Assembly (NCBI GenBank): GCA_016873845.1
Contig: VGVX01000007.1
Span: forward strand, 1-60,335
Source of the DNA: Ignavibacteria bacterium
Lineage (GTDB): Bacteria; Bacteroidota; Ignavibacteria; Ch128b
Reading direction: 5' to 3'
DNA length: 60,335 nt
Positions 1 through 60,335 of the stretch are shown here, piece after piece. Made by a program: the position numbers and the translations under genes. The notes below the pieces were generated by a model. The model did no database searches. It saw nothing but the letters and a program-made list of their open reading frames with translations, and had not been told where the DNA came from. The stretch's first letter is position 1. Each line of letters opens with the position of its first letter.

Positions 1-137
1 ACAGTATTTTGCTTCGTTATCAAGATATTTATTCATTCACTCTTTTTTAACAAAAGCTGAAATCCCAAATTTTCCCAAATTCATTATAATTGGCTAAAGG
101 ATAAAATTCTAAGACACTAAAAAAATCTATTTTTTTC

Positions 138-168
138 TTGACATTTTCATCAGATCGGATTACTTTTG
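138..168 (+). promoter_or_regulatory. Promoter of the dcw operon
   Basis: TTGACA lies at 138-143, then a 17-base spacer, then TACTTT at 161-166. The same bases read TACTTTTG at 161-168, an exact match to the Bacteroidota -7 element TAnnTTTG, with TTG exactly 20 bases before it. It therefore fits both the classical sigma-70 and the Bacteroidota pattern. Transcription should begin near 174, about 45 bases before mraZ. Seen directly; activity is inferred. Confidence 0.75.
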
Positions 169-172
169 CCCC

Positions 173-201
173 AAAAGTGGTTGAAAGTGGGGGAGTGTCC
201 C
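173..201 (+). promoter_or_regulatory. Probable MraZ operator (10-bp spaced GTGG repeats)
   Basis: GTGGT at 177-181 and GTGGG at 187-191 are spaced by exactly 10 bases, and a weaker GTCCC follows in the same phase at 197-201. MraZ proteins are known to bind direct GTGG-type repeats in front of their own operon. The boxes sit just downstream of the -7 element, so bound MraZ would block initiation or early elongation. The binding itself is inferred. Confidence 0.6.
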
Positions 202-219
202 ACGATTGACCAATGAATT

Positions 220-660
220 ATGTTTACGGGAAGATTTACATACTCAATAGATAGTAAGAAACGGCTTAGTATCCCTGCCGAATTAAGAAAGCAGCTCAAG
301 CCCGAAGCTGAAGGGACTTTCGTTTTTATCCCCGGAGTAGAGAGCTACGTCAATCTTTATCCCAAGGATGAATGGTTGAAGTTTAGTCAGGTGTTTGCGA
401 AACTATCGGAGTTTGATCCCCGCCAAAGTTACTTCAAGCGAAAGATGCTTGAAAGCGTTGCAGAAAAAAAATTAGATGGACAATTTAGAATAAGCATTCC
501 TCAGATATTTCTTGATAAAGCTAAGATTGAAAATGAAGTGTTAATGGTCGGTCAATGGGAGAGAATCGAACTATGGAATCCAAAATTGTATGAGGAATTA
601 GATTCAAGGTATTCTGAGTCATTCGCCGATATTGCTAAAAGCGTTATGCATGGAAAATGA
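220..660 (+). CDS. mraZ: Transcriptional regulator MraZ
   Basis: This 146-residue protein has the two tandem AbrB/SpoVT-type swapped-hairpin halves of MraZ: MFTGRFTYSIDSKKRLSIP at the start and LDGQFRISIP around residues 85-95. MraZ is a nucleoid-associated repressor of the division and cell wall operon in other bacteria. It is the first gene of the operon and follows the promoter and GTGG repeats at 138-201, so it probably regulates its own transcript. The length is normal for the family. The ATG at 220 is supported by the conserved N-terminus; no clear Shine-Dalgarno is present. Confidence 0.95.
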   Translation: MFTGRFTYSIDSKKRLSIPAELRKQLKPEAEGTFVFIPGVESYVNLYPKDEWLKFSQVFAKLSEFDPRQSYFKRKMLESVAEKKLDGQFRISIPQIFLDKAKIENEVLMVGQWERIELWNPKLYEELDSRYSESFADIAKSVMHGK

Positions 661-1579
661 TTCTTTCCATCGACCGGTATTATTAAAAGAAACGCTGACA
701 TACTTGATAACAAAAAAAGACGGAGTCTACTTTGATGGTACTCTCGGCGGCGGCGGTTATTCAAAAGCCGTGCTCGACAATATTGATCAAAGCGGAACAG
801 TGATTGCAACTGATCTTGATATCAATGCAATTAATTTTTGTAAGAAAAAATTTGAGAATGAAAAGCGAATTATTATCGTGAACGATAGTTATAAAAATGT
901 AAATACAGTTTTAAGAGACTTGGGCGTCGGGAAGATTTCCGGTGCAGTTTTGGATTTAGGCGTTTCCTCATTTCAGCTTGATAGCCGAGATTCGGGGTTC
1001 AGCTATCGCATCGATTCCAAGTTTGATTTACGGTTCAACAAAAACATTGGACAAAGTGCCTCTGAGATATTGAACGAATTCAGCCAAAAAGAATTGGAAG
1101 AAATAGTCAAAAATTTCGGCGAAGAAAAAAATTATAAGAAAATAGTCAGAGCCATTGTAGAAAAACGGAATCAGAGTCCGATAAAAACAACAAAACAGGT
1201 TGTCGAGTTGATCTCAAACTTAGTTGCTGTTAATAAAGTGAATGAGACACTCTCAAGAGTTTTTCAAGCATTCAGGATTTTTGTTAATTCCGAATTAGAC
1301 AATTTGAAGTCATTTCTTTCGGATGTGATTGATGTCATAGAGTCAAAAGGAAGAATTGTAATTGTATCATATCATTCACTCGAAGACAGAATTGTAAAAG
1401 ATTTTTTTAACTACGAAGCACTCAGTTGTGTCTGCCCAAGAGAAATACCAGTCTGCATCTGCGATAAAAAAGCACGAATAAAAAAATTGCACAAAAAAGT
1501 AGTCTTTCCATCAGAAGATGAAATTCGAATTAATTCGCGTGCACGTAGTGCAAAACTAAGAGCGGTAGAAGTTTTATGA
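650..1579 (+). CDS. rsmH: 16S rRNA (cytosine(1402)-N(4))-methyltransferase RsmH
   Basis: RsmH (MraW) methylates N4 of C1402 in the 16S rRNA P site using S-adenosylmethionine. The SAM-binding motif DGTLGGGGYSKAVL follows the start, then LDLGVSSFQLD, the FRIFVNSELDNL motif and SYHSLEDRIVK near the C-terminus, all typical. A Cys-rich stretch (CVCPREIPVCIC) precedes the end. I chose the ATG at 650, which overlaps the mraZ stop and gives the usual MEN...RPVLLKE start at 309 residues; an in-frame ATG at 632 would add six residues. It is the second gene of the dcw operon, as in most bacteria. Confidence 0.95.
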   Translation: MENDSFHRPVLLKETLTYLITKKDGVYFDGTLGGGGYSKAVLDNIDQSGTVIATDLDINAINFCKKKFENEKRIIIVNDSYKNVNTVLRDLGVGKISGAVLDLGVSSFQLDSRDSGFSYRIDSKFDLRFNKNIGQSASEILNEFSQKELEEIVKNFGEEKNYKKIVRAIVEKRNQSPIKTTKQVVELISNLVAVNKVNETLSRVFQAFRIFVNSELDNLKSFLSDVIDVIESKGRIVIVSYHSLEDRIVKDFFNYEALSCVCPREIPVCICDKKARIKKLHKKVVFPSEDEIRINSRARSAKLRAVEVL

Positions 1580-1884
1580 CGAAAAGAAAATTTTCACCGC
1601 TGTGGGGAATAATCGCCTTGGTAGTTTTCAGTGGATCGGCAATTTTCTACGTGCGGAATATAATTCTAGTGGATGATCTTGCTCGCGAAATAAATGAAAA
1701 GCTGAATGAGAAGAATAATCTTTTAATAGAAAATAAAACTTTAAGAGCCACTGAAGAAAAATTATGTGTTAGAGAAAAAATTGTTCCCACGGCTCAAAGC
1801 AGGCTGCAAATGATAATCCCTAAAGAGCCGACTATAATTTTGAAAATAAGTGAAGTCAATAATCTAAAAACTTCTAGCCAGTGA
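1576..1884 (+). CDS. ftsL: Cell division protein FtsL-like
   Basis: This small 102-residue bitopic protein has a short basic cytoplasmic tail, one membrane segment at about residues 9-29, and a charged region rich in Glu, Asn and Leu that should form a short coiled coil. Its sequence is poorly conserved, as is normal for FtsL. Identification rests on size, topology and its place between rsmH and ftsI. FtsL partners FtsB and FtsQ in the divisome and helps activate FtsW-FtsI. The start codon overlaps the rsmH stop (ATGA at 1576), suggesting translational coupling. Confidence 0.8.
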   Translation: MTKRKFSPLWGIIALVVFSGSAIFYVRNIILVDDLAREINEKLNEKNNLLIENKTLRATEEKLCVREKIVPTAQSRLQMIIPKEPTIILKISEVNNLKTSSQ

Positions 1885-3956
1885 AAAATTATAAAATACA
1901 TATCGTATTCATAGCTTGTTTGATTTTATACGCACTCATTGTAACAAGATTAGTGTTTCTGCAGATAATTGATAGAGGAATTTGGGTCGAGCGAGCAACA
2001 AGACAGCTTGAGAAACCATTTACTGTGTATCCTATGCGGGGTGAAATTTACGATCGTAATGGAAACACTTTTGCCCACAGTATTAAAACCTATAAACTTT
2101 CTGCTGATGTATATCTGATAAAAGATTCCATGTTTTTCAGCACTGCGAATCAAATCAGCCATGTAACAGGAGCAAATGCATTCGAATATTTGAAGCTGAT
2201 GAATACAGCTTCTGGAAGAATTGCAATTTTAGAAAAAGAACTCAGTGCAGAAAAAGCAGAAAAGATTTTAAAGCTCGACATCAATGGATTGATTCTCGAA
2301 GAAAAAACTAGGAGAAAATATCCTTTTGGTTCCCTTGCTTCTCATATTCTTGGTTATGTGAACTCAGATTCTGAGGGTTTAGATGGAATTGAGAAGCAAT
2401 ACGACAATTACCTGAAAGGTAAACAAGGTAGTCTAATAATTCAACGTGATGCTCGCGGAAAAGCAAGTACTGTTCTGAATCATAAAAGTCAGAAGGCTGT
2501 CAATGGTTGCGATCTTCATTTAACTATAGATAGAGAAACGCAGCGTGTGTTAGAAGAAGAATTATCAAAAGGTGTTTTGAACTCAAATGCCTCCAATGGC
2601 ATGGGGATAATAATTGATCCAAATACTGGCGAAATTCTTGCTATGTCAAATTATCCGACATTTAATCCTTCGGAGTATTATAAAGCAACTAATTTTGAAA
2701 TTAGAAATCGCGCCGTTACAGACAGATACGATCTTGGTTCTACTTTTAAAATTGTAACTCTCGCCGGCGTACTTGAAGAAAATGTTGCAAAGCCATCAGA
2801 TGTATATTATGCTGAAAAGGGCACTTATCAAACAATGGGTGTAACTTTCAGAGATACGAAGCCGCATACATTTCTTACTGTGGAAGAAGCGATGGAGCAG
2901 TCAAGTAATATTGTATTTGTCAAGCTCGCTCAGAAATGGGGAGCCGAAGAAATGTTTAAATATGTCAGAAATTTTGGATTCGGAACTCGAACTTCAATTG
3001 ATCTACCCGGTGAAACAAGCGGCGACTTAGGTTTACTTAAAAAACATGATAAACTAACCGCGTGTTTTGCATCGCATGGATATTCAATCTCAATATCTGC
3101 AATACAACTGATTATGTCGTATGCAGCAGCAATTAACGGCGGAAAACTTGTCAGCCCATATATAGTCAAAAAAATTGTATCTGAAGATGGAGAGATCATA
3201 AAAGAAGTTAATTCGAATATTGTGCGCAATGTTATTTCCGAATCCACCTCAAAAACTCTGCGGAAAATTTTATATAAAACCATAGAAAACGGTACAGGTC
3301 AATCTGCAAAAATAGACGGGCTTGAAGCTGGCGGAAAAACTGGAACGGCACAAAAACTTATAGAGAGTAAACCAAAAAGTTATTACTCTAAAGAATTTTA
3401 TTTTTCTTCATTCGTTGGATTTTATCCGGTAGATCAACCGCAATACCTCTGTTTAATTGTAATCGATTCACCTAAAGGGAATTATTACGGTGGTACAGTT
3501 GCAGCTCCAATATTTAAGAGAATAGCCGGGCGGTTATTCAAATCTCATGCAGAAGAAAAATTAATTGAAAAGAATCTTGTATATCATAAAATATCTGATG
3601 AATTGTCATTCCCGAGTTTAATAGGAAAAGAAAAATCTGAAGCTATAAAGATTTGCCGCAGTTTCGATGTTGAGATAGAATTTAAGGGAAGTGGCAGAGT
3701 AATTCTTTCGCAAGTGTTCAATGAGGAAGAAAAACATGTTACATTTGGTTTAGGCGATACTGAAAAATCTTCATCGGCAGCTCAAGTTCCAAGTGTAATT
3801 GGACTTTCAATGCGTGAAGCAATTAACCAGATGGCGCTCGCAAATATTAGAGTTGTTATTGAAGGTAACGGATATGTAATTCGACAGAGTCTTGAAGGGG
3901 GGACGGAAGTCCCTTCAAACGCAATTTGCAAATTAATTTGCTCGAAGGATATCTGA
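1881..3956 (+). CDS. ftsI: Division-specific penicillin-binding protein FtsI (PBP3) with two PASTA domains
   Basis: This 691-residue class B transpeptidase crosslinks septal peptidoglycan. It has an N-terminal membrane anchor (about residues 5-27), a dimerisation domain beginning with the RGEIYDRNG motif, and a transpeptidase domain with the active-site S287-T-F-K290, S341-S-N343 and K486-T-G. Two PASTA-like repeats follow, at about 572-626 and 633-691. Gammaproteobacterial FtsI lacks PASTA domains; the layout resembles Gram-positive SpoVD/PBP2x and other Bacteroidota relatives. It starts with GTG inside GTGA, overlapping the ftsL stop, so translation is probably coupled. Confidence 0.95.
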   Translation: MKNYKIHIVFIACLILYALIVTRLVFLQIIDRGIWVERATRQLEKPFTVYPMRGEIYDRNGNTFAHSIKTYKLSADVYLIKDSMFFSTANQISHVTGANAFEYLKLMNTASGRIAILEKELSAEKAEKILKLDINGLILEEKTRRKYPFGSLASHILGYVNSDSEGLDGIEKQYDNYLKGKQGSLIIQRDARGKASTVLNHKSQKAVNGCDLHLTIDRETQRVLEEELSKGVLNSNASNGMGIIIDPNTGEILAMSNYPTFNPSEYYKATNFEIRNRAVTDRYDLGSTFKIVTLAGVLEENVAKPSDVYYAEKGTYQTMGVTFRDTKPHTFLTVEEAMEQSSNIVFVKLAQKWGAEEMFKYVRNFGFGTRTSIDLPGETSGDLGLLKKHDKLTACFASHGYSISISAIQLIMSYAAAINGGKLVSPYIVKKIVSEDGEIIKEVNSNIVRNVISESTSKTLRKILYKTIENGTGQSAKIDGLEAGGKTGTAQKLIESKPKSYYSKEFYFSSFVGFYPVDQPQYLCLIVIDSPKGNYYGGTVAAPIFKRIAGRLFKSHAEEKLIEKNLVYHKISDELSFPSLIGKEKSEAIKICRSFDVEIEFKGSGRVILSQVFNEEEKHVTFGLGDTEKSSSAAQVPSVIGLSMREAINQMALANIRVVIEGNGYVIRQSLEGGTEVPSNAICKLICSKDI

Positions 3957-5453
3957 TTGAAACTTGAAAATGTTATAGAAGGATTAAAAGTTATTCAGCT
4001 CGCTGGCGAAGTTGAGCGTAAAGATATCTCATCAATCGAGTATGATTCACGAAATGTTAAACAAAGTTCTCTATTTGTTGCAATCAAGGGATTCAACACA
4101 GATGGACATAAATATGTAATGGAAGCTATCAGCAAGGGAGCAATCGCTATAGCAATTGAAGATGATTCATCCATTTCTAACGATTATTTGATTCATCAAA
4201 ATATTACGAAGATCTTGGTTAAAGATTCCCGAAAAGCTCTCGCTCAAATTTCCTCTAAATTTTATAAAGATCCTTCCAAAAAAATTAAAATCGTTGGAGT
4301 AACTGGTACAAACGGTAAGACCACTGTCACTTATATTCTCAAGTCTATACTCGAACAAGCAAACAACAAAGTTGGATTGATTGGCACGATTAAAAATTAT
4401 ATCGGTAATGAAATTTTTGTGAGTGATAAAACTACGCCAGAGTCTCTTGAACTTAATCAAATGTTTTACAAAATGGTTGAGGCGGGTTGTACATATTGTG
4501 TTATGGAGGTATCGTCTCATTCGATTGTACTCGATAGAGTATTTGGTATAGAGTTCTGCGGTGCGATTTTTACAAATCTAACTCAAGAGCACTTGGATTT
4601 TCATCATGATATGGAGAGTTACTTTAAGTCCAAGAAAAGATTGTTTGATAGCCTGGGCGAGAATGCAATGGCAGTTTCAAACTTTGACGATCCGTATGGA
4701 CAAAGAATTTTAACAAATACTCTTGCAGAGAAAATTTCGTATGGATCGAATCCTTCTTATGATTTTTCTTTTTCCAGTGAATCATATGATTTTACTTCGA
4801 CGAGTTTCGATTTGGTTATTGACAATCGAAAAAGAAAAATAAGTTCGAATCTTGTAGGTAAATTTAATATTTATAATGCCGCCGCTTGTGCTGCACTCTG
4901 TTGGAAACTTGGGATTAATGAGGAGTCAATAATTAATGGACTCGCTAAAGCAGAAGTTGTACCTGGGCGATTCCAAGTTGTTGGAAGCAATTATCCAATA
5001 AATGTGATCGTGGACTATTCTCATACATCCGATGCTTTGGAGAATTGCCTTTCATCCATAAATGAGATTATCCAAAATCAGAAAAGAAATTCAAAAGTAA
5101 TCACAGTGTTTGGCGCCGGTGGAAATCGGGATAAAACAAAACGCCCGCTTATGGCTAGAGCAGTTGAAAAATATAGCGATAGTTTTATTGTAACTTCGGA
5201 TAATCCACGAAATGAAGGTCCTGAACAAATAATTGAAGATATCTTGGCTGGAGTTAAAAACAAATCAAAGGTAAAAACTATTTCAGATAGAGAAGAAGCA
5301 ATTCGATCAGCAATAATGAATGCTGAAACTAATGACATAGTCTTAATTGCAGGTAAAGGACACGAAGACTATCAAATTATTGGCAAGAAGAAGATCCATT
5401 TCAATGATAAAGAATGTGCAGAAAAATATTTGAAGGAAAGATTCGGGAAATGA
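3957..5453 (+). CDS. murE: UDP-MurNAc-tripeptide synthetase MurE (meso-diaminopimelate ligase)
   Basis: MurE adds the third amino acid to UDP-MurNAc-L-Ala-D-Glu in the cytoplasm with ATP. The Mur-ligase P-loop TGTNGKTT has its Lys at residue 121. The D415-N-P-R418 motif marks the meso-DAP-specific type as opposed to the lysine type, so this cell has Gram-negative-style DAP peptidoglycan. At 498 residues the length is normal. It starts with TTG directly after the ftsI stop codon (no gap), preceded by an AAGGAT Shine-Dalgarno-like sequence. The only likely alternative, the Lys-adding type, is excluded by DNPR. Confidence 0.95.
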   Translation: MKLENVIEGLKVIQLAGEVERKDISSIEYDSRNVKQSSLFVAIKGFNTDGHKYVMEAISKGAIAIAIEDDSSISNDYLIHQNITKILVKDSRKALAQISSKFYKDPSKKIKIVGVTGTNGKTTVTYILKSILEQANNKVGLIGTIKNYIGNEIFVSDKTTPESLELNQMFYKMVEAGCTYCVMEVSSHSIVLDRVFGIEFCGAIFTNLTQEHLDFHHDMESYFKSKKRLFDSLGENAMAVSNFDDPYGQRILTNTLAEKISYGSNPSYDFSFSSESYDFTSTSFDLVIDNRKRKISSNLVGKFNIYNAAACAALCWKLGINEESIINGLAKAEVVPGRFQVVGSNYPINVIVDYSHTSDALENCLSSINEIIQNQKRNSKVITVFGAGGNRDKTKRPLMARAVEKYSDSFIVTSDNPRNEGPEQIIEDILAGVKNKSKVKTISDREEAIRSAIMNAETNDIVLIAGKGHEDYQIIGKKKIHFNDKECAEKYLKERFGK

Positions 5454-6820
5454 ATCTCACTTTGGCGGACATAAAAAAATTGAAAGGCTCAATCGTATTT
5501 AATGATGAAAGTTTCAATTCGATTAAGAACGTATCGATCGATTCGAGAAAAGTGCAAAAGGGTGATCTTTTCTTTGCAATAAAGGGAGATAATTTTGATG
5601 GACATGAATTTATAAATAGTGTTTTGAGGAAGGGAGCCATTGGAGTTGTAATTTCAAAAGAACATCTTTCTAAGTTTAAAAATTTAAAATCTTTTTTTGT
5701 TGTAGTCGATGACACTATTCTTTCTCTTGGAGAACTGGCAAACATTTATAGGAAGAAGTTCAAAGTGAAAACCATTGCAATTACTGGTTCGAACGGAAAA
5801 ACAACTACAAAAGAAATGATCGCAAAAGTTCTCTCCCAAAAATTTCATGTTTTGAAAACTGAAGGAAATCTTAACAATCATATCGGCGTCCCATTGACTT
5901 TGTTCCGTCTAAATAAAAGGCATGAAGTCGCAGTGATTGAAATGGGGATGAATCATTCTGGAGAGTTAACCCGGTTATGTGAAATTGCCGAACCGGACTT
6001 CGGATGTATTACTAACATTGGTCACGCTCATACAGAATTTTTTGAAGGCATTGAAGGAATAGCAAAAGCCAAAGGAGAAGTTTTTGTTTATTTAGCTCGA
6101 ACCAATGGCTTTGGAATTGTTAATTCTGATGATAAGAGAGTTAAACTAAATTCAAGAAAATTGATTAATAAACTTTCATTCGGTTTTACCGGAAATGCTG
6201 ACGTGAAAGGAAAATTTATTGGATTGAATTCAATAGGTAATCCGCGAGTAATTTTTTCTTATAAGAATCATTCAATGAGCGTGGACCTAAAGACTGTCGG
6301 GAGACACTCTTCCTATAATGCAATATGCGCGGCAGCATTCGGTTTCAAATTCGGTGTTCCTTTTAGAAAAATAAAAGCTGCACTTGAATCATACTCTTCA
6401 TTCGAGAAAAGAATGCAGGTAATTAAAAATGATGGACTCACGATTTTGAATGATTCGTACAACGCAAATCCAAGCTCAATGCAAGCTGCATTCGAAACAT
6501 TGAAACTGATGAATGGTTTTGAGAGGAAAATTGCCGCTGTTGGCGATATGTTGGAACTTGGTAAAGAGTCGAAGAAATTCCATGGAGAGCTGGCCAATTA
6601 TGCAGCTGATGCAAAAGTTGATTATCTGTTTTGTTTTGGTGATCTCACTAAACACACAGTTCACCGGGCAAGAGAATTAAATTTAAAAACGTTCAAGTTT
6701 AACAGTAAGAAGAAACTCGTGGAAAAAATAAATTCAGTTTTAATAAAGAATTCAATCCTATTGATAAAAGGTTCTCGTAAAATGAAAATGGAAGAAATTT
6801 TAGAAAGCATTAAGGCATAA
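5450..6820 (+). CDS. murF: UDP-MurNAc-tripeptide-D-Ala-D-Ala ligase MurF
   Basis: MurF joins D-Ala-D-Ala to the UDP-MurNAc tripeptide, completing the cytoplasmic precursor. The N-terminal substrate domain contains the SIDSRKVQKGDLFFAIKG motif; the ATP loop TGSNGKTT follows with its Lys at residue 117, then EMGMNHSGE and the NDSYNANPSSM region. I start at ATG 5450, which forms ATGA with the murE stop and has GAAGGAAAG upstream, giving 456 residues. An in-frame ATG at 5414 would lie within murE and lacks such support. No ddl gene for making D-Ala-D-Ala is in the window. Confidence 0.95.
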   Translation: MNLTLADIKKLKGSIVFNDESFNSIKNVSIDSRKVQKGDLFFAIKGDNFDGHEFINSVLRKGAIGVVISKEHLSKFKNLKSFFVVVDDTILSLGELANIYRKKFKVKTIAITGSNGKTTTKEMIAKVLSQKFHVLKTEGNLNNHIGVPLTLFRLNKRHEVAVIEMGMNHSGELTRLCEIAEPDFGCITNIGHAHTEFFEGIEGIAKAKGEVFVYLARTNGFGIVNSDDKRVKLNSRKLINKLSFGFTGNADVKGKFIGLNSIGNPRVIFSYKNHSMSVDLKTVGRHSSYNAICAAAFGFKFGVPFRKIKAALESYSSFEKRMQVIKNDGLTILNDSYNANPSSMQAAFETLKLMNGFERKIAAVGDMLELGKESKKFHGELANYAADAKVDYLFCFGDLTKHTVHRARELNLKTFKFNSKKKLVEKINSVLIKNSILLIKGSRKMKMEEILESIKA

Positions 6821-6821
6821 A

Positions 6822-7931
6822 ATGCTATACTATTTATTCGACTATTTACATAGAGTTTTTGATATACCAGGTCTCGGTGCATTTCGATATATCACTACTA
6901 GATCGGCAGCAGCTGCAGTTACTTCATTATTATTCACTTTTTATTTTGGTCCTAAAATAATTCGCTGGTTGAAAAAAAATCAGTTAGGCGAATCGAAAAA
7001 AGAAGAAGCTCCTGCAACTCATCACTCAAAAGCTGGCACACCTACTATGGGCGGATTAATCGTGATTTCATCAATCGTAATTCCAGTTATACTTTGGGCT
7101 GATATTCTTAGCATTTTTATAAGTTTAATTTTAGTAGCTACACTATGGTTATTCGGTGTTGGATTACTTGATGATTATCTTAAAGTCGTTAAAAAATACC
7201 GTAAGGGGTTGATCGAAAGATACAAACTGATCCTCCAATTTATTATCGGATTAATTGTCGGTGTAGGAGTATTCTTATCACCAGAATATGCAGGAATAAA
7301 TACTGAGACGACGCTGCCATTTTTCAAAGATTTGAATTTCGATTTTTCATATTTCTACATTCCGGTTGTGATATTTATCATCATGGCAACATCAAACGCA
7401 GTAAATTTAACTGATGGATTGGATGGACTTTCATCCGGAACAATCGCTATTGCTATGCTGACGTTGGCACTTTTCAGCTATGTTACAGGCAATGCAATTT
7501 ACAGTGATTACTTAAACATCGCTTATATTCCTGGGACAGGTGAGCTCACGATTTTCTGTGCTGCGGCTGTAGGTGCAACACTCGGCTTCCTGTGGTTCAA
7601 TTCCTATCCCGCTCAAGTTTTTATGGGGGATACAGGATCGCTAGCACTTGGCGGAGCGCTTGGCACATTGACAGTATTAGTCAAAAAAGAATTGCTGCTT
7701 CCCATTCTCGGCGGGATATTCTTTGCGGAAACTGTTTCAGTCATAATTCAAAGAGTTTATTTCAAATACACAAAGAAAAAGTATGGCGAAGGTCGAAGAG
7801 TTTTTAAAATGGCACCGCTTCACCATCACTTTGAGTTGCTCAATTGGTCTGAGCCAAAAATTGTAGTCAGGTTTTATATTATTGCGATCATACTTGCCAT
7901 ACTTAGTTTAACAACATTTAAAATTCGATAG
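6822..7931 (+). CDS. mraY: Phospho-N-acetylmuramoyl-pentapeptide transferase MraY
   Basis: MraY transfers phospho-MurNAc-pentapeptide to undecaprenyl phosphate, making lipid I at the inner membrane. The 369-residue protein is strongly hydrophobic with about ten membrane segments. Family motifs are visible in order: the Lys- and His-rich first loop (EEAPATHHSKAGTPTMGG), GLLDDYLK, NLTDGLDGL, FMGDTGSLALGG and the APLHHHFEL histidine motif. The aspartates in the DD, NLTDGLDG and GDTG motifs are those known to be catalytic or metal binding. It starts one base after the murF stop. Confidence 0.97.
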   Translation: MLYYLFDYLHRVFDIPGLGAFRYITTRSAAAAVTSLLFTFYFGPKIIRWLKKNQLGESKKEEAPATHHSKAGTPTMGGLIVISSIVIPVILWADILSIFISLILVATLWLFGVGLLDDYLKVVKKYRKGLIERYKLILQFIIGLIVGVGVFLSPEYAGINTETTLPFFKDLNFDFSYFYIPVVIFIIMATSNAVNLTDGLDGLSSGTIAIAMLTLALFSYVTGNAIYSDYLNIAYIPGTGELTIFCAAAVGATLGFLWFNSYPAQVFMGDTGSLALGGALGTLTVLVKKELLLPILGGIFFAETVSVIIQRVYFKYTKKKYGEGRRVFKMAPLHHHFELLNWSEPKIVVRFYIIAIILAILSLTTFKIR

Positions 7932-7933
7932 AA

Positions 7934-9283
7934 GTGATAGACATTAGAAATAGAAAAGTTTCAATTATTGGCTCTGCTCGAAGTGGAATCGCCGCTGCGT
8001 ATCTTGCCCGCAGACAGGGAGCTGAAGTTTTTCTAAGCGATACATCTCAGCCCGAAAATTATGATGAACTCAAGAAAGAACTCTCTGAAAATAAAATACA
8101 TTTCGAGTTTGGTGGACATAGTGATAGAGTTTTTGAGTGCGATTATCTTATAACAAGCCCAGGCGTACCATCAAATTCTGATGTACTCACCAAAGCTAAT
8201 AATTTGGGTATCGTTATAAACAGCGAGATTGAATTTGCAAGCTGGTTTACGAAAGCAAAAATTGTGGGAATCACTGGAACGAATGGAAAGACAACAACCA
8301 CTGCACTGACTAATTATATTCTTAATTTGTGCGGGAAAAAATCTTTAGCAGCGGGGAATATTGGAAATGCTTTCTCGTTAATTGCTGATAATGCGGATGA
8401 AGATTCAATTATAGTTCTCGAGACCAGCAGTTTTCAACTTGATCATATTAATTCTTTCAGGCCGGATGCTGCGGTCCTTCTAAATATCACTCCCGACCAT
8501 CTCGATAGGTATGAGAACGATTTTCAGAAATATATTGATTCGAAATTCAGAATTACTAAGAATCAAATGAACAGTGATCTTTTTGTTTACAATCAGGATG
8601 ATGAAGTAATACAGAATAATACTTCGAAGTGCAAAATCCCAGCGCAGTCATTCTCAATTTTGAATGATGTTGAAAAAGGTGCATCTCTCATTGGAGATAA
8701 AGTCTATTTGAATTTTAACGGACGCAGTGAAGAGCTGATTTCGGCAAAAGAAATTTTAATTAAAGGATCTCACAACCTTTATAATTCAATGGCAGCATCA
8801 TTAACGGCAAAGTATTTCGGTTGTCCAAATGACGGAATAAAAAAAGGATTACAGGAGTTTAAAGGCGTTGAGCATCGTCTTGAACTTGTAAGAACGCTTC
8901 ATGGAATTACTTTTATAAACGATTCGAAAGCAACAAATGTCCGTTCAACCTATTACGCGTTAAAGAGTATCGATCAGCCGATTATTTTAATTCTTGGAGG
9001 GAGAGAGAAAGGAAACGATTACCAAGAGATTATTGAGCCGATCAAACAAAATGTAAAATTCATTCTTGCAATCGGCGAAGCAAAAGAAAAGATCGAGAGT
9101 GCTCTTCATCAAATTAAAAAAGTAATAAAATGCAAAACACTTGAGGAAGCGGTCGATAAAGGATTTGACTATGCAGACGAAAATGATATAGTTCTTCTTT
9201 CACCTGCTTGCAAGAGTTTTGATATGTTCAGGGATTACGAACACCGAGGCAGAAGATTTAAAGATATAGTGAACGATTTATAA
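7934..9283 (+). CDS. murD: UDP-MurNAc-L-alanine:D-glutamate ligase MurD
   Basis: MurD adds D-Glu to UDP-MurNAc-L-Ala in the cytoplasm. The protein has 449 residues, the usual length. It opens with a Rossmann-like UDP-binding domain (SIIGSARSGIAAAYLARRQGA), continues with the Mur-ligase P-loop TGTNGKTT (Lys 119), LNITPDHLDRY in the central domain and INDSKATN in the C-terminal domain. The start is GTG, two bases after the mraY stop; no nearby ATG fits the conserved N-terminus. The gene lies in the common dcw order mraY-murD-ftsW-murG. Confidence 0.96.
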   Translation: MIDIRNRKVSIIGSARSGIAAAYLARRQGAEVFLSDTSQPENYDELKKELSENKIHFEFGGHSDRVFECDYLITSPGVPSNSDVLTKANNLGIVINSEIEFASWFTKAKIVGITGTNGKTTTTALTNYILNLCGKKSLAAGNIGNAFSLIADNADEDSIIVLETSSFQLDHINSFRPDAAVLLNITPDHLDRYENDFQKYIDSKFRITKNQMNSDLFVYNQDDEVIQNNTSKCKIPAQSFSILNDVEKGASLIGDKVYLNFNGRSEELISAKEILIKGSHNLYNSMAASLTAKYFGCPNDGIKKGLQEFKGVEHRLELVRTLHGITFINDSKATNVRSTYYALKSIDQPIILILGGREKGNDYQEIIEPIKQNVKFILAIGEAKEKIESALHQIKKVIKCKTLEEAVDKGFDYADENDIVLLSPACKSFDMFRDYEHRGRRFKDIVNDL

Positions 9284-10413
9284 TGAGTAAAGGTAGAGTT
9301 GACATATCTATATTTTTAGCAGTGTTAGGTTTAATGCTGTTCAGCTTGATTGTTGTTTACTCTGCGAGTAGTTTTTATTCATCGTACAAATGGGGAGACC
9401 CAGAACTATTATTTGGCAATCATCTTGGAAAAGTATTTTTTGGTATTGGAGCTCTTTTCCTTTTCACAAGGATTCCGTACCAGTACTATCAGAAGTACAG
9501 CAAAGAAATTTTAATAATGAGCATTGTTCTGCTGGCTATTACTGCAGGTTTTGGAAAAACTGTAAAAGGTGCCGCACGACAAATAAACATTGGTGGATTT
9601 GGATTTCAACCTTCTATTCTTGCATTGTATGCCTTGATAATGCACTTATCGAGTTTAATTGTAAAAAAAGTCGAAACCATAAAAGATTTGAAATATGGAT
9701 ACTTACCAAGTCTCGCTTGGATCGGTGTAGTTGTGGCATTGATTTTAGCTCAGCCAAATTTCAGCACTGCAACCTTGAGCGTCATAATCGGTTTTACTTT
9801 ACTCTATCTCGGAGGAGCAAGGGTTAAACATTTATTTGCCACGGTTGGGATGACTTTTCCATTTCTAATATTTTATCTGGCCGACACTGGAAGTTATCGC
9901 TATACAAGATTAAAAAATTTTGTCGAAGGAATTTTTAGTAACCAGCCAATCAACTATCAAGTTGGACAAGCAGCATTAGCTTTTGGTTCAGGTGGGATTG
10001 AAGGGAATGGGATCGGCGACAGCAGAATTAGAGAATTATGGCTTCCTGAAGCTTACGGTGATTTTATTTATGCTATTATCGGTGAAGAATATGGTTTCAT
10101 CGGTGCAGTTATAATTTTGAGTTTATTCCTATTTATTCTTTGGAGGGGATTTAAAATCGCACTTAACGCACCTGAAACATTTGGAAGGCTATTAGCATTC
10201 GGAATTACTTTTTCAATTGGCTTGTATGCTTTTGTGAATGCTGGCGTTACAGTGGGTATTCTTCCAACTACAGGAATTCCGTTACCGTTTCTTAGTTACG
10301 GCGGCACTGCCATTTTATTTAATGCTGCAGCAATCGGAATATTGCTTAATATTTCATCATCAATTCATCATGAAGAAGTTTTTCAAACTGAAGCGACTGT
10401 TATAACGCGATGA
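9283..10413 (+). CDS. ftsW: Septal peptidoglycan glycosyltransferase FtsW (SEDS family)
   Basis: FtsW polymerises lipid II into septal glycan strands and works with FtsI. This 376-residue protein has about ten membrane segments. SEDS motifs include LAQPNFSTATLSVIIG, the large loop segment beginning QVGQAALAFGSGGIEGNGIG, FIYAIIGEEYGFIGA and the C-terminal PTTGIPLPFLSYGGTA. The order beside mraY, murD and murG argues for FtsW over the elongation paralogue RodA. The ATG overlaps the murD stop by one base (TAATG). Confidence 0.95.
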   Translation: MSKGRVDISIFLAVLGLMLFSLIVVYSASSFYSSYKWGDPELLFGNHLGKVFFGIGALFLFTRIPYQYYQKYSKEILIMSIVLLAITAGFGKTVKGAARQINIGGFGFQPSILALYALIMHLSSLIVKKVETIKDLKYGYLPSLAWIGVVVALILAQPNFSTATLSVIIGFTLLYLGGARVKHLFATVGMTFPFLIFYLADTGSYRYTRLKNFVEGIFSNQPINYQVGQAALAFGSGGIEGNGIGDSRIRELWLPEAYGDFIYAIIGEEYGFIGAVIILSLFLFILWRGFKIALNAPETFGRLLAFGITFSIGLYAFVNAGVTVGILPTTGIPLPFLSYGGTAILFNAAAIGILLNISSSIHHEEVFQTEATVITR

Positions 10414-11507
10414 ATAATGAACGAACATATCGATTCTTATTTGCTTGCGGCGGAACTGGAGGACATATTTTTCCGGCTGTTGCGATTGCTGATGAGCTGA
10501 GAAAACAGCAGCCAAAATCAAGAATTCTATTTGTTGGTACAAAGCATAGAATGGAGTCGAAAGTTATACCGAATTTAGGATTTGAGTACAAATCGATTTC
10601 CATAAAAGGAATGCCACGGAAAATTGGTTTTGCAGCAATCAGTTTTGGATGGAGTTTATTTGTTTCACTTCTTCAATCAATTATCATTGTTCTAAGATTC
10701 AAACCAAATGTAGCCGTAGGAACTGGAAGCTACATTTCAGTAGCACCTTTGTTTATTACTAAAGTGTTCAACCGTCCAGTAATTCTTTCTGAATCAAATT
10801 CTTTTCCGGGAATTGCAACAAAAGTCTTAGCTCCGATTGCCAATCAGATTCATCTTGGATTTGAAAGCAGCATAAAATATTTCAAATCACGGAAAAGAAT
10901 TTTCATATCGGGTAATCCAACAAGAAATATTTCACAGACTCAAGACCGAAACGAAGCTGCAAAGTTTTTTGGATTGGATTCAAATATAAAAACTGTTCTC
11001 ATAGTCGGCGGGAGTCTTGGAGCTAAATCAATAAATCAAAAAATTTCTGAATTTGTTACTGGATTATCTGAGCAGTTTCAAGTTATATGGCAGACTGGTG
11101 CAAATTATTATGAAGATTTCAAATCGTTCAAGACTGAGAGAGTAAAAGTTTTACCTTTTATTGACAGGATGGACTATGCCTATTCTATTTGCGATCTTTT
11201 TGTTAGTCGTTCAGGTGCATCTACGATCGCTGAAATAACAAACCAAGGATTAGCTTCAATTCTAATTCCCTCTCCAAATGTTACTGAAAATCATCAGTAT
11301 CATAATGCGATGACGCTTGTGGATGAAAAAGCGGCCGAAATTTTACTCGATAGTGAATCCTCCAATTCATTGTTACAAAAGATTCTGGCTCTCTTAAATG
11401 ATGAAGCGAAACTTAAACAGATGAGATCAAAAGCAAAGCAGCTTTCGAAACTAAATGCAGCAGAAGTAATTGCGAGAGAAGCAATAAAATTGTCAAAGAT
11501 AAATTAA
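10410..11507 (+). CDS. murG: UDP-GlcNAc:lipid I N-acetylglucosaminyltransferase MurG
   Basis: MurG converts lipid I to lipid II on the inner face of the cytoplasmic membrane. The 365-residue GT-B (family GT28) protein has the glycine-rich GGTGGHIFPA loop near its start, a second glycine-rich motif (VGGSLGAKSINQ) and the UDP-GlcNAc-binding end SRSGASTIAEI followed by the PSPNVTENHQYHNA segment. All are family hallmarks. The ATG overlaps the ftsW stop (ATGA). The next gene follows immediately and is not a usual dcw member. Confidence 0.96.
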   Translation: MNNERTYRFLFACGGTGGHIFPAVAIADELRKQQPKSRILFVGTKHRMESKVIPNLGFEYKSISIKGMPRKIGFAAISFGWSLFVSLLQSIIIVLRFKPNVAVGTGSYISVAPLFITKVFNRPVILSESNSFPGIATKVLAPIANQIHLGFESSIKYFKSRKRIFISGNPTRNISQTQDRNEAAKFFGLDSNIKTVLIVGGSLGAKSINQKISEFVTGLSEQFQVIWQTGANYYEDFKSFKTERVKVLPFIDRMDYAYSICDLFVSRSGASTIAEITNQGLASILIPSPNVTENHQYHNAMTLVDEKAAEILLDSESSNSLLQKILALLNDEAKLKQMRSKAKQLSKLNAAEVIAREAIKLSKIN

Positions 11508-11993
11508 ATGGAAAAGTCATTTTATAAATATAACATGACTTTGTATTACCAGTCGACTGTAATCTATTTCATTGCTATGCTGGGTTATGTTTTATTGCGG
11601 GCGCAGTTTGCAGGATTAGACTTCGAAAATTTCACTCATGATCCAATCTCGTATCTATTTATAATTGTAATAGGTTACTCAATCCTCGGTACGACTTTTA
11701 ACTTAATCCGAAATAAGCGAATAGGATTCTTTGATAAAGGCTTTTTAATTGAAACACGTTTCGATAAGAAAGTTTTTAATCTTGACGAAATTAAAAGCAT
11801 AATTATCAGAAGGGAACATAGATTTCATTTTCAGGGTGCATTTAGAACAGTGAAAATTAGAACTCTTAAAAGAGTGTATCCACTTTATATAAGACCATTT
11901 GATTATGACGATGAAAATCAGCTTTTGGAGGAATTTAGGCAGCTGAGAGAAAAGCTTTATGCTAAACAACCAGAGGATAGTGATAATGTTTAA
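11508..11993 (+). CDS. Unknown two-helix membrane protein between murG and murC
   Basis: I do not recognise this 161-residue protein. It has two hydrophobic segments, at about residues 16-33 and 46-66, then a soluble part with alternating short strands (KRIGFFDKGFLIETRF, IKSIIIRREHRFHF, VKIRTLKRVYPLYIRPF) and a charged C-terminal helix. The arrangement recalls small membrane proteins with a PH-like beta domain, but that is inference only. It begins directly after the murG stop and overlaps murC by 8 bases, so it is co-translated with cell wall genes. A role in envelope synthesis or division is suggested by position alone. Confidence 0.8.
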   Translation: MEKSFYKYNMTLYYQSTVIYFIAMLGYVLLRAQFAGLDFENFTHDPISYLFIIVIGYSILGTTFNLIRNKRIGFFDKGFLIETRFDKKVFNLDEIKSIIIRREHRFHFQGAFRTVKIRTLKRVYPLYIRPFDYDDENQLLEEFRQLREKLYAKQPEDSDNV

Positions 11994-13371
11994 GAATTTC
12001 AAAAAAGTCCATATGGTCGGTATTGGTGGAATTGGAATGAGCGGGATTGCAGAAGTTTTAATTGCAATGAATTTTAATGTTTCAGGTTCGGATAAAAGTT
12101 TGAGTGAAGTAACAGACCGTTTAGAAAAACTTGGATCCCAAATTTTTGAAGGACATAGTGCGGAAAATCTTGTTGATGTCGATGTTCTTGTTTATTCATC
12201 AGCAGTCTCCGTGGATAATCCAGAAGTCGCAGAAGCAATTAAGAGAAAAATTCCTGTTATCCGTAGAGCAGAAATGCTCGCTGAACTCATGCGGCTGAGA
12301 TATGGAATTGGAATCGCTGGAACACATGGCAAAACAACTACAACCTCAATGGTCGGTCTAGTTTTGCTCGAAGCAGGATTTGATCCCACAGTAATTGTAG
12401 GTGGAAAATTGAGCGGGCTTGGCGGTACAAATGCGCGGCTTGGCTCCGGTGATTTTATTGTCGTCGAGGCGGACGAATTTGATAGAAGTTTTTTGCAATT
12501 AACTCCAACAATTGCTGCGGTTACGACGCTTGAGTCCGAGCATTTGGATATTTATAAAGACATCGATGATATTAAGGCAGCATTTGCTGAATTCGCCAAC
12601 AAAGTTCCGTTCTACGGATTTGTCGTTCTTTGTTTGGATGAAGAAGGATTGCAGGATATTATTCCTAAGATCAATAAGAAAATTATCACCTACGGCTTAA
12701 CCTCACAAGCAGATGTCCGCGCGATCGAAATCGAACATTACGAAAATACATCGAGCTTCGAGGTTGAATACAAGGGGAAAAAAATAGGTAATATAAAATT
12801 AGCTATTCCGGGCATCCATAATATTCAAAACGCACTTGGCGCAATAGCGATTGCAATTGAGCTTGGAATTGATTTCGAAACGATAAAAAAATCTCTTGAA
12901 AAATTTAATGGAGTTTATAGAAGATTCGAAGTTAAAGCTGAAATTCAAGATATAATGATCATTGATGATTATGCGCATCATCCAACGGAAGTCGCGGCTA
13001 CGCTCAAAGGAATTCGTGCAGGTTGGGATAGGAGAATCGTAGCAGTTTTTCAACCGCATTTGTTCTCGAGGACAAGAGATTTTTACGAGGACTTCGCAAA
13101 ATCATTTCTTAATTGCGATGTATTTATCTGTCTTGATATATATCCCGCCCGTGAGGAACCAATTCAAGGAATTACCGGTGAGCTCTTAGCTGATTCAGCA
13201 AAGAAGTTTGGACATAAAAATGTTTTATATGTCAAGGATAAAAACAACCTGCCAGATGCTCTCATTAATGTAGTGAAGTCAGGTGATATAGTTGTAACGA
13301 TGGGCGCAGGAGATATTTACCAATATGGTGAAAAATTTATTGAACTAATGAAAACTGGAAGGATAAATTGA
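11986..13371 (+). CDS. murC: UDP-N-acetylmuramate:L-alanine ligase MurC
   Basis: MurC attaches the first amino acid, L-Ala, to UDP-MurNAc. The N-terminal MVGIGGIGMSGIAEVL UDP-binding loop, the P-loop GTHGKTTTT (Lys 116), EADEFDRSFLQL and DDYAHHPTEVAAT near the C-terminal domain are all typical. I start at ATG 11986, preceded by GAGG at about 11973 and giving 461 residues with the conserved N-terminus; an in-frame ATG at 11959 would add nine residues. No murB follows, unlike in many proteobacteria, so UDP-MurNAc synthesis is encoded elsewhere. Confidence 0.96.
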   Translation: MFKNFKKVHMVGIGGIGMSGIAEVLIAMNFNVSGSDKSLSEVTDRLEKLGSQIFEGHSAENLVDVDVLVYSSAVSVDNPEVAEAIKRKIPVIRRAEMLAELMRLRYGIGIAGTHGKTTTTSMVGLVLLEAGFDPTVIVGGKLSGLGGTNARLGSGDFIVVEADEFDRSFLQLTPTIAAVTTLESEHLDIYKDIDDIKAAFAEFANKVPFYGFVVLCLDEEGLQDIIPKINKKIITYGLTSQADVRAIEIEHYENTSSFEVEYKGKKIGNIKLAIPGIHNIQNALGAIAIAIELGIDFETIKKSLEKFNGVYRRFEVKAEIQDIMIIDDYAHHPTEVAATLKGIRAGWDRRIVAVFQPHLFSRTRDFYEDFAKSFLNCDVFICLDIYPAREEPIQGITGELLADSAKKFGHKNVLYVKDKNNLPDALINVVKSGDIVVTMGAGDIYQYGEKFIELMKTGRIN

Positions 13372-14129
13372 AACGCATCGCTGTCTTTTTGTTTTTGATT
13401 TTTTTCGTCATAGGAATTTTATTCTTAAGTAGAACGGCGCAAAATTTTGAAGTTAAGTTTCGCATAGAAAAAATTGTATTGGAACAGAACGAGATCGTGC
13501 CAACTTCAGAAATATTGAATTTTGCAAGAATTAATTCAGAAAAAAAACTTGAAGAGCTTACACCCGAAATGGTACTCGACAGAATCGAAAAACATCCATA
13601 TATAAAGTCTGCAGAAGGAAGTTTTCTTGACTCCGTCACTTTTAGTATTCGAGTTAAAGAAGTCGAGCCATTTGCATTAATTTTTGGCACTCAAGTAAAA
13701 TCATGCTTAACTTCGGATGGGAAAATCCTTCCTTTCAATCCAGTTATTAAGATTTATGATCTTCCAATTATAACAGGGATTGAACTTGAGAGAAACAATC
13801 AGCTCAATACAGTTAATTCAATTCCTCATCTGACAAAAGTTTTTGAAACATTACATTCATTAAGAGCAATCGATTTTGCCCTTTTCAGCTCTATCTCTGA
13901 ATTACAAATCGATGAAAAAAATAAATTCTACGGATATTTATCAAAACCGCAAGCGAAAATAATCTTCGATAAAAGTTTTGATTTCAAAAGGGGGATCCAG
14001 CTTAGTGAATTTTGGAGACAAATAATATTGAATCAAAATTCAATTCGATATGAATACATCGATTTGAGATTCAAAGATCAAATTGTAGTAAAAGAAAAAC
14101 AGATTAATCAATTGACCGAATTAATTTGA
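13368..14129 (+). CDS. ftsQ: Cell division protein FtsQ/DivIB-like
   Basis: This 253-residue bitopic protein has a very short cytoplasmic end, one membrane segment at about residues 3-20, then a POTRA-like domain (VKFRIEKIVLEQNEIVPTSE, later LDRIEKHPYIKSAEGSF) and a beta-rich region. FtsQ bridges FtsL/FtsB to the early divisome. Sequence conservation is weak, as usual in this family, but topology and the location between murC and ftsA are decisive. It starts with TTG in TTGA overlapping the murC stop, with GGAAGGA upstream. Confidence 0.85.
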   Translation: MKRIAVFLFLIFFVIGILFLSRTAQNFEVKFRIEKIVLEQNEIVPTSEILNFARINSEKKLEELTPEMVLDRIEKHPYIKSAEGSFLDSVTFSIRVKEVEPFALIFGTQVKSCLTSDGKILPFNPVIKIYDLPIITGIELERNNQLNTVNSIPHLTKVFETLHSLRAIDFALFSSISELQIDEKNKFYGYLSKPQAKIIFDKSFDFKRGIQLSEFWRQIILNQNSIRYEYIDLRFKDQIVVKEKQINQLTELI

Positions 14130-14130
14130 T

Positions 14131-15378
14131 ATGAAAAAAAATATTATTGCCGGATTAGACATCGGAACGACAAAAACCTGTGCAGTCATTGCCGAAATGG
14201 GGAGTCTTAATAAGTTAGACATTCTCGGATTTGGCGTGTCACAATCCGAAGGAATGCACAGGGGCACAGTAGCCAATATTAATAAAACTTCTGAATCAAT
14301 TCGCCAAGCTGTTAGCATTGCTGAAAATCAGGCAGGATTGAAGATTAATGCAGTTAACATTGGCGTTGCCGGAATTCACATCAGCAGTATGCGGTATCGA
14401 AATTATGTTACTATTAATAATCCAGATCGTGAGATCACAGAAAGCGATCTTGAAAGATTATTCAACGACGTAAAAATGATTCGTATACCATCTGATTACT
14501 TTATTCTTCATGTAATTCCAGAGGAATATTTTATAGATGACCAAGGAGGAATAAAAAGCCCTATCGGCATGTGCGGCACTCGATTAGAAGCTGCGAATCA
14601 CATTGTCTTAGCACAAAATACTGCTACAACGAGTTTATCAAAATCTGTGGAACGAGCAGGATTAAAAGTTAATCAAATGATACTTCAACCATTGGCATCC
14701 GCAAATGCTGTACTTGACGAAAACGAAAAAGAACTTGGTGTGGCGATGATTGATATTGGTGGAGGCACAACTGATTTAGCAGTTTATATAAATGGTTCAA
14801 TTCGTCATTCAAAAGTAATTGGTGTAGCAGGGAGCCAAGTGACGAGCGACATTCGAAGTGCATTCAACGTTGTAACCGAACAAGCGGAGAAGTTGAAAAT
14901 TGAATATGGATATGCGAGTCCTAAAGCTGTAATCAAAGAACAAGATATTTACATCCAAAGCGGCGGACCACGAGCACCGATTCGTATTTCCGTCGGAGTT
15001 TTAACTCAAGTCATTTATTTAAGAATGAAGGAGTTATTCATGCTTATTGATCATGAATTGAAAATGGCGAAATTAAAAGATCAAATTCGTGCTGGAATTA
15101 TTTTAACTGGCGGAGGTTCGCTTATAAGAGGTTGTGAAGAACTAGCAATTGAAGTATTCGGACTTCCTTCACGCATTGGAATGCCGCTCGATCTCGGAGG
15201 CGGTCTTGCACAAAAAGTGGAAAATCCTGTTTACTCAACTGCAGTCGGACTGCTCTTGGGTGGAATCGATACAGTAAATTTAAAAGAATCTCACAACTAT
15301 GTTTCATTTCGCAGGCCCAATGGCAGCGTGATAAAAAAGTTCGGACAAAAAATAAAAAAGTTTTTCGATGAAATGTAA
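14131..15378 (+). CDS. ftsA: Cell division protein FtsA (actin-like membrane tether)
   Basis: FtsA tethers FtsZ filaments to the membrane and recruits late divisome proteins. The 415-residue protein has the actin-fold phosphate loop LDIGTTKTCAVI near the N-terminus, the second loop IDIGGGTTDLAVY, and the adenosine motif ILTGGGSLIRG. The C-terminus ends with a basic amphipathic helix (SVIKKFGQKIKKFFDEM), the expected membrane-targeting sequence. The gene starts one base after ftsQ ends and precedes ftsZ by 55 bases. Confidence 0.96.
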   Translation: MKKNIIAGLDIGTTKTCAVIAEMGSLNKLDILGFGVSQSEGMHRGTVANINKTSESIRQAVSIAENQAGLKINAVNIGVAGIHISSMRYRNYVTINNPDREITESDLERLFNDVKMIRIPSDYFILHVIPEEYFIDDQGGIKSPIGMCGTRLEAANHIVLAQNTATTSLSKSVERAGLKVNQMILQPLASANAVLDENEKELGVAMIDIGGGTTDLAVYINGSIRHSKVIGVAGSQVTSDIRSAFNVVTEQAEKLKIEYGYASPKAVIKEQDIYIQSGGPRAPIRISVGVLTQVIYLRMKELFMLIDHELKMAKLKDQIRAGIILTGGGSLIRGCEELAIEVFGLPSRIGMPLDLGGGLAQKVENPVYSTAVGLLLGGIDTVNLKESHNYVSFRRPNGSVIKKFGQKIKKFFDEM

Positions 15379-15433
15379 ATGATTAAACATAAAAAATTAA
15401 ACACAATAACAACAAACTCACAATGGAGGAACA

Positions 15434-16714
15434 ATGACACAACATCGTCTTGACCACGAAGAAACACGATTGCGAAAATACTCCATCGTAATCGATCGGG
15501 AAGAAAGTCCCATAGCTAAAATCCGCGTTGTAGGTATCGGTGGAGGTGGCTGTAATGCTATCGACAGTATGATGCGACGCGGCTTAACTGGAGTAGATTT
15601 CATCGCGATAAATACGGATGCTCAGGTTCTTGAACGAAATCCTGCTCCACATAAAATTCAAATTGGAAGAACGATTACAAAAGGACTCGGCGCTGGCGGT
15701 GATGTTACCGTTGGACAAAAAGCAATGGAAGAAGACCGAGACAAAGTTGCAGCTGCTCTCGCTAACAGCGATATGGTCTTTGTAACCACTGGTCTTGGCG
15801 GTGGAACTGGAACAGGAGGCTCTCCAATTCTTGCATCAATTGCCCGAAGTGCTGGATCTCTAGTAGTAGGAATTGTAACGAAACCTTTCAAATGGGAAGG
15901 TGCACCAAGAATGCAAAACGCAGAAAAAGGCTTGTCGGCACTAAAGGATCATGTAGATAGTCTAATCGTTATTCCAAACGAACGACTTTTTGCAATAATA
16001 GATAAGAAAACTTCCTGCTTTGATATTTTTGATAAACCGAATGAAGTTCTTTACGATGCAACAAAAGGTATCTCCGATGTAATCATTAAAAAAGGAGTTA
16101 TCAACGTTGATTTTGCCGACATAAGAACAGCAATGCGTCAAGGTGGAGATACTCTTATGGGATGCGGCAGGGCTAAAGGTGAAAACAAAGCTATTGAAGC
16201 TGCAAATCGTGCTATCACTAGTCCACTCTTAGAAGGTTTGGATATTCGTGGTTCAAGAAACGTCTTAGTGAATATTACTGGCTCAGGCAACTTGTCTATG
16301 GATGAAGTGCAAGCAGCCATGAAGACGATTACAGAAGCTGTCGGTGAAAATGCATACGTAAAATTCGGTGTTGTTCATGATGAATCATTCAATGATGAAG
16401 TTATGATCACCGTAATTGCCACCGGCTACAGCAAAGTAAATAAACTCGTACCAGACATTCCAATCATTGAACTTCATCCAAGAAAGCAGATTACCTCAAT
16501 TGAATCGACCGAAGGTTTAATTAATACTTATTCTCCTGATAAGTTGGATGTATTAAGCACACCTTCTTACCTGCGAGCTCGTGCTGATATTAATGCAAAA
16601 CTTCAATTCCCGGAAACTCAAGATGAATCATTCAGTAAGAATTTTAAGGAAGCTTCCGATACAGAAGATGATGTCAGCGAAAAATCAGCACTGCTAAGAA
16701 AAATGATGGATTAA
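15434..16714 (+). CDS. ftsZ: Cell division GTPase FtsZ
   Basis: FtsZ is the tubulin-like GTPase that forms the division ring. The GTP-binding signature GGGTGTG is at residues 122-128 and the catalytic synergy loop reads NVDFADIRTAM. There is an N-terminal extension of about 27 residues before the conserved IRVVGIGGGGCNAID core. The tail is short and acidic, ending in SALLRKMMD, which resembles the conserved peptide that binds FtsA. A strong GGAGG at 15425-15429 sets the start, fitting the high expression expected. It is the last dcw gene, followed by a terminator. Confidence 0.97.
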   Translation: MTQHRLDHEETRLRKYSIVIDREESPIAKIRVVGIGGGGCNAIDSMMRRGLTGVDFIAINTDAQVLERNPAPHKIQIGRTITKGLGAGGDVTVGQKAMEEDRDKVAAALANSDMVFVTTGLGGGTGTGGSPILASIARSAGSLVVGIVTKPFKWEGAPRMQNAEKGLSALKDHVDSLIVIPNERLFAIIDKKTSCFDIFDKPNEVLYDATKGISDVIIKKGVINVDFADIRTAMRQGGDTLMGCGRAKGENKAIEAANRAITSPLLEGLDIRGSRNVLVNITGSGNLSMDEVQAAMKTITEAVGENAYVKFGVVHDESFNDEVMITVIATGYSKVNKLVPDIPIIELHPRKQITSIESTEGLINTYSPDKLDVLSTPSYLRARADINAKLQFPETQDESFSKNFKEASDTEDDVSEKSALLRKMMD

Positions 16715-16741
16715 GTTCTCTCCAAATACCGTAAACATAAG

Positions 16742-16774
16742 CTCCCTTCAGGCGAAAATTTGGAGGGAGTTTTT
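16742..16774 (+). terminator. Rho-independent terminator of the dcw operon
   Basis: A 9-base stem CTCCCTTCA (16742-16750) pairs with TGGAGGGAG (16761-16769) with a single T-G wobble, enclosing a 10-base loop, and is followed by five Ts. It lies 27 bases after the ftsZ stop. Confidence 0.85.
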
Positions 16775-16830
16775 ATAGAAATTTATAATTCTATTTTTTC
16801 TAACACTCCTAAAATCACTATTATTGTATT

Positions 16831-17478
16831 ATGATTAAAGCAGTTTTGTTTGACATGGATGGAGTGATCGTTGATTCACTTCATTATCATTACTTAGCAT
16901 GGGATAAAATGTTCGGTGACCGAGGAGGAAAGGTTTCAAAACAAACTGTTCTGCTTCATGAAGGAAGAAATTCATTTGAAATACTTCCGATACTTATGGA
17001 AGAATCAGGCGTTAGAATTCCAGAAGAAGAACACGACAAATTTATTTTAGAGAAAAGAGAATATTATCGTTCAATAGTTCAGTTGACTTACTATCCAAAT
17101 GTGTTTGAGACAATCAGTGAATTACGAAATCGTGGTTTTCTGACTGCTTTGGTTACCGCTTCAGCAAGAAAGAATATGGAAAAATCGATTAATGGTGAAC
17201 GGCAAAAACTATTCGATGTAATCGTAACTGCCGAGGACGTATTGAAGGCAAAGCCAAATCCAGATCCATTTATAAAAGCCCAGGAATTACTCGGCGTGAC
17301 TGCTGAACAATGTGTCGTGATTGAAAACGCTCCACTTGGTATTGAATCTGCCAAAAATGCTGGGATGAAATGCATCGCAGTCGAAACAACTCTTGGTAAA
17401 GATTATTTGCAGAAGGCAGATTTCATCGTTAACTCAATTGAAGAAATACTCGGCTTTTTTCCGATGTTGGAAAAATAG
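16831..17478 (+). CDS. HAD-superfamily phosphatase (beta-phosphoglucomutase-like)
   Basis: This 215-residue cytoplasmic protein has the HAD motif I DMDGVIVDS with the nucleophilic Asp and general acid Asp, motif II TAS at about residue 109, motif III Lys in KPNPDPF, and motif IV ENAPLGIESAKNAGM. A helical cap lies between motifs I and II, as in the beta-phosphoglucomutase and phosphoglycolate phosphatase subgroup. The substrate cannot be told from sequence; sugar phosphates are usual. It stands alone between the dcw terminator and the next promoter, so it may have its own weak promoter or be read by leakage. Confidence 0.85.
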   Translation: MIKAVLFDMDGVIVDSLHYHYLAWDKMFGDRGGKVSKQTVLLHEGRNSFEILPILMEESGVRIPEEEHDKFILEKREYYRSIVQLTYYPNVFETISELRNRGFLTALVTASARKNMEKSINGERQKLFDVIVTAEDVLKAKPNPDPFIKAQELLGVTAEQCVVIENAPLGIESAKNAGMKCIAVETTLGKDYLQKADFIVNSIEEILGFFPMLEK

Positions 17479-17549
17479 ATTTTTAATCCTTCAATAGATA
17501 AATCAACTGCATTAATTGGATGTATTAGCGGTAATATATATTGTAGTCC

Positions 17550-17580
17550 TTGAAACTCACTCACTCTTTAGGTAAATTTG
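17550..17580 (+). promoter_or_regulatory. Candidate promoter before the outer-membrane barrel gene
   Basis: TTGAAA at 17550-17555 is followed after 17 bases by TAAATT and the full TAAATTTG at 17573-17580, matching TAnnTTTG. TTG and TA are separated by 20 bases, as at the mraZ promoter. The predicted start of transcription (near 17585) almost coincides with the ATG at 17587. Inference from motif and spacing. Confidence 0.5.
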
Positions 17581-17586
17581 CCGTCG

Positions 17587-18318
17587 ATGTTTTATAATAG
17601 GGTTGTATTTTTTTGTTGTTTTATACTTTTAACAATAAATGTAATGGCTCAAAATAATTTTGAAGGAAGAATCGGTTTTGCCGGTGGTTATTTTGCAGGA
17701 TGGAATTTGACAGATTTTGATAAGCTTAATTCATTTGTCAATTTACATGACTCTCAAAAGTTTTCAAGAAATGGCTTTTACTTTCACGGCGGTGGGGGAT
17801 ATGTTTACATTATGATCATCCCAAACTTGCGAGTTGGTGGAATTGGGATGAGCGGAAGTCAATCAATCAGTTCAAGAATAAGTTCAGGAACCGTGCAAAA
17901 AATTGAGTATCATCAATCGTTCGGCGGACTCAGTGTTGAATATACTACTTCACTCTCGTCGGTTAACATAAGTTTTGGCGGAATAATTGGAATCGGCGAA
18001 ACAAAATTGCATTTGAAAAATTTAATACCAAATTCGGACTGGAATGACATTTGGAAAAATTTTGGTGATACGATATCAATTAATCAAAATTATTCAAATT
18101 TGCTTACGACGACTTACTTTACATTCATTCCCACGATGAATATTGAGTATAGCTTAAATCGATTCACGGCTTTACGATTTGGATGTGGTTATGCATTTAA
18201 CTTCGCGAGAGATTGGTACATAAATGAAAGTGAAAAAGTAAATAGTGTACCGTCCGCCATTATCCGAAGTAGTTTCTATTTGACTGGTGGAATTTTAATT
18301 GGATTTTTCTCTAACTGA
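17587..18318 (+). CDS. Probable small outer-membrane beta-barrel protein
   Basis: I do not recognise a named family. The 243-residue protein has a clear signal peptide (hydrophobic stretch at about residues 5-17, ending in VMAQ), and the mature part alternates aromatic and glycine-rich strands (FAGGYFAGW, GGGGYVYIMIIPNLRVGGIGM, SFGGIIGIGETKL, ALRFGCGYAFNF), typical of an outer-membrane barrel. I used ATG 17587 because it starts the signal peptide; a TTG at 17578 would add three residues. It is followed after 10 bases by the first polysaccharide gene, so it may be co-transcribed with that locus. Confidence 0.7.
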   Translation: MFYNRVVFFCCFILLTINVMAQNNFEGRIGFAGGYFAGWNLTDFDKLNSFVNLHDSQKFSRNGFYFHGGGGYVYIMIIPNLRVGGIGMSGSQSISSRISSGTVQKIEYHQSFGGLSVEYTTSLSSVNISFGGIIGIGETKLHLKNLIPNSDWNDIWKNFGDTISINQNYSNLLTTTYFTFIPTMNIEYSLNRFTALRFGCGYAFNFARDWYINESEKVNSVPSAIIRSSFYLTGGILIGFFSN

Positions 18319-18328
18319 TGGAGGATCG

Positions 18329-19342
18329 TTGAAAAACATATTAGTAACTGGCGCTGCAGGTTTTATCGGCAGCAATTTTGTTAAACTCCTTTTTACAAAA
18401 AAAGACAACTTTAAAGTTATTGTTCTTGATAAATTAACCTATGCCGGAAACATTAAAAATCTTGAGGATGTAGATAAAAACGCAAATTTCAAATTTTATA
18501 AAGGAGATATTTGCAATTCCGAATTTGTTGAATATATCATTTCTCAAGAAAATATTGATATGCTGATTAACTTTGCAGCTGAGTCTCACGTCGATAGAAG
18601 TATTCTAAGTTCTTATGAATTCATAAATACGAATGTGATTGGCACAAATGTTCTTCTCGAAGCTGCACGGAAATTTGAGTTGAACCGCTTTGTCCAAATT
18701 TCAACCGACGAAGTTTATGGCTCACTTGGGAAAGAAGGGAAGTTCTCTGAGTTAACTCCACTCTCACCAAATAGTCCTTACAGTTCATCAAAAGCAAGTG
18801 CAGATTTGTTAGTCAGAGCTTACCATAACACTTATAATGTTCCAACTCTAATTACCCGGTGTTCAAATAATTACGGACTATTTCAATTCCCTGAGAAGCT
18901 GATTCCGCTAATGATTATCAACGCCCTGAATAATAAACCTCTACCGGTTTATGGGGACGGAATGAACGTTAGAGATTGGATTTTTGTGGAAGATCATTGC
19001 GAAGCGATCTATGACGTCGCCACTAAAGGAAAAGTTGGAGAGATCTACAACATTGGTGCAAATACAGAAAAACCGAATATTGAAATCGTTAAATTGATTT
19101 TGAAAGAATTGGGCAAAGACGAAAGTTTGATCAATTATGTTAAAGATAGACCAGGACACGACAGAAGATATGCAATTGATTCATCGAAAATTGAAAAAGA
19201 ACTTGGGTGGAAACCGAAACACAATTTTGAAAATGCGATTCGCAAAACCATTGAATGGTATTTGACCAATAAAAAATGGTGGGAGGAAATAATCTCCGGC
19301 GATTATCAGAACTATTACAAACAGTGGTATATTGAAAGGTAA
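18329..19342 (+). CDS. rfbB: dTDP-glucose 4,6-dehydratase (RmlB-like)
   Basis: RmlB converts dTDP-glucose to dTDP-4-keto-6-deoxyglucose, the branch point to rhamnose and many deoxy or amino sugars. The extended SDR protein shows the NAD loop VTGAAGFIGSNF, ISTDEVYGSLG, the catalytic Y151-SSS-K155, and the C-terminal RPGHDRRYAIDSSKI typical of RmlB. I chose TTG 18329 with GGAGG at 18320 because it gives the standard MKNILVTG start (337 residues). No rmlA, rmlC or rmlD is in the window, so the product may feed the DegT aminotransferase at 34531 rather than rhamnose. Confidence 0.9.
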   Translation: MKNILVTGAAGFIGSNFVKLLFTKKDNFKVIVLDKLTYAGNIKNLEDVDKNANFKFYKGDICNSEFVEYIISQENIDMLINFAAESHVDRSILSSYEFINTNVIGTNVLLEAARKFELNRFVQISTDEVYGSLGKEGKFSELTPLSPNSPYSSSKASADLLVRAYHNTYNVPTLITRCSNNYGLFQFPEKLIPLMIINALNNKPLPVYGDGMNVRDWIFVEDHCEAIYDVATKGKVGEIYNIGANTEKPNIEIVKLILKELGKDESLINYVKDRPGHDRRYAIDSSKIEKELGWKPKHNFENAIRKTIEWYLTNKKWWEEIISGDYQNYYKQWYIER

Positions 19343-19350
19343 TTTTTTTT

Positions 19351-20691
19351 ATGAGTACTCTTGAACAAAAATTAAATACTAAAAAAGCTGTAATCGGAGT
19401 AGTTGGGCTTGGGTATGTCGGCTTGCCTCTCGCAGTTGAATTTGCTGTAAAAGGATTTAAGACGCTCGGCATTGATGTCGATCAATCCAAAGTTGAGTCA
19501 ATAAACAACGGAAAGAATTATATTCAGGACATTAAAGATGCGGATTTCAATAAAGCAGTCAGGAACAAAAAATTAACTGCTGAAAATCACTTTCTCTCAA
19601 TTCCTGAATGCGATGTGATTTATATTTGCGTTCCTACTCCATTCACAGAGAACAAAGAACCGGATATTTCATTCATTGTTCATGCTGCTAAAGAAGTAGC
19701 AAAAGGATTGAGGTACAATCATTTAATAATTCTTAAAAGTACTACCTTTCCAAATACAACTGAAGGGTATGTGCAGCCAATTTTGGAAAAAACCGGATTG
19801 AAAGTTGGAAAGGACTTTTACTTAGCTTTTTCACCGGAGAGAATCGATCCCGGTAATCAAGTTTGGACGACAAAAAATACTCCAGTAGTAGTCGGCGGCG
19901 TTACAAAGAAATGCACAAAACTTGCTGCACTGGCAAATTCAAAAATTATTTCAAAAGTTGTGGAAGTGTCGAATCCAAAAGTTGCCGAAATGGAAAAACT
20001 CTTAGAAAATATTTTTAGGAGTGTAAACATCGCGCTTGTGAACGAATTAGCTCTGCTCTGTGATCGTATGGGTGGAATTAATATGTGGGAAGTGATCGAA
20101 TCTGCATCGACCAAACCTTTTGGATTTATGCCTTTTTATCCTGGTCCTGGAATTGGAGGACATTGCATTTTAATTGATCCTTATTATTTAGAATGGCAGG
20201 CGAGATCCTACGACTTCATAACAAAATTCATTACGCTCGCAGCTGAAACAAATGAAAACATGCCTTTCTACGTTAAGTCGATGATCCTTCGTGAAATGAG
20301 TCAGATGAATAAGTCCATCAACAAAGCAAAAATTCTTTTTTTAGGTGCAGCTTTTAAAAAAGATGTTGATGACACGCGTCACTCACCTGCAATAAAAGTA
20401 ATGGAACTTCTCCTAAAAGATTACCAAGTTGATTTAATGTATAATGACCCGTTTGTACCAGAAATCGAAATCAATGGATTGAAGTTAAAATCAAAGAAAT
20501 TGTCAAAAGACTTAATTAAAAAAGCCGATTTAGTAGTAATTGTGACAAATCATTCCGCATACAATTATGACATGATTGTTAAAAATGCGAAAAGAGTTAT
20601 TGATACACGCAATGCAACAAAAAATGTAAAATCTGGTCGCGAAAAAATTGTTCTGTTAGGTTCAGGTAATAAAAAGGGGTATTCGGTTTGA
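19351..20691 (+). CDS. UDP-N-acetylhexosamine 6-dehydrogenase (WecC/WbpA type)
   Basis: This nucleotide-sugar dehydrogenase oxidises C6 of a UDP-N-acetylhexosamine to a uronic acid with two NAD+. The N-terminal Rossmann domain has IGVVGLGYVGLPLAVEFA; the middle has FSPERIDPGN; the active-site region is FYPGPGIGGHC with Cys 272; the C-terminal domain has GAAFKKDVDDTRHSPA. The 446-residue length fits. The catalytic segment reads GGHCILIDP where most relatives have GGHCIPIDP. The adjacent WecB suggests UDP-ManNAc as substrate (WecC role), but a WbpA role on UDP-GlcNAc remains possible. Confidence 0.88.
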   Translation: MSTLEQKLNTKKAVIGVVGLGYVGLPLAVEFAVKGFKTLGIDVDQSKVESINNGKNYIQDIKDADFNKAVRNKKLTAENHFLSIPECDVIYICVPTPFTENKEPDISFIVHAAKEVAKGLRYNHLIILKSTTFPNTTEGYVQPILEKTGLKVGKDFYLAFSPERIDPGNQVWTTKNTPVVVGGVTKKCTKLAALANSKIISKVVEVSNPKVAEMEKLLENIFRSVNIALVNELALLCDRMGGINMWEVIESASTKPFGFMPFYPGPGIGGHCILIDPYYLEWQARSYDFITKFITLAAETNENMPFYVKSMILREMSQMNKSINKAKILFLGAAFKKDVDDTRHSPAIKVMELLLKDYQVDLMYNDPFVPEIEINGLKLKSKKLSKDLIKKADLVVIVTNHSAYNYDMIVKNAKRVIDTRNATKNVKSGREKIVLLGSGNKKGYSV

Positions 20692-21779
20692 AAAAAGTTA
20701 TCAGTGTAGTTGGTGCGCGTCCGAATTTTATGAAGGTCGCCCCGCTCCATCGGGCGTTTCAAAAATATAATGATCAAGTTCAGCATTTGATTTGTCACAC
20801 AGGGCAGCATTATGATGTTAACATGTCAAAAGTTTTTTTTGAAGAGCTCGAACTTCCAAAACCGGATTTTTATTTAGGGGTCGGCTCAGGCTCGCATGCT
20901 GAGCAAACTGCAAAAATTATGATTGAATTTGAAAAAGTCCTTCTAAAAGAGAAACCAAATTTAGTTATCGTAGTTGGAGATGTTAATTCTACGGTTGCCT
21001 GCAGTCTTGTTGCTGTGAAACTCGGAATTAAAGTCGCTCATGTGGAAGCCGGCCTTAGAAGTTTTGATAGAACAATGCCTGAAGAAATAAACAGATTACT
21101 CACGGATTCAATAGCAGATTATCTTTTCATTACAGAAGTAAGTGGTGTACAGAATTTATCTAATGAAGGAATTGATGAAGGCAAGGTTTTCTTTGTCGGA
21201 AACTGTATGATTGATTCACTCATAAATTATCTGCCGAAAATTGATAGATCGAAGATTCTCACTGAAATGTCTCTCGCCAGCAGGGAATATATTGTAGTAA
21301 CATTGCATCGTCCAAGCAATGTTGATGATCCTTCAAACATAAAAGAAATATTTTCACAATTCTCAAGTCTCGCAGAGAATTACAAAATTGTATTTCCGAT
21401 TCATCCTAGGACTCGAAAGAACCTCGAACATGCTGGATTGACCGATATCCACAAAAATATTTTATTAATCGACCCAATTGGCTATATTGATTTTGTAAAT
21501 CTCGTAAAAAATTCTGCTTTAGTGCTTACAGATTCAGGCGGAATTCAGGAGGAAACGACTTATCTAAAAATTCCATGTTTGACTTTACGAGACAATACAG
21601 AAAGACCGATTACAACTACTTTAGGTACAAATAAACTGATCGGAACGAATTACAACAAAATTTATGATGAAGCTCACTCTCGTCTCAATAAAAAGCAAAC
21701 GGATTCCTCCATTCCGCCTCTATGGGATGGAAAAGCCGGAGAGAGAATAGCAGAGATCCTCGTAAAGAATTTAAATTGA
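20688..21779 (+). CDS. wecB: UDP-N-acetylglucosamine 2-epimerase (WecB)
   Basis: WecB interconverts UDP-GlcNAc and UDP-ManNAc. The 363-residue GT-B-fold protein has the N-terminal VGARPNFMKVAPLHRAF, GDVNSTVACSL, HVEAGLRSFDRTMPEEINR and LTDSGGIQEE motifs, all diagnostic of the non-hydrolysing epimerase. It starts with TTG overlapping the stop of the dehydrogenase gene, so the two are probably translationally coupled and jointly make UDP-ManNAc uronic acid, a common acidic sugar in capsules and exopolysaccharides. Confidence 0.93.
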   Translation: MKKVISVVGARPNFMKVAPLHRAFQKYNDQVQHLICHTGQHYDVNMSKVFFEELELPKPDFYLGVGSGSHAEQTAKIMIEFEKVLLKEKPNLVIVVGDVNSTVACSLVAVKLGIKVAHVEAGLRSFDRTMPEEINRLLTDSIADYLFITEVSGVQNLSNEGIDEGKVFFVGNCMIDSLINYLPKIDRSKILTEMSLASREYIVVTLHRPSNVDDPSNIKEIFSQFSSLAENYKIVFPIHPRTRKNLEHAGLTDIHKNILLIDPIGYIDFVNLVKNSALVLTDSGGIQEETTYLKIPCLTLRDNTERPITTTLGTNKLIGTNYNKIYDEAHSRLNKKQTDSSIPPLWDGKAGERIAEILVKNLN

Positions 21780-21798
21780 AATTATTAAATCTAGTTCA

Positions 21799-23511
21799 AT
21801 GAAAGACATAAATAGATATTCCTTTATTTTATTAATCCTGTCACTTCTTTTTCACAACAGTACTTTTTCACAGGATAGAGACCTAAGAAACAAAATCCCT
21901 TCAATGGATGAATTATTACAGAAAGCGTCGTTACCAAAAACGGGCACTGCAGCAACTCCGCTTGAAGGAGCGATCGATCCAGAAACGTATATCATCGGAC
22001 CAGGTGATGAATTTACTATCGGTATATGGGGAGCAATGGGAATAACATATTCAATCAATGTTAATCCAGAAGGAAGCTTGATCATTCCTACAGTTGGTGT
22101 TGTTAAGGTAACTGACCTTAATCTTGCAGAAGTGAAGAAAAAAGTCAGCGAAAAAATCAAACAGAAATATTTGACTTCAGAAGTTTCAGTAACTCTTACT
22201 TCGCCAAGAAATTTTTTAGTGCAGGTTTCTGGAGTTGTATCGAACCAATCTGCATTCAAAGTATCTTCAGTGGATCGTGTTGATAAAGCAATTATAATGG
22301 CAAACTTAACAACAATAAGTGCTGCCAATACTCTGTTGATAAATCCATCAAAGGAGAATGAAAGAGAGTTGGCATTAGACTTACAAAAGCTTGATCCGAA
22401 TAAAATCTCAGATATTTATAAACGGATCTCTACACGTAAAGTTATTCTCCATAGGAAAGATGGGACTAACGTTAATGTTGATTTGCCAATGTTTTATGCA
22501 ACAGGCGAGGATAAGCATAATCCATACCTAAGGGAGGGGGATAGAATTTTTGTCCCGCTGAAAAATTTGTTTTTCGATTTCATTTCTGTTTATGGTGAGG
22601 TGAATAAAAGCGATGTGTATGAATTTGTTGAGGGGGATGACCTTGAAAAAGCGCTTCTCATTGGCGGAAACTTCACTACAATGGCTAACAAGCAAAAAAT
22701 TTATTTGTATAGACTTAATCAATCGATTAAGAAAAGAGATGAGCTTGTACTTAAGTTCCCTGAAAATAAAGATTTCAAACTTGAGCGCGGAGATCAGATC
22801 TATGTAACTTCATCTGAAGATAAACCAAATAATTTTATTGTTTACCTTTCCGGACAAATAAAGAATACTGGAGCTTTCCCAATTTTACAGAACGATACAA
22901 AACTTTCTCAAGTTATCAGTGCTGCAGGAGGTTTTACCTCTGAAGCTGATCTCGGTTCGGCTCTTATTATCCGTGCCAGCGAATCTGTAGGAGAGTTTAT
23001 TGATGAAGATTTTGAGTTAATTCAAAATTTGCGATCAGCTACTGCGAAATCTTTGGATAGTCTATACTTGATAAGAGAGTTGAAACTCAAAAGACGCATT
23101 GTGAATGTTGATTTTGTGAAATTGTTTAGGGAAAAAAAATCTGAGCTAGATATCACATTGAAAAATGGTGATATTATTCATGTTCCACCAGTAAATCAAA
23201 ACGTCTATGTTTTTGGTCAGATAAAAAATCCCGGATACCAGCCTTATAGAGATAATATAGGATTTAATGACTATGTTTCGCTTGCCGGTGGATTCAGTGA
23301 GAACGCCGATAAAAGTGAAGTCAAAGTAATTAAAGCGAGAACCTATCAATGGCTTGATCCTGATGAAACTGAAATTCAAGCAGGCGATGCAATTTGGGTA
23401 CCGCGCGAACCAGAACGCCCATTTTTATATTACTTTTCAATCGCACGGGATGGACTTGGAATCATCGCATCATTAGCTACAATATATCTTTTAATCAATC
23501 AGCTTAAATAA
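21799..23511 (+). CDS. Polysaccharide export outer-membrane protein (Wza-like, multiple SLBB domains)
   Basis: This 570-residue protein has a signal peptide (hydrophobic to about residue 23, then FSQ), followed by the polysaccharide-export domain beginning YIIGPGDEFTIGIWG at about residue 64, and several SLBB-type repeats (for example YLSGQIKNTGAFP and VFGQIKNPGYQPY with following AGGF turns). A hydrophobic segment closes the protein (GLGIIASLATIYLLINQ), which could be the helix that crosses the outer membrane in Wza-type channels. It precedes the Wzz-like gene, as expected for export of a polymerised chain. There is no lipobox Cys at the signal cleavage site. Confidence 0.85.
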   Translation: MKDINRYSFILLILSLLFHNSTFSQDRDLRNKIPSMDELLQKASLPKTGTAATPLEGAIDPETYIIGPGDEFTIGIWGAMGITYSINVNPEGSLIIPTVGVVKVTDLNLAEVKKKVSEKIKQKYLTSEVSVTLTSPRNFLVQVSGVVSNQSAFKVSSVDRVDKAIIMANLTTISAANTLLINPSKENERELALDLQKLDPNKISDIYKRISTRKVILHRKDGTNVNVDLPMFYATGEDKHNPYLREGDRIFVPLKNLFFDFISVYGEVNKSDVYEFVEGDDLEKALLIGGNFTTMANKQKIYLYRLNQSIKKRDELVLKFPENKDFKLERGDQIYVTSSEDKPNNFIVYLSGQIKNTGAFPILQNDTKLSQVISAAGGFTSEADLGSALIIRASESVGEFIDEDFELIQNLRSATAKSLDSLYLIRELKLKRRIVNVDFVKLFREKKSELDITLKNGDIIHVPPVNQNVYVFGQIKNPGYQPYRDNIGFNDYVSLAGGFSENADKSEVKVIKARTYQWLDPDETEIQAGDAIWVPREPERPFLYYFSIARDGLGIIASLATIYLLINQLK

Positions 23512-23554
23512 TAAATATTAAATTAGAGTATAACGAACGAAAGATTGTAAATTA

Positions 23555-24787
23555 ATGAATAAAGAAAACAACAGTGAGCAGCAAAAAAGATTTGAAGATT
23601 TCATCATTGTTCTGGTCAAATATAGGAGAATTATTCTTTGGAATACAGGAATTGTAACATTACTCGCTGTAATTATTTCTCTCTTAATGCCAAATTGGTA
23701 TACATCTACAGCATCGATTCTTTCGCCAAAGAAAAAATCTGGATTGTTTGGTGACATAGCAGGATTTTCTACAGCTATAAAAGATATCTCACGAACTTTA
23801 GGCAGATTGGGAACCACGTCCGATGAAGCTTTTAATTATTTAGCGATCCTTCAAAGCCGTTCATCATTCGAAAAGGTTATCAGAAAATTTAATATTCGTG
23901 AAGTTTATGATTTTAGTGAATCTGCACCCATAGAAAATGTAATCGGTGCATTCGAAGACAATGTTCAGTTTAATGTGGAAGATGAAGGAAATATCACAAT
24001 AAAAGTTTCGGATAAGGATCCAAAGAGAGCCGCTGATATGGCAAACTACTTTGTTCAGGTATTAAACGATATTAGTATCGAGCTTGGAGTTGCAGAAGCA
24101 CGCAACAATCGAGAATTCATTGAAAAAAGGTATGAACAATTAAAAGTTGATCTTAAAAACATCGAAGACAGCTTAAAAATGTTTAGCGAAAAGTATAGTG
24201 TCTATGCAATAGATGAACAAACTAAGGCGGCAATACAAGCTGCGGCAGAAATCAAAAGCTTGATAATGATTGAGGAAATTAAACTTGAAGTCTTGCGAAA
24301 AACTATGGACGAAAGCAGTCCGGAAATTCAGCAGGCGAAACTGCAAATTAAAGAGATGAATAGTAAATTGAATCAAATGAAATTTGGAAGGGAAAAATTA
24401 AACAAAGAATCTTTAAGCTTGTTTGTGCCTTTTGGCGATATTCCTGAAGTCGGTATTCAATATCTAAGACTTAAGAGAGATTTTGAGATTCAGACAAAGC
24501 TAATGGAGTTTTTACTTCCGATATTTGAGCAATCAAAAATTGAAGAACAGAAGAATATCCCAGTAGTGTTGGTTTTGGATGTAGCAGTCCCGGCAGAAAA
24601 AAAATCAAGTCCTAAAAGAAGCATTATTGTATTGGCTTCATTCTTAATCTCATTTTTCTTATCCATCTGTTTCGTGCTGATAAAAAATTCCTTTGTAGAG
24701 ATCAAAAACGAGCACTCTCGATATAAAAAATTAAGAGAGGAAATTTTTCTTCCGATGCAGCGTATGTTTGCATTCCGGAAAAAGTAG
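23555..24787 (+). CDS. Chain-length determinant protein (Wzz family)
   Basis: This 410-residue inner-membrane protein has two membrane segments, at about residues 28-48 and 360-382, with a long, helix-rich periplasmic part in between. The region after the first helix (TSTASILSPKKKSG) and the Lys-Arg-rich segment before the second helix are typical of Wzz/polysaccharide co-polymerases. The coiled-coil centre is rich in Glu, Lys and Leu. It lacks a C-terminal tyrosine kinase domain. It should set the length of the polymer exported by the preceding SLBB protein and polymerised by the next gene product. Confidence 0.85.
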   Translation: MNKENNSEQQKRFEDFIIVLVKYRRIILWNTGIVTLLAVIISLLMPNWYTSTASILSPKKKSGLFGDIAGFSTAIKDISRTLGRLGTTSDEAFNYLAILQSRSSFEKVIRKFNIREVYDFSESAPIENVIGAFEDNVQFNVEDEGNITIKVSDKDPKRAADMANYFVQVLNDISIELGVAEARNNREFIEKRYEQLKVDLKNIEDSLKMFSEKYSVYAIDEQTKAAIQAAAEIKSLIMIEEIKLEVLRKTMDESSPEIQQAKLQIKEMNSKLNQMKFGREKLNKESLSLFVPFGDIPEVGIQYLRLKRDFEIQTKLMEFLLPIFEQSKIEEQKNIPVVLVLDVAVPAEKKSSPKRSIIVLASFLISFFLSICFVLIKNSFVEIKNEHSRYKKLREEIFLPMQRMFAFRKK

Positions 24788-24806
24788 CGGTTCCAGATAA
24801 TAAGTT

Positions 24807-26219
24807 GTGATTTTGAAAACGAACCAATCAATGTTATCTCTTATAAAAGATTTCAAATTTTTATTTCTTCTAGAGTTACTTTTAATAATTTCTTTAATCG
24901 TAATCGATTACACTGCACCCCTAATTATTTTGGGTGGATTTGTATTATTGCTTTCACTGAAGTTTCTCTATGAAAATCCGGCGTATGCTCTCTATCTTTT
25001 GTTATTTGCAATTCTTGCAGGATCCGTAGGCGAGGTGAAAATTAGCGGTAAAATTCCTCAGATCTTGTTTGTTGATATATTTTTTCCGCTTCTATTCTTA
25101 ATTTTAATTTTCAAAGCTCTTTTTGAATCAAATGAAAAAAAAAATTGGCATTTTTTTTCAACTCTTTTGCTAATTTTTTTAGCGTGGGGGCTGCTTAGCT
25201 TTTTTATAGCAGTAGACAAGCTCAGAACTTTGTTAATATGGAAAAGTTATTTCTACGGGCTGGTATTTTTCTTATTTACCTATAGATTCACAAAGTCGCT
25301 GAGTGATATTAAAACAACCATAAGAATGCTGATATTATTTGGGGTTATACTTTCAGCGATTGAATTTTCGATCATAATTGAATTGGGGGGACTTGCCAGA
25401 GGAATTGTGGGACTTTTCTTGAAGAAAAATCTTCTCGCAACTTCCTGGGGAAAGTCAAATTACTTAGCGACATTTTATGTTCTATTAATTCCTCTAACCA
25501 TTGGATATTTCTTATATCTAAAATCTATAAATGAAAAAATTCTTGTTGCATTGTCTATTATAGTTATGTTTTCTGCGATTGTATTCACTCTGTCTCGGGG
25601 TGGGATGCTGGCTTTATCAGCAGCGATTATTTTTTTATTAGGTAGAATATTAAAACCTAAAACTTTTCTTCCACTTTTGTTTACAATAATTTTAGTTGCA
25701 CTGATTCTTTTATTGAATCCTTTGACGTATGTATTGGTTGAAAGGATAGCCACTGTTGAACAAAGCTTCTCATATCACACTCGTCTGAATTTTTATAAGG
25801 ATGTCTGGCAGATGTTCTTGGATAATCCTATCATAGGTGTAGGGATCGGTAATTTGGGTTATCATGCAAAATTCGTTATACTCGATCATGCTTCAGCTCA
25901 CAATATCGTGTTGGGGCTATTAGGTGAAACTGGCGTACCTGGTGCTATAATGTTCATCACTCTGCTTATCGGAGTTATTGTTTATTTTATAAAATCATAT
26001 AGAAGAGAAAAAGTTGACTCGAATAAAATCTTATTATGGTCGTTTTTGAGTTCAATAGTTGGAGTTTATGTTCATTCGTTGATGGAGCCTAATTTTGAAG
26101 GATTTCAGTTCTCAATAGTCTTTTGGACGTCTGTCGGTTTAATGGTTCGGTTCGCGGAGATATTAAAAGTTTCAAATTCTGAAACTCTTAGTAATCATGA
26201 AAAGAGTAATAAAATTTGA
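24807..26219 (+). CDS. O-antigen ligase/polymerase family protein (Wzy_C type)
   Basis: This 470-residue protein has about twelve membrane segments. FTLSRGGMLAL, a large loop, and then ASAHNIVLGLLGETGVPGA form the Wzy_C/O-antigen ligase signature. Members either polymerise undecaprenyl-linked repeat units (Wzy) or join O-antigen to lipid A (WaaL); sequence alone does not decide. Its position between the Wzz-like gene and the flippase favours the polymerase role. The start is GTG 24807; an in-frame ATG at 24831 is an alternative. Confidence 0.8.
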   Translation: MILKTNQSMLSLIKDFKFLFLLELLLIISLIVIDYTAPLIILGGFVLLLSLKFLYENPAYALYLLLFAILAGSVGEVKISGKIPQILFVDIFFPLLFLILIFKALFESNEKKNWHFFSTLLLIFLAWGLLSFFIAVDKLRTLLIWKSYFYGLVFFLFTYRFTKSLSDIKTTIRMLILFGVILSAIEFSIIIELGGLARGIVGLFLKKNLLATSWGKSNYLATFYVLLIPLTIGYFLYLKSINEKILVALSIIVMFSAIVFTLSRGGMLALSAAIIFLLGRILKPKTFLPLLFTIILVALILLLNPLTYVLVERIATVEQSFSYHTRLNFYKDVWQMFLDNPIIGVGIGNLGYHAKFVILDHASAHNIVLGLLGETGVPGAIMFITLLIGVIVYFIKSYRREKVDSNKILLWSFLSSIVGVYVHSLMEPNFEGFQFSIVFWTSVGLMVRFAEILKVSNSETLSNHEKSNKI

Positions 26220-27505
26220 TACTTAAACGAATTACCGATCAGCTTAAACGGCAGGATAGAAGAAAAATAATAGAGAATTTTTTTTCGTTGTCATTCCTTC
26301 AGGTTGCAAATTATATACTTCCGCTCATTACACTTCCTTATCTGGTTCGTGTTTTAGGACCGGCAAAATTTGGTCTGAATGCATTTGCTCAATCTTTTAT
26401 GTTATATTTTATTTTTATAACAGATTTTGGATTTAATTTATCTGCAACACGTGAAATTTCTATTCATCGGGAAAACAACAAAAAAGTTTCAGAAATTTTT
26501 ATATCTGTTTATGTCATTAAAGCCGTACTTTTTTTAATCTCCTTTGCGATCTTTCTTTTTCTCATCACTTTCGTTGAACAGTTCATTGAGGAGAAACTAT
26601 TTTTCTTCCTTAGCTTTTTAACTGTTATTGGCTGGATACTCTTTCCCCAATGGTTCTTCCAAGGCGTCGAAAAGATGAAATTCATCGCTATTGTTAACTT
26701 CATCTCGAAACTCATTTTTACAGTAACTGTTTTTATTTTCATTCGAAAAGTGGACGACTACATGGTTCTTCCAGTTCTAAATTTCATTGGACTATTGGTT
26801 TCAGGAATAATTTCGTTGATAATCGTTTTTAGTACGTACAGAATAATTGTCAAGATACCTTCGTTTGAAGTAATCAAACAGCAATTTATTTCCGGACTGC
26901 AAATTTTCATTTCGAACGTTGCTATGAATCTTTACACAACTAGTAATAGCGTTATTTTAGGATTTTTAACTAGTAATACGATTGTTGGGTATTACTCTGC
27001 AGCCGAGAGAATATTTAAAGCATTTCAATTTCTTGGTATTCCTCTATATCAGGCGATATTTCCACATTTCTCAAAGCTTATTAGTGAAAACCGAGAGGAA
27101 GCAATTAGGCAGTTTAATAAGCTATTCAAATACGCAATGCTGATAACTTCAATTTTATCGATGGTAATCTTTTTTTCATCTCCCATAATTATTAAGATAC
27201 TCTTAGGCGATGAATATGCTAGCAGTATTTTAATCTTTTCGATTTTATCGCTTGGATTGACTATTAGCTGGGGTAATTACACACTTGGAATTCACGGTTT
27301 GATTAACTTCGGACATGAAAAAACATTTTCAAAAATCGTCTTAATATTTGGGATAAGTCATATATTTGTATTAGTAATCGCAATAAGCTTATTTGGTTAT
27401 TTATCTGTTCCTATTATGTGGATCTTTACAGAACTGATGATTTTCTTATCTGTGTTTTATTGTCTAAAAAAATTGAAAATCATTCAGCTCAACTTCGGGT
27501 ACTAA
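26216..27505 (+). CDS. Polysaccharide repeat-unit flippase (Wzx family)
   Basis: This 429-residue inner-membrane protein has about twelve to fourteen helices and the typical Wzx start (FLQVANYILPLITLPYLVRVLG, then FGLNAFAQ). Wzx flips undecaprenyl-diphosphate-linked repeat units to the periplasm. It starts with TTG overlapping the stop of the polymerase gene. Its TAA stop at 27503-27505 touches the stop codon of the convergent gene on the other strand with no spacer, so no separate terminator fits between them. Confidence 0.88.
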   Translation: MILKRITDQLKRQDRRKIIENFFSLSFLQVANYILPLITLPYLVRVLGPAKFGLNAFAQSFMLYFIFITDFGFNLSATREISIHRENNKKVSEIFISVYVIKAVLFLISFAIFLFLITFVEQFIEEKLFFFLSFLTVIGWILFPQWFFQGVEKMKFIAIVNFISKLIFTVTVFIFIRKVDDYMVLPVLNFIGLLVSGIISLIIVFSTYRIIVKIPSFEVIKQQFISGLQIFISNVAMNLYTTSNSVILGFLTSNTIVGYYSAAERIFKAFQFLGIPLYQAIFPHFSKLISENREEAIRQFNKLFKYAMLITSILSMVIFFSSPIIIKILLGDEYASSILIFSILSLGLTISWGNYTLGIHGLINFGHEKTFSKIVLIFGISHIFVLVIAISLFGYLSVPIMWIFTELMIFLSVFYCLKKLKIIQLNFGY

Positions 27506-28441
27506 TCACTTTTTTCTCAACTTCATCTTATAAACAAGATCGCCAAGAAACATTTTCACATTTTGATATAGGAATATTTTTGGTAGAAGTTTTATTAGAC
27601 TCATTTTACCCTCTAAGAAATTGATTCGCATTTCGTTTAAGTGTATTTGATTATAGAATAAATCATTACTCGTGTTGGGAAGGTTCTTCCATTTGAAGAT
27701 ATTAATTAACTCTTGTAAGAAACAGTTAGTTCTTCTAAGCCCCTCCATTCTTTCTATCAAAGTATATCTTATTTGGTAGTTATAATTGAGGCCAAGCGTA
27801 TTTTCCGAGTGCATTCTATAAAACACTAAAGGGTTATTAGAATAGTATATGGAATTTTTATTAAGAACACTTGCTAGTAGAAGCAAAAACCAGTCATGAG
27901 CAAACATTTTGTCGTTAAAATAATTGAGATATTGTTTTAATTCAGACCTGAAGGCGATTGTGCATCCAGGGTAAGAATTCCCTTTTAATAATTCTTTCGT
28001 TGTTACTGGTTTGCTAATTTTAAATGGCCGTATTCCCGAAATCAATTTATCCTTGTCATCAATCATTTTAAAAGCAGAAATCAATACCTTTATTTGCTCA
28101 TCATGATTCATGAAATCTTCAATGGATTTTATTTTCTCCGTTGTAAAAATATCATCCTGGTCGCTCAGCAATATGAGATCGCCTGAAGAAGAATCGATTG
28201 CATTCTTAAAATTTCTTGCGAATCCCAAATTCTCACTATTTTTTTTAAGAATGATTGAAATAGGGTAATTACGAGCTTTTTTAGTTATAAACTCTGAAAT
28301 GATGTCATAGGTCTTGTCAATCGAGTGATCATCGTGAATTACGATTTCGTCCGGAAGTCTGCTTTGCGATATCAACGAATCTAACTGCTTCTCAATATAC
28401 TTCTCACCATTGTATGTAGCCATTACCACCGAGATTTTCAT
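27506..28441 (-). CDS. Glycosyltransferase family 2
   Basis: This 311-residue GT-A enzyme begins with the nucleotide-binding segment VVMATYNGEKYIEKQLDSL and IVIHDDHSIDKT, and has the metal-binding LLSDQDDI with its DQDD. It resembles rhamnosyltransferases of the WbbL/RfbF kind. The donor sugar is not predictable. It is the last of three genes on the minus strand inside an otherwise plus-strand locus, and follows the GT4 gene by one base, so the two are co-transcribed. Confidence 0.85.
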   Translation of the reverse strand: MKISVVMATYNGEKYIEKQLDSLISQSRLPDEIVIHDDHSIDKTYDIISEFITKKARNYPISIILKKNSENLGFARNFKNAIDSSSGDLILLSDQDDIFTTEKIKSIEDFMNHDEQIKVLISAFKMIDDKDKLISGIRPFKISKPVTTKELLKGNSYPGCTIAFRSELKQYLNYFNDKMFAHDWFLLLLASVLNKNSIYYSNNPLVFYRMHSENTLGLNYNYQIRYTLIERMEGLRRTNCFLQELINIFKWKNLPNTSNDLFYNQIHLNEMRINFLEGKMSLIKLLPKIFLYQNVKMFLGDLVYKMKLRKK

Positions 28442-28442
28442 T

Positions 28443-29543
28443 TTATCGTCCTATTATCTTAATGATCTTTTTCACAATATCGTCGGTATTGAAATCATTT
28501 AGCCATTTACTACGAGCGCTGTTCGAAAATTGCACCCATCGATTTTCATTTGTTGAGAGTTGAATAATTTTTTCCGACCAGGTTCTGTTGTTTTTTATCA
28601 AATAACCACAACGATCATCCTCAATTACTTCCCGATTGAATCCAACGTCTGAAGCGATTACGGGTATTCCAAATCCCATGTATTGTACTGCCTTAAAAGC
28701 ACATTTTCCTTTTGTTATTTCGTTATCGTCCAATGGCATCAAGCCGATGTGAATATTTTTCAATTCATCGACTGCTACTTCTCGTGTCCATAAAATGTTA
28801 TTTATCTTTATGAAATTTGCACTCGCTTCGAGACGAGTATCTGAGACTATTCTTAATATGAGTTCTTTACCAAATTCTTTTTGCAAGACCCCAGCACTTT
28901 TATCTAAATAAATTAAAATTTTTTCTAAGAACCGGAGATTATTAAATGTGCCTAACCATCCGAGGGTTACTGTCTTCGGATAATCAATTAATCTTTTTTG
29001 ATTTGCTGATTCTAAATCGAATTCAGCACATTCAACATCACTTGTAGGTAAGAAGACAACTTTATTGATATATTTTTTATCCAAGCAGTCCTTCAAAAAC
29101 TGATGACAAACAATTATCGAAGCAGACTTTTCGCTTAACAGGTTGAATTCAGCTTTTGATGTTTCATTTATTGCGAGAATATTATCATCTATATCCCAAA
29201 TTATTTTGTTCCGATTTATAAGTCTGCTTAAGATTTTCTTTTGAATAAATCCAAGCCGCCGTGGATATATCTCCCGCTGGATAAATAGTATAGACCTAGG
29301 ATGAAATATCATTAGAGAAATTTTGAGGCATAATTTCAATTGGACGATAGGGTAGGTGATAACTTTTAATAAAATGCTCAGAAATTTATTTTTAGAACAC
29401 TTGCCAAGATACTTGTAGTAAAACGAAGGAAAACTGCTTATAACATTTACAACATGAAATTCTTTTATATAATTTAGATACTGATATATTCTATAGTAAT
29501 TTGATGGATTGATATGGTGTCGAATGAAAATGTTTAGCTTCAT
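28443..29543 (-). CDS. Glycosyltransferase (GT-B fold, family 4-like)
   Basis: This 366-residue protein has a GT-B layout: an N-terminal half opening with NIFIRHHINPSNYYRIYQYL, then WDIDDN, and a C-terminal donor domain with LGWLGTFNNL, HIGLMPLDDNEITKGKCAFKAVQYMGFGIPVIAS and GFNREVIEDDRCGYLI. The E-x7-E element of GT4 enzymes is degenerate here. It probably adds one sugar to the repeat unit in the cytoplasm. The start is ATG 29543; the 433-base stretch beyond carries no gene. Confidence 0.8.
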   Translation of the reverse strand: MKLNIFIRHHINPSNYYRIYQYLNYIKEFHVVNVISSFPSFYYKYLGKCSKNKFLSILLKVITYPIVQLKLCLKISLMIFHPRSILFIQREIYPRRLGFIQKKILSRLINRNKIIWDIDDNILAINETSKAEFNLLSEKSASIIVCHQFLKDCLDKKYINKVVFLPTSDVECAEFDLESANQKRLIDYPKTVTLGWLGTFNNLRFLEKILIYLDKSAGVLQKEFGKELILRIVSDTRLEASANFIKINNILWTREVAVDELKNIHIGLMPLDDNEITKGKCAFKAVQYMGFGIPVIASDVGFNREVIEDDRCGYLIKNNRTWSEKIIQLSTNENRWVQFSNSARSKWLNDFNTDDIVKKIIKIIGR

Positions 29544-29976
29544 GAAGCTGATTAAGACTCGTTGAGATTTAAAATTGATGTTCTAATCACAATAATAAAT
29601 ATACTCAGACTGAAAGAAATTGCATAGATTTTTTTTATGGTCTGATTCAAATTCCCTTTTGGTCAAACTTTTTTCTTCGTTTTAGCGAAGCTGAAGTAGT
29701 TGGATCATGGCTAAACCACTTGAAATTCTGTATATATCGAAGTGGTGTACTGATTATAATTATAAATAGAAAAGACATTACTTGCCAGGATTGAATAATT
29801 TTGAGTTGGATAAAAATAGTCGTCTCTGGACTCTCGCTTTGATAAATAAAACTAATTTGTGTGAAAAAAAATTCAAGATAGATAGTATGATAACAAGCTG
29901 CATTGAGTAAAAAGCAGGTTCGAGAACCTGAAAAGCGATATAAATATTTTTTTACTATTGCATTTCTATTAAAAAA
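29544..29976. other. Gene-free stretch inside the polysaccharide locus
   Basis: No gene of normal length was seen. The stretch contains the terminator of the following minus-strand gene (29909-29930), an inverted pair CCACTT...AAGTGG (about 29730-29757), and on the plus strand a 20-codon open frame at 29708-29770 (MAKPLEILYISKWCTDYNYK) whose start resembles the first residues of GT4 glycosyltransferases. That fragment may be a decayed gene end, but this is weak. Some of the stretch must hold the promoter for the minus-strand glycosyltransferases; no clear match was found. Confidence 0.4.
29909..29930 (-). terminator. Rho-independent terminator of the minus-strand GH-like gene
   Basis: Read on the minus strand, CAGGTT-CTCG-AACCTG forms a perfect hairpin (29915-29930), followed by C and five Ts (29914-29909). 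It lies about 46 bases after the stop of the gene at 29977-31578. Confidence 0.75.
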
Positions 29977-31578
29977 TTATTCAATGTAAAATAATTCTCC
30001 CGAACCAGGTGATATGACTGAACTAATATTATCAGTATTTGCTATGAATCTCTTTTCTCCAGTTTCTTTACTAACCTTATAAACTTTGTATTCCCTATCT
30101 AGCTTAATTACAGTTTTAGAGTGTACTGACACGTCTTTATTTACAACGATGAGATACCTACTGCCTTGAGCTGCCTCATTTTTATTTTTAAATACTCCAA
30201 TTAAAATTTTTGAATCAGCATTGCTATTATCGTTATTGTATATTTCTTTTAGAAAGGAATTAGATGCATTTCGTTTGAAAAGAGAAGGTGTAATGTCAGC
30301 TTGCTTGTTTGGATAATCAGAAGAATGAATTATATCTACAGATTCGAGCTCGTTCAAAATTTTACCAAGAATTTGAACCGCACTATTTAGGTTTTGAACC
30401 GGAATGAATAAAGGTCCGTGAAGTGAATCGGCTACGGTTGGATCGTCTACGTAATTTTCTAAGATCCAGGAGGTGTATCCATTTTTCTCCCATGATTTTG
30501 AGTACAGGTAATAACCGATTCCTTTAGCACCATAAGCAAGCGCCGAATAAACTTGAAAGCTGATCTCTTCAAATGAAGGATTCTTATAAGGTGTATGACC
30601 GCTTGATAAAACAACTACCCAGAGAGGAACATTATATTCTAATGATTTCTTTCTTAGGATTTCGAGATTGGAATAATAATTCCTCCTGAACCCGCCGTAA
30701 GTTTCTCCGACAAATGGATAATGATCTACGCTTAAGACTCTTGGTTTAAATTCTTGAGAAGAAAAATATTCATCGATATACTTTTCATAACTTCGGACGT
30801 TAGGTGTTCCGCTCCAGTAGTTTGGCATTAGATTTACATAGTCTAACATTGAATTTTGAATCGAATCACCGCGGATTTGTTTGGACATATTGTTGATATC
30901 TTCAAAATCATCGTTAAATGTCATATCAGAATTTGGACACACAACTTCATTTGGACCTGGTTCATCCCATAAATACCAACCGTAGGTATATGTTGGATTA
31001 TAAAATTCTTGAATGAACGTTTTGATATTTCTATTGATTGAATCGTTGGAATTGTTGTAAATGAAATTGTTCTTACAATCATTAGCGAGTATTATTAGCC
31101 ATTTCAGTTTTGAATCTCCAATATTTTCAAATGCAGTTTTTAAGGCATATGGTTCTGGCATCAACCCAAAGCTACCATTAATGAGTATATTAATTCCGCC
31201 GCGTTCAATCACCTTTAATGCATTCGTATGGTTTTTTGAGTGTTCAGGAAAGTTAAAAGCGAAAATTGGAAATAGTCCTCGTGGGTCAGTCCAAGAGGAT
31301 TTTTTAATAATTTTAAATGGAGAGGTTAAAATTTTTTCAATTTCATCAAGATGTGATTCAGAACTATCCTTCTTTATTATTATACTTACGTTTGATAAGT
31401 CGGTTCTGCCTAAGATTGAATCCTTAGTAGTTTGATTATCCTTATCGAGATTCGTTTGGTTGTCAGTACGTTTAAATACCAGATAGCCCAAAATAGCTAT
31501 CACAACAAAAAGAATTACAAAAAAGATTATCGATTTTCGGATTTTCTTCTCCTTTACAATTTGATATTTGTGTTTCAA
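29977..31578 (-). CDS. Membrane-anchored glycoside-hydrolase-like protein
   Basis: This 533-residue protein has a basic N-terminus and one membrane segment (about residues 16-34), so most of it should be periplasmic or on the surface. The soluble part resembles a TIM-barrel glycosidase: YGWYLWDEPGP (Asp 205, Glu 206), SVDHYP (283-288), LWVVVLSSGH (about 319-328) and ALAYGAKGIGYYLYS (346-360) fit consecutive barrel strands. Where related enzymes often have Gln or Glu at the end of the LSSG strand, this has Ser. It may trim or modify the polysaccharide. The start is TTG with no clear Shine-Dalgarno; the family assignment is inferred from fold motifs. Confidence 0.65.
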   Translation of the reverse strand: MKHKYQIVKEKKIRKSIIFFVILFVVIAILGYLVFKRTDNQTNLDKDNQTTKDSILGRTDLSNVSIIIKKDSSESHLDEIEKILTSPFKIIKKSSWTDPRGLFPIFAFNFPEHSKNHTNALKVIERGGINILINGSFGLMPEPYALKTAFENIGDSKLKWLIILANDCKNNFIYNNSNDSINRNIKTFIQEFYNPTYTYGWYLWDEPGPNEVVCPNSDMTFNDDFEDINNMSKQIRGDSIQNSMLDYVNLMPNYWSGTPNVRSYEKYIDEYFSSQEFKPRVLSVDHYPFVGETYGGFRRNYYSNLEILRKKSLEYNVPLWVVVLSSGHTPYKNPSFEEISFQVYSALAYGAKGIGYYLYSKSWEKNGYTSWILENYVDDPTVADSLHGPLFIPVQNLNSAVQILGKILNELESVDIIHSSDYPNKQADITPSLFKRNASNSFLKEIYNNDNSNADSKILIGVFKNKNEAAQGSRYLIVVNKDVSVHSKTVIKLDREYKVYKVSKETGEKRFIANTDNISSVISPGSGELFYIE

Positions 31579-31827
31579 TATAAAAAATTCGTTCCACTTA
31601 TATAAGCACCTTCCATAGTAAAATATGTTGAACTTATCGGCCTTAAAAAATAAAATCTATCCTAATATTCTGATTTGCGATGCCTCTGTAGTATAAAACT
31701 ACCAGTGATTTTTACCTGTACTTGTAAAAAAATGCGATTTAATTTTAAGATATTGATTGTCAAAATTCTTTACGAATATTGGTATATTGCATTGAAACTT
31801 ATGTGCAAATTGATCCAGATGAAATAA

Positions 31828-33015
31828 ATGAAAAAAGAGATAGTCAAATCAAAAATTAAAGTTCTAGAATTAATTACCTTATTTTCCATTGGCGGTGCAA
31901 CCGAAACTGTTGTAGCGATGGCTAAAGGATTGAACAATCTTGGCTATGAAGTTCACATTGCTACCGGTCCAAATATTCCTTCAGAAGGGAGTATGTATGA
32001 AACTGCTAAGGAGTTAGGAATTACAGTAATAACATTCCCAAGACTCAAAAGAGCAATAAATCCGATAGATGATTTAGTAGTAATTTTTCAATTAGCAAAA
32101 TTTATAAGAAAAAATAAGTATGATATTGTTCATACTCATAGTTCAAAAGCAGGTGTAATAGGACGAATCGCTGCACGATTGGCACAAGCTCTAGTTGTTC
32201 TACATACAATACATGGACTCCCATTTCATAGATTTCAAAATATTTATATTAGAAATTTCTATAAATTAATAGAGAAATTTGCTGCACTATTTTGTGACAA
32301 AATTGTTGCTGTCACTCATACAATCGTTGATGTGATGTTAAAGAGTAATTTGGCTCCTGCTTCGAAGTTCACTGTCGTCCGAAGTGCTTTCAATTTAGAT
32401 GCTTATAACACTAAACTCTACGATACCAAAAAAATTAGATCGAAATATAAATTATCAGAGAATGATTTTGTACTTGCAAAAGTCTCTCGATTTTCAAAAT
32501 TAAAAGGACATAAGTATCTCATCGATGCATTTAAAACGATTACTCCAAAAATTAATAATTGTAAGCTACTATTAATTGGAAATGGCGAATTGGAGGATGA
32601 GTTAAAATCGTATATTAAACATTCTGGTCTTGAAGATAAAATTATATTTACTGGATTAATTCCTCCCAATGAAATCCCAGAGGTTTTGTCTTCCATTGAC
32701 GTGCTTGTTCATACTTCTTTACTTGAGGGTCTTGCCCGAGTATTACCGCAAGCTATAATGCTTGAAAAACCGATAATATCATTCGATTTGGATGGGGCAC
32801 ATGAAGTAATAAAAGATGGATTAAATGGATATTTAATTGAGCCGGAAAATATTTCAAGCTTAGCCGAAAAAATCTTAATGCTCTGTTACGATAAGAAAAA
32901 GTCTAAACTAATGGGGAGGAATGGTAAAAGAATGATTGGCAATGAATTCAGTGATAAGGTAATGGTTGGAAAAATAGACCTCATTTATAGAGAGTTAATA
33001 AAATTCAAAGTGTAA
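31828..33015 (+). CDS. Glycosyltransferase family 4
   Basis: This 395-residue GT-B protein starts with LELITLFSIGGATETVVAMAKGLNNLGYEV, the usual GT4 opening, followed by DIVHTHSSKAGVIGRIAARLA. The C-terminal half has KVSRFSKLKGHKYLIDAF and the donor-site segment beginning TSLLEGLARVLPQAIML, with IISFDLDGAHEVI after it. It probably transfers one sugar to the lipid-linked repeat unit. It resumes the plus-strand direction after the three reversed genes and precedes the initiating transferase by one base. Confidence 0.88.
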   Translation: MKKEIVKSKIKVLELITLFSIGGATETVVAMAKGLNNLGYEVHIATGPNIPSEGSMYETAKELGITVITFPRLKRAINPIDDLVVIFQLAKFIRKNKYDIVHTHSSKAGVIGRIAARLAQALVVLHTIHGLPFHRFQNIYIRNFYKLIEKFAALFCDKIVAVTHTIVDVMLKSNLAPASKFTVVRSAFNLDAYNTKLYDTKKIRSKYKLSENDFVLAKVSRFSKLKGHKYLIDAFKTITPKINNCKLLLIGNGELEDELKSYIKHSGLEDKIIFTGLIPPNEIPEVLSSIDVLVHTSLLEGLARVLPQAIMLEKPIISFDLDGAHEVIKDGLNGYLIEPENISSLAEKILMLCYDKKKSKLMGRNGKRMIGNEFSDKVMVGKIDLIYRELIKFKV

Positions 33016-33016
33016 A

Positions 33017-34420
33017 ATGTCTAAATCAAAACAAAAAATATTTCTGCTTCTTACGGATTTCATTACAATTAACATTTCGTGGATTTTATTTTTCTATTTC
33101 AGGGTTGAGGCAAATTGGTTTGAAATGGTTTTTCAGCCAGAGTTTATGCTGCCGATGTTTGTGGTTTATGTTTATTGGTTCTTGATTTTTCTATTTGTTG
33201 GAATGTATCGGACTTGGTTCGCTGCTTCTCGTTTTGATGAATTGACTACTCTATTTAAATCTTCCTTTTTTGGCGTTCTTATACTTTTTTTCTTGATCTT
33301 CATTGACGATGCTATGCATCAAGTTAGCTCAACTCAACGGTTTGTTATTCTTCTCTACTGGGGAATATTCTTACTATTCGTTGGCGGAGGAAGGCTTTTC
33401 ATTCGAAGTCTGCAGCGCCAATTATTGATCAAAGGCATTGGACGGCGGAATACCCTGATTGTCGGCTTCAATGAAAGAGCAAAAAGTATCTATGATCAAA
33501 TAGAACATTACCGTGCACTCGGTCTTGATGTAGCGGGATTCGTTACACTCAGTGATAACTCAAGCGGTGCGTATAAGGATAAAAAAGTTATTGCACAAAT
33601 TGACAATTTAGAGCAAATCGTTGAGCAGAACAAAATTGAAGAGATAATCATTGCGCTCGATCATCACGAGCACGCGCAAATGCTTGAAGTCGTTGCGAAG
33701 TGTGATATTAAGGGAGTTAGTATCAAAATCGTTCCCGATTTATATGAGATCATTAGCGGACAGGCGCGAACAAACCAGCTCTATGGTTTCCCGCTCATCG
33801 AAATTATGCCCGAGTTAATGCCGGTTTGGGAACAAAAAATTAAAAGAACAATAGACTTATTCGTTTCTACACTTATTTTAATTATTACCTCACCAGTTTT
33901 GATTTTAGTATCTCTTTCGATTAAAATTGATTCAAAAGGACCTGTTTTTTACAAACAAATCCGAGTTGGAAAAGATGGAAAGGAATTTAAAGTCTATAAG
34001 TTCCGGTCCATGCTTCAAGACGCCGAAAAACTTTCAGGTCCGGTTTGGTCGCAGAAAAATGATCCGCGTATTACGAGAGTTGGTCGATTTATTCGCACAG
34101 TCCGACTTGATGAAGTGCCGCAGTTCATAAATATTTTTCAAGGACATATGAGTTTGGTCGGTCCGAGACCCGAGCGGCCATTTTTTGTTGAAAAACTTTC
34201 CCAGGAAATTCCTTTATATAAGAGAAGATTAAAAGTCCGGCCAGGAATTACCGGCTGGGCTCAAGTGAAACATAAGTATGATGAGAACATTGAAGATGTG
34301 AAGAAGAAGTTACAGTACGATCTTTATTATATTGAAAATATTTCACTGAGGATGGATTTTAAAATTCTCTTCAGAACTATTTTCGTTGTGCTTTTCGGGA
34401 AAGGACATTTTGAGAATTGA
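33017..34420 (+). CDS. Polyprenyl-phosphate sugar-1-phosphate transferase (WbaP/WcaJ type)
   Basis: This enzyme starts repeat-unit synthesis by moving a sugar-1-phosphate from a nucleotide sugar to undecaprenyl phosphate. The 467-residue protein has an N-terminal four-helix membrane region (about 1-125), a Rossmann-like CoA-binding-3 domain (about 145-260) and a monotopic phosphoglycosyltransferase domain (about 275-467). The catalytic Asp-Glu pair is D365-E366 in RLDEVPQ; KFRSM, GPRPERP and RPGITGWAQV are also present. The last codons (Glu-Asn-stop) are part of a heptamer repeat array. Confidence 0.93.
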   Translation: MSKSKQKIFLLLTDFITINISWILFFYFRVEANWFEMVFQPEFMLPMFVVYVYWFLIFLFVGMYRTWFAASRFDELTTLFKSSFFGVLILFFLIFIDDAMHQVSSTQRFVILLYWGIFLLFVGGGRLFIRSLQRQLLIKGIGRRNTLIVGFNERAKSIYDQIEHYRALGLDVAGFVTLSDNSSGAYKDKKVIAQIDNLEQIVEQNKIEEIIIALDHHEHAQMLEVVAKCDIKGVSIKIVPDLYEIISGQARTNQLYGFPLIEIMPELMPVWEQKIKRTIDLFVSTLILIITSPVLILVSLSIKIDSKGPVFYKQIRVGKDGKEFKVYKFRSMLQDAEKLSGPVWSQKNDPRITRVGRFIRTVRLDEVPQFINIFQGHMSLVGPRPERPFFVEKLSQEIPLYKRRLKVRPGITGWAQVKHKYDENIEDVKKKLQYDLYYIENISLRMDFKILFRTIFVVLFGKGHFEN

Positions 34421-34450
34421 GAATTGAGAATTGAAAACGAGAATTGAGAA
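34412..34450 (+). repeat. Heptamer tandem repeat (GAGAATT) over a stop codon
   Basis: Three perfect GAGAATT units lie at 34412-34432, then a degenerate unit, a fourth copy at 34439-34445 and a partial GAGAAC. The first units encode the last two residues and the stop codon of the preceding gene. Confidence 0.85.
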
Positions 34451-34452
34451 CC

Positions 34453-34481
34453 TTGCTGCAAACAAGCAAAACCTGTAATAT
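34453..34481 (+). promoter_or_regulatory. Candidate internal promoter before the aminotransferase gene
   Basis: TTGCTG at 34453-34458 is followed after 17 bases by TAATAT at 34476-34481. TTG and TA are separated by 20 bases, the same geometry as at mraZ, but the -7 element TAATATGT departs from TAnnTTTG. It lies 49 bases before the start codon. Confidence 0.35.
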
Positions 34482-34530
34482 GTAAATGTAATATTTTTTG
34501 AATTCAAAATTTAGATTAGAGGATTATTAA

Positions 34531-35631
34531 ATGAATATTCAAATGGTCGATTTGAAGCGGCAGTATCAAAAAATTAAAACAGAAATTGATGAGGCAATTG
34601 CTGATGTTATAAGTTCAACACAATTCATCGGTGGAAAACATGTTGCAGAATTTGAATGTGAATGTGCCGGTTATCTCGATGTAAAATATACCGCATCGTG
34701 CGCAAATGGAACAGATGCACTGCAAATCGCATTGATGGCACTTGATATTGGAAATGGTGATGAAGTGATCACTACACCATTTACATTTGTTGCTACAACA
34801 GAGATGATAGCTTTAGTCGGTGCAAAACCTGTCTATGTTGATATCGATGAAAAAAGCTTCAACATCGATCCAAAAAAAATAAAAGAAAAAATTACTTCTC
34901 GGACAAAAGCAATCCTTCCGGTTCATCTTTATGGTAATCCAGTCGAAATGGACGAAATCCTTATGATTGCTAAAGAACATAATCTTTTTGTCATAGAAGA
35001 TTCTGCTCAAGCATTTGGTGCAGAGTATAAAGGAAAAAAAATCTGCAGTTTCGGTGATATCGCATGCATCAGTTTTTTCCCGAGTAAAAATTTAGGATGC
35101 TATGGTGATGGAGGAATGGTAACGACAAATTCAGATGAGATCTATAAGCGAGTGAAAATGATTGCTAATCACGGATCCAAGGAACGGTATGTTCACGAAA
35201 TTCTTGGTGTTAACAGTCGACTGGATGCACTTCAAGCTGCAATACTTCGAGTTAAACTAAAATACATTGATCAAGTGAATCAAAACAGAATCAATAATGC
35301 AAAAAAGTATTCTGAAAGATTAGCGGGAATTGATGGAGTGATTGTCCCATCGTTTGAGAGTTACTCAAAACATATCTTTCATCAGTGCACACTTCGAGTA
35401 CCAAGAAGGGATGAACTTCAAAATTATCTTAAAGAAAAAAATATTCCTTCGATGATCTATTATCCAATTCCATTGCACATGCAGCCTGCCTTTAGCAGTT
35501 TTGCTAAAGGCGTAAATTTGCCAATAACCGATAAATTTTCTAAAGAAGTCATTTCACTTCCAATGCATCCCGAATTATTGGAAGAAGAAATTGATTATAT
35601 AACTAGCACAATAAAGGAATTTTATTCTTAA
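34531..35631 (+). CDS. DegT/DnrJ/EryC1/StrS-family sugar aminotransferase
   Basis: This 366-residue PLP enzyme transfers an amino group to a keto nucleotide sugar. It has the family start (VDLKRQYQKIKTEIDEAI), GTDALQIALMALDIG, EDSAQAFGAEYKGKKICSFG and the PLP-binding Lys 186 in FFPSKNLGCYGDGGM. The C-terminal part has HIFHQCTLRVP. Its substrate is unknown; with the RmlB-like gene at 18329 in the same locus, a dTDP-3- or 4-keto-6-deoxyhexose is a reasonable inference. It overlaps the next gene by one base. Confidence 0.9.
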   Translation: MNIQMVDLKRQYQKIKTEIDEAIADVISSTQFIGGKHVAEFECECAGYLDVKYTASCANGTDALQIALMALDIGNGDEVITTPFTFVATTEMIALVGAKPVYVDIDEKSFNIDPKKIKEKITSRTKAILPVHLYGNPVEMDEILMIAKEHNLFVIEDSAQAFGAEYKGKKICSFGDIACISFFPSKNLGCYGDGGMVTTNSDEIYKRVKMIANHGSKERYVHEILGVNSRLDALQAAILRVKLKYIDQVNQNRINNAKKYSERLAGIDGVIVPSFESYSKHIFHQCTLRVPRRDELQNYLKEKNIPSMIYYPIPLHMQPAFSSFAKGVNLPITDKFSKEVISLPMHPELLEEEIDYITSTIKEFYS

Positions 35632-36350
35632 TGTCTGAAGCCCTTGTAATTATTCCGACCTACAATGAATCCGAAAATATCGCTAAGATAATTCCGGATA
35701 TATTGAAACTTACAAAAGGGGAGGTAGATATTGCGGTAGTGGATGATAATTCTCCTGATGGCACTGCGGATGTCGTCCGTAAATTTCAGAAAGAGAATGA
35801 AAATATAATTCTCATAAATCGTTTGAAAAAAGAAGGACTCGGAAAAGCATATGTTGCCGGTTTTGAATTCGCATTAAAGAATGGATATGAATTTATTTTC
35901 GAAATGGATGCTGACTACTCTCACGATCCAAAGGAAATAAAAAATTTTCTTAAGAAGATTAAAGATTTCGATTTAGTAATCGGTTCTCGTTATGTGCAAG
36001 GCGTCAGAGTTCTGAATTGGCCGCTTAGAAGATTGTTCCTTAGTGTATTCGCAAATCTTTATACAAAAGTTATTACTGGAATGCCCATCTATGATGCTAC
36101 GGGAGGATTCAAATGCTTCCGACGGAAAGTACTTGAATCGATCGATTTGAAAAAAATTAAATCAAATGGTTATGCATTTCAGATTGAAATGAATTTCAAA
36201 GCATTCAAGAAAGGTTTCAACATAGCTGAAATGCCGATTGTCTTTGTTGATCGAATTAAAGGACATTCCAAAATGAGCAGAAAGATTGTATGGGAGGCGG
36301 CATGGATGGTCTGGAAGCTGAGAATAAAAAGTTTATTCAAACTTTTATAA
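35631..36350 (+). CDS. Polyprenol-phosphate mannosyltransferase-like GT2 (DPM1 type)
   Basis: This 239-residue GT-A enzyme has IIPTYNESENIAKIIPDIL at the start, VVDDNSPDGTADVV, and the metal site MDADYSHDPKEI. It ends shortly after IKGHSKMSRKIVWEA, as in dolichol-phosphate mannose synthase-like enzymes, and lacks membrane helices. It probably loads a sugar on polyprenyl phosphate as a membrane donor for glycosylation on the outside. Start overlaps the aminotransferase stop (TAATG). The actual sugar is not certain. Confidence 0.87.
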   Translation: MSEALVIIPTYNESENIAKIIPDILKLTKGEVDIAVVDDNSPDGTADVVRKFQKENENIILINRLKKEGLGKAYVAGFEFALKNGYEFIFEMDADYSHDPKEIKNFLKKIKDFDLVIGSRYVQGVRVLNWPLRRLFLSVFANLYTKVITGMPIYDATGGFKCFRRKVLESIDLKKIKSNGYAFQIEMNFKAFKKGFNIAEMPIVFVDRIKGHSKMSRKIVWEAAWMVWKLRIKSLFKLL

Positions 36351-36359
36351 AGGTATCGT

Positions 36360-38336
36360 TTGATCGACCTATCTATTATAATAGTTAATTTTAACGTTAA
36401 AGCTTTTTTGCAGAACTGTTTGATCTCGATTCAAAAATCAGTTCAGAACATTTCACACGAAATAATCGTTGTTGATAACGCATCGGATGATGGCAGTGTC
36501 GAATTTATCAAGAAGAATTTTTCGCAAGTCAATTTAATTGAGTCAAAGACTAATTTAGGTTTTAGCAAAGCAAACAATCTCGGATTGCTGAAAGCATCTG
36601 GAAAGTATATTTGCCTGATCAATCCGGATACGTTAGTGCAGGAAAATACATTTATTGAGATGATCAAATTCTTTGAGTCAAATCCAGAAGCGGGTTTAGC
36701 CGGTTGCAAAATCCTGAATCCTGATGGTACGTTTCAGCTTGCATGCCGGCGAAGTTTCCCTACGCCATGGGTTGCATTTACAAAGGTCATTGGATTGAGC
36801 AGACTTTTTCCCAAGTTCAAATTTTTTTCAAAATATAATTTGACATACCTAAATGAAAACGAAACTTATGAAGTAGATGCCGTCAGCGGTTCATTCATGT
36901 TTTTGCGTAAAGATGTTTACGAAAAAATTGGCGGACTGGATGAAAAATTTTTTATGTATGGAGAGGATCTTGATTGGTGCTACCGTGTTAATGCAAACGG
37001 ATACAAAGTTTATTACGTTCACTCAACACAAATAATTCACTACAAAGGAGAGAGTACGCGCCGCAGCAATCTTGATGAGGTAAAAGTTTTTTACGGTGCG
37101 ATGCGTCTATTTGTCAGTAAACATTTTTCAACCTCTTGGCTTTTAGAAATTGTCTTACAAGCAGCAATTAATCTGAGAAGCTTTGCGGCTTTTGTTGGAA
37201 AACGAAAACTGATCTTCACTGCTGTTTTGGTTGAAGTAATTATTTTCAATTTGGTGTTATTATTGAGCGAGGAATTGTACAAAGTTTTTTCTGGATTTGG
37301 CGGATTTCCTAATTATGCATATCCAATTGTTTTTATTATTCCTGCGTTGATTTTCTTGTTGACTGCATTTTCATTGCAATGTTATGAAATAAAGAATCTT
37401 CCGGTTTCAAAATTGCTGATTGCAATTTTTATAAGTTTTCTTTTCACAAGCACTTTAACATATTTCTTTAAGGATTATGCATTCAGTCGTGCTATTATTC
37501 TAATCCTGTATCTAATGCTTGCGGTTGTTCTTCCTTTGTGGCGAATAATTATTAAAATATGGTTTAAATATCCAAGAACAAATCGGCGCTCACTTTTTGA
37601 AGCAGGGACGCTAATTGTCGGGACAAATGATTCTGCTGTGGAGCTTATCCGGAAATTAAAACGCTCGCATAATTTTTATTGTGATATTATTGGCTTAATT
37701 GATATTGATAGAAAACGAATTGGGGAAAAAATTAAGGATGTCGAAATTATCGGAAGTATCGATGCCATCGGAAAAATAATTCGTGCAAAAAAAATTAATG
37801 AGGTTATTTTTGCGACTGATTTTCTTTCTTATCAAGATTTATTAAAAATTGTTGCTTCGAATCAAGGATTAAATACTCAATTTCATCTTGTAGATAAAAA
37901 TTATGATTTCATCATTGGAAAAAAAGATGTTATGGAACTGGATAACCTGCCATTAATCGAAATTGAATACAATATTACTCAGCCTATTCATCGGTTTATG
38001 AAGCGTGCTTTTGATCTCTTTGTCGCCATTCCTTTAATAATTTTTGTATATCCTATCGCAATCCTTATCAGACTAATTTCAAATAAGAAAAATAAATTAT
38101 TATATTTACCTCAGGTGTTTATAGGTAAGTACAGCTTTGTCGGAGCATCTCTTTCTGAAAAGGAGAGCAGTATTTACCTTGGAAAACCTGGATTAACCGG
38201 TATTGTTCAGATAAACGAAAATAAAAATCTATCTGATGAAGAAATTGAACACATGAATATTTACTATGCAAGGAATCAAAATATTTGGTTGGATATTGAA
38301 ATTATCATTAAGCAGGTACAAAATTTTATTAGGTAA
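36360..38336 (+). CDS. GT2 glycosyltransferase fused to a degenerate phosphoglycosyltransferase
   Basis: This 658-residue protein joins three parts. Residues 1 to about 270 are a GT2 of the WbbL type (IIIVNFNVKAFLQNCL, VVDNASDDGS, INPDTLV, DAVSGSFMFLRKDVYEKIGGLDEKFFMYGEDLDW). About 280-405 is a block of four membrane helices and about 415-535 a Rossmann-like domain (TLIVGTNDSAVELIRKL), as in WbaP-type enzymes. From 548 (KRAFDLFV) there is a remnant phosphoglycosyltransferase domain that keeps LPQ (583-585), SFVGAS and GKPGLTGIVQ but lacks the KFRSM region and the Asp-Glu dyad. It is therefore unlikely to be an active initiating transferase. It starts 10 bases after the DPM1-like gene. Confidence 0.85.
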   Translation: MIDLSIIIVNFNVKAFLQNCLISIQKSVQNISHEIIVVDNASDDGSVEFIKKNFSQVNLIESKTNLGFSKANNLGLLKASGKYICLINPDTLVQENTFIEMIKFFESNPEAGLAGCKILNPDGTFQLACRRSFPTPWVAFTKVIGLSRLFPKFKFFSKYNLTYLNENETYEVDAVSGSFMFLRKDVYEKIGGLDEKFFMYGEDLDWCYRVNANGYKVYYVHSTQIIHYKGESTRRSNLDEVKVFYGAMRLFVSKHFSTSWLLEIVLQAAINLRSFAAFVGKRKLIFTAVLVEVIIFNLVLLLSEELYKVFSGFGGFPNYAYPIVFIIPALIFLLTAFSLQCYEIKNLPVSKLLIAIFISFLFTSTLTYFFKDYAFSRAIILILYLMLAVVLPLWRIIIKIWFKYPRTNRRSLFEAGTLIVGTNDSAVELIRKLKRSHNFYCDIIGLIDIDRKRIGEKIKDVEIIGSIDAIGKIIRAKKINEVIFATDFLSYQDLLKIVASNQGLNTQFHLVDKNYDFIIGKKDVMELDNLPLIEIEYNITQPIHRFMKRAFDLFVAIPLIIFVYPIAILIRLISNKKNKLLYLPQVFIGKYSFVGASLSEKESSIYLGKPGLTGIVQINENKNLSDEEIEHMNIYYARNQNIWLDIEIIIKQVQNFIR

Positions 38337-38339
38337 GTT

Positions 38340-39290
38340 ATGGCAAAGACAATATTAGAATTTGAAAAACCAATCATAGAACTCGAAGCTAAAATTTCCG
38401 AAATGCGAAAGCTCTCGGAAACTTTGGATATCAACGAAGAAATCGGCGGGCTTGAAGAAAAAATAAATCTCCTTCAAGATCAAATTTATGCAAATCTCTC
38501 CCGCTGGCAGATTGTTCAATTAGCTCGGCATCCCGAGAGACCATATACAATAGATTATATCGAAAAAATGTCCACAAATTTTATTGAACTGCATGGTGAT
38601 AGAACATTCAGAGATGATAAAGCTGTCGTCGGCGGATTTGGGATGCTCGATGGCGAAACCGTAATGTTCATTGGACAGCAGAAAGGTCGAGATACAAAGA
38701 GCAATCTCTACAGAAACTTTGGAATGATGAATCCAGAAGGCTATAGAAAAGCATTGCGGTTGATGAAACTCGCAGAAAAATTTAATAAGCCAGTTATCAC
38801 TTTTCTTGATACGCCTGGTGCATATCCTGGTATTGAAGCCGAAGAGCGAGGGCAAGCAGAAGCAATTGCGAAAAATTTATTTGAAATGTCTTGTCTTAAA
38901 ATTCCCATAATTGTCGTAATCATTGGAGAAGGAGCTTCCGGCGGGGCGCTTGGAATAGGAATAGGTGATAAAGTATTAATGCTCGAATACTGCTGGTACT
39001 CTGTAATTTCTCCTGAATCATGTTCAAGTATTTTATGGAGAAGTTGGGAATACAAAGAACAAGCCGCAGAAGCATTGAAATTAACTGCGCGTGATTTACT
39101 TGATCTGAAAATTATCGATAAGATCGTTCCAGAACCAAAAGGAGGGGCTCACCGTAATCCTGATGAAGCTGCTATGATTTTAAAACGAATCTTAATTTCT
39201 GAATTGAAAAAATTAAAAAAAATAAAAATAGATAAACTAATTTCTGATCGAATAGAAAAATTCGCAAACATGGGGGTTTATTCGGAGTAA
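38340..39290 (+). CDS. accA: Acetyl-CoA carboxylase carboxyltransferase subunit alpha
   Basis: AccA pairs with AccD to transfer carboxyl from biotin to acetyl-CoA, giving malonyl-CoA for fatty acid synthesis. The 316-residue protein starts with [20 protein letters not shown], followed by [69 protein letters not shown] and [15 protein letters not shown], all hallmarks of the family. accD is not in this window. It begins 4 bases after the GT2 fusion gene, so it may be read through from the polysaccharide locus. Confidence 0.97.
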
Positions 39291-39814
39291 TGTTTTTCAT
39301 TTTATTATTTACAATTATATTAGTTGCCGGTGCGCTTATTTATTACGTCGTTGATGCAAAAAAAGCTGAAGCAGAACCAAGAGCGGTCGTTCCAGTTCAT
39401 CGCGACGACACTTTAAACCGAAAAATGTTAAAACAATCTCAAACATGTGTTGAGTCTGTATTGACTGCATTCGATAAACAACTCGATTACTCAGATGGAG
39501 GCGTTCGGCTTCTTGACCAAGTTATTGCAGATGGCTGGAAAGGAAAAAATATAAGCATGGCTTCACGAGATAGAGTTGTTGCAACCTTTGGTGCTTATCT
39601 TGGTCAGACGTTTATAAATAATTATGGCGGAATTTGGTACGAGCAGCCGCCCAAAGGATCGATGCCAATTGTTTTTGTGCCAAAAGCAAATTTTGAATTT
39701 TCACCATTTGAAATTATTCGCGAGAAATATTCACGAATGAGTTTTTTTGATATCAGTATTGCATACGACGATCTTGTAAAACGTTTCAAACAAGAACTTA
39801 ATGCTATCTACTAA
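39290..39814 (+). CDS. Unknown single-pass membrane protein
   Basis: I do not recognise this 174-residue protein. A membrane segment occupies about residues 2-22, so the rest probably faces the periplasm or cytoplasm as a bitopic protein. The soluble part has SMASRDRVVATFGAYLGQTFINNYGGIWYEQPPKGS, in which the LGQTF/YGGIWY portion recalls a widespread family of small uncharacterised domains found beside unrelated genes. It is translationally coupled to accA (TAATG) and overlaps the following thioesterase gene by 14 bases, so it is probably co-expressed with lipid metabolism genes. Confidence 0.75.
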   Translation: MFFILLFTIILVAGALIYYVVDAKKAEAEPRAVVPVHRDDTLNRKMLKQSQTCVESVLTAFDKQLDYSDGGVRLLDQVIADGWKGKNISMASRDRVVATFGAYLGQTFINNYGGIWYEQPPKGSMPIVFVPKANFEFSPFEIIREKYSRMSFFDISIAYDDLVKRFKQELNAIY

Positions 39815-40217
39815 AACGCTTCTCCGCCCTCGTTATGCTGATACTGATCAAATGGGGATCGTTCACCATGCCAAGTATTTCGAGTATTTTGAAATCGCAC
39901 GAACCGATTTGCTGCGAACTGCTGGATTATCTTATGCTGAATTTGAGCAAATGGGTTTTCTTCTACCGTTGACAGATTGCTATGCAAGCTTCATCATTCC
40001 AATTTTATATGATGTACTCATTCGTATCGAAACAACACTTGTAGAAATTCATTCTGCACAGCTGCACTTAAAGTATAAAGTTTTTAGGGATTCTGATAAT
40101 CAGCTCCTTTCGGAGGGATTTACGAAGCATGCTTTTGTCAGAAAAGAAACAATGAAACCTATCCGTCCTCCGAAAATATATATTGATACGCTTACAAATT
40201 ATTTTAATCAGAAATGA
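39801..40217 (+). CDS. Acyl-CoA thioesterase, YbgC/4-hydroxybenzoyl-CoA thioesterase family
   Basis: This 138-residue single hotdog domain has the conserved RYADTDQMGIVHHAKYFEYFEIAR, including the catalytic Asp-type residue in YADTDQMG. Such enzymes cleave short- to medium-chain acyl-CoA or acyl-ACP thioesters; YbgC of E. coli works with the Tol-Pal and phospholipid machinery. No tol or pal genes are near here. The start at ATG 39801 lies within the preceding gene, and its stop overlaps nadC (ATGA), so the three are coupled. Confidence 0.87.
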   Translation: MLSTKTLLRPRYADTDQMGIVHHAKYFEYFEIARTDLLRTAGLSYAEFEQMGFLLPLTDCYASFIIPILYDVLIRIETTLVEIHSAQLHLKYKVFRDSDNQLLSEGFTKHAFVRKETMKPIRPPKIYIDTLTNYFNQK

Positions 40218-41053
40218 TTGATCCTAATTTCGTTGCTCCTTTAATTAAGCTTGCAGTGAATGAAGATATTCACGAAGGAGATGTCACCTCTGAAGCTTGT
40301 GTAGATTCAAATCTTACCGGAGAGGGAAAATTCTTATGTAAAGAAGATGGAGTCCTGGCTGGCATTGAAGTAATTGAGTATCTTGTTAATATTCAGCTTC
40401 CAAGTGTAAGATTTCAATCACAAAGAACTGATGGTGAAAATATATTTAAAGGAGAATATTTCGCAAGCATCGATGGACATCTTCAGAAACTTTTAACTTA
40501 CGAACGGACAATATTAAATTTTCTACAGAGAATGAGCGGAGTCGCAACTTTAACTAACAAGTTTGTTGAAATTGTCAAAGGAACAGATGCAAGAATTCTT
40601 GATACACGAAAAACAATTCCGGGCTGGCGTTATCTTGATAAGCTCGCCGTTGAGATCGGTGGAGGAAAAAACCATCGTTTCGGTTTGTTCGATATGTTCC
40701 TAATAAAAGACAATCACATTGTTGCAGCCAAAGGAATTACCAACGCTGTGATGCTTTGTAAAAAATATCGAGATGAAAAAAAAATGAAATACAAAATTGA
40801 AGTCGAGGTAAAAAACTTAGAGGAACTCCTTGAAGCATTACAGCTCAATGTAGATAGAATTATGCTCGATAACTTCATAATCGATGATATGCGTAAAGCT
40901 GTAGAGTTGACTGACAAAAAATGTGAACTCGAAGTTTCCGGCGGTGTGAATCTCGAGTCGGTTCGAGCAATCGCCGAAACGGGCGTTGATTATATTTCAA
41001 TTGGTGCGTTAACTCATTCAGTAAAAGCTTTGGATATTTCTTTAGAGTTATAA
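40214..41053 (+). CDS. nadC: Nicotinate-nucleotide pyrophosphorylase (carboxylating) NadC
   Basis: NadC turns quinolinate and PRPP into nicotinate mononucleotide, the last step of de novo NAD precursor synthesis. The 279-residue protein shows EDIHEGDVTSEAC, ERTILNFLQRMSGVATLT, ILDTRKTIPGWRYLDKLAVEIGGGKNHRFGLFDMFLIKDNHI and the end SGGVNLESVRAIAETGVDYISIGALTHS, all diagnostic. Partners NadA and NadB are not in the window. It overlaps the thioesterase stop by 4 bases. Confidence 0.97.
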   Translation: MIDPNFVAPLIKLAVNEDIHEGDVTSEACVDSNLTGEGKFLCKEDGVLAGIEVIEYLVNIQLPSVRFQSQRTDGENIFKGEYFASIDGHLQKLLTYERTILNFLQRMSGVATLTNKFVEIVKGTDARILDTRKTIPGWRYLDKLAVEIGGGKNHRFGLFDMFLIKDNHIVAAKGITNAVMLCKKYRDEKKMKYKIEVEVKNLEELLEALQLNVDRIMLDNFIIDDMRKAVELTDKKCELEVSGGVNLESVRAIAETGVDYISIGALTHSVKALDISLEL

Positions 41054-41144
41054 CTTTTTTTATCAGCCCTTTATCAGAACCCCAATTATCAATTACATGT
41101 AAAACAGAACGAAATTTATTAATCCATTTCCTAAATTTAAAAAG

Positions 41145-42050
41145 ATGCTGCCACTGTATAAAGAGAAACTTACAATTTCGGAATTAACTAAAAGATCAAT
41201 TCAGTTGAACAGACTGCTGGAATCATGCACAATTTGTCCAAATCAATGCGGTATCGATAGAATGATTGATAATTCAGGATTATGTCATTCGTCTGATAAA
41301 GTAATTATTTCAAGTGTTGGTCCGCACTACGGCGAGGAGCCTCCGCTTGTTGGAATATTCGGCTCAGGAACAATATTTTTTACTAATTGTAATTTGAGCT
41401 GTGAGTTTTGTCAGAATTATGATATTAGTCATTTAGGTGCAGGTAGAGAAATAACTATTGAACAACTGGCTGAATCAATGATAGCTCTTCAGAATCGTGG
41501 TTGTCACAATATTAATCTTGTAACTCCGACTCACTTCACTCCGCAACTTGTCTCTGCCTTGGTTATTGCAATTGAAAAAGGATTAGAAATTCCCATCGTG
41601 TATAATTGCGGTGGTTATGAATCGATTGAGACACTAAAACTCCTTGATGGTGTAATTGATATTTATATGCCCGACATAAAATATTCTGTAAATGAAAATG
41701 CACTGAAATATTCTGGTGTTGAAGATTATTGGAATGTAGTTCAATCAGCTTTAAAAGAAATGCAGCGACAAGTTGGGAATTTGAAAATCAGTCGAAGTGG
41801 AAATGCACAAAGAGGTTTACTTATAAGGCATTTGGTTCTTCCCAATCAACTATCAGGTTCAAAGCTGGTTATTGATTTCATCGCAAATGAAATCTCAAAA
41901 GATTCGTATGTGAACATTATGGAGCAGTACAGACCTGCGTATAATGCCTTTCTCTATCCTGAATTAAACAGACGAATTACGAATTCTGAATTTGGTGATG
42001 TGATTCAGTACGCTAAGAAAGCTGGATTGCACAGAGGGTTTGAGGCGTGA
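41145..42050 (+). CDS. Radical SAM protein related to pyruvate formate-lyase activating enzymes (PflX type)
   Basis: This 301-residue protein has an N-terminal Cys cluster (CTICPNQCGIDR, later GLCHSS) and the radical-SAM motif C-NLS-C-EF-C. It matches the group called PflX or COG1313, whose substrate is not known. GSGTIFFTNCNLSC and PDIKYSVNENALKYSGVEDYW are typical of the group. No pyruvate formate-lyase or glycyl-radical enzyme is in the window, so this is an orphan activase-like gene. It has no visible promoter in the 91-base gap before it. Confidence 0.85.
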   Translation: MLPLYKEKLTISELTKRSIQLNRLLESCTICPNQCGIDRMIDNSGLCHSSDKVIISSVGPHYGEEPPLVGIFGSGTIFFTNCNLSCEFCQNYDISHLGAGREITIEQLAESMIALQNRGCHNINLVTPTHFTPQLVSALVIAIEKGLEIPIVYNCGGYESIETLKLLDGVIDIYMPDIKYSVNENALKYSGVEDYWNVVQSALKEMQRQVGNLKISRSGNAQRGLLIRHLVLPNQLSGSKLVIDFIANEISKDSYVNIMEQYRPAYNAFLYPELNRRITNSEFGDVIQYAKKAGLHRGFEA

Positions 42051-42100
42051 TTATTGGAACACGGATTATCATGATTAATTAAGATTAGTTATGATCAATT
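42051..42100 (+). repeat. Imperfect 10-bp repeat block directly after a stop codon
   Basis: Directly after the PflX-like stop come TTATTGGAACACGGATTATC and then three imperfect 10-base units: ATGATTAATT (42071-42080), AAGATTAGTT (42081-42090) and ATGATCAATT (42091-42100). ATCAT at 42068-42072 and ATGAT at 42091-42095 are also mutually inverted. I recall similar GGAACACGGATTATCA strings as intergenic repeats in related genomes but could not check. Confidence 0.55.
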
Positions 42101-42172
42101 TTAAGAAAAAAGTTAACGTTCAAAGAAATTTTAATTGTAAATTACATCCGTAAAAATTAATTACTCGAAATA

Positions 42173-43618
42173 TTGATATCCGATATAAAACAACTTGGCA
42201 AAGAAACAGCGGTCTATGGAATTAGTACAATACTCAGCCGCTTCCTAAATTTTCTTCTCGTACCCTTTTATACAAACGTATTTACACAAGCCGAGTACGG
42301 AATTGTAACAAATGTTTTTGCCTACATCGCCCTATTGAACATCATTTACTTGTATGGAATGGATTCCGCTTATCTTAAGTTTGCAACTTCAGGAGAAGGT
42401 TTGGATGAAAAAACGACTTTCAGCACTTCGTATAATTCTGTTTTTATAACTTCGATATTTTTTTCGCTTTTATTTTTAATCTTAAATCAGCCCATTAGCT
42501 CGATCTTTGTTTTAGAGCCAGGACAAAATTCGATTGTGTATTATACAATGGGTGTGTTATTCTTTGATGCGATTGCTCTTGTCCCTTTTGCGAGACTACG
42601 ATTACAAAATAAAGCATTTAAATTCGCCCTCATTAAATCCATTAATATTATTATAAACCTATTTCTGAATGTTGTTCTTATTGTGAAATTTAAAATGGGG
42701 ATTGAAGCTGTTTTTCTGAGTGCATTTGTTGCTTCAGTTGCAACTTGGATAATATTACTTCCTGATATTTTTAAGAATTTGAGTTTTGGTTTGAATCGTC
42801 AATTACTTAAGGAACTGCTTAAATTCGGAATTCCATTTGCACCAGCTGGACTTGCATCAATGATCACTCGCGTAATTGATCGGCCTGTTATGTTAGCATT
42901 AACCGATGCATCAACTGTAGGAGTTTATCAGGCTAACTACAAACTGGGAATTTTTATGATGCTCTTTGTTTCCATGTTTCAATACGCCTGGCAGCCATTT
43001 TACTTGAAAAACGCTTACCGTGATGATGCAAAAATTCTGTTCGGAAAAGTCCTAACATATTTTACTCTGGCTGCATCGCTGATTTTCATCGTGCTTAGTC
43101 TGTTTATCGAAGACTTTGTTAAAATCAGTATTCTTGGAAAATACATTATCGGACAAAATTTTTGGGGCGGATTGTACATCGTTCCGATAATATTGATGGC
43201 GTATTTATTTAATGGGCTTTATGTCAACTTTCTTGCCGGAATTCAGATTGAAAAGAAAACTAAGTTCATGCCATTGGTTACCGGAATTGGAGCTGTTGTT
43301 AACGTCACGGCAAATTTTGTTTTGATCCCAATTTGGGGAATGCTCGGTGCGGCTTATGCAACTCTGCTTAGCTTACTCGTGATGACAATTTTAATATTTT
43401 TTATTTCGCAGAAGTATTATAGAATACATTACGAGTTTAAAAAAATTATTCTTACAGCATTTGCACTATTCTTGTCTTATGGAGGCTACATAGTTGTGAG
43501 AGAGTTGATTGATGTAAATGAGACCCCCCTCAAAATTCTATCTGTTTGCTCTTTTGTTCTGTTGATCTATTTATTCGGCTTGGTGGATGTTAAAAGTTTT
43601 AAAAAGTTATTTATCTAA
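42173..43618 (+). CDS. Polysaccharide biosynthesis flippase (MVF/Wzx superfamily)
   Basis: This 481-residue inner-membrane protein has about fourteen helices and the MATE/MVF-fold start TAVYGISTILSRFLNFLLVPFYTNVFTQAEYGIVT. It resembles lipid-linked oligosaccharide flippases, as distinct from MurJ, which has other conserved loops. It is the second such protein here, about 15 kb from the first, and may serve a different glycan or teichoic-like polymer. The start is TTG at 42173; no ATG in frame lies close upstream. Its stop codon lies inside the arm of an inverted-repeat element (43615-43765). Confidence 0.83.
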   Translation: MISDIKQLGKETAVYGISTILSRFLNFLLVPFYTNVFTQAEYGIVTNVFAYIALLNIIYLYGMDSAYLKFATSGEGLDEKTTFSTSYNSVFITSIFFSLLFLILNQPISSIFVLEPGQNSIVYYTMGVLFFDAIALVPFARLRLQNKAFKFALIKSINIIINLFLNVVLIVKFKMGIEAVFLSAFVASVATWIILLPDIFKNLSFGLNRQLLKELLKFGIPFAPAGLASMITRVIDRPVMLALTDASTVGVYQANYKLGIFMMLFVSMFQYAWQPFYLKNAYRDDAKILFGKVLTYFTLAASLIFIVLSLFIEDFVKISILGKYIIGQNFWGGLYIVPIILMAYLFNGLYVNFLAGIQIEKKTKFMPLVTGIGAVVNVTANFVLIPIWGMLGAAYATLLSLLVMTILIFFISQKYYRIHYEFKKIILTAFALFLSYGGYIVVRELIDVNETPLKILSVCSFVLLIYLFGLVDVKSFKKLFI

Positions 43619-43765
43619 CTGAAGTTGCGCAGAATGGACTTTTTGTCATGTTGAATCCCGAGTAATCGGGACGAAACATCTAAAAAAATCTGAAAATTGC
43701 AGCATTAGATTCTTCATCCGTCAGTTGACGGATTCAGAATGACTGGTTTGCGTAACTTCAGTTAG
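43615..43765. repeat. 151-bp element with terminal inverted repeats and nested hairpins
   Basis: Arms at 43615-43631 and 43749-43765 are 17-base inverted repeats with one mismatch (CTAACTGAAGTTGCGCA against TGCGTAACTTCAGTTAG). Inside are a hairpin CCCGA-GTAA-TCGGG (43657-43670), flanked by ATGTT and AACAT, and a longer one at 43709-43740: ATTCT-tc-ATCCGTCA-gt-TGACGGAT-tc-AGAAT. The AGATTCTTC...TCAGAATGA frame matches my memory of common dispersed repeats in Bacteroidota-like genomes. It looks like a REP- or MITE-like element; there is no coding capacity. Confidence 0.75.
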
Positions 43766-43797
43766 CTAATTTAGATTGTAATTACCTGTTATTCATT

Positions 43798-44727
43798 TCA
43801 ATATTCTAGTTCCCCTCTTGTGAAATAATTGTAAATCATTTTTGCTGTTTTAGCGACAGCATTTTGGGCTTTGTTGTCATGTGTCCATTGTGTGTCTTTG
43901 CTTTGATCGGCGAAGATTGCGATTCCTATGTCTGCTTTTGGAGAAAAAATAATTCCTACATCAATTCTGCTTTGATCTACTGCACCGGTTTTATTTGCAA
44001 CTTGTATATTTTCTCCAGAAGGAAGAAATCTTCTGATCATCGAATCGTCGTTTTGGTTTTTCATAATCGAGATTATTTTCTCAGAGTAAGTTGAATCTAT
44101 AACTTCACGCTTGTAAATTTTTTCAAGTAAATTGATCATCTCGTTTGGTGAAGAATAACCGAGTCCGAATCTTATCGATTCGTACGTTTTCTTTTTTGTC
44201 GCGAAAGAAAATACTTTGTTTAACAGTTTTGTGCTGTTCAATCCAAGGGAAGTCATTCGGTTATTTACAGCGTTTAACTTGTCCTCATGGTCATTACCGA
44301 GTTGATCAATTACAATATTCGTTGCAGTATTATCTGAAAGTATGATCATTAGAGTCGCGGCGTCTATCAATTTAATTTTTGTATCGCCGTCAAAATTTTG
44401 AAGTACACCTGCCCCGCCAACTTTAACTGAATCTAAAATTGTAACAAACTTTTGCAAATCAATTTTTTTGCTTTTTGCTTGAGAGAAAAGCTCAACCAAG
44501 ATAGGAAGCTTAATCACGCTCGCTGTTGGGAATAGAGAATCGGCGTTGACAAAAATAGTTTCACCTGTATTGAAATTTTTTGCTGCTGCTCCAATGATTC
44601 CTTCGTATTCAAGAGCAAGATTCTGAATGTCTTTTTCTACCTTTTCTTTTATGAGAAGAGAAACATTATGCTTGATGCAGCCGAAAAATAAAATTGAAGC
44701 TGATAGAGTGATGAGCAAATATTTCAT
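43798..44727 (-). CDS. Class A beta-lactamase-like lipoprotein lacking Glu166
   Basis: This 309-residue serine hydrolase has a lipobox (LFFGC, Cys 17), so it should be a lipoprotein. Catalytic motifs of class A enzymes are S70-V-I-K73, S131-D-N133 and K246-T-G248. Counting from SDN, the position of the general base Glu166 is occupied by Val 172 (LLNKVFSFA), and no ELN motif is present. It may therefore act as a carboxypeptidase or very slow lactamase rather than an efficient one. I use ATG 44727; a TTG at 44748 would add seven residues before the signal peptide. Confidence 0.85.
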   Translation of the reverse strand: MKYLLITLSASILFFGCIKHNVSLLIKEKVEKDIQNLALEYEGIIGAAAKNFNTGETIFVNADSLFPTASVIKLPILVELFSQAKSKKIDLQKFVTILDSVKVGGAGVLQNFDGDTKIKLIDAATLMIILSDNTATNIVIDQLGNDHEDKLNAVNNRMTSLGLNSTKLLNKVFSFATKKKTYESIRFGLGYSSPNEMINLLEKIYKREVIDSTYSEKIISIMKNQNDDSMIRRFLPSGENIQVANKTGAVDQSRIDVGIIFSPKADIGIAIFADQSKDTQWTHDNKAQNAVAKTAKMIYNYFTRGELEY

Positions 44728-44745
44728 TTTATACTTTCGTTTTGT

Positions 44746-44777
44746 CAAAGGTAATAAAAAATTTTTGTTTGAGGCAA
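44746..44777 (-). promoter_or_regulatory. Promoter of the beta-lactamase-like gene
   Basis: On the minus strand TACCTTTG (44753-44746) fits TAnnTTTG exactly and is preceded 21 bases upstream by TTG (44777-44775). The start of transcription would be near 44740, about 13 bases before the ATG. Inference from motif and spacing. Confidence 0.5.
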
Positions 44778-44838
44778 ATTATTACCTGTTTGATTTTTTC
44801 TTTGAATCGTTTAAATTGGAGTACAATAATTCCCGCAG

Positions 44839-45297
44839 ATGAGAGATAAAATTAATATCAAGATAAAACGACTTTCGAAAAAATTCCTTGACGTTCCACT
44901 TCCAGCTTATGCTACCGACGACTCATCTGGGATGGATGTACGTGCAGCGGTGGACACATCAGTCACACTTAGTTCATTCGAAACAAAATTAATCCCGACT
45001 GATTTTGCGATGGAAATTCCTTCCGGTTATGAAGCGCAAATTCGTCCTCGCAGTGGACTTGCAGCAAAAAATTTTATTACAATTTTAAATTCGCCTGGAA
45101 CAATCGATGCAGATTACCGCGGCGAAGTAAAAATAATTTTATCCAATTTAGGCAAGGAAGACTTTGTTGTAAACCGCGGCGACAGAATCGCTCAGATGAT
45201 AATTTCCAAAGTTGAAAAAGCGGAACTCATCGAATCGGAAGAATTGAACAATACTCATCGCAGCGGCGGAGGTTTTGGCCACTCGGGAGTTAGGTGA
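44839..45297 (+). CDS. dut: Deoxyuridine 5'-triphosphate nucleotidohydrolase (dUTPase)
   Basis: Dut hydrolyses dUTP to dUMP and pyrophosphate, keeping uracil out of DNA and feeding thymidylate synthesis. The 152-residue trimeric-type protein shows all five motifs: SSGMDVRAA, RPRSGLA, NSPGTIDADYRGEV, RGDRIAQM and the flexible C-terminal Gly-rich RSGGGFGHSG. It is divergent from the beta-lactamase-like gene. The stop codon is followed within 3 bases by a heptamer repeat array. Confidence 0.97.
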   Translation: MRDKINIKIKRLSKKFLDVPLPAYATDDSSGMDVRAAVDTSVTLSSFETKLIPTDFAMEIPSGYEAQIRPRSGLAAKNFITILNSPGTIDADYRGEVKIILSNLGKEDFVVNRGDRIAQMIISKVEKAELIESEELNNTHRSGGGFGHSGVR

Positions 45298-45300
45298 GGA

Positions 45301-45370
45301 AATGCGGAGTGCAGAATGCGAAATGCGGAGTGCAGAGTGCGGAGTTCTGAAAGCTGACTGCCGAATACGG
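45301..45370 (+). repeat. Heptamer tandem repeat (consensus ANTGCGG) after dut
   Basis: Ten consecutive seven-base units run from 45301: AATGCGG, AGTGCAG, AATGCGA, AATGCGG, AGTGCAG, AGTGCGG, AGTTCTG, AAAGCTG, ACTGCCG, AATACGG. The unit starts A and ends mostly CGG or CAG. The 14-base block AATGCGGAGTGCAG occurs twice exactly (45301 and 45322). It starts 3 bases after the dut stop and has decayed units at its 3' end. Confidence 0.85.
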
Positions 45371-45399
45371 AGTAGAAAAATTATACACAAGTTTGTTAA

Positions 45400-46608
45400 A
45401 TGAAAGACATTAAAGAAAAATTATTTGATTTCAATTTTTTGCTTCTGATGATTGCTTCGCTGGTTGTATTCGGTGTATTGATCTATAGCGTCAGCAGCAT
45501 CATTTCGCCGATCATTGTCTTTTTAATTCTACTGATAATTTTATTCCCGCTGAGATCAAACAAATTCGCAAGCTCGCTGCTGTGGTCTTCGCTGCTTCTG
45601 TTCTTCATCTGGATGTTCGATGAGCTGGGAAAGATACTCGCACCGTTCATCATTGCATTCTTACTTGCATACATTCTCGATCCGGTTCTTGATAAGCTTC
45701 AGAAAAAAAATATTTCAAGAACTTTGAGTGCTGCAATTATAATGATTGGTGTCTCTATATTTATTGGAATGGTAATCGCATTTGTTGTACCTCCTTTCTT
45801 TGGTCAGATCACAAACTTAATTTCAGCAGCACCGCAATTTGCGAATAACTTTCAATCTTGGATTCAAAATAATTTATTGGTATTTCTTGAAAAACTTGGA
45901 TTCCCAAAAGAATCTATCGAAACTTATATAATAAGTAATATTTCTGCTAAGATTGAACAAATCCTTACTTCTATTTTAAATGGATTCCTCAACATCTTCG
46001 GAAGTATTGGAACAGTGCTCAATCAGCTTGTTAATCTTTTTATAATTCCGATCTTGACTTTCTACATCTTGAAAGATTTCGATTTCATTCTCGAGAATTT
46101 TAAAAATCTTTTTCCAAAAAGATTTCATCAATCAATGGAAGAGTTTGCTTCGAAAATCAACAAAATAGTCGGAAGCTATCTGCGAGGTGCTCTTATTGTC
46201 TGTTTAATCAATGCTGCTGTTATCACAACTTTCCTATCTATAATAGGTGTCCGGTATTCGTTTGTGCTCGGAATCCTTTCCGGAGTGTTTTGTTTCATAC
46301 CATATTTTGGAGTGCTGATAAGTTTTTCAATTGGATTCATTGTTGCACTATTCAGCGGATTAGCTCCGTTGAGTTTGCTTCTTATCCCAGTACTTTACTT
46401 CGGAGAAAATTTACTTGAGAGTAGTATCTTTTACCCGAAAATTGTTGGTTCACAGATTGGAATGCACCCGGCGATGTTGATTTTGTCTCTATTTGTGTTT
46501 TCTTATTTCTTGGGACTTGTTGGAATGTTGATTGCAGTTCCAACAACTTCTATAATTTTATTGTTTGTACGTGAACGAATTGCCAAGCGCGATCAAAGTT
46601 CAGCGTAA
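45400..46608 (+). CDS. AI-2E family transporter (PerM/YhhT-type permease)
   Basis: This 402-residue inner-membrane protein has about eight helices, with the family hallmarks in the second half: a conserved GSYLRGALIVCLINA, GVRYSFVLGILSGVFCFIPYFGVLIS, and the C-terminal GMLIAVPTTSIILL. The family was named after an autoinducer-2 exporter claim but the true substrates are unclear; some members are sodium/proton antiporters. It lies 32 bases before dnaE and 102 bases after dut, possibly read from one transcript. Confidence 0.88.
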   Translation: MKDIKEKLFDFNFLLLMIASLVVFGVLIYSVSSIISPIIVFLILLIILFPLRSNKFASSLLWSSLLLFFIWMFDELGKILAPFIIAFLLAYILDPVLDKLQKKNISRTLSAAIIMIGVSIFIGMVIAFVVPPFFGQITNLISAAPQFANNFQSWIQNNLLVFLEKLGFPKESIETYIISNISAKIEQILTSILNGFLNIFGSIGTVLNQLVNLFIIPILTFYILKDFDFILENFKNLFPKRFHQSMEEFASKINKIVGSYLRGALIVCLINAAVITTFLSIIGVRYSFVLGILSGVFCFIPYFGVLISFSIGFIVALFSGLAPLSLLLIPVLYFGENLLESSIFYPKIVGSQIGMHPAMLILSLFVFSYFLGLVGMLIAVPTTSIILLFVRERIAKRDQSSA

Positions 46609-46639
46609 TGATTTTATTTGTTTAAGTAAGGAGTTTTAG

Positions 46640-49600
46640 TTGCCAGAGTTTGTACATCTTCATAACCATTCTGATTTCAGTCTTCAAGATGGTGCCTGCC
46701 GAATTTCCGATCTAGTCCGTGCCACTGTCGATAATAAAATGAGAGCCGTTGCTTTGACAGATCACGGAGTTCTTTTTGGTGCGATTGAATTCTATAAGGA
46801 AGCGAAAGCGAACGGAATAAAGCCGATCATCGGTATGGAAGCATATGTCACAATCGAGGGCGATAGATTTTCTCGACCGGCAGTCCCGACAGTAATGACC
46901 GCGAGTGGAAAGAAACGTGCGAAGCATTATAATCATTTGGTCCTCATCGCAAAAAATGCGCAAGGATTTAAAAATCTTGGAATTCTTTCAACGCTTGGAT
47001 TCACAGAGGGATACTATTTCCGTCCGCGAATTGATATCGATATAATTAAAAAATATTCGGAAGGATTGATTTGTCTTTCAGCATGTGCTGCTGGTGTTGT
47101 AGCGCATCCACTTGTTAACAACGATTATGATCGTGCAAAAAGAATTGCGATTAAATACAAAGAAATTTTCGGCGATGATTTTTATCTCGAGTTACAAAAT
47201 CACAGCATGGATGTGGACGAATACATCATGCAGGGAGTTCCGAAAATTGCGAAAGAAATTGATGCAAAACTGATCGCGACGAACGACTGTCATTATATAA
47301 AACCGAATCACGCAATTCCTCACAATGTACTGATGAAAATATCTGAATCGCGCGGCGAAGTTGATTACGAAACTCTTCGCTATGGAACAGATCAAATCTA
47401 TTTCAAAAATTCGGAAGAGATGGCTTTACTGTTCCGTGATTTTCCAGATGCAATTGAAAATACTCTCGAAGTTGCTGAAAAATGTAACCTTGAACTTAAA
47501 CTTGGTGAAAACTTTTTTCCGAGATTCCCAATCCCAGAAGATGCAGAAACAGATTCTCTTGACAGTTATCTCACTCAACTGTCTTATGAAGGGCTTAAAA
47601 ATAAAGTTGAGAAAATCTCAGATGATTTAAAGCTGCGTTTGGAATATGAGCTATCTGTAATCAAACAGATGGGCTACTCAGGTTATTTTCTTATTGTGCA
47701 GGATTTTATCCGTGCGGCAAAAAGCAAAAGTATTGCTGTCGGTCCTGGACGTGGCTCGGCTGCCGGCAGTTTAGTTTCTTATGCGCTTGATATTACAAAT
47801 GTTAATCCACTCGAATATGGATTACTCTTCGAGAGATTTTTGAATCCTGATCGTGTCTCAATGCCCGATATAGATTGTGATTTTGCTGACGATGGCCGGG
47901 AAGAAATAATTCAGTACGTTCGAGAAAAATATGGCGCAGAAAATGTCGCGCAGATTATAACCTTTAACAGATTGTCATCAAGACAGATTATAAATGATGT
48001 CGGTCGTGTTCTTAATCTTCCGATTCCGGAGGTTCGTGAGATAACTAAAAACATTCCATCGGTATTTGGAAAAGTTTTATCGATTAATCAGGCAATAAAA
48101 GAAGTTCCGGAATTAAGTTTTTTAAAGCGTCCTAAGGATGAACAAATTAAAAAACTGATAGAATACTCAACCGTACTTGAAAATTTAAATCGAAATGCAT
48201 CGGTTCATGCTGCAGGAGTAGTGATTGCTCCTGGTCCAATTCAAGAATATTCTCCACTATTTAAAACAAATGATAATTCAATCGTTACACAATACGATAT
48301 GAAAGACCTCGAAGAAGTCGGTCTGATAAAAATGGACATTCTTGGTCTGCGTACATTAACGATCATCCAAAAGTCATTAAAGTTCATCAAAGAAATTTAT
48401 AATGTTGATATTGATATAGAAAAAATTCCTCTTGACGATCCTAAAACTTTCGAACTGTTTGGGAAAGGAAAAACAGTCGGTGTATTTCAGTTTGATAAGC
48501 AGCATACACAAGAATACTTGAAGCGGTTGAAACCAACTTCGATTTCAGAACTATCTGCAATGAATGCACTGAATCGGCCTGGCCCAATGCAATACATTGA
48601 TGAATTTATTGATAGAAAGTATGGACGTAAACAGATCAGATACATTCATCCATCTCTCGAACCGATATTAAAGGAGACTTACGGAATTATTGTATATCAG
48701 GAGCAAGTAATCCGGATTGCAAATGAAATCGTTGGTTATTCACTCGCAAAAGCTGATTTGATGCGTCGAGCTATGGGTAAGAAAGATGAAAAATTTATGA
48801 TCGCTCTTGAAATGGAGTTTATTGAAGAGGGAGTGAAGAATGGACTTGATAGAAAAATCGTTGAAGAGATTTTTAATGAAATAAAAAAATTCAAGGATTA
48901 CGGATTCAATAAGAGTCATAGTGTTGCTTATTCAATTCTTGCATTTCAGACTGCATATTTAAAAGCTCGTTACCCGGTTGAGTTTTTAGCTGCAAACATG
49001 TGCGCTAACTTAACAAAGCAGGATGAAATTTCTCCGTTTCTAAATGAATGCAGCAAAATGCATATACAGGTTCTCCCGCCGGATGTGAATGAATCTCATG
49101 TTGACTTCACAATAGAAGATGGTGCGATTCGGTTCGGATTGGCTGCAATTAAGAATGTCGGTGTTTCAGCAGTGGAAGATATTGTGAAAGCTCGGCTTGA
49201 AAAACCTTTTACGAGCATTTTCGATTTTTGCAGCCGGACTGATACGCGCATAGTTAATAAACGTGCACTTGAAGGATTGATTCTTGCTGGAGCTTTTGAT
49301 CGATTGCATAGACATCGTTCTCAGCTTTTTCATGGGGTCGATGTTGCATTGAATTATGGACAAAAAAAACAAGAAAGAGATCGGATCGGACAAGCATCAA
49401 TTTTTGATTCTCCCGCAATTAACGGTGATACTAATCATGAGCCGAAACTTCCAAATGTGCAGACATGGTCTCGTCCAGAAAGATTAAGAAAAGAAAGAGA
49501 AGTTTTAGGTTTTTATATTTCAGGACACCCTTTGACTGACCAAGATTTATATGTTCGATCTTTCAGTAATATTTTTCTTGGTGAGGTTGAGCATTACGAT

Positions 49601-50110
49601 GAACGCGACCGAGCTGTAACAGTTTGTGTAGTTCTACTTGAAATCACCACACGGATTTATAAGGAAACAAAAACACTTGCCAAAATAAAGATACAGGACT
49701 TGACGGGGGAGAGTGAGGGAATTTTGTTTGACGAACAGTATAAACTCTATCAACACCTTCTTAAAGAATACAGTACTGTTATATTGCGCGGTATCGCAGA
49801 AAAAAGAGGCGACTCAATCCAGGTTCGAGTAAATGAAGTGATTCCTGTTGATGAGGCGGTTAAACGACTTTCTTCGGGAGTTGTGATTGATATTGAAATT
49901 GATAACACATCTAAATCATCACTCGCAAAACTTAAAGAACTTTTAATAAAACATAAAGGCGGATTGCCGGTGTTTTTGAATGCAATTGCAAAAGATGGAA
50001 AGAGTGAAAGATTTGTTTTGAAAAATCATTTAATTTCAATGAGCAATGGAATTCTGAACGAATTAACAAAAATCTTTCCGGCTGAAAGTATTTTAATTAT
50101 TTCTAAATAG
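46640..50110 (+). CDS. dnaE: DNA polymerase III subunit alpha
   Basis: DnaE is the catalytic subunit of the replicative polymerase. The 1156-residue protein begins with the PHP domain (HLHNHSDFSLQDGACRI, ALTDHGVLFGAI), then the polymerase core with GPGRGSAAGSLVSYALDIT and the catalytic MPDIDCDFADDGRE, GFNKSHSVAYSILAFQTAYLKA, then a helix-hairpin-helix region and a C-terminal OB-type domain (about 985-1075). It is the DnaE1 type, not PolC. The start is TTG 46640, with AAGGAG at 46627-46632 and the conserved MPEFVHLHNHS beginning. Confidence 0.97.
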   Translation: MPEFVHLHNHSDFSLQDGACRISDLVRATVDNKMRAVALTDHGVLFGAIEFYKEAKANGIKPIIGMEAYVTIEGDRFSRPAVPTVMTASGKKRAKHYNHLVLIAKNAQGFKNLGILSTLGFTEGYYFRPRIDIDIIKKYSEGLICLSACAAGVVAHPLVNNDYDRAKRIAIKYKEIFGDDFYLELQNHSMDVDEYIMQGVPKIAKEIDAKLIATNDCHYIKPNHAIPHNVLMKISESRGEVDYETLRYGTDQIYFKNSEEMALLFRDFPDAIENTLEVAEKCNLELKLGENFFPRFPIPEDAETDSLDSYLTQLSYEGLKNKVEKISDDLKLRLEYELSVIKQMGYSGYFLIVQDFIRAAKSKSIAVGPGRGSAAGSLVSYALDITNVNPLEYGLLFERFLNPDRVSMPDIDCDFADDGREEIIQYVREKYGAENVAQIITFNRLSSRQIINDVGRVLNLPIPEVREITKNIPSVFGKVLSINQAIKEVPELSFLKRPKDEQIKKLIEYSTVLENLNRNASVHAAGVVIAPGPIQEYSPLFKTNDNSIVTQYDMKDLEEVGLIKMDILGLRTLTIIQKSLKFIKEIYNVDIDIEKIPLDDPKTFELFGKGKTVGVFQFDKQHTQEYLKRLKPTSISELSAMNALNRPGPMQYIDEFIDRKYGRKQIRYIHPSLEPILKETYGIIVYQEQVIRIANEIVGYSLAKADLMRRAMGKKDEKFMIALEMEFIEEGVKNGLDRKIVEEIFNEIKKFKDYGFNKSHSVAYSILAFQTAYLKARYPVEFLAANMCANLTKQDEISPFLNECSKMHIQVLPPDVNESHVDFTIEDGAIRFGLAAIKNVGVSAVEDIVKARLEKPFTSIFDFCSRTDTRIVNKRALEGLILAGAFDRLHRHRSQLFHGVDVALNYGQKKQERDRIGQASIFDSPAINGDTNHEPKLPNVQTWSRPERLRKEREVLGFYISGHPLTDQDLYVRSFSNIFLGEVEHYDERDRAVTVCVVLLEITTRIYKETKTLAKIKIQDLTGESEGILFDEQYKLYQHLLKEYSTVILRGIAEKRGDSIQVRVNEVIPVDEAVKRLSSGVVIDIEIDNTSKSSLAKLKELLIKHKGGLPVFLNAIAKDGKSERFVLKNHLISMSNGILNELTKIFPAESILIISK

Positions 50111-50231
50111 ATTCCAATTGTTTAGTGAACTATGAAAATTAAGCGAAAAAATCTTGCTGGTTGATTTATCCATTTTGGTTTTTTAAGTTGAGCAAACTTT
50201 TTCTGATAATGAACGAAACAAAAGGAGACAT

Positions 50232-51044
50232 ATGGAAAAGAATTGGGCACTAATTCTTGGTGCATCGAGTGGATTTGGTGGAGCTGCGGCCATAGAATTG
50301 GCAAAGAATGGATACAACATTTTCGGCATTCATTTGGACAGGCAAATAACTATGCCGAAAGTTCAACAGATAATTAAGAAAATTGAAAGGACAGGAAATC
50401 AAGCTGTATTTTTTAATATCAATGCTGCGGATGCAATTAAAAGAAATGAAATTCTTGATGAGATGAAGGAGAGATTCTCGAAAGAAAAAGGAAAAGTGAA
50501 AGTTCTAATTCACTCTCTCGCATTTGGTACATTGAAACCTTTCATTGCAAAGCAATCAACCGATGCGATTTCGCAAGCTCAGATGGAAATGACAATGGAT
50601 GTTATGGCAAACTCGCTTGTGTATTGGACACAGGGACTCGTCTTTAGGAATCTCTTAGGAGAAGGGGGGAGGATCTTTGGGTTAACGAGTGCTGGTTCGC
50701 ACACTGTAATCAATAATTATGGCGCAGTCTCTGCAGCTAAAGCCGCGCTCGAAGCTCATATACGGCAATTGTCTGTAGAACTTGCTCCGATGGGTATCAC
50801 AGCAAATGCAATACTAGCAGGTGTCACTGATACTCCGGCACTTCATAAAATTCCTGGTGCAAAACAAATGATAGATGTAGCAAAAACAAAAAATCCATTT
50901 GGGAGATTAACTACGCCGGAAGACGTTGCGCATGCAATTGTTTCTCTCTGTCACTCGAACTGTAGTTGGATTTCTGGAAATGTTATTGGTGTGGATGGTG
51001 CGGAATATATTGTGAATTATACTGGCGAGAAGACAAATAAATAG
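50232..51044 (+). CDS. Short-chain dehydrogenase, enoyl-ACP reductase-like (FabI/FabL type)
   Basis: This 270-residue SDR has the cofactor loop ILGASSGFGGAAAIELA, the FabI-like HSLAFG segment and the active site YGAVSAAKAALEAH, in which the Tyr-x6-Lys spacing is typical of FabI and FabL. FabI-type enzymes reduce the double bond of enoyl-ACP in the last step of fatty acid elongation. The C-terminus (GRLTTPEDVAHAIVSLCHSNCSWISGNVIGVDGAEYI) is that of many SDRs, so another oxidoreductase role is possible. A good AAGGAG (50222-50227) precedes the ATG. It lies 34 bases before an acyl-CoA dehydrogenase gene. Confidence 0.75.
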   Translation: MEKNWALILGASSGFGGAAAIELAKNGYNIFGIHLDRQITMPKVQQIIKKIERTGNQAVFFNINAADAIKRNEILDEMKERFSKEKGKVKVLIHSLAFGTLKPFIAKQSTDAISQAQMEMTMDVMANSLVYWTQGLVFRNLLGEGGRIFGLTSAGSHTVINNYGAVSAAKAALEAHIRQLSVELAPMGITANAILAGVTDTPALHKIPGAKQMIDVAKTKNPFGRLTTPEDVAHAIVSLCHSNCSWISGNVIGVDGAEYIVNYTGEKTNK

Positions 51045-51078
51045 AAAAACTTGAATCTTGATGAGAGGATAATAATAA

Positions 51079-52221
51079 ATGTTTGAAATGAAATTTACTG
51101 AAGAACAAAACATGCTTCGGGAAATGGTTCGTGATTTCACAAATAAGGAAATCAAACCGATCGCAAATAAAATTGATGAAGATGAAAAAATCCCGCAGGA
51201 GCTGATTAAAAAAATTGCTGAACTTGGGCTGCTTGGTACTGCTTTCCCGACTGAGTACGGTGGTGGTGGATTCGGTGAAGTTGGTTATTGCATCCAGCAG
51301 GAAGAGATTTCTCGAGCATGTCTCTCAACCGCAACGTTTATCGGAGCACATCAATCAATCGGAACAAATGCCATCTATCTTGGTGGTACTGAAGAGCTAA
51401 AAAAGAAGTATGTTGCTCCGCTTGCACAAGGCGAATACATCGGCGCATTTTGTTTGACAGAAACACAAGCTGGCTCGGATTCATTCAACGTTAAAACTCG
51501 TGCTCATTTAGACGGGAATGAATGGATTTTGAATGGTGAAAAACTTTGGATCACAAACGGCTCTCTTGCTGACATTGTAACTGTTTTTGCGCGAACTGAT
51601 CGTGGGGTAAGTGCATTTGTTGTCGAAACTAAATGGCCGGGGTTTTCTGCAGGCCCAGCAGAAAAGAAAATGGGAATCAAAGGAAGCACAACCAATGCAA
51701 TTACTTTCGATAATGTTCGTGTACCAAAAGAAAATTTAATTGGGCAAGATGGACGTGGATTTTTGCTCGCAATGAAAACACTCGATGCTGGTCGTTTAGG
51801 ATTGGGTGCGTGCTGTGTTGGAGCTGCAAAACAGCTTTTAGAAGATTCAACAAGATATGCAAAAGAGCGAGTTCAATTCGATCAATCTATCAGCAACTTT
51901 CAAGCAATTCAATTCATGTTAGCAGATATGGCAATCATGATTTATAATATGGAATCAATTGTTTATCGTACTGCTACCGATTACGATTTAAAGAAAAATA
52001 TTTCCCGTCAAGCTGCGATAGTTAAATACTATTGCTCAGAAGCACTATGTCAAGTCTCTGATTTAGCCGTACAAATTCATGGGGGAATGGGGTATTCACG
52101 TGAATTGCACATCGAACGATTTTATCGTGATGCGAGGATTAATAAAATTTTCGAAGGTACGAATGAAATCCAAAAAGGAATTATTGCTCGAGATTTAATT
52201 AAGAGAAATGGAGTCGTCTAA
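51079..52221 (+). CDS. Acyl-CoA dehydrogenase
   Basis: This 380-residue FAD flavoenzyme oxidises acyl-CoA to trans-2-enoyl-CoA in beta-oxidation or branched-chain amino acid breakdown. It has AFCLTETQAGSDSFNVKT (substrate and flavin contact), WITNGSLADIVTVFART, GGMGYSRELHIERFYRDARINKI and the catalytic-base motif FEGTNEIQKG. The length is that of short-chain acyl-CoA dehydrogenases. Its natural substrate is not decided by the sequence. It probably shares a transcript with the FabI-like gene before it; an inverted repeat lies after its stop. Confidence 0.93.
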   Translation: MFEMKFTEEQNMLREMVRDFTNKEIKPIANKIDEDEKIPQELIKKIAELGLLGTAFPTEYGGGGFGEVGYCIQQEEISRACLSTATFIGAHQSIGTNAIYLGGTEELKKKYVAPLAQGEYIGAFCLTETQAGSDSFNVKTRAHLDGNEWILNGEKLWITNGSLADIVTVFARTDRGVSAFVVETKWPGFSAGPAEKKMGIKGSTTNAITFDNVRVPKENLIGQDGRGFLLAMKTLDAGRLGLGACCVGAAKQLLEDSTRYAKERVQFDQSISNFQAIQFMLADMAIMIYNMESIVYRTATDYDLKKNISRQAAIVKYYCSEALCQVSDLAVQIHGGMGYSRELHIERFYRDARINKIFEGTNEIQKGIIARDLIKRNGVV

Positions 52222-52345
52222 AGTTTTGAAGTGAATCCAATTACTGAATAAATTTAACTGAATCTATTCAGATATCGATTCATCTAATTTTGTACAAGTA
52301 AAGAAAGTTAATATATTTATTCTAAGAAAAATTGGAGATTAATTA

Positions 52346-52672
52346 ATGAAACCTATTGAAGTTACTGATGACAGTTTTAAGAGCGAAGTTCTTGAATCGA
52401 ATTTGCCGGTGCTTGTTGACTTCTGGGCAATCTGGTGCGGACCCTGTAGACTAATTGCACCTGTTGTTGAAGAACTTGCAAAAAAATACGACGGGAAATT
52501 TAAATTTGCTAAAGTCGATGTTGATGCAAATCAAAAAGTTGCAATGGAATATGGGATTAGAAGTATTCCAACTTTGATGATCTTCAAAGGCGGGCAGGTA
52601 CATTCATCATTAATCGGTGCAGTGCCAAAAGGAAATTTAGTAACAAAAATTGAAGATGCATTAAGTAATTAA
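52346..52672 (+). CDS. trxA: Thioredoxin
   Basis: This 108-residue protein is a standard cytoplasmic thioredoxin with the redox pair Cys 31 and Cys 34 in WCGPC, the buried Asp 25 and the cis-proline segment [11 protein letters not shown]. It reduces disulfides in cytosolic proteins and passes electrons from thioredoxin reductase. A TAATTTTG -7-like element lies at 52285-52292, 54 bases before the start, but no TTG sits at the right distance, so the promoter is uncertain. A GGAG lies 6-9 bases before the ATG. Confidence 0.96.
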
Positions 52673-52774
52673 CAGCATACATTGGCTGTTGTCGTGTCGG
52701 AAAATCTCTCATTTTTATTGCTCTTGACAGAGTTTTTCGAAATGAGTTTATTTGCAAAAAATCGCAAAAAACAC

Positions 52775-52803
52775 TTGACAAAAAAACCTACAAATATTAT
52801 TAT
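52775..52803 (+). promoter_or_regulatory. Strong promoter before the T9SS cargo gene
   Basis: TTGACA at 52775-52780 is followed after 17 bases by TATTAT at 52798-52803, a near-perfect sigma-70-type promoter. A second TTGACA at 52724-52729 is followed after 17 bases by TTTATT, so there may be two tandem promoters. The transcript would carry a leader of about 90 bases. Confidence 0.65.
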
Positions 52804-52902
52804 GTATTAAAATGAAGGGTTGCATAAATAGAAATAAATAAGAAGAAGAAAATATCTTCACAATTAATTAACAACACCTCAAACATAAAGAAGGAGAGCG
52901 CA

Positions 52903-54639
52903 ATGCTTAAAAAAACTTCCACTTTTTTATTGATGCTTCTATTTACCACTTCGCTGGTGTTTGCTCAATCAGCAACACAGCAGGTATTCGATAAAGCACC
53001 AAAACCGGTGTTCGAAAACTTAACCTTGGATAAAAATTTCCCAGGGTCAAATCCGGTTCTACCACATGCAGTAACAGCGGTGTTAGCTGGCAAAATGTGG
53101 AATGCTTATACAACACAAGCATCCTATACTAACCAGATTATCACCGATCCTTTCTCCGGTTTGATCGCTATTATCCATAGAGTTGATAGAACCGGTGCGG
53201 GCAGCGGTAGAATTGTTTACCAAGCATCCGACGATGGTGGTGCAAACTGGACTCCACAAATCGGACCAATGAACTTAGCGCCATGGAATGTTGGTCGTCA
53301 TCCAAATATTTCACTGTCGAATCCAACAAAAGATATCACACCTGGTGCACAGGCAGTAGTCGGTAGTTGGGCTGAACTAAGTGCAAGCTGGTTCTGGTAT
53401 CAATTTGCAAGCGATCCTACAGTTGGACAGAGTTCGTTCACTCAAAAAATTGACAGTACTTATTATCCTGGTGATGAAACATTTGTTAATACAAGAGGAC
53501 ATGTGTTCGCGAATTTACCTCTAATTGACTATGTTGTTTCCGGTGCAGATACAATCAACCAATATCTCTGGAAATCAACCGACCAGGGAATGACTTGGAC
53601 TAAATCAGCACTTTCCTATACCAAAGATTTTAATGATGATACTTGGAATGGTACCAAGGGATTCATTAACAAAAATGGTATCGGTTATATTATGGTCGAA
53701 GGGCACAAACCAGGCCAAGCATTCTACACTTTTGGATATAAGAAAACGACAAATGATGGTGACACATGGGATGCAAACTGGACATGGGTAAATCCATTCA
53801 CCTTAACCGCATTAAGCGGTAAAGTACATGCACTCAACTATGAAGTCGATGCTATCGTTGGCGGAAACGGTCATCTCTATTTTGCAGGTACCTTTGTCGA
53901 TACAGTAAACACTGGTGCAGCAAGCAATACCGGCGTATATGTAATTCATGGTGATGGAGCAAGCTTTACAGGTGAATTAGTCAGCAAAGTAAACAGAACT
54001 TCACGTTCATTACCAGGCGGACTTTCAACTCTTAATGAGATTGAATTTGCAACAAACTGGAATGGAACAATTGGCGTTCTTAAATTCTGCGACACTCCAA
54101 CAGCAACAGATACATTGTATGATGTTTTCATGGCTGGTGTATGGGGAACTGCAAAAACAGTCAACAACATTACCATGACGCCTGCAGTTCATGAAAAATA
54201 TTCTCAAATGTCTGCTTGGGGATTCCAAGAAACCGGTACAAACACATTCAGAGCAGACGCTATGTACACTATTTTCGGTTCTGGTGATACCAATGACTTA
54301 GGTGAGGCAGAACTCTGGTATCTCAGTGGTAATACATTTACCATTACCTCAGTTGATGACAATCCAGGAGTAGTTGGAAGCTTTGATCTCGAACAAAACT
54401 TCCCGAACCCATTCAACCCATCCACAACAATTCGCTACACCATTCCTGAGAATGGGTTAGTAACGTTGAAAGTGTTCGACGTCCTCGGAAGAGAAGTTAC
54501 AACTTTAATTAATGAAGTCCAGAATGCTGGAACGCATACTGCACAATTCAGTGGCAAGGATATGCCGTCAGGTATGTACCTCTACACAATTACCGCAGGT
54601 AACTTCACTTCAACAAAGAAAATGATGCTTGTTAAGTAA
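52903..54639 (+). CDS. Secreted protein with type IX secretion C-terminal sorting domain
   Basis: This 578-residue protein has a signal peptide (about residues 1-21, ending VFAQ) and a C-terminal sorting domain from about residue 493 (SFDLEQNFPNPFNPSTTIRY, then LKVFDVLGREV and SGMYLYTITAG, ending MMLVK). Such domains direct export and cell-surface attachment by the type IX secretion system. The body (about 85-480) contains repeated Asp/Gly-Trp segments (ASDDGGANWTPQIG, STDQGMTWTKS) like sialidase/BNR blades of a beta-propeller, but no enzyme site is evident. It has a good AAGGAG and a strong promoter, so it is probably abundant. Confidence 0.9.
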   Translation: MLKKTSTFLLMLLFTTSLVFAQSATQQVFDKAPKPVFENLTLDKNFPGSNPVLPHAVTAVLAGKMWNAYTTQASYTNQIITDPFSGLIAIIHRVDRTGAGSGRIVYQASDDGGANWTPQIGPMNLAPWNVGRHPNISLSNPTKDITPGAQAVVGSWAELSASWFWYQFASDPTVGQSSFTQKIDSTYYPGDETFVNTRGHVFANLPLIDYVVSGADTINQYLWKSTDQGMTWTKSALSYTKDFNDDTWNGTKGFINKNGIGYIMVEGHKPGQAFYTFGYKKTTNDGDTWDANWTWVNPFTLTALSGKVHALNYEVDAIVGGNGHLYFAGTFVDTVNTGAASNTGVYVIHGDGASFTGELVSKVNRTSRSLPGGLSTLNEIEFATNWNGTIGVLKFCDTPTATDTLYDVFMAGVWGTAKTVNNITMTPAVHEKYSQMSAWGFQETGTNTFRADAMYTIFGSGDTNDLGEAELWYLSGNTFTITSVDDNPGVVGSFDLEQNFPNPFNPSTTIRYTIPENGLVTLKVFDVLGREVTTLINEVQNAGTHTAQFSGKDMPSGMYLYTITAGNFTSTKKMMLVK

Positions 54640-54673
54640 GAACTTTAACAAGTAATTTTGATTTTCAGGTACT

Positions 54674-54705
54674 GGGGAGAATAGAGAAATATTCTCCCCT
54701 TTACT
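54674..54705 (+). terminator. Rho-independent terminator after the T9SS cargo gene
   Basis: A perfect 10-base stem GGGGAGAATA (54674-54683) and TATTCTCCCC (54690-54699) encloses a 6-base loop and is followed by TTTACTTCTTT. It lies 35 bases after the stop codon. Confidence 0.8.
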
Positions 54706-54774
54706 TCTTTAATAGAAATATTAATTTACGTGGCGATAACTCCTATAAGTAAAACAATAGAGAGGGAGAAATAA

Positions 54775-57735
54775 ATGAAAAAAATTCTATACGTATTATT
54801 GGCGTTTTCCATGTTAATGGTGAGCAATTCATTTGCACAAACTGTTACTGGAAAGTTAGCCGGTAAGGTCACCGATGCTCGTACTGGTGATCCACTTCCT
54901 GGTGCGAATATTCTCCTCGTTGGGACGGAACTTGGTGCCGCCACCAATGTTAGAGGGGAATATTTTATTCTCAATATAGTTCCTGGTACATACGATGTCC
55001 GAATCAGTTTCGTTGGATATGCAACTGAAACAGTTCGGGGTGTTCGTGTTGTTGCCGGTATTACAAAAGAATTAGATGTTGATCTCGCAGAAGCAACTGC
55101 CGAATTAAAAGAGATCACGGTTACATCTCAAAGGACCTTCTTTGAGCAAAAAGCAACGAATACCGTCAAAGTAGTAGATAAAGATGAAATTGCAAGACTT
55201 CCTGTTCGAGGCGTGCAAAAAATTGCTGCGCTTCAAGCTGGTGTTGTTATGACTGAAGGCTCCGGCGGTGTTGACGGTAATGCTACCATTAACGTTAAAG
55301 GCGGCAGAGGCGGCGAAGTTCTATACATCGTAGATGGCGTTAGCCAAAACGATGCATACTGGGGCGCCAACTATAACCAAGTTTCAAATTCGGCAATCGA
55401 ACAGCTTTCGTTCCAAATTGGTGGATTCGAAGCAAAATATGGTCAAGCACAATCAGGTATTATTAACGTTACAACTAAATCCGGATCAGGCAGCTATGCC
55501 GTATTCGGAGATGTTATAAGCAGCTCATTCACAGATCCTTACGGATACAATTTATATACTCTGAATTTGAGTGGTCCGTTCATTCCGAAGAACTCAAAAC
55601 ATACATTTTTCCTTTCAGCGGAAAGAGGTTGGTTCTTAGATCAAGATCCGCCCGCGGTTCCGATTGAAATAAAATCCCCGGTCAGAACCGGCGGCACATT
55701 AACAGTTGTTATGCCCGATGGTTCAGAAGTTCCTTGGACAGCCGGAATGGAAATTCCAGGTGGTGCAAAAGTAATAATGAAAAATCCGACATTCAGCACC
55801 GGTACAACTATTCTGGAGACAAAACCAAACAATGACCGTGGTTCCTGGAAACTAACCGGAAAAACTTTCCATGATTTAGGTTTCGTAACATTGAGAATGA
55901 GTGCCAATGTTAATATTGAAGACCGTAAATTGTTTGTTTACGATTTTATTAAAAATAATTCACATAGGAATCCATTATATCATCGTGAGAATCACTCTTA
56001 TGCTGCACGAATCAGTCAGAATATTGGTGTCAGCACATTCTGGAATCTAAATTTCGGATATAAACTTTTCAAGGATGAGCAGATGGATCCCATTTTCAAA
56101 CAAGATCTTGCAAAATATGGAGATACACTCTATAATCCATATCTGAAACTTCATGGATTTTTGCAAGGATTCTTGCTTGATAATGATTCTTTAGGTCTAT
56201 TTTTGGATGAAGGATTCACAAATAATTCCTACAGCAAAAATTACAATCAAACGCTTCAATTTGACTTTGATTTGACAACACAGTATCAAAATCATCTTTT
56301 TGAATTAGGTGCAGGATTACAAGTTCTTGAACTCCATCGTTATTCAATAGGACCTACTGCCATTGCTAGAGACATTCGTGGTACTGCTCCGCCGTCAAAA
56401 TTTAAACGTTATTCTGATAGAATACCTTTTTACTGGGGGTATGATATCTATGGCGGGGATTCTGAAGCTCTTGCAGACAGCTTTATTGCCCCAAGAAAAC
56501 CGATTGTATTCTATGGTTACTTGCAGGATAGATTTGAATTATCAGATATAGTCATCAATCTTGGATTACGTTTTGATTATCTCGATTCTAAAACTGATGT
56601 TATACGCGATCCTGAGCGCCCATTCAGGTTTGGAAATGATCAAATCATTGATCCAGCTGATTTTGAACCAAAGAAACCAGAGATGTTTTTCAGTCCACGG
56701 CTTGGCATTGGTTTCCCAGTAACAACTTCCACTGTGTTCCATGCACAATATGGAAAATTTGTGCAAACACCTAATCTTTCCGATATGTTTGTGTGGACCC
56801 GCCATTATGAAGCAATTCAAAGCGGTGAAGGCGGCAGATTAGTAAGAACCGGTCAGATTGGGAGTGAAGTTACTACTCAATATGAAGTCGGATTCAGACA
56901 AATATTCGGAAATAATTTAGCTGCATTGAGTCTGAGCGCCTTCTATAAGAATACCAAAGGATTGATCAACTGGTCAACTACTGTATTTTATACAGGATTA
57001 GATCAGCAAAGCACGTACTTCGGGCCAACTAATACAGATTTTGGTACTATCAAAGGACTGACTATTGCTCTTGATGTTGCAAGGATCCAATTTGTTGCCT
57101 TATCCGTCAACTATACTTATCAAATTGCAGAAGGAACAGGTTCTTCTACAAGTTCTTCTTATGTTGCTACTTTCAGAAATGTTGATAATTCGATTCCAAA
57201 AGTTATTGCACCTTTGGATTTTGATCAGCGGCATACAGGAACTGTAAATCTTGATATTTTTATTCCCGAAGGAAAACTTGGTTTCTTTGAGCGTACAGGA
57301 ATGAATTTCTTAATCTCATTTGCGAGCGGTAGACCGTATACACCACTTGAAGTACAAGATATTTCCGGTAGTGAGACAAATTATGGTGACACCAAGGGAT
57401 ATGTTAATTCAAAATACGGCCCGGGAATGTTCCGAATCGATATGAAAGTTGAAAAGACTTTCAAATTATTCGGCAATATACTTATTACCCCATATTTGTG
57501 GATTGACAATCTATTAGATGCAGATAATATTGTTAATGTATATCGTTCAACTGGAAGTCCTTACACTACTGGTTATCTTAATACAGACAGAGGTCAGAAA
57601 GTTGTTTTAGATAGTAAATACCCAGAATTATTTAAGGGAGATTACGAATTATTAGAAAGAAATCCTGATAATTTTGGTATACCTAGACAAATTAGATTAG
57701 GTTTAAAAGTTAATTTTTCTGGTATTAACTTTTAA
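54775..57735 (+). CDS. TonB-dependent outer-membrane receptor with carboxypeptidase-regulatory-like domain
   Basis: This 986-residue protein has a signal peptide (ending NSFAQ), a carboxypeptidase-D-regulatory-like domain at about residues 24-105 (KLAGKVTDARTGDPLPGANILL), then a TonB plug (IVDGVSQND, IEQLSFQIGGFEAKYGQAQSGIINVTTKSG) and a long barrel that ends in Phe (VNFSGINF), as outer-membrane proteins do. It should take up a large ligand energised by TonB-ExbBD, though the ligand is not known. No SusD-like gene follows. It has its own GAGGGAG ribosome site. The next gene starts 21 bases after it, so they are probably one unit. Confidence 0.9.
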   Translation: MKKILYVLLAFSMLMVSNSFAQTVTGKLAGKVTDARTGDPLPGANILLVGTELGAATNVRGEYFILNIVPGTYDVRISFVGYATETVRGVRVVAGITKELDVDLAEATAELKEITVTSQRTFFEQKATNTVKVVDKDEIARLPVRGVQKIAALQAGVVMTEGSGGVDGNATINVKGGRGGEVLYIVDGVSQNDAYWGANYNQVSNSAIEQLSFQIGGFEAKYGQAQSGIINVTTKSGSGSYAVFGDVISSSFTDPYGYNLYTLNLSGPFIPKNSKHTFFLSAERGWFLDQDPPAVPIEIKSPVRTGGTLTVVMPDGSEVPWTAGMEIPGGAKVIMKNPTFSTGTTILETKPNNDRGSWKLTGKTFHDLGFVTLRMSANVNIEDRKLFVYDFIKNNSHRNPLYHRENHSYAARISQNIGVSTFWNLNFGYKLFKDEQMDPIFKQDLAKYGDTLYNPYLKLHGFLQGFLLDNDSLGLFLDEGFTNNSYSKNYNQTLQFDFDLTTQYQNHLFELGAGLQVLELHRYSIGPTAIARDIRGTAPPSKFKRYSDRIPFYWGYDIYGGDSEALADSFIAPRKPIVFYGYLQDRFELSDIVINLGLRFDYLDSKTDVIRDPERPFRFGNDQIIDPADFEPKKPEMFFSPRLGIGFPVTTSTVFHAQYGKFVQTPNLSDMFVWTRHYEAIQSGEGGRLVRTGQIGSEVTTQYEVGFRQIFGNNLAALSLSAFYKNTKGLINWSTTVFYTGLDQQSTYFGPTNTDFGTIKGLTIALDVARIQFVALSVNYTYQIAEGTGSSTSSSYVATFRNVDNSIPKVIAPLDFDQRHTGTVNLDIFIPEGKLGFFERTGMNFLISFASGRPYTPLEVQDISGSETNYGDTKGYVNSKYGPGMFRIDMKVEKTFKLFGNILITPYLWIDNLLDADNIVNVYRSTGSPYTTGYLNTDRGQKVVLDSKYPELFKGDYELLERNPDNFGIPRQIRLGLKVNFSGINF

Positions 57736-57756
57736 CTAAAGAAAAGGTAGATAAAT

Positions 57757-60335
57757 ATGATAAGATTAAAAAACTCACAATTTCTTAAAACCTTCTGCAT
57801 TCTAACCGCAGTGGGATTATTATTCCTTGGTCTTACCTCCATTGAAAAAGATAACTCTGGTAAGTCAGGGAATTCCCAGAGATTGCAAAAGGTGGTCGGT
57901 GTGCACTACATGCAGATTAATAATATTGGCATGCCGATGAATAATTCCGGAATTATTGCGGATGTAGTTGTGCCTGGCTTCACTGCAACCGGTAAATTCG
58001 ATGGTCACGGCTTCTTATACTCTGGTGGTTTTACCGTCAGTGGCTATAAGAAGCTTGGCACAGCAGATGAATTCTTGTGGGCAAACGGAGTCGCAACTGC
58101 ATCTAGAATTAACGACTATGTTGCGGGTCCTGTCGGATCATCACCAACAAACCTAAAGAATAGAATATATGTTATTAGATCAGACGAACCTGTTTTCGGA
58201 ACAAGCTGGCAGGAATGGCGTGATGCCGTTGCTCTCGGCGCTGATTTTTATGATGGTGACGGTGATGGGAAATATGATCCTAAAGATCTTAATGGAAACG
58301 GTGAATGGGATGCTGATGAAGATAGACCTGATTTACTCGGTGATGAAACTGCATGGTGCGTCTTTAACGACGGAAGACCTGCAAAAGAAAGACGTTATAC
58401 AGATGTCGATCCTGTAGGTATTGAAATACACCAAACAGTATTTGGTTTTGCATCTGCAGGTTTATTAGGCAATATGCTGTTTATCAGATATAAAATGATT
58501 AACAAAGGTGCCGATGTTCTGGATAGCGTCTATTTCTCAATGTGGGCAGATCCGGATTTAGGTGAATACACAGACGACTTAGTTGGCTGCGATGCACCAC
58601 AAGCAGTCAGCGGTTATCCTAAACCCGGAAACGTTGAAGGACGTAATGCCGGCTATGTATACAATGACGGTTCTGATAGTGAATACGGTAATAATCCACC
58701 AACTTACTTAGTTGACTTTTTCCAAGGTCCGTTCGTTCCCGGAGCTGCAACAGACACAGCATGGAATGTCCGTGGACCGGTCTTAGGGATTGAAGCTAAT
58801 CCAGGTAAAAAACAGCTTGGTATCGCCTCATTTATTCAATATTTCCAATCAACACCTCCGGATCAAAATGATCCTGGAACGCGATTCGAATTAAGACATT
58901 ATATGCAAGGATTTAACAAAAGAGGTATCCCAGTTAATCCTTGTACATGGTCGTTCGGTACTGTCCTTGGTGGTGTGGCCTGCGCTACTGTAGACGGACG
59001 GTACTTCTATTCCGGCGATCAAGTAAAAAACATCGGATGGATTAGCAATACGCCATCTGATCAAAGAATGATGCAAAATACAGGTATGTTCAAACTACGA
59101 CCCAATTTAGACACAGTAATTATTACAGCTGCAATGATAGTTGGGCGTGGTGCATCTGCACTCGCGAGTATTGATGAAGCAAAGAAAATTTCTGATTTTG
59201 CTCAGGAAATTTATAATTCGAACTTTAGAACTGCTTCACCACCGCCGTTGGCTGCACCAAGCGTAAGAACTACTGAAAGTTCAATAGATTTAATATGGAA
59301 CACCAGTAAAGCTCTTGCCTGGAAAGATGATCTAATGAAAATTGTCGGAACTGACACGACAATCATTTACAAACAACGCTTTGAAGGTTACGAACTATGG
59401 GCATTCAGAACAAACAATACTGCTGATTTAGTCGGCGGAGTTGATAATGCAAAGATTATCCAGCGTTGGGACCTTGCGAATAATTATGAAGACATTCTTG
59501 TCAGAAACGCTAAGACCGGAGAGGTTACTAAAAGACATCAAAAAGGTATTCAATTAAATCCAGCAGTTTACAGTGATCAGGTTAGAGGAGTTATTAAATA
59601 TTCTCTAACAAGTGATCCTTTCACGGGCGGACCGATAGTTAAAGGCAGGCCATATTTCCTCGCATTAGTTGGATATGCGGTAAATGTTGATCCAATCTAT
59701 TTCAAACCTGTTGATAAAGCTGTCGGAAACTACTTTTATGATGGAAAGGAAGTAATCAATCTTACAGCCAATGCAAAGAAAATCATTGAAGGCGGTATAG
59801 TTCCCGGCAGAGACTTTAACGATCCATATGATTTCGAAGTCAGCGTTCCGAAAACCGGTGCGACAGAAGCTACGGCTACATTCGAAGAAATAGATAAAGC
59901 AAAACTAACCGGTGAAAACTATGAGATAACGTTTTTCCGTAACACTGATTCGACTAATTATTTCATGAATTACCGTTTAGTGAATAAGACTAAGAACGAC
60001 ACAATGATTAAGTCATCCAATGCATACGAAAACCTACTTTCGGATGCTGATAAATATACAATACCAATAGTTGATGGTGTAATTCCGCGAATTAACTGGG
60101 TGCCGGCTGAAGTAAAGACCGCTGTTCGTTCCAGTTCATTAACTTGGGCAAGAAACTTCACAGCAGAAGTTAGTGGTGTATTTTACATTGGCAGTGATAT
60201 TGCATCCCAAGCAGTAAAACCACTTGGCAGTCTTGGAGGCAGGAAAAATACTCTCATAACTGCCGACCAGCTTGGTCAATTGGAAGTTCAATTTAAACCA
60301 GGCAAAGCGTACCGTTACATTAGTAACTCACTCGG
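57757..60335 (+). CDS. Large secreted protein with calcium-loop motifs (partial, 3' end missing)
   Basis: An uninterrupted reading frame of 859 codons runs from ATG 57757 to the window edge; I translated it by hand and found no stop. The start is MIRLKNSQFLKTFCIL followed by a hydrophobic signal segment to about residue 28. Residues 166-177 (DGDGDGKYDPKD) and 177-188 (DLNGNGEWDADE) fit the EF-hand-like DxDxDGxxDxxD pattern and share Asp 177, as in dockerin or thrombospondin-type-3 calcium sites. The rest looks like a beta-rich surface protein; I do not recognise it. It follows the TonB-dependent receptor by 21 bases. The missing C-terminus might hold a T9SS sorting domain. Confidence 0.85.
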   Translation, partial: MIRLKNSQFLKTFCILTAVGLLFLGLTSIEKDNSGKSGNSQRLQKVVGVHYMQINNIGMPMNNSGIIADVVVPGFTATGKFDGHGFLYSGGFTVSGYKKLGTADEFLWANGVATASRINDYVAGPVGSSPTNLKNRIYVIRSDEPVFGTSWQEWRDAVALGADFYDGDGDGKYDPKDLNGNGEWDADEDRPDLLGDETAWCVFNDGRPAKERRYTDVDPVGIEIHQTVFGFASAGLLGNMLFIRYKMINKGADVLDSVYFSMWADPDLGEYTDDLVGCDAPQAVSGYPKPGNVEGRNAGYVYNDGSDSEYGNNPPTYLVDFFQGPFVPGAATDTAWNVRGPVLGIEANPGKKQLGIASFIQYFQSTPPDQNDPGTRFELRHYMQGFNKRGIPVNPCTWSFGTVLGGVACATVDGRYFYSGDQVKNIGWISNTPSDQRMMQNTGMFKLRPNLDTVIITAAMIVGRGASALASIDEAKKISDFAQEIYNSNFRTASPPPLAAPSVRTTESSIDLIWNTSKALAWKDDLMKIVGTDTTIIYKQRFEGYELWAFRTNNTADLVGGVDNAKIIQRWDLANNYEDILVRNAKTGEVTKRHQKGIQLNPAVYSDQVRGVIKYSLTSDPFTGGPIVKGRPYFLALVGYAVNVDPIYFKPVDKAVGNYFYDGKEVINLTANAKKIIEGGIVPGRDFNDPYDFEVSVPKTGATEATATFEEIDKAKLTGENYEITFFRNTDSTNYFMNYRLVNKTKNDTMIKSSNAYENLLSDADKYTIPIVDGVIPRINWVPAEVKTAVRSSSLTWARNFTAEVSGVFYIGSDIASQAVKPLGSLGGRKNTLITADQLGQLEVQFKPGKAYRYISNSL

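Follow-up and report, generated by a model that had tools for sequence, protein, structure and literature searches.

Introduction

Large monotopic phosphoglycosyltransferases (Lg-PGTs) and bifunctional monoPGTs (Bi-PGTs) are established enzyme classes (PMC10942596). Among the Lg-PGTs, WbaP is a homodimer held together mainly by its PF13727 domain, which binds the uridine nucleotides UDP and UMP; its C-terminal beta-hairpin swaps between the subunits, and UMP inhibits the enzyme (PMC10942596). An Lg-PGT can also be controlled by a partner protein. In the EpsW-EpsZ system of Myxococcus xanthus, a non-catalytic partner, EpsW, controls the Lg-PGT and is proposed to promote its active dimer (PMC12802240). 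Whether PGTs form complexes with the glycosyltransferases that follow them is a standing question in glycan assembly.

Here, we describe a gene of an Ignavibacteria bacterium that lies on a 60,335-nucleotide stretch of contig VGVX01000007.1 (assembly GCA_016873845.1), the whole of which is referred to as the window. Its product shares with the Lg-PGTs WbaP and WcaJ (PF13727 plus PF02397, TIGR03025) a transmembrane (TM) bundle, a PF13727 domain, a re-entrant helix and C-terminal helices, all in the same order. Unlike these enzymes, it lacks the KFRSM, DPR, Asp-Glu dyad and PRP elements, and it possesses an added N-terminal GT2 domain. Like the Bi-PGTs (PMC10942596), it joins an extra functional domain to a monoPGT core; however, the PGT catalytic domain that defines Bi-PGTs is dead in the fusion, which carries all of the Lg-PGT accessory domains. 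The GT2 domain resembles the rhamnosyltransferase-like enzymes of TIGR01556 in its NPD and GED motifs, but it is joined to a C-terminal membrane half. EpsW differs from the fusion in being a single-domain response regulator and not a pseudo-PGT. The GT2/pseudo-Lg-PGT architecture was not found described in the open-access papers searched on PGT pseudoenzymes, fusions and scaffolds.

Table 1. Coordinates in the window of the fusion gene, its parts and its neighbors.
Feature	Coordinates	Strand	Remarks
GT2/pseudo-Lg-PGT fusion gene	36360..38336	+	658 aa; TTG start; AAAGG upstream
GT2 catalytic domain	36360..37139	+	Residues 1-260; Pfam and column counts
Membrane bundle corresponding to the Lg-PGT four-helix bundle	37182..37574	+	Residues ~275-405; predicted helices, TIGR03025 match
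Rossmann-like PF13727 'CoA_binding_3' domain	37575..37950	+	Residues ~406-530; Pfam, PDB and fold matches
Equivalent of the WbaP swapped C-terminal beta-hairpin and linker	37911..37986	+	Strands 517-519 and 524-526 (AlphaFold2)
Degenerate PGT domain	38001..38333	+	Residues 548-658; active-site block deleted
Intact Lg-PGT, WbaP/WcaJ type	33017..34420	+	KFRSM, LDEVPQ, SLVGPRP; Pfam, NCBIfam, tree
DegT/DnrJ/EryC1 aminotransferase	34531..35631	+	Between Lg-PGT and GT2 in some loci
Second GT2, polyprenyl-phosphate sugar synthase-like	35631..36350	+	Usual upstream neighbor of the fusion
accA (acetyl-CoA carboxylase alpha)	38340..39290	+	3 bp downstream of the fusion

Results

Domain organization and predicted structure of the fusion

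The coordinates and frame of the fusion ORF proved correct, and it is a single open frame without a frameshift. Pfam locates Glycos_transf_2 at residues 5–191 (E 2.5e-22), CoA_binding_3 (PF13727) at 349–500 (E 1.3e-12), and Bac_transf (PF02397) only at 583–657, covering profile positions 94–178 of 179 (E 3.1e-10). The NCBIfam model EPS_sugtrans (TIGR03025) matches from residue 291 onward (E 4.8e-43), at roughly half of its curated cut-off (148 vs 295.55 bits), and a sequence search of the PDB returns WbaP (E 2e-11). An earlier note on this DNA had confined the PGT homology to approximately residues 400–658. Instead, the Lg-PGT homology starts at the TM bundle, near residue 290, and therefore a whole Lg-PGT has been fused to the GT2. 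The arrangement that marks an Lg-PGT, a TM bundle and PF13727 ahead of the PGT core, is accordingly present in the fusion.

Motif residues of the GT2 domain, namely D39-N40, N88-P89-D90, G201-E202-D203 and H227, are invariant in all 77 fusion sequences compared. In GT2 enzymes, NPD is the metal-binding motif and GED the catalytic one. Because these residues are kept throughout, the GT2 domain is expected, on sequence grounds, to be active. Its match to the TIGR01556 rhamnosyltransferase model (E 1.6e-16, 60.3 bits) falls short of the curated cut-off of 200.55 bits, and by this measure the fusion is not a member of that family.

AlphaFold2 models were obtained for the full-length fusion (77 homologues; pLDDT 87.8, pTM 0.81) and for residues 272–658 (97 homologues; mean pLDDT 87.6, pTM 0.66). 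The membrane bundle is modeled as helices 260–281, 283–311, 318–338, 349–369 and 377–402. In the C-terminal domain, the re-entrant helix is modeled as a helix-break-helix (542–562/564–574) and precedes a short helix (579–588) at the place of the catalytic helix; two small strands come next, and two helices end the chain. The hairpin strands are weakly predicted in these monomer models, and residues 529–535 poorly so. The best PDB match of the C-terminal half by Foldseek is WbaP (8t53_A; E 3.5e-12, TM 0.51), with PglC also among the matches.

Loss of the PGT active site

That the GT2 is fused to a catalytically dead PGT, as the earlier note had claimed, is strongly supported. The last domain of the fusion is about 74 residues shorter than that of the intact enzyme encoded at 33017, and 59 of these residues are missing in one block. 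We measured spacings between anchors that are invariant or near-invariant columns of both families (K548/K276, P565/P293, S592/S379, G611/G410, Y636/Y438 and D645/D447, fusion/33017). The distance from K548 to P565 is 17 residues in both proteins, whereas that from P565 to S592, between the re-entrant helix and SxVG, is 27 in the fusion and 86 in the intact enzyme (59 missing). Further along, S592–G611 spans 19 vs 31 residues (12 missing) and G611–Y636 25 vs 28 (3 missing); Y636–D645 is again equal, at 9. The 59-residue block comprises KFRSM, DPR and the Asp-Glu dyad, and PRP is also absent, which bears out the proposal that the KFRSM stretch and acidic pair are gone here but intact in the 33017 product. 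Residues invariant in the active family that have no counterpart in the fusion include Q314, R316, K328, R330, M332 and D349-P350-R351, and likewise D365-E366, Q369, R384 and P385. In the PDB sequence alignment, WbaP skips from residue 303 to 416, an interval spanned by 32 fusion residues.

KFRSM-like, DPR and VGPRP motifs were found in none of the 169 fusion-family sequences examined, and columns 581–582, which align with the dyad, are variable (L/R/K, L/K/N and others). Neither the domain search nor the model revealed an intact active site. The core thus differs from that of a Bi-PGT, in which an active PGT core accompanies the second functional domain. Matches in 18 fusions to DE[LVIMF][PA] or other dyad-type patterns, among those listed, were rejected, as they fall within PF13727, before the KRxFD start of the PGT core, and not at the catalytic site.

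What remains of the pseudo-PGT domain includes SxVG (592–595), GKxGLTG (608–614), Y636 and D645, together with a re-entrant helix that keeps its basic start and proline break (K548 in 77/77, D552 in 76/77 and P565 in 71/77 sequences). In Lg-PGTs this helix faces the lipid. Over the PF13727 and re-entrant part, the intact 33017 enzyme and the fusion are 28% identical. The landmarks listed in the earlier note, KRAFD at 548, LPQ at 583, SFVG at 592 and GKPGLTG at 608, are all present, but the glutamine of LPQ is not a landmark of the family (Q in 6/77 sequences, P in 52/77).

In the families of L144–L146, L148 and L151, an unrelated-looking insert of roughly 20–40 residues (e.g. SVNIFLDSSTTVNVSFLKP) stands where the catalytic block has been deleted.

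Distribution, selection and origin

Among the 197 class genomes, most of them metagenome assemblies, 186 match a profile of the fusion (171/178 of good quality), with a few partial matches at contig ends. Of the 11 genomes that do not match, nine have no accA either, and a missing contig is therefore the likelier reason for the absence of the fusion; one genome (G371) has accA with no fusion directly upstream. Orthologues of the same layout range from 84% down to 34% identity, and a scan that kept the best 80 of 349 relatives showed the layout in 80 named genomes assembled from metagenomes (Ignavibacteriota/Bacteroidetes). It is also present in other classes of the phylum: 163 of 297 genomes in a phylum sample match at E <= 1e-60, some through GT2-only or truncated proteins. 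In some lineages (L143, L152–L158 and L170–L173), the GT2 persists but its C-terminal half has decayed or disappeared. Proteins of 405–620 aa in L171, L172, L173 and L143, all from other classes, consist of the GT2 and a partial membrane region, with the pseudo-PGT lost or nearly so.

A recent frameshift in a single strain, or an assembly error, was discarded as the source of the truncation, since the frame is uninterrupted and all 169 sequences share the short form of the domain. The loss of the active site is ancient and shared, not peculiar to the source genome.

Selection was estimated from ten close pairs, in which domains with saturated dS yielded no value. The dN/dS of the pseudo-PGT is 0.08–0.16, compared with approximately 0.04–0.06 for the GT2 and mostly 0.02–0.07 for PF13727. 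The pseudo-PGT thus changes at two to three times the rate of the GT2 domain; within the C-terminal half, PF13727 evolves most slowly in the majority of pairs. These values place the pseudo-PGT under purifying selection, if less strict than that on the other domains.

A single branch (SH-aLRT 100) in a tree of Lg-PGT-like halves separates every one of the 35 fusions from the active Lg-PGTs, E. coli WcaJ included. This tree is a quick search of 68 rows under a PMSF model, with some long branches and a root that the data do not fix. A single ancient origin of the fusion is the simplest reading. Another fully supported clade unites 18 of the 21 active Lg-PGTs that reside in the cluster with one unlinked Lg-PGT (G008); it stands apart from paralogues in the same genomes and includes neighbors from four other families. 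The remaining three, in families f43 and f46, are WcaJ-like, and the neighbor in those lineages is therefore a different enzyme.

Gene cluster and linkage to an intact Lg-PGT

The fusion lies in a tightly packed cluster in the order GT4 (31828), Lg-PGT (33017), DegT (34531), GT2 (35631), fusion (36360) and accA (38340), with gaps of 3–9 bp flanking the fusion. The 33017 product matches PF02397 over profile positions 1–178 (E 1.4e-71) and is the probable functional partner of the fusion.

The suggestion that the same fusion would be found beside WbaP-type genes elsewhere held within the class: of the 79 loci with enough flank, 73 have an intact Lg-PGT at most 5 kb away on the same strand, 74 the upstream GT2 and 76 accA. 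Outside the class, however, linkage to an intact Lg-PGT at this distance was seen at only 7 of the 28 testable loci. Retention of the GLTG motif is associated with partner linkage before correction for relatedness (odds ratio 8, p 8e-4), an association that is gone once relatedness is allowed for.

Two further features of these neighborhoods were noted. In 15 of the 28 testable loci of other classes, accA likewise comes directly after the glycan genes, and two genomes carry tandem active Lg-PGT genes of the cluster type (G051, contig C4:234770-237752; G357, contig C59:10671-13549).

Discussion

Persistence of the dead half by selection beside a working copy suggests that it is a membrane platform rather than a catalyst. 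We infer the platform role because WbaP dimerizes via PF13727, because PF13727 and the re-entrant helix are kept in the fusion, and because of the linkage to an Lg-PGT in the class. The protein would then be an active, membrane-bound GT2 carried on a former Lg-PGT whose active site was lost long ago, with the pseudo-PGT half serving as a membrane and oligomerization platform. Such a platform could hold the glycosyltransferase on the cytoplasmic side of the membrane, the site of undecaprenyl-diphosphate sugar synthesis. The fusion would most likely pair with the intact Lg-PGT of the cluster, using the TM bundle and PF13727 for contact, so that a sugar loaded by the latter might be extended at once by the GT2. 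Judging from the gene cluster, the product may be the disaccharide with which an envelope or exported glycan begins.

We regard this account as a whole, an active GT2 on a dead platform that likely pairs with the intact Lg-PGT and extends its sugar immediately, as evenly balanced between right and wrong. Its parts differ in strength. The general picture, in which a dead Lg-PGT serves as the platform of a membrane-bound GT2, is much surer than the pairing. That the ancient pseudo-PGT pairs with the active Lg-PGT via a PF13727/TM interface, as a two-step assembly complex that starts the glycan, is put forward tentatively, as less likely than not, because of the sparse linkage outside the class, the C-terminal losses and the negative corrected test. 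The earlier idea of the pseudo-enzyme as a dock that may bring the GT2 to the lipid-linked sugar or the active transferase is plausible; the retained re-entrant helix, TM bundle, PF13727 dimerization domain and gene linkage are consistent with it, but the relatedness-corrected test lent it no support.

A rather unlikely alternative, though the closest competitor, is that the pseudo-PGT is a mere anchor or homodimerization module and that the linkage reflects only a shared pathway. Its best-kept elements, the re-entrant and C-terminal helices, are indeed membrane ones, several lineages carry the fusion without a nearby active Lg-PGT, WbaP homodimerizes through the same PF13727 domain, and the relatedness-corrected partner test was negative. 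However, a plain anchor needs neither a PF13727 domain conserved about as tightly as the GT2 in most pairs nor a neighboring Lg-PGT of one specific kind in 73/79 loci. Less probable still is a regulatory role, in which PF13727 would sense UDP/UMP and the re-entrant domain undecaprenyl carriers, tuning either the GT2 or the active PGT. Nucleotide binding to WbaP PF13727, inhibition by UMP (PMC10942596) and the slow evolution of PF13727 fit such a role, but the sequence carries no sign of a dedicated sensor. The faster evolution of the pseudo-PGT and its loss in some lineages might alternatively mark a decaying, roleless tail, a reading made very improbable by its dN/dS, the lack of internal stops and its conservation across the class and beyond. 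Least credible is residual transferase activity through an altered active site: a folded PGT-like core remains, with K548, Y636 and D645 invariant and D552 near-invariant among the fusions, but the nucleotide and catalytic motifs are absent in all members examined and the dyad-aligned positions vary.

If the pairing of GT2 platform and Lg-PGT is correct, a genetically fixed complex would bring the extending GT2 straight to the enzyme that makes the lipid-linked sugar. A GT2-dead Lg-PGT beside a living Lg-PGT across a whole class is a ready-made test case, since the dead half separates binding from catalysis. Furthermore, PF02397 and PF13727 matches in such genomes will be over-counted as initiating enzymes unless the active site is checked.

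Other PGT-related ORFs were also observed. The source genome (G000, contig C25; L202:1382-3178) contains a 599-aa ORF that resembles a nucleotidyltransferase bearing left-handed-helix repeats joined to a monoPGT, the latter with KFRTM and DELP and without a PRP motif; similar ORFs of 590–594 aa occur in the relatives G001–G005. Finally, a 1492-aa open frame (L182:2956-7431) consists of the fusion and a long extra stretch.
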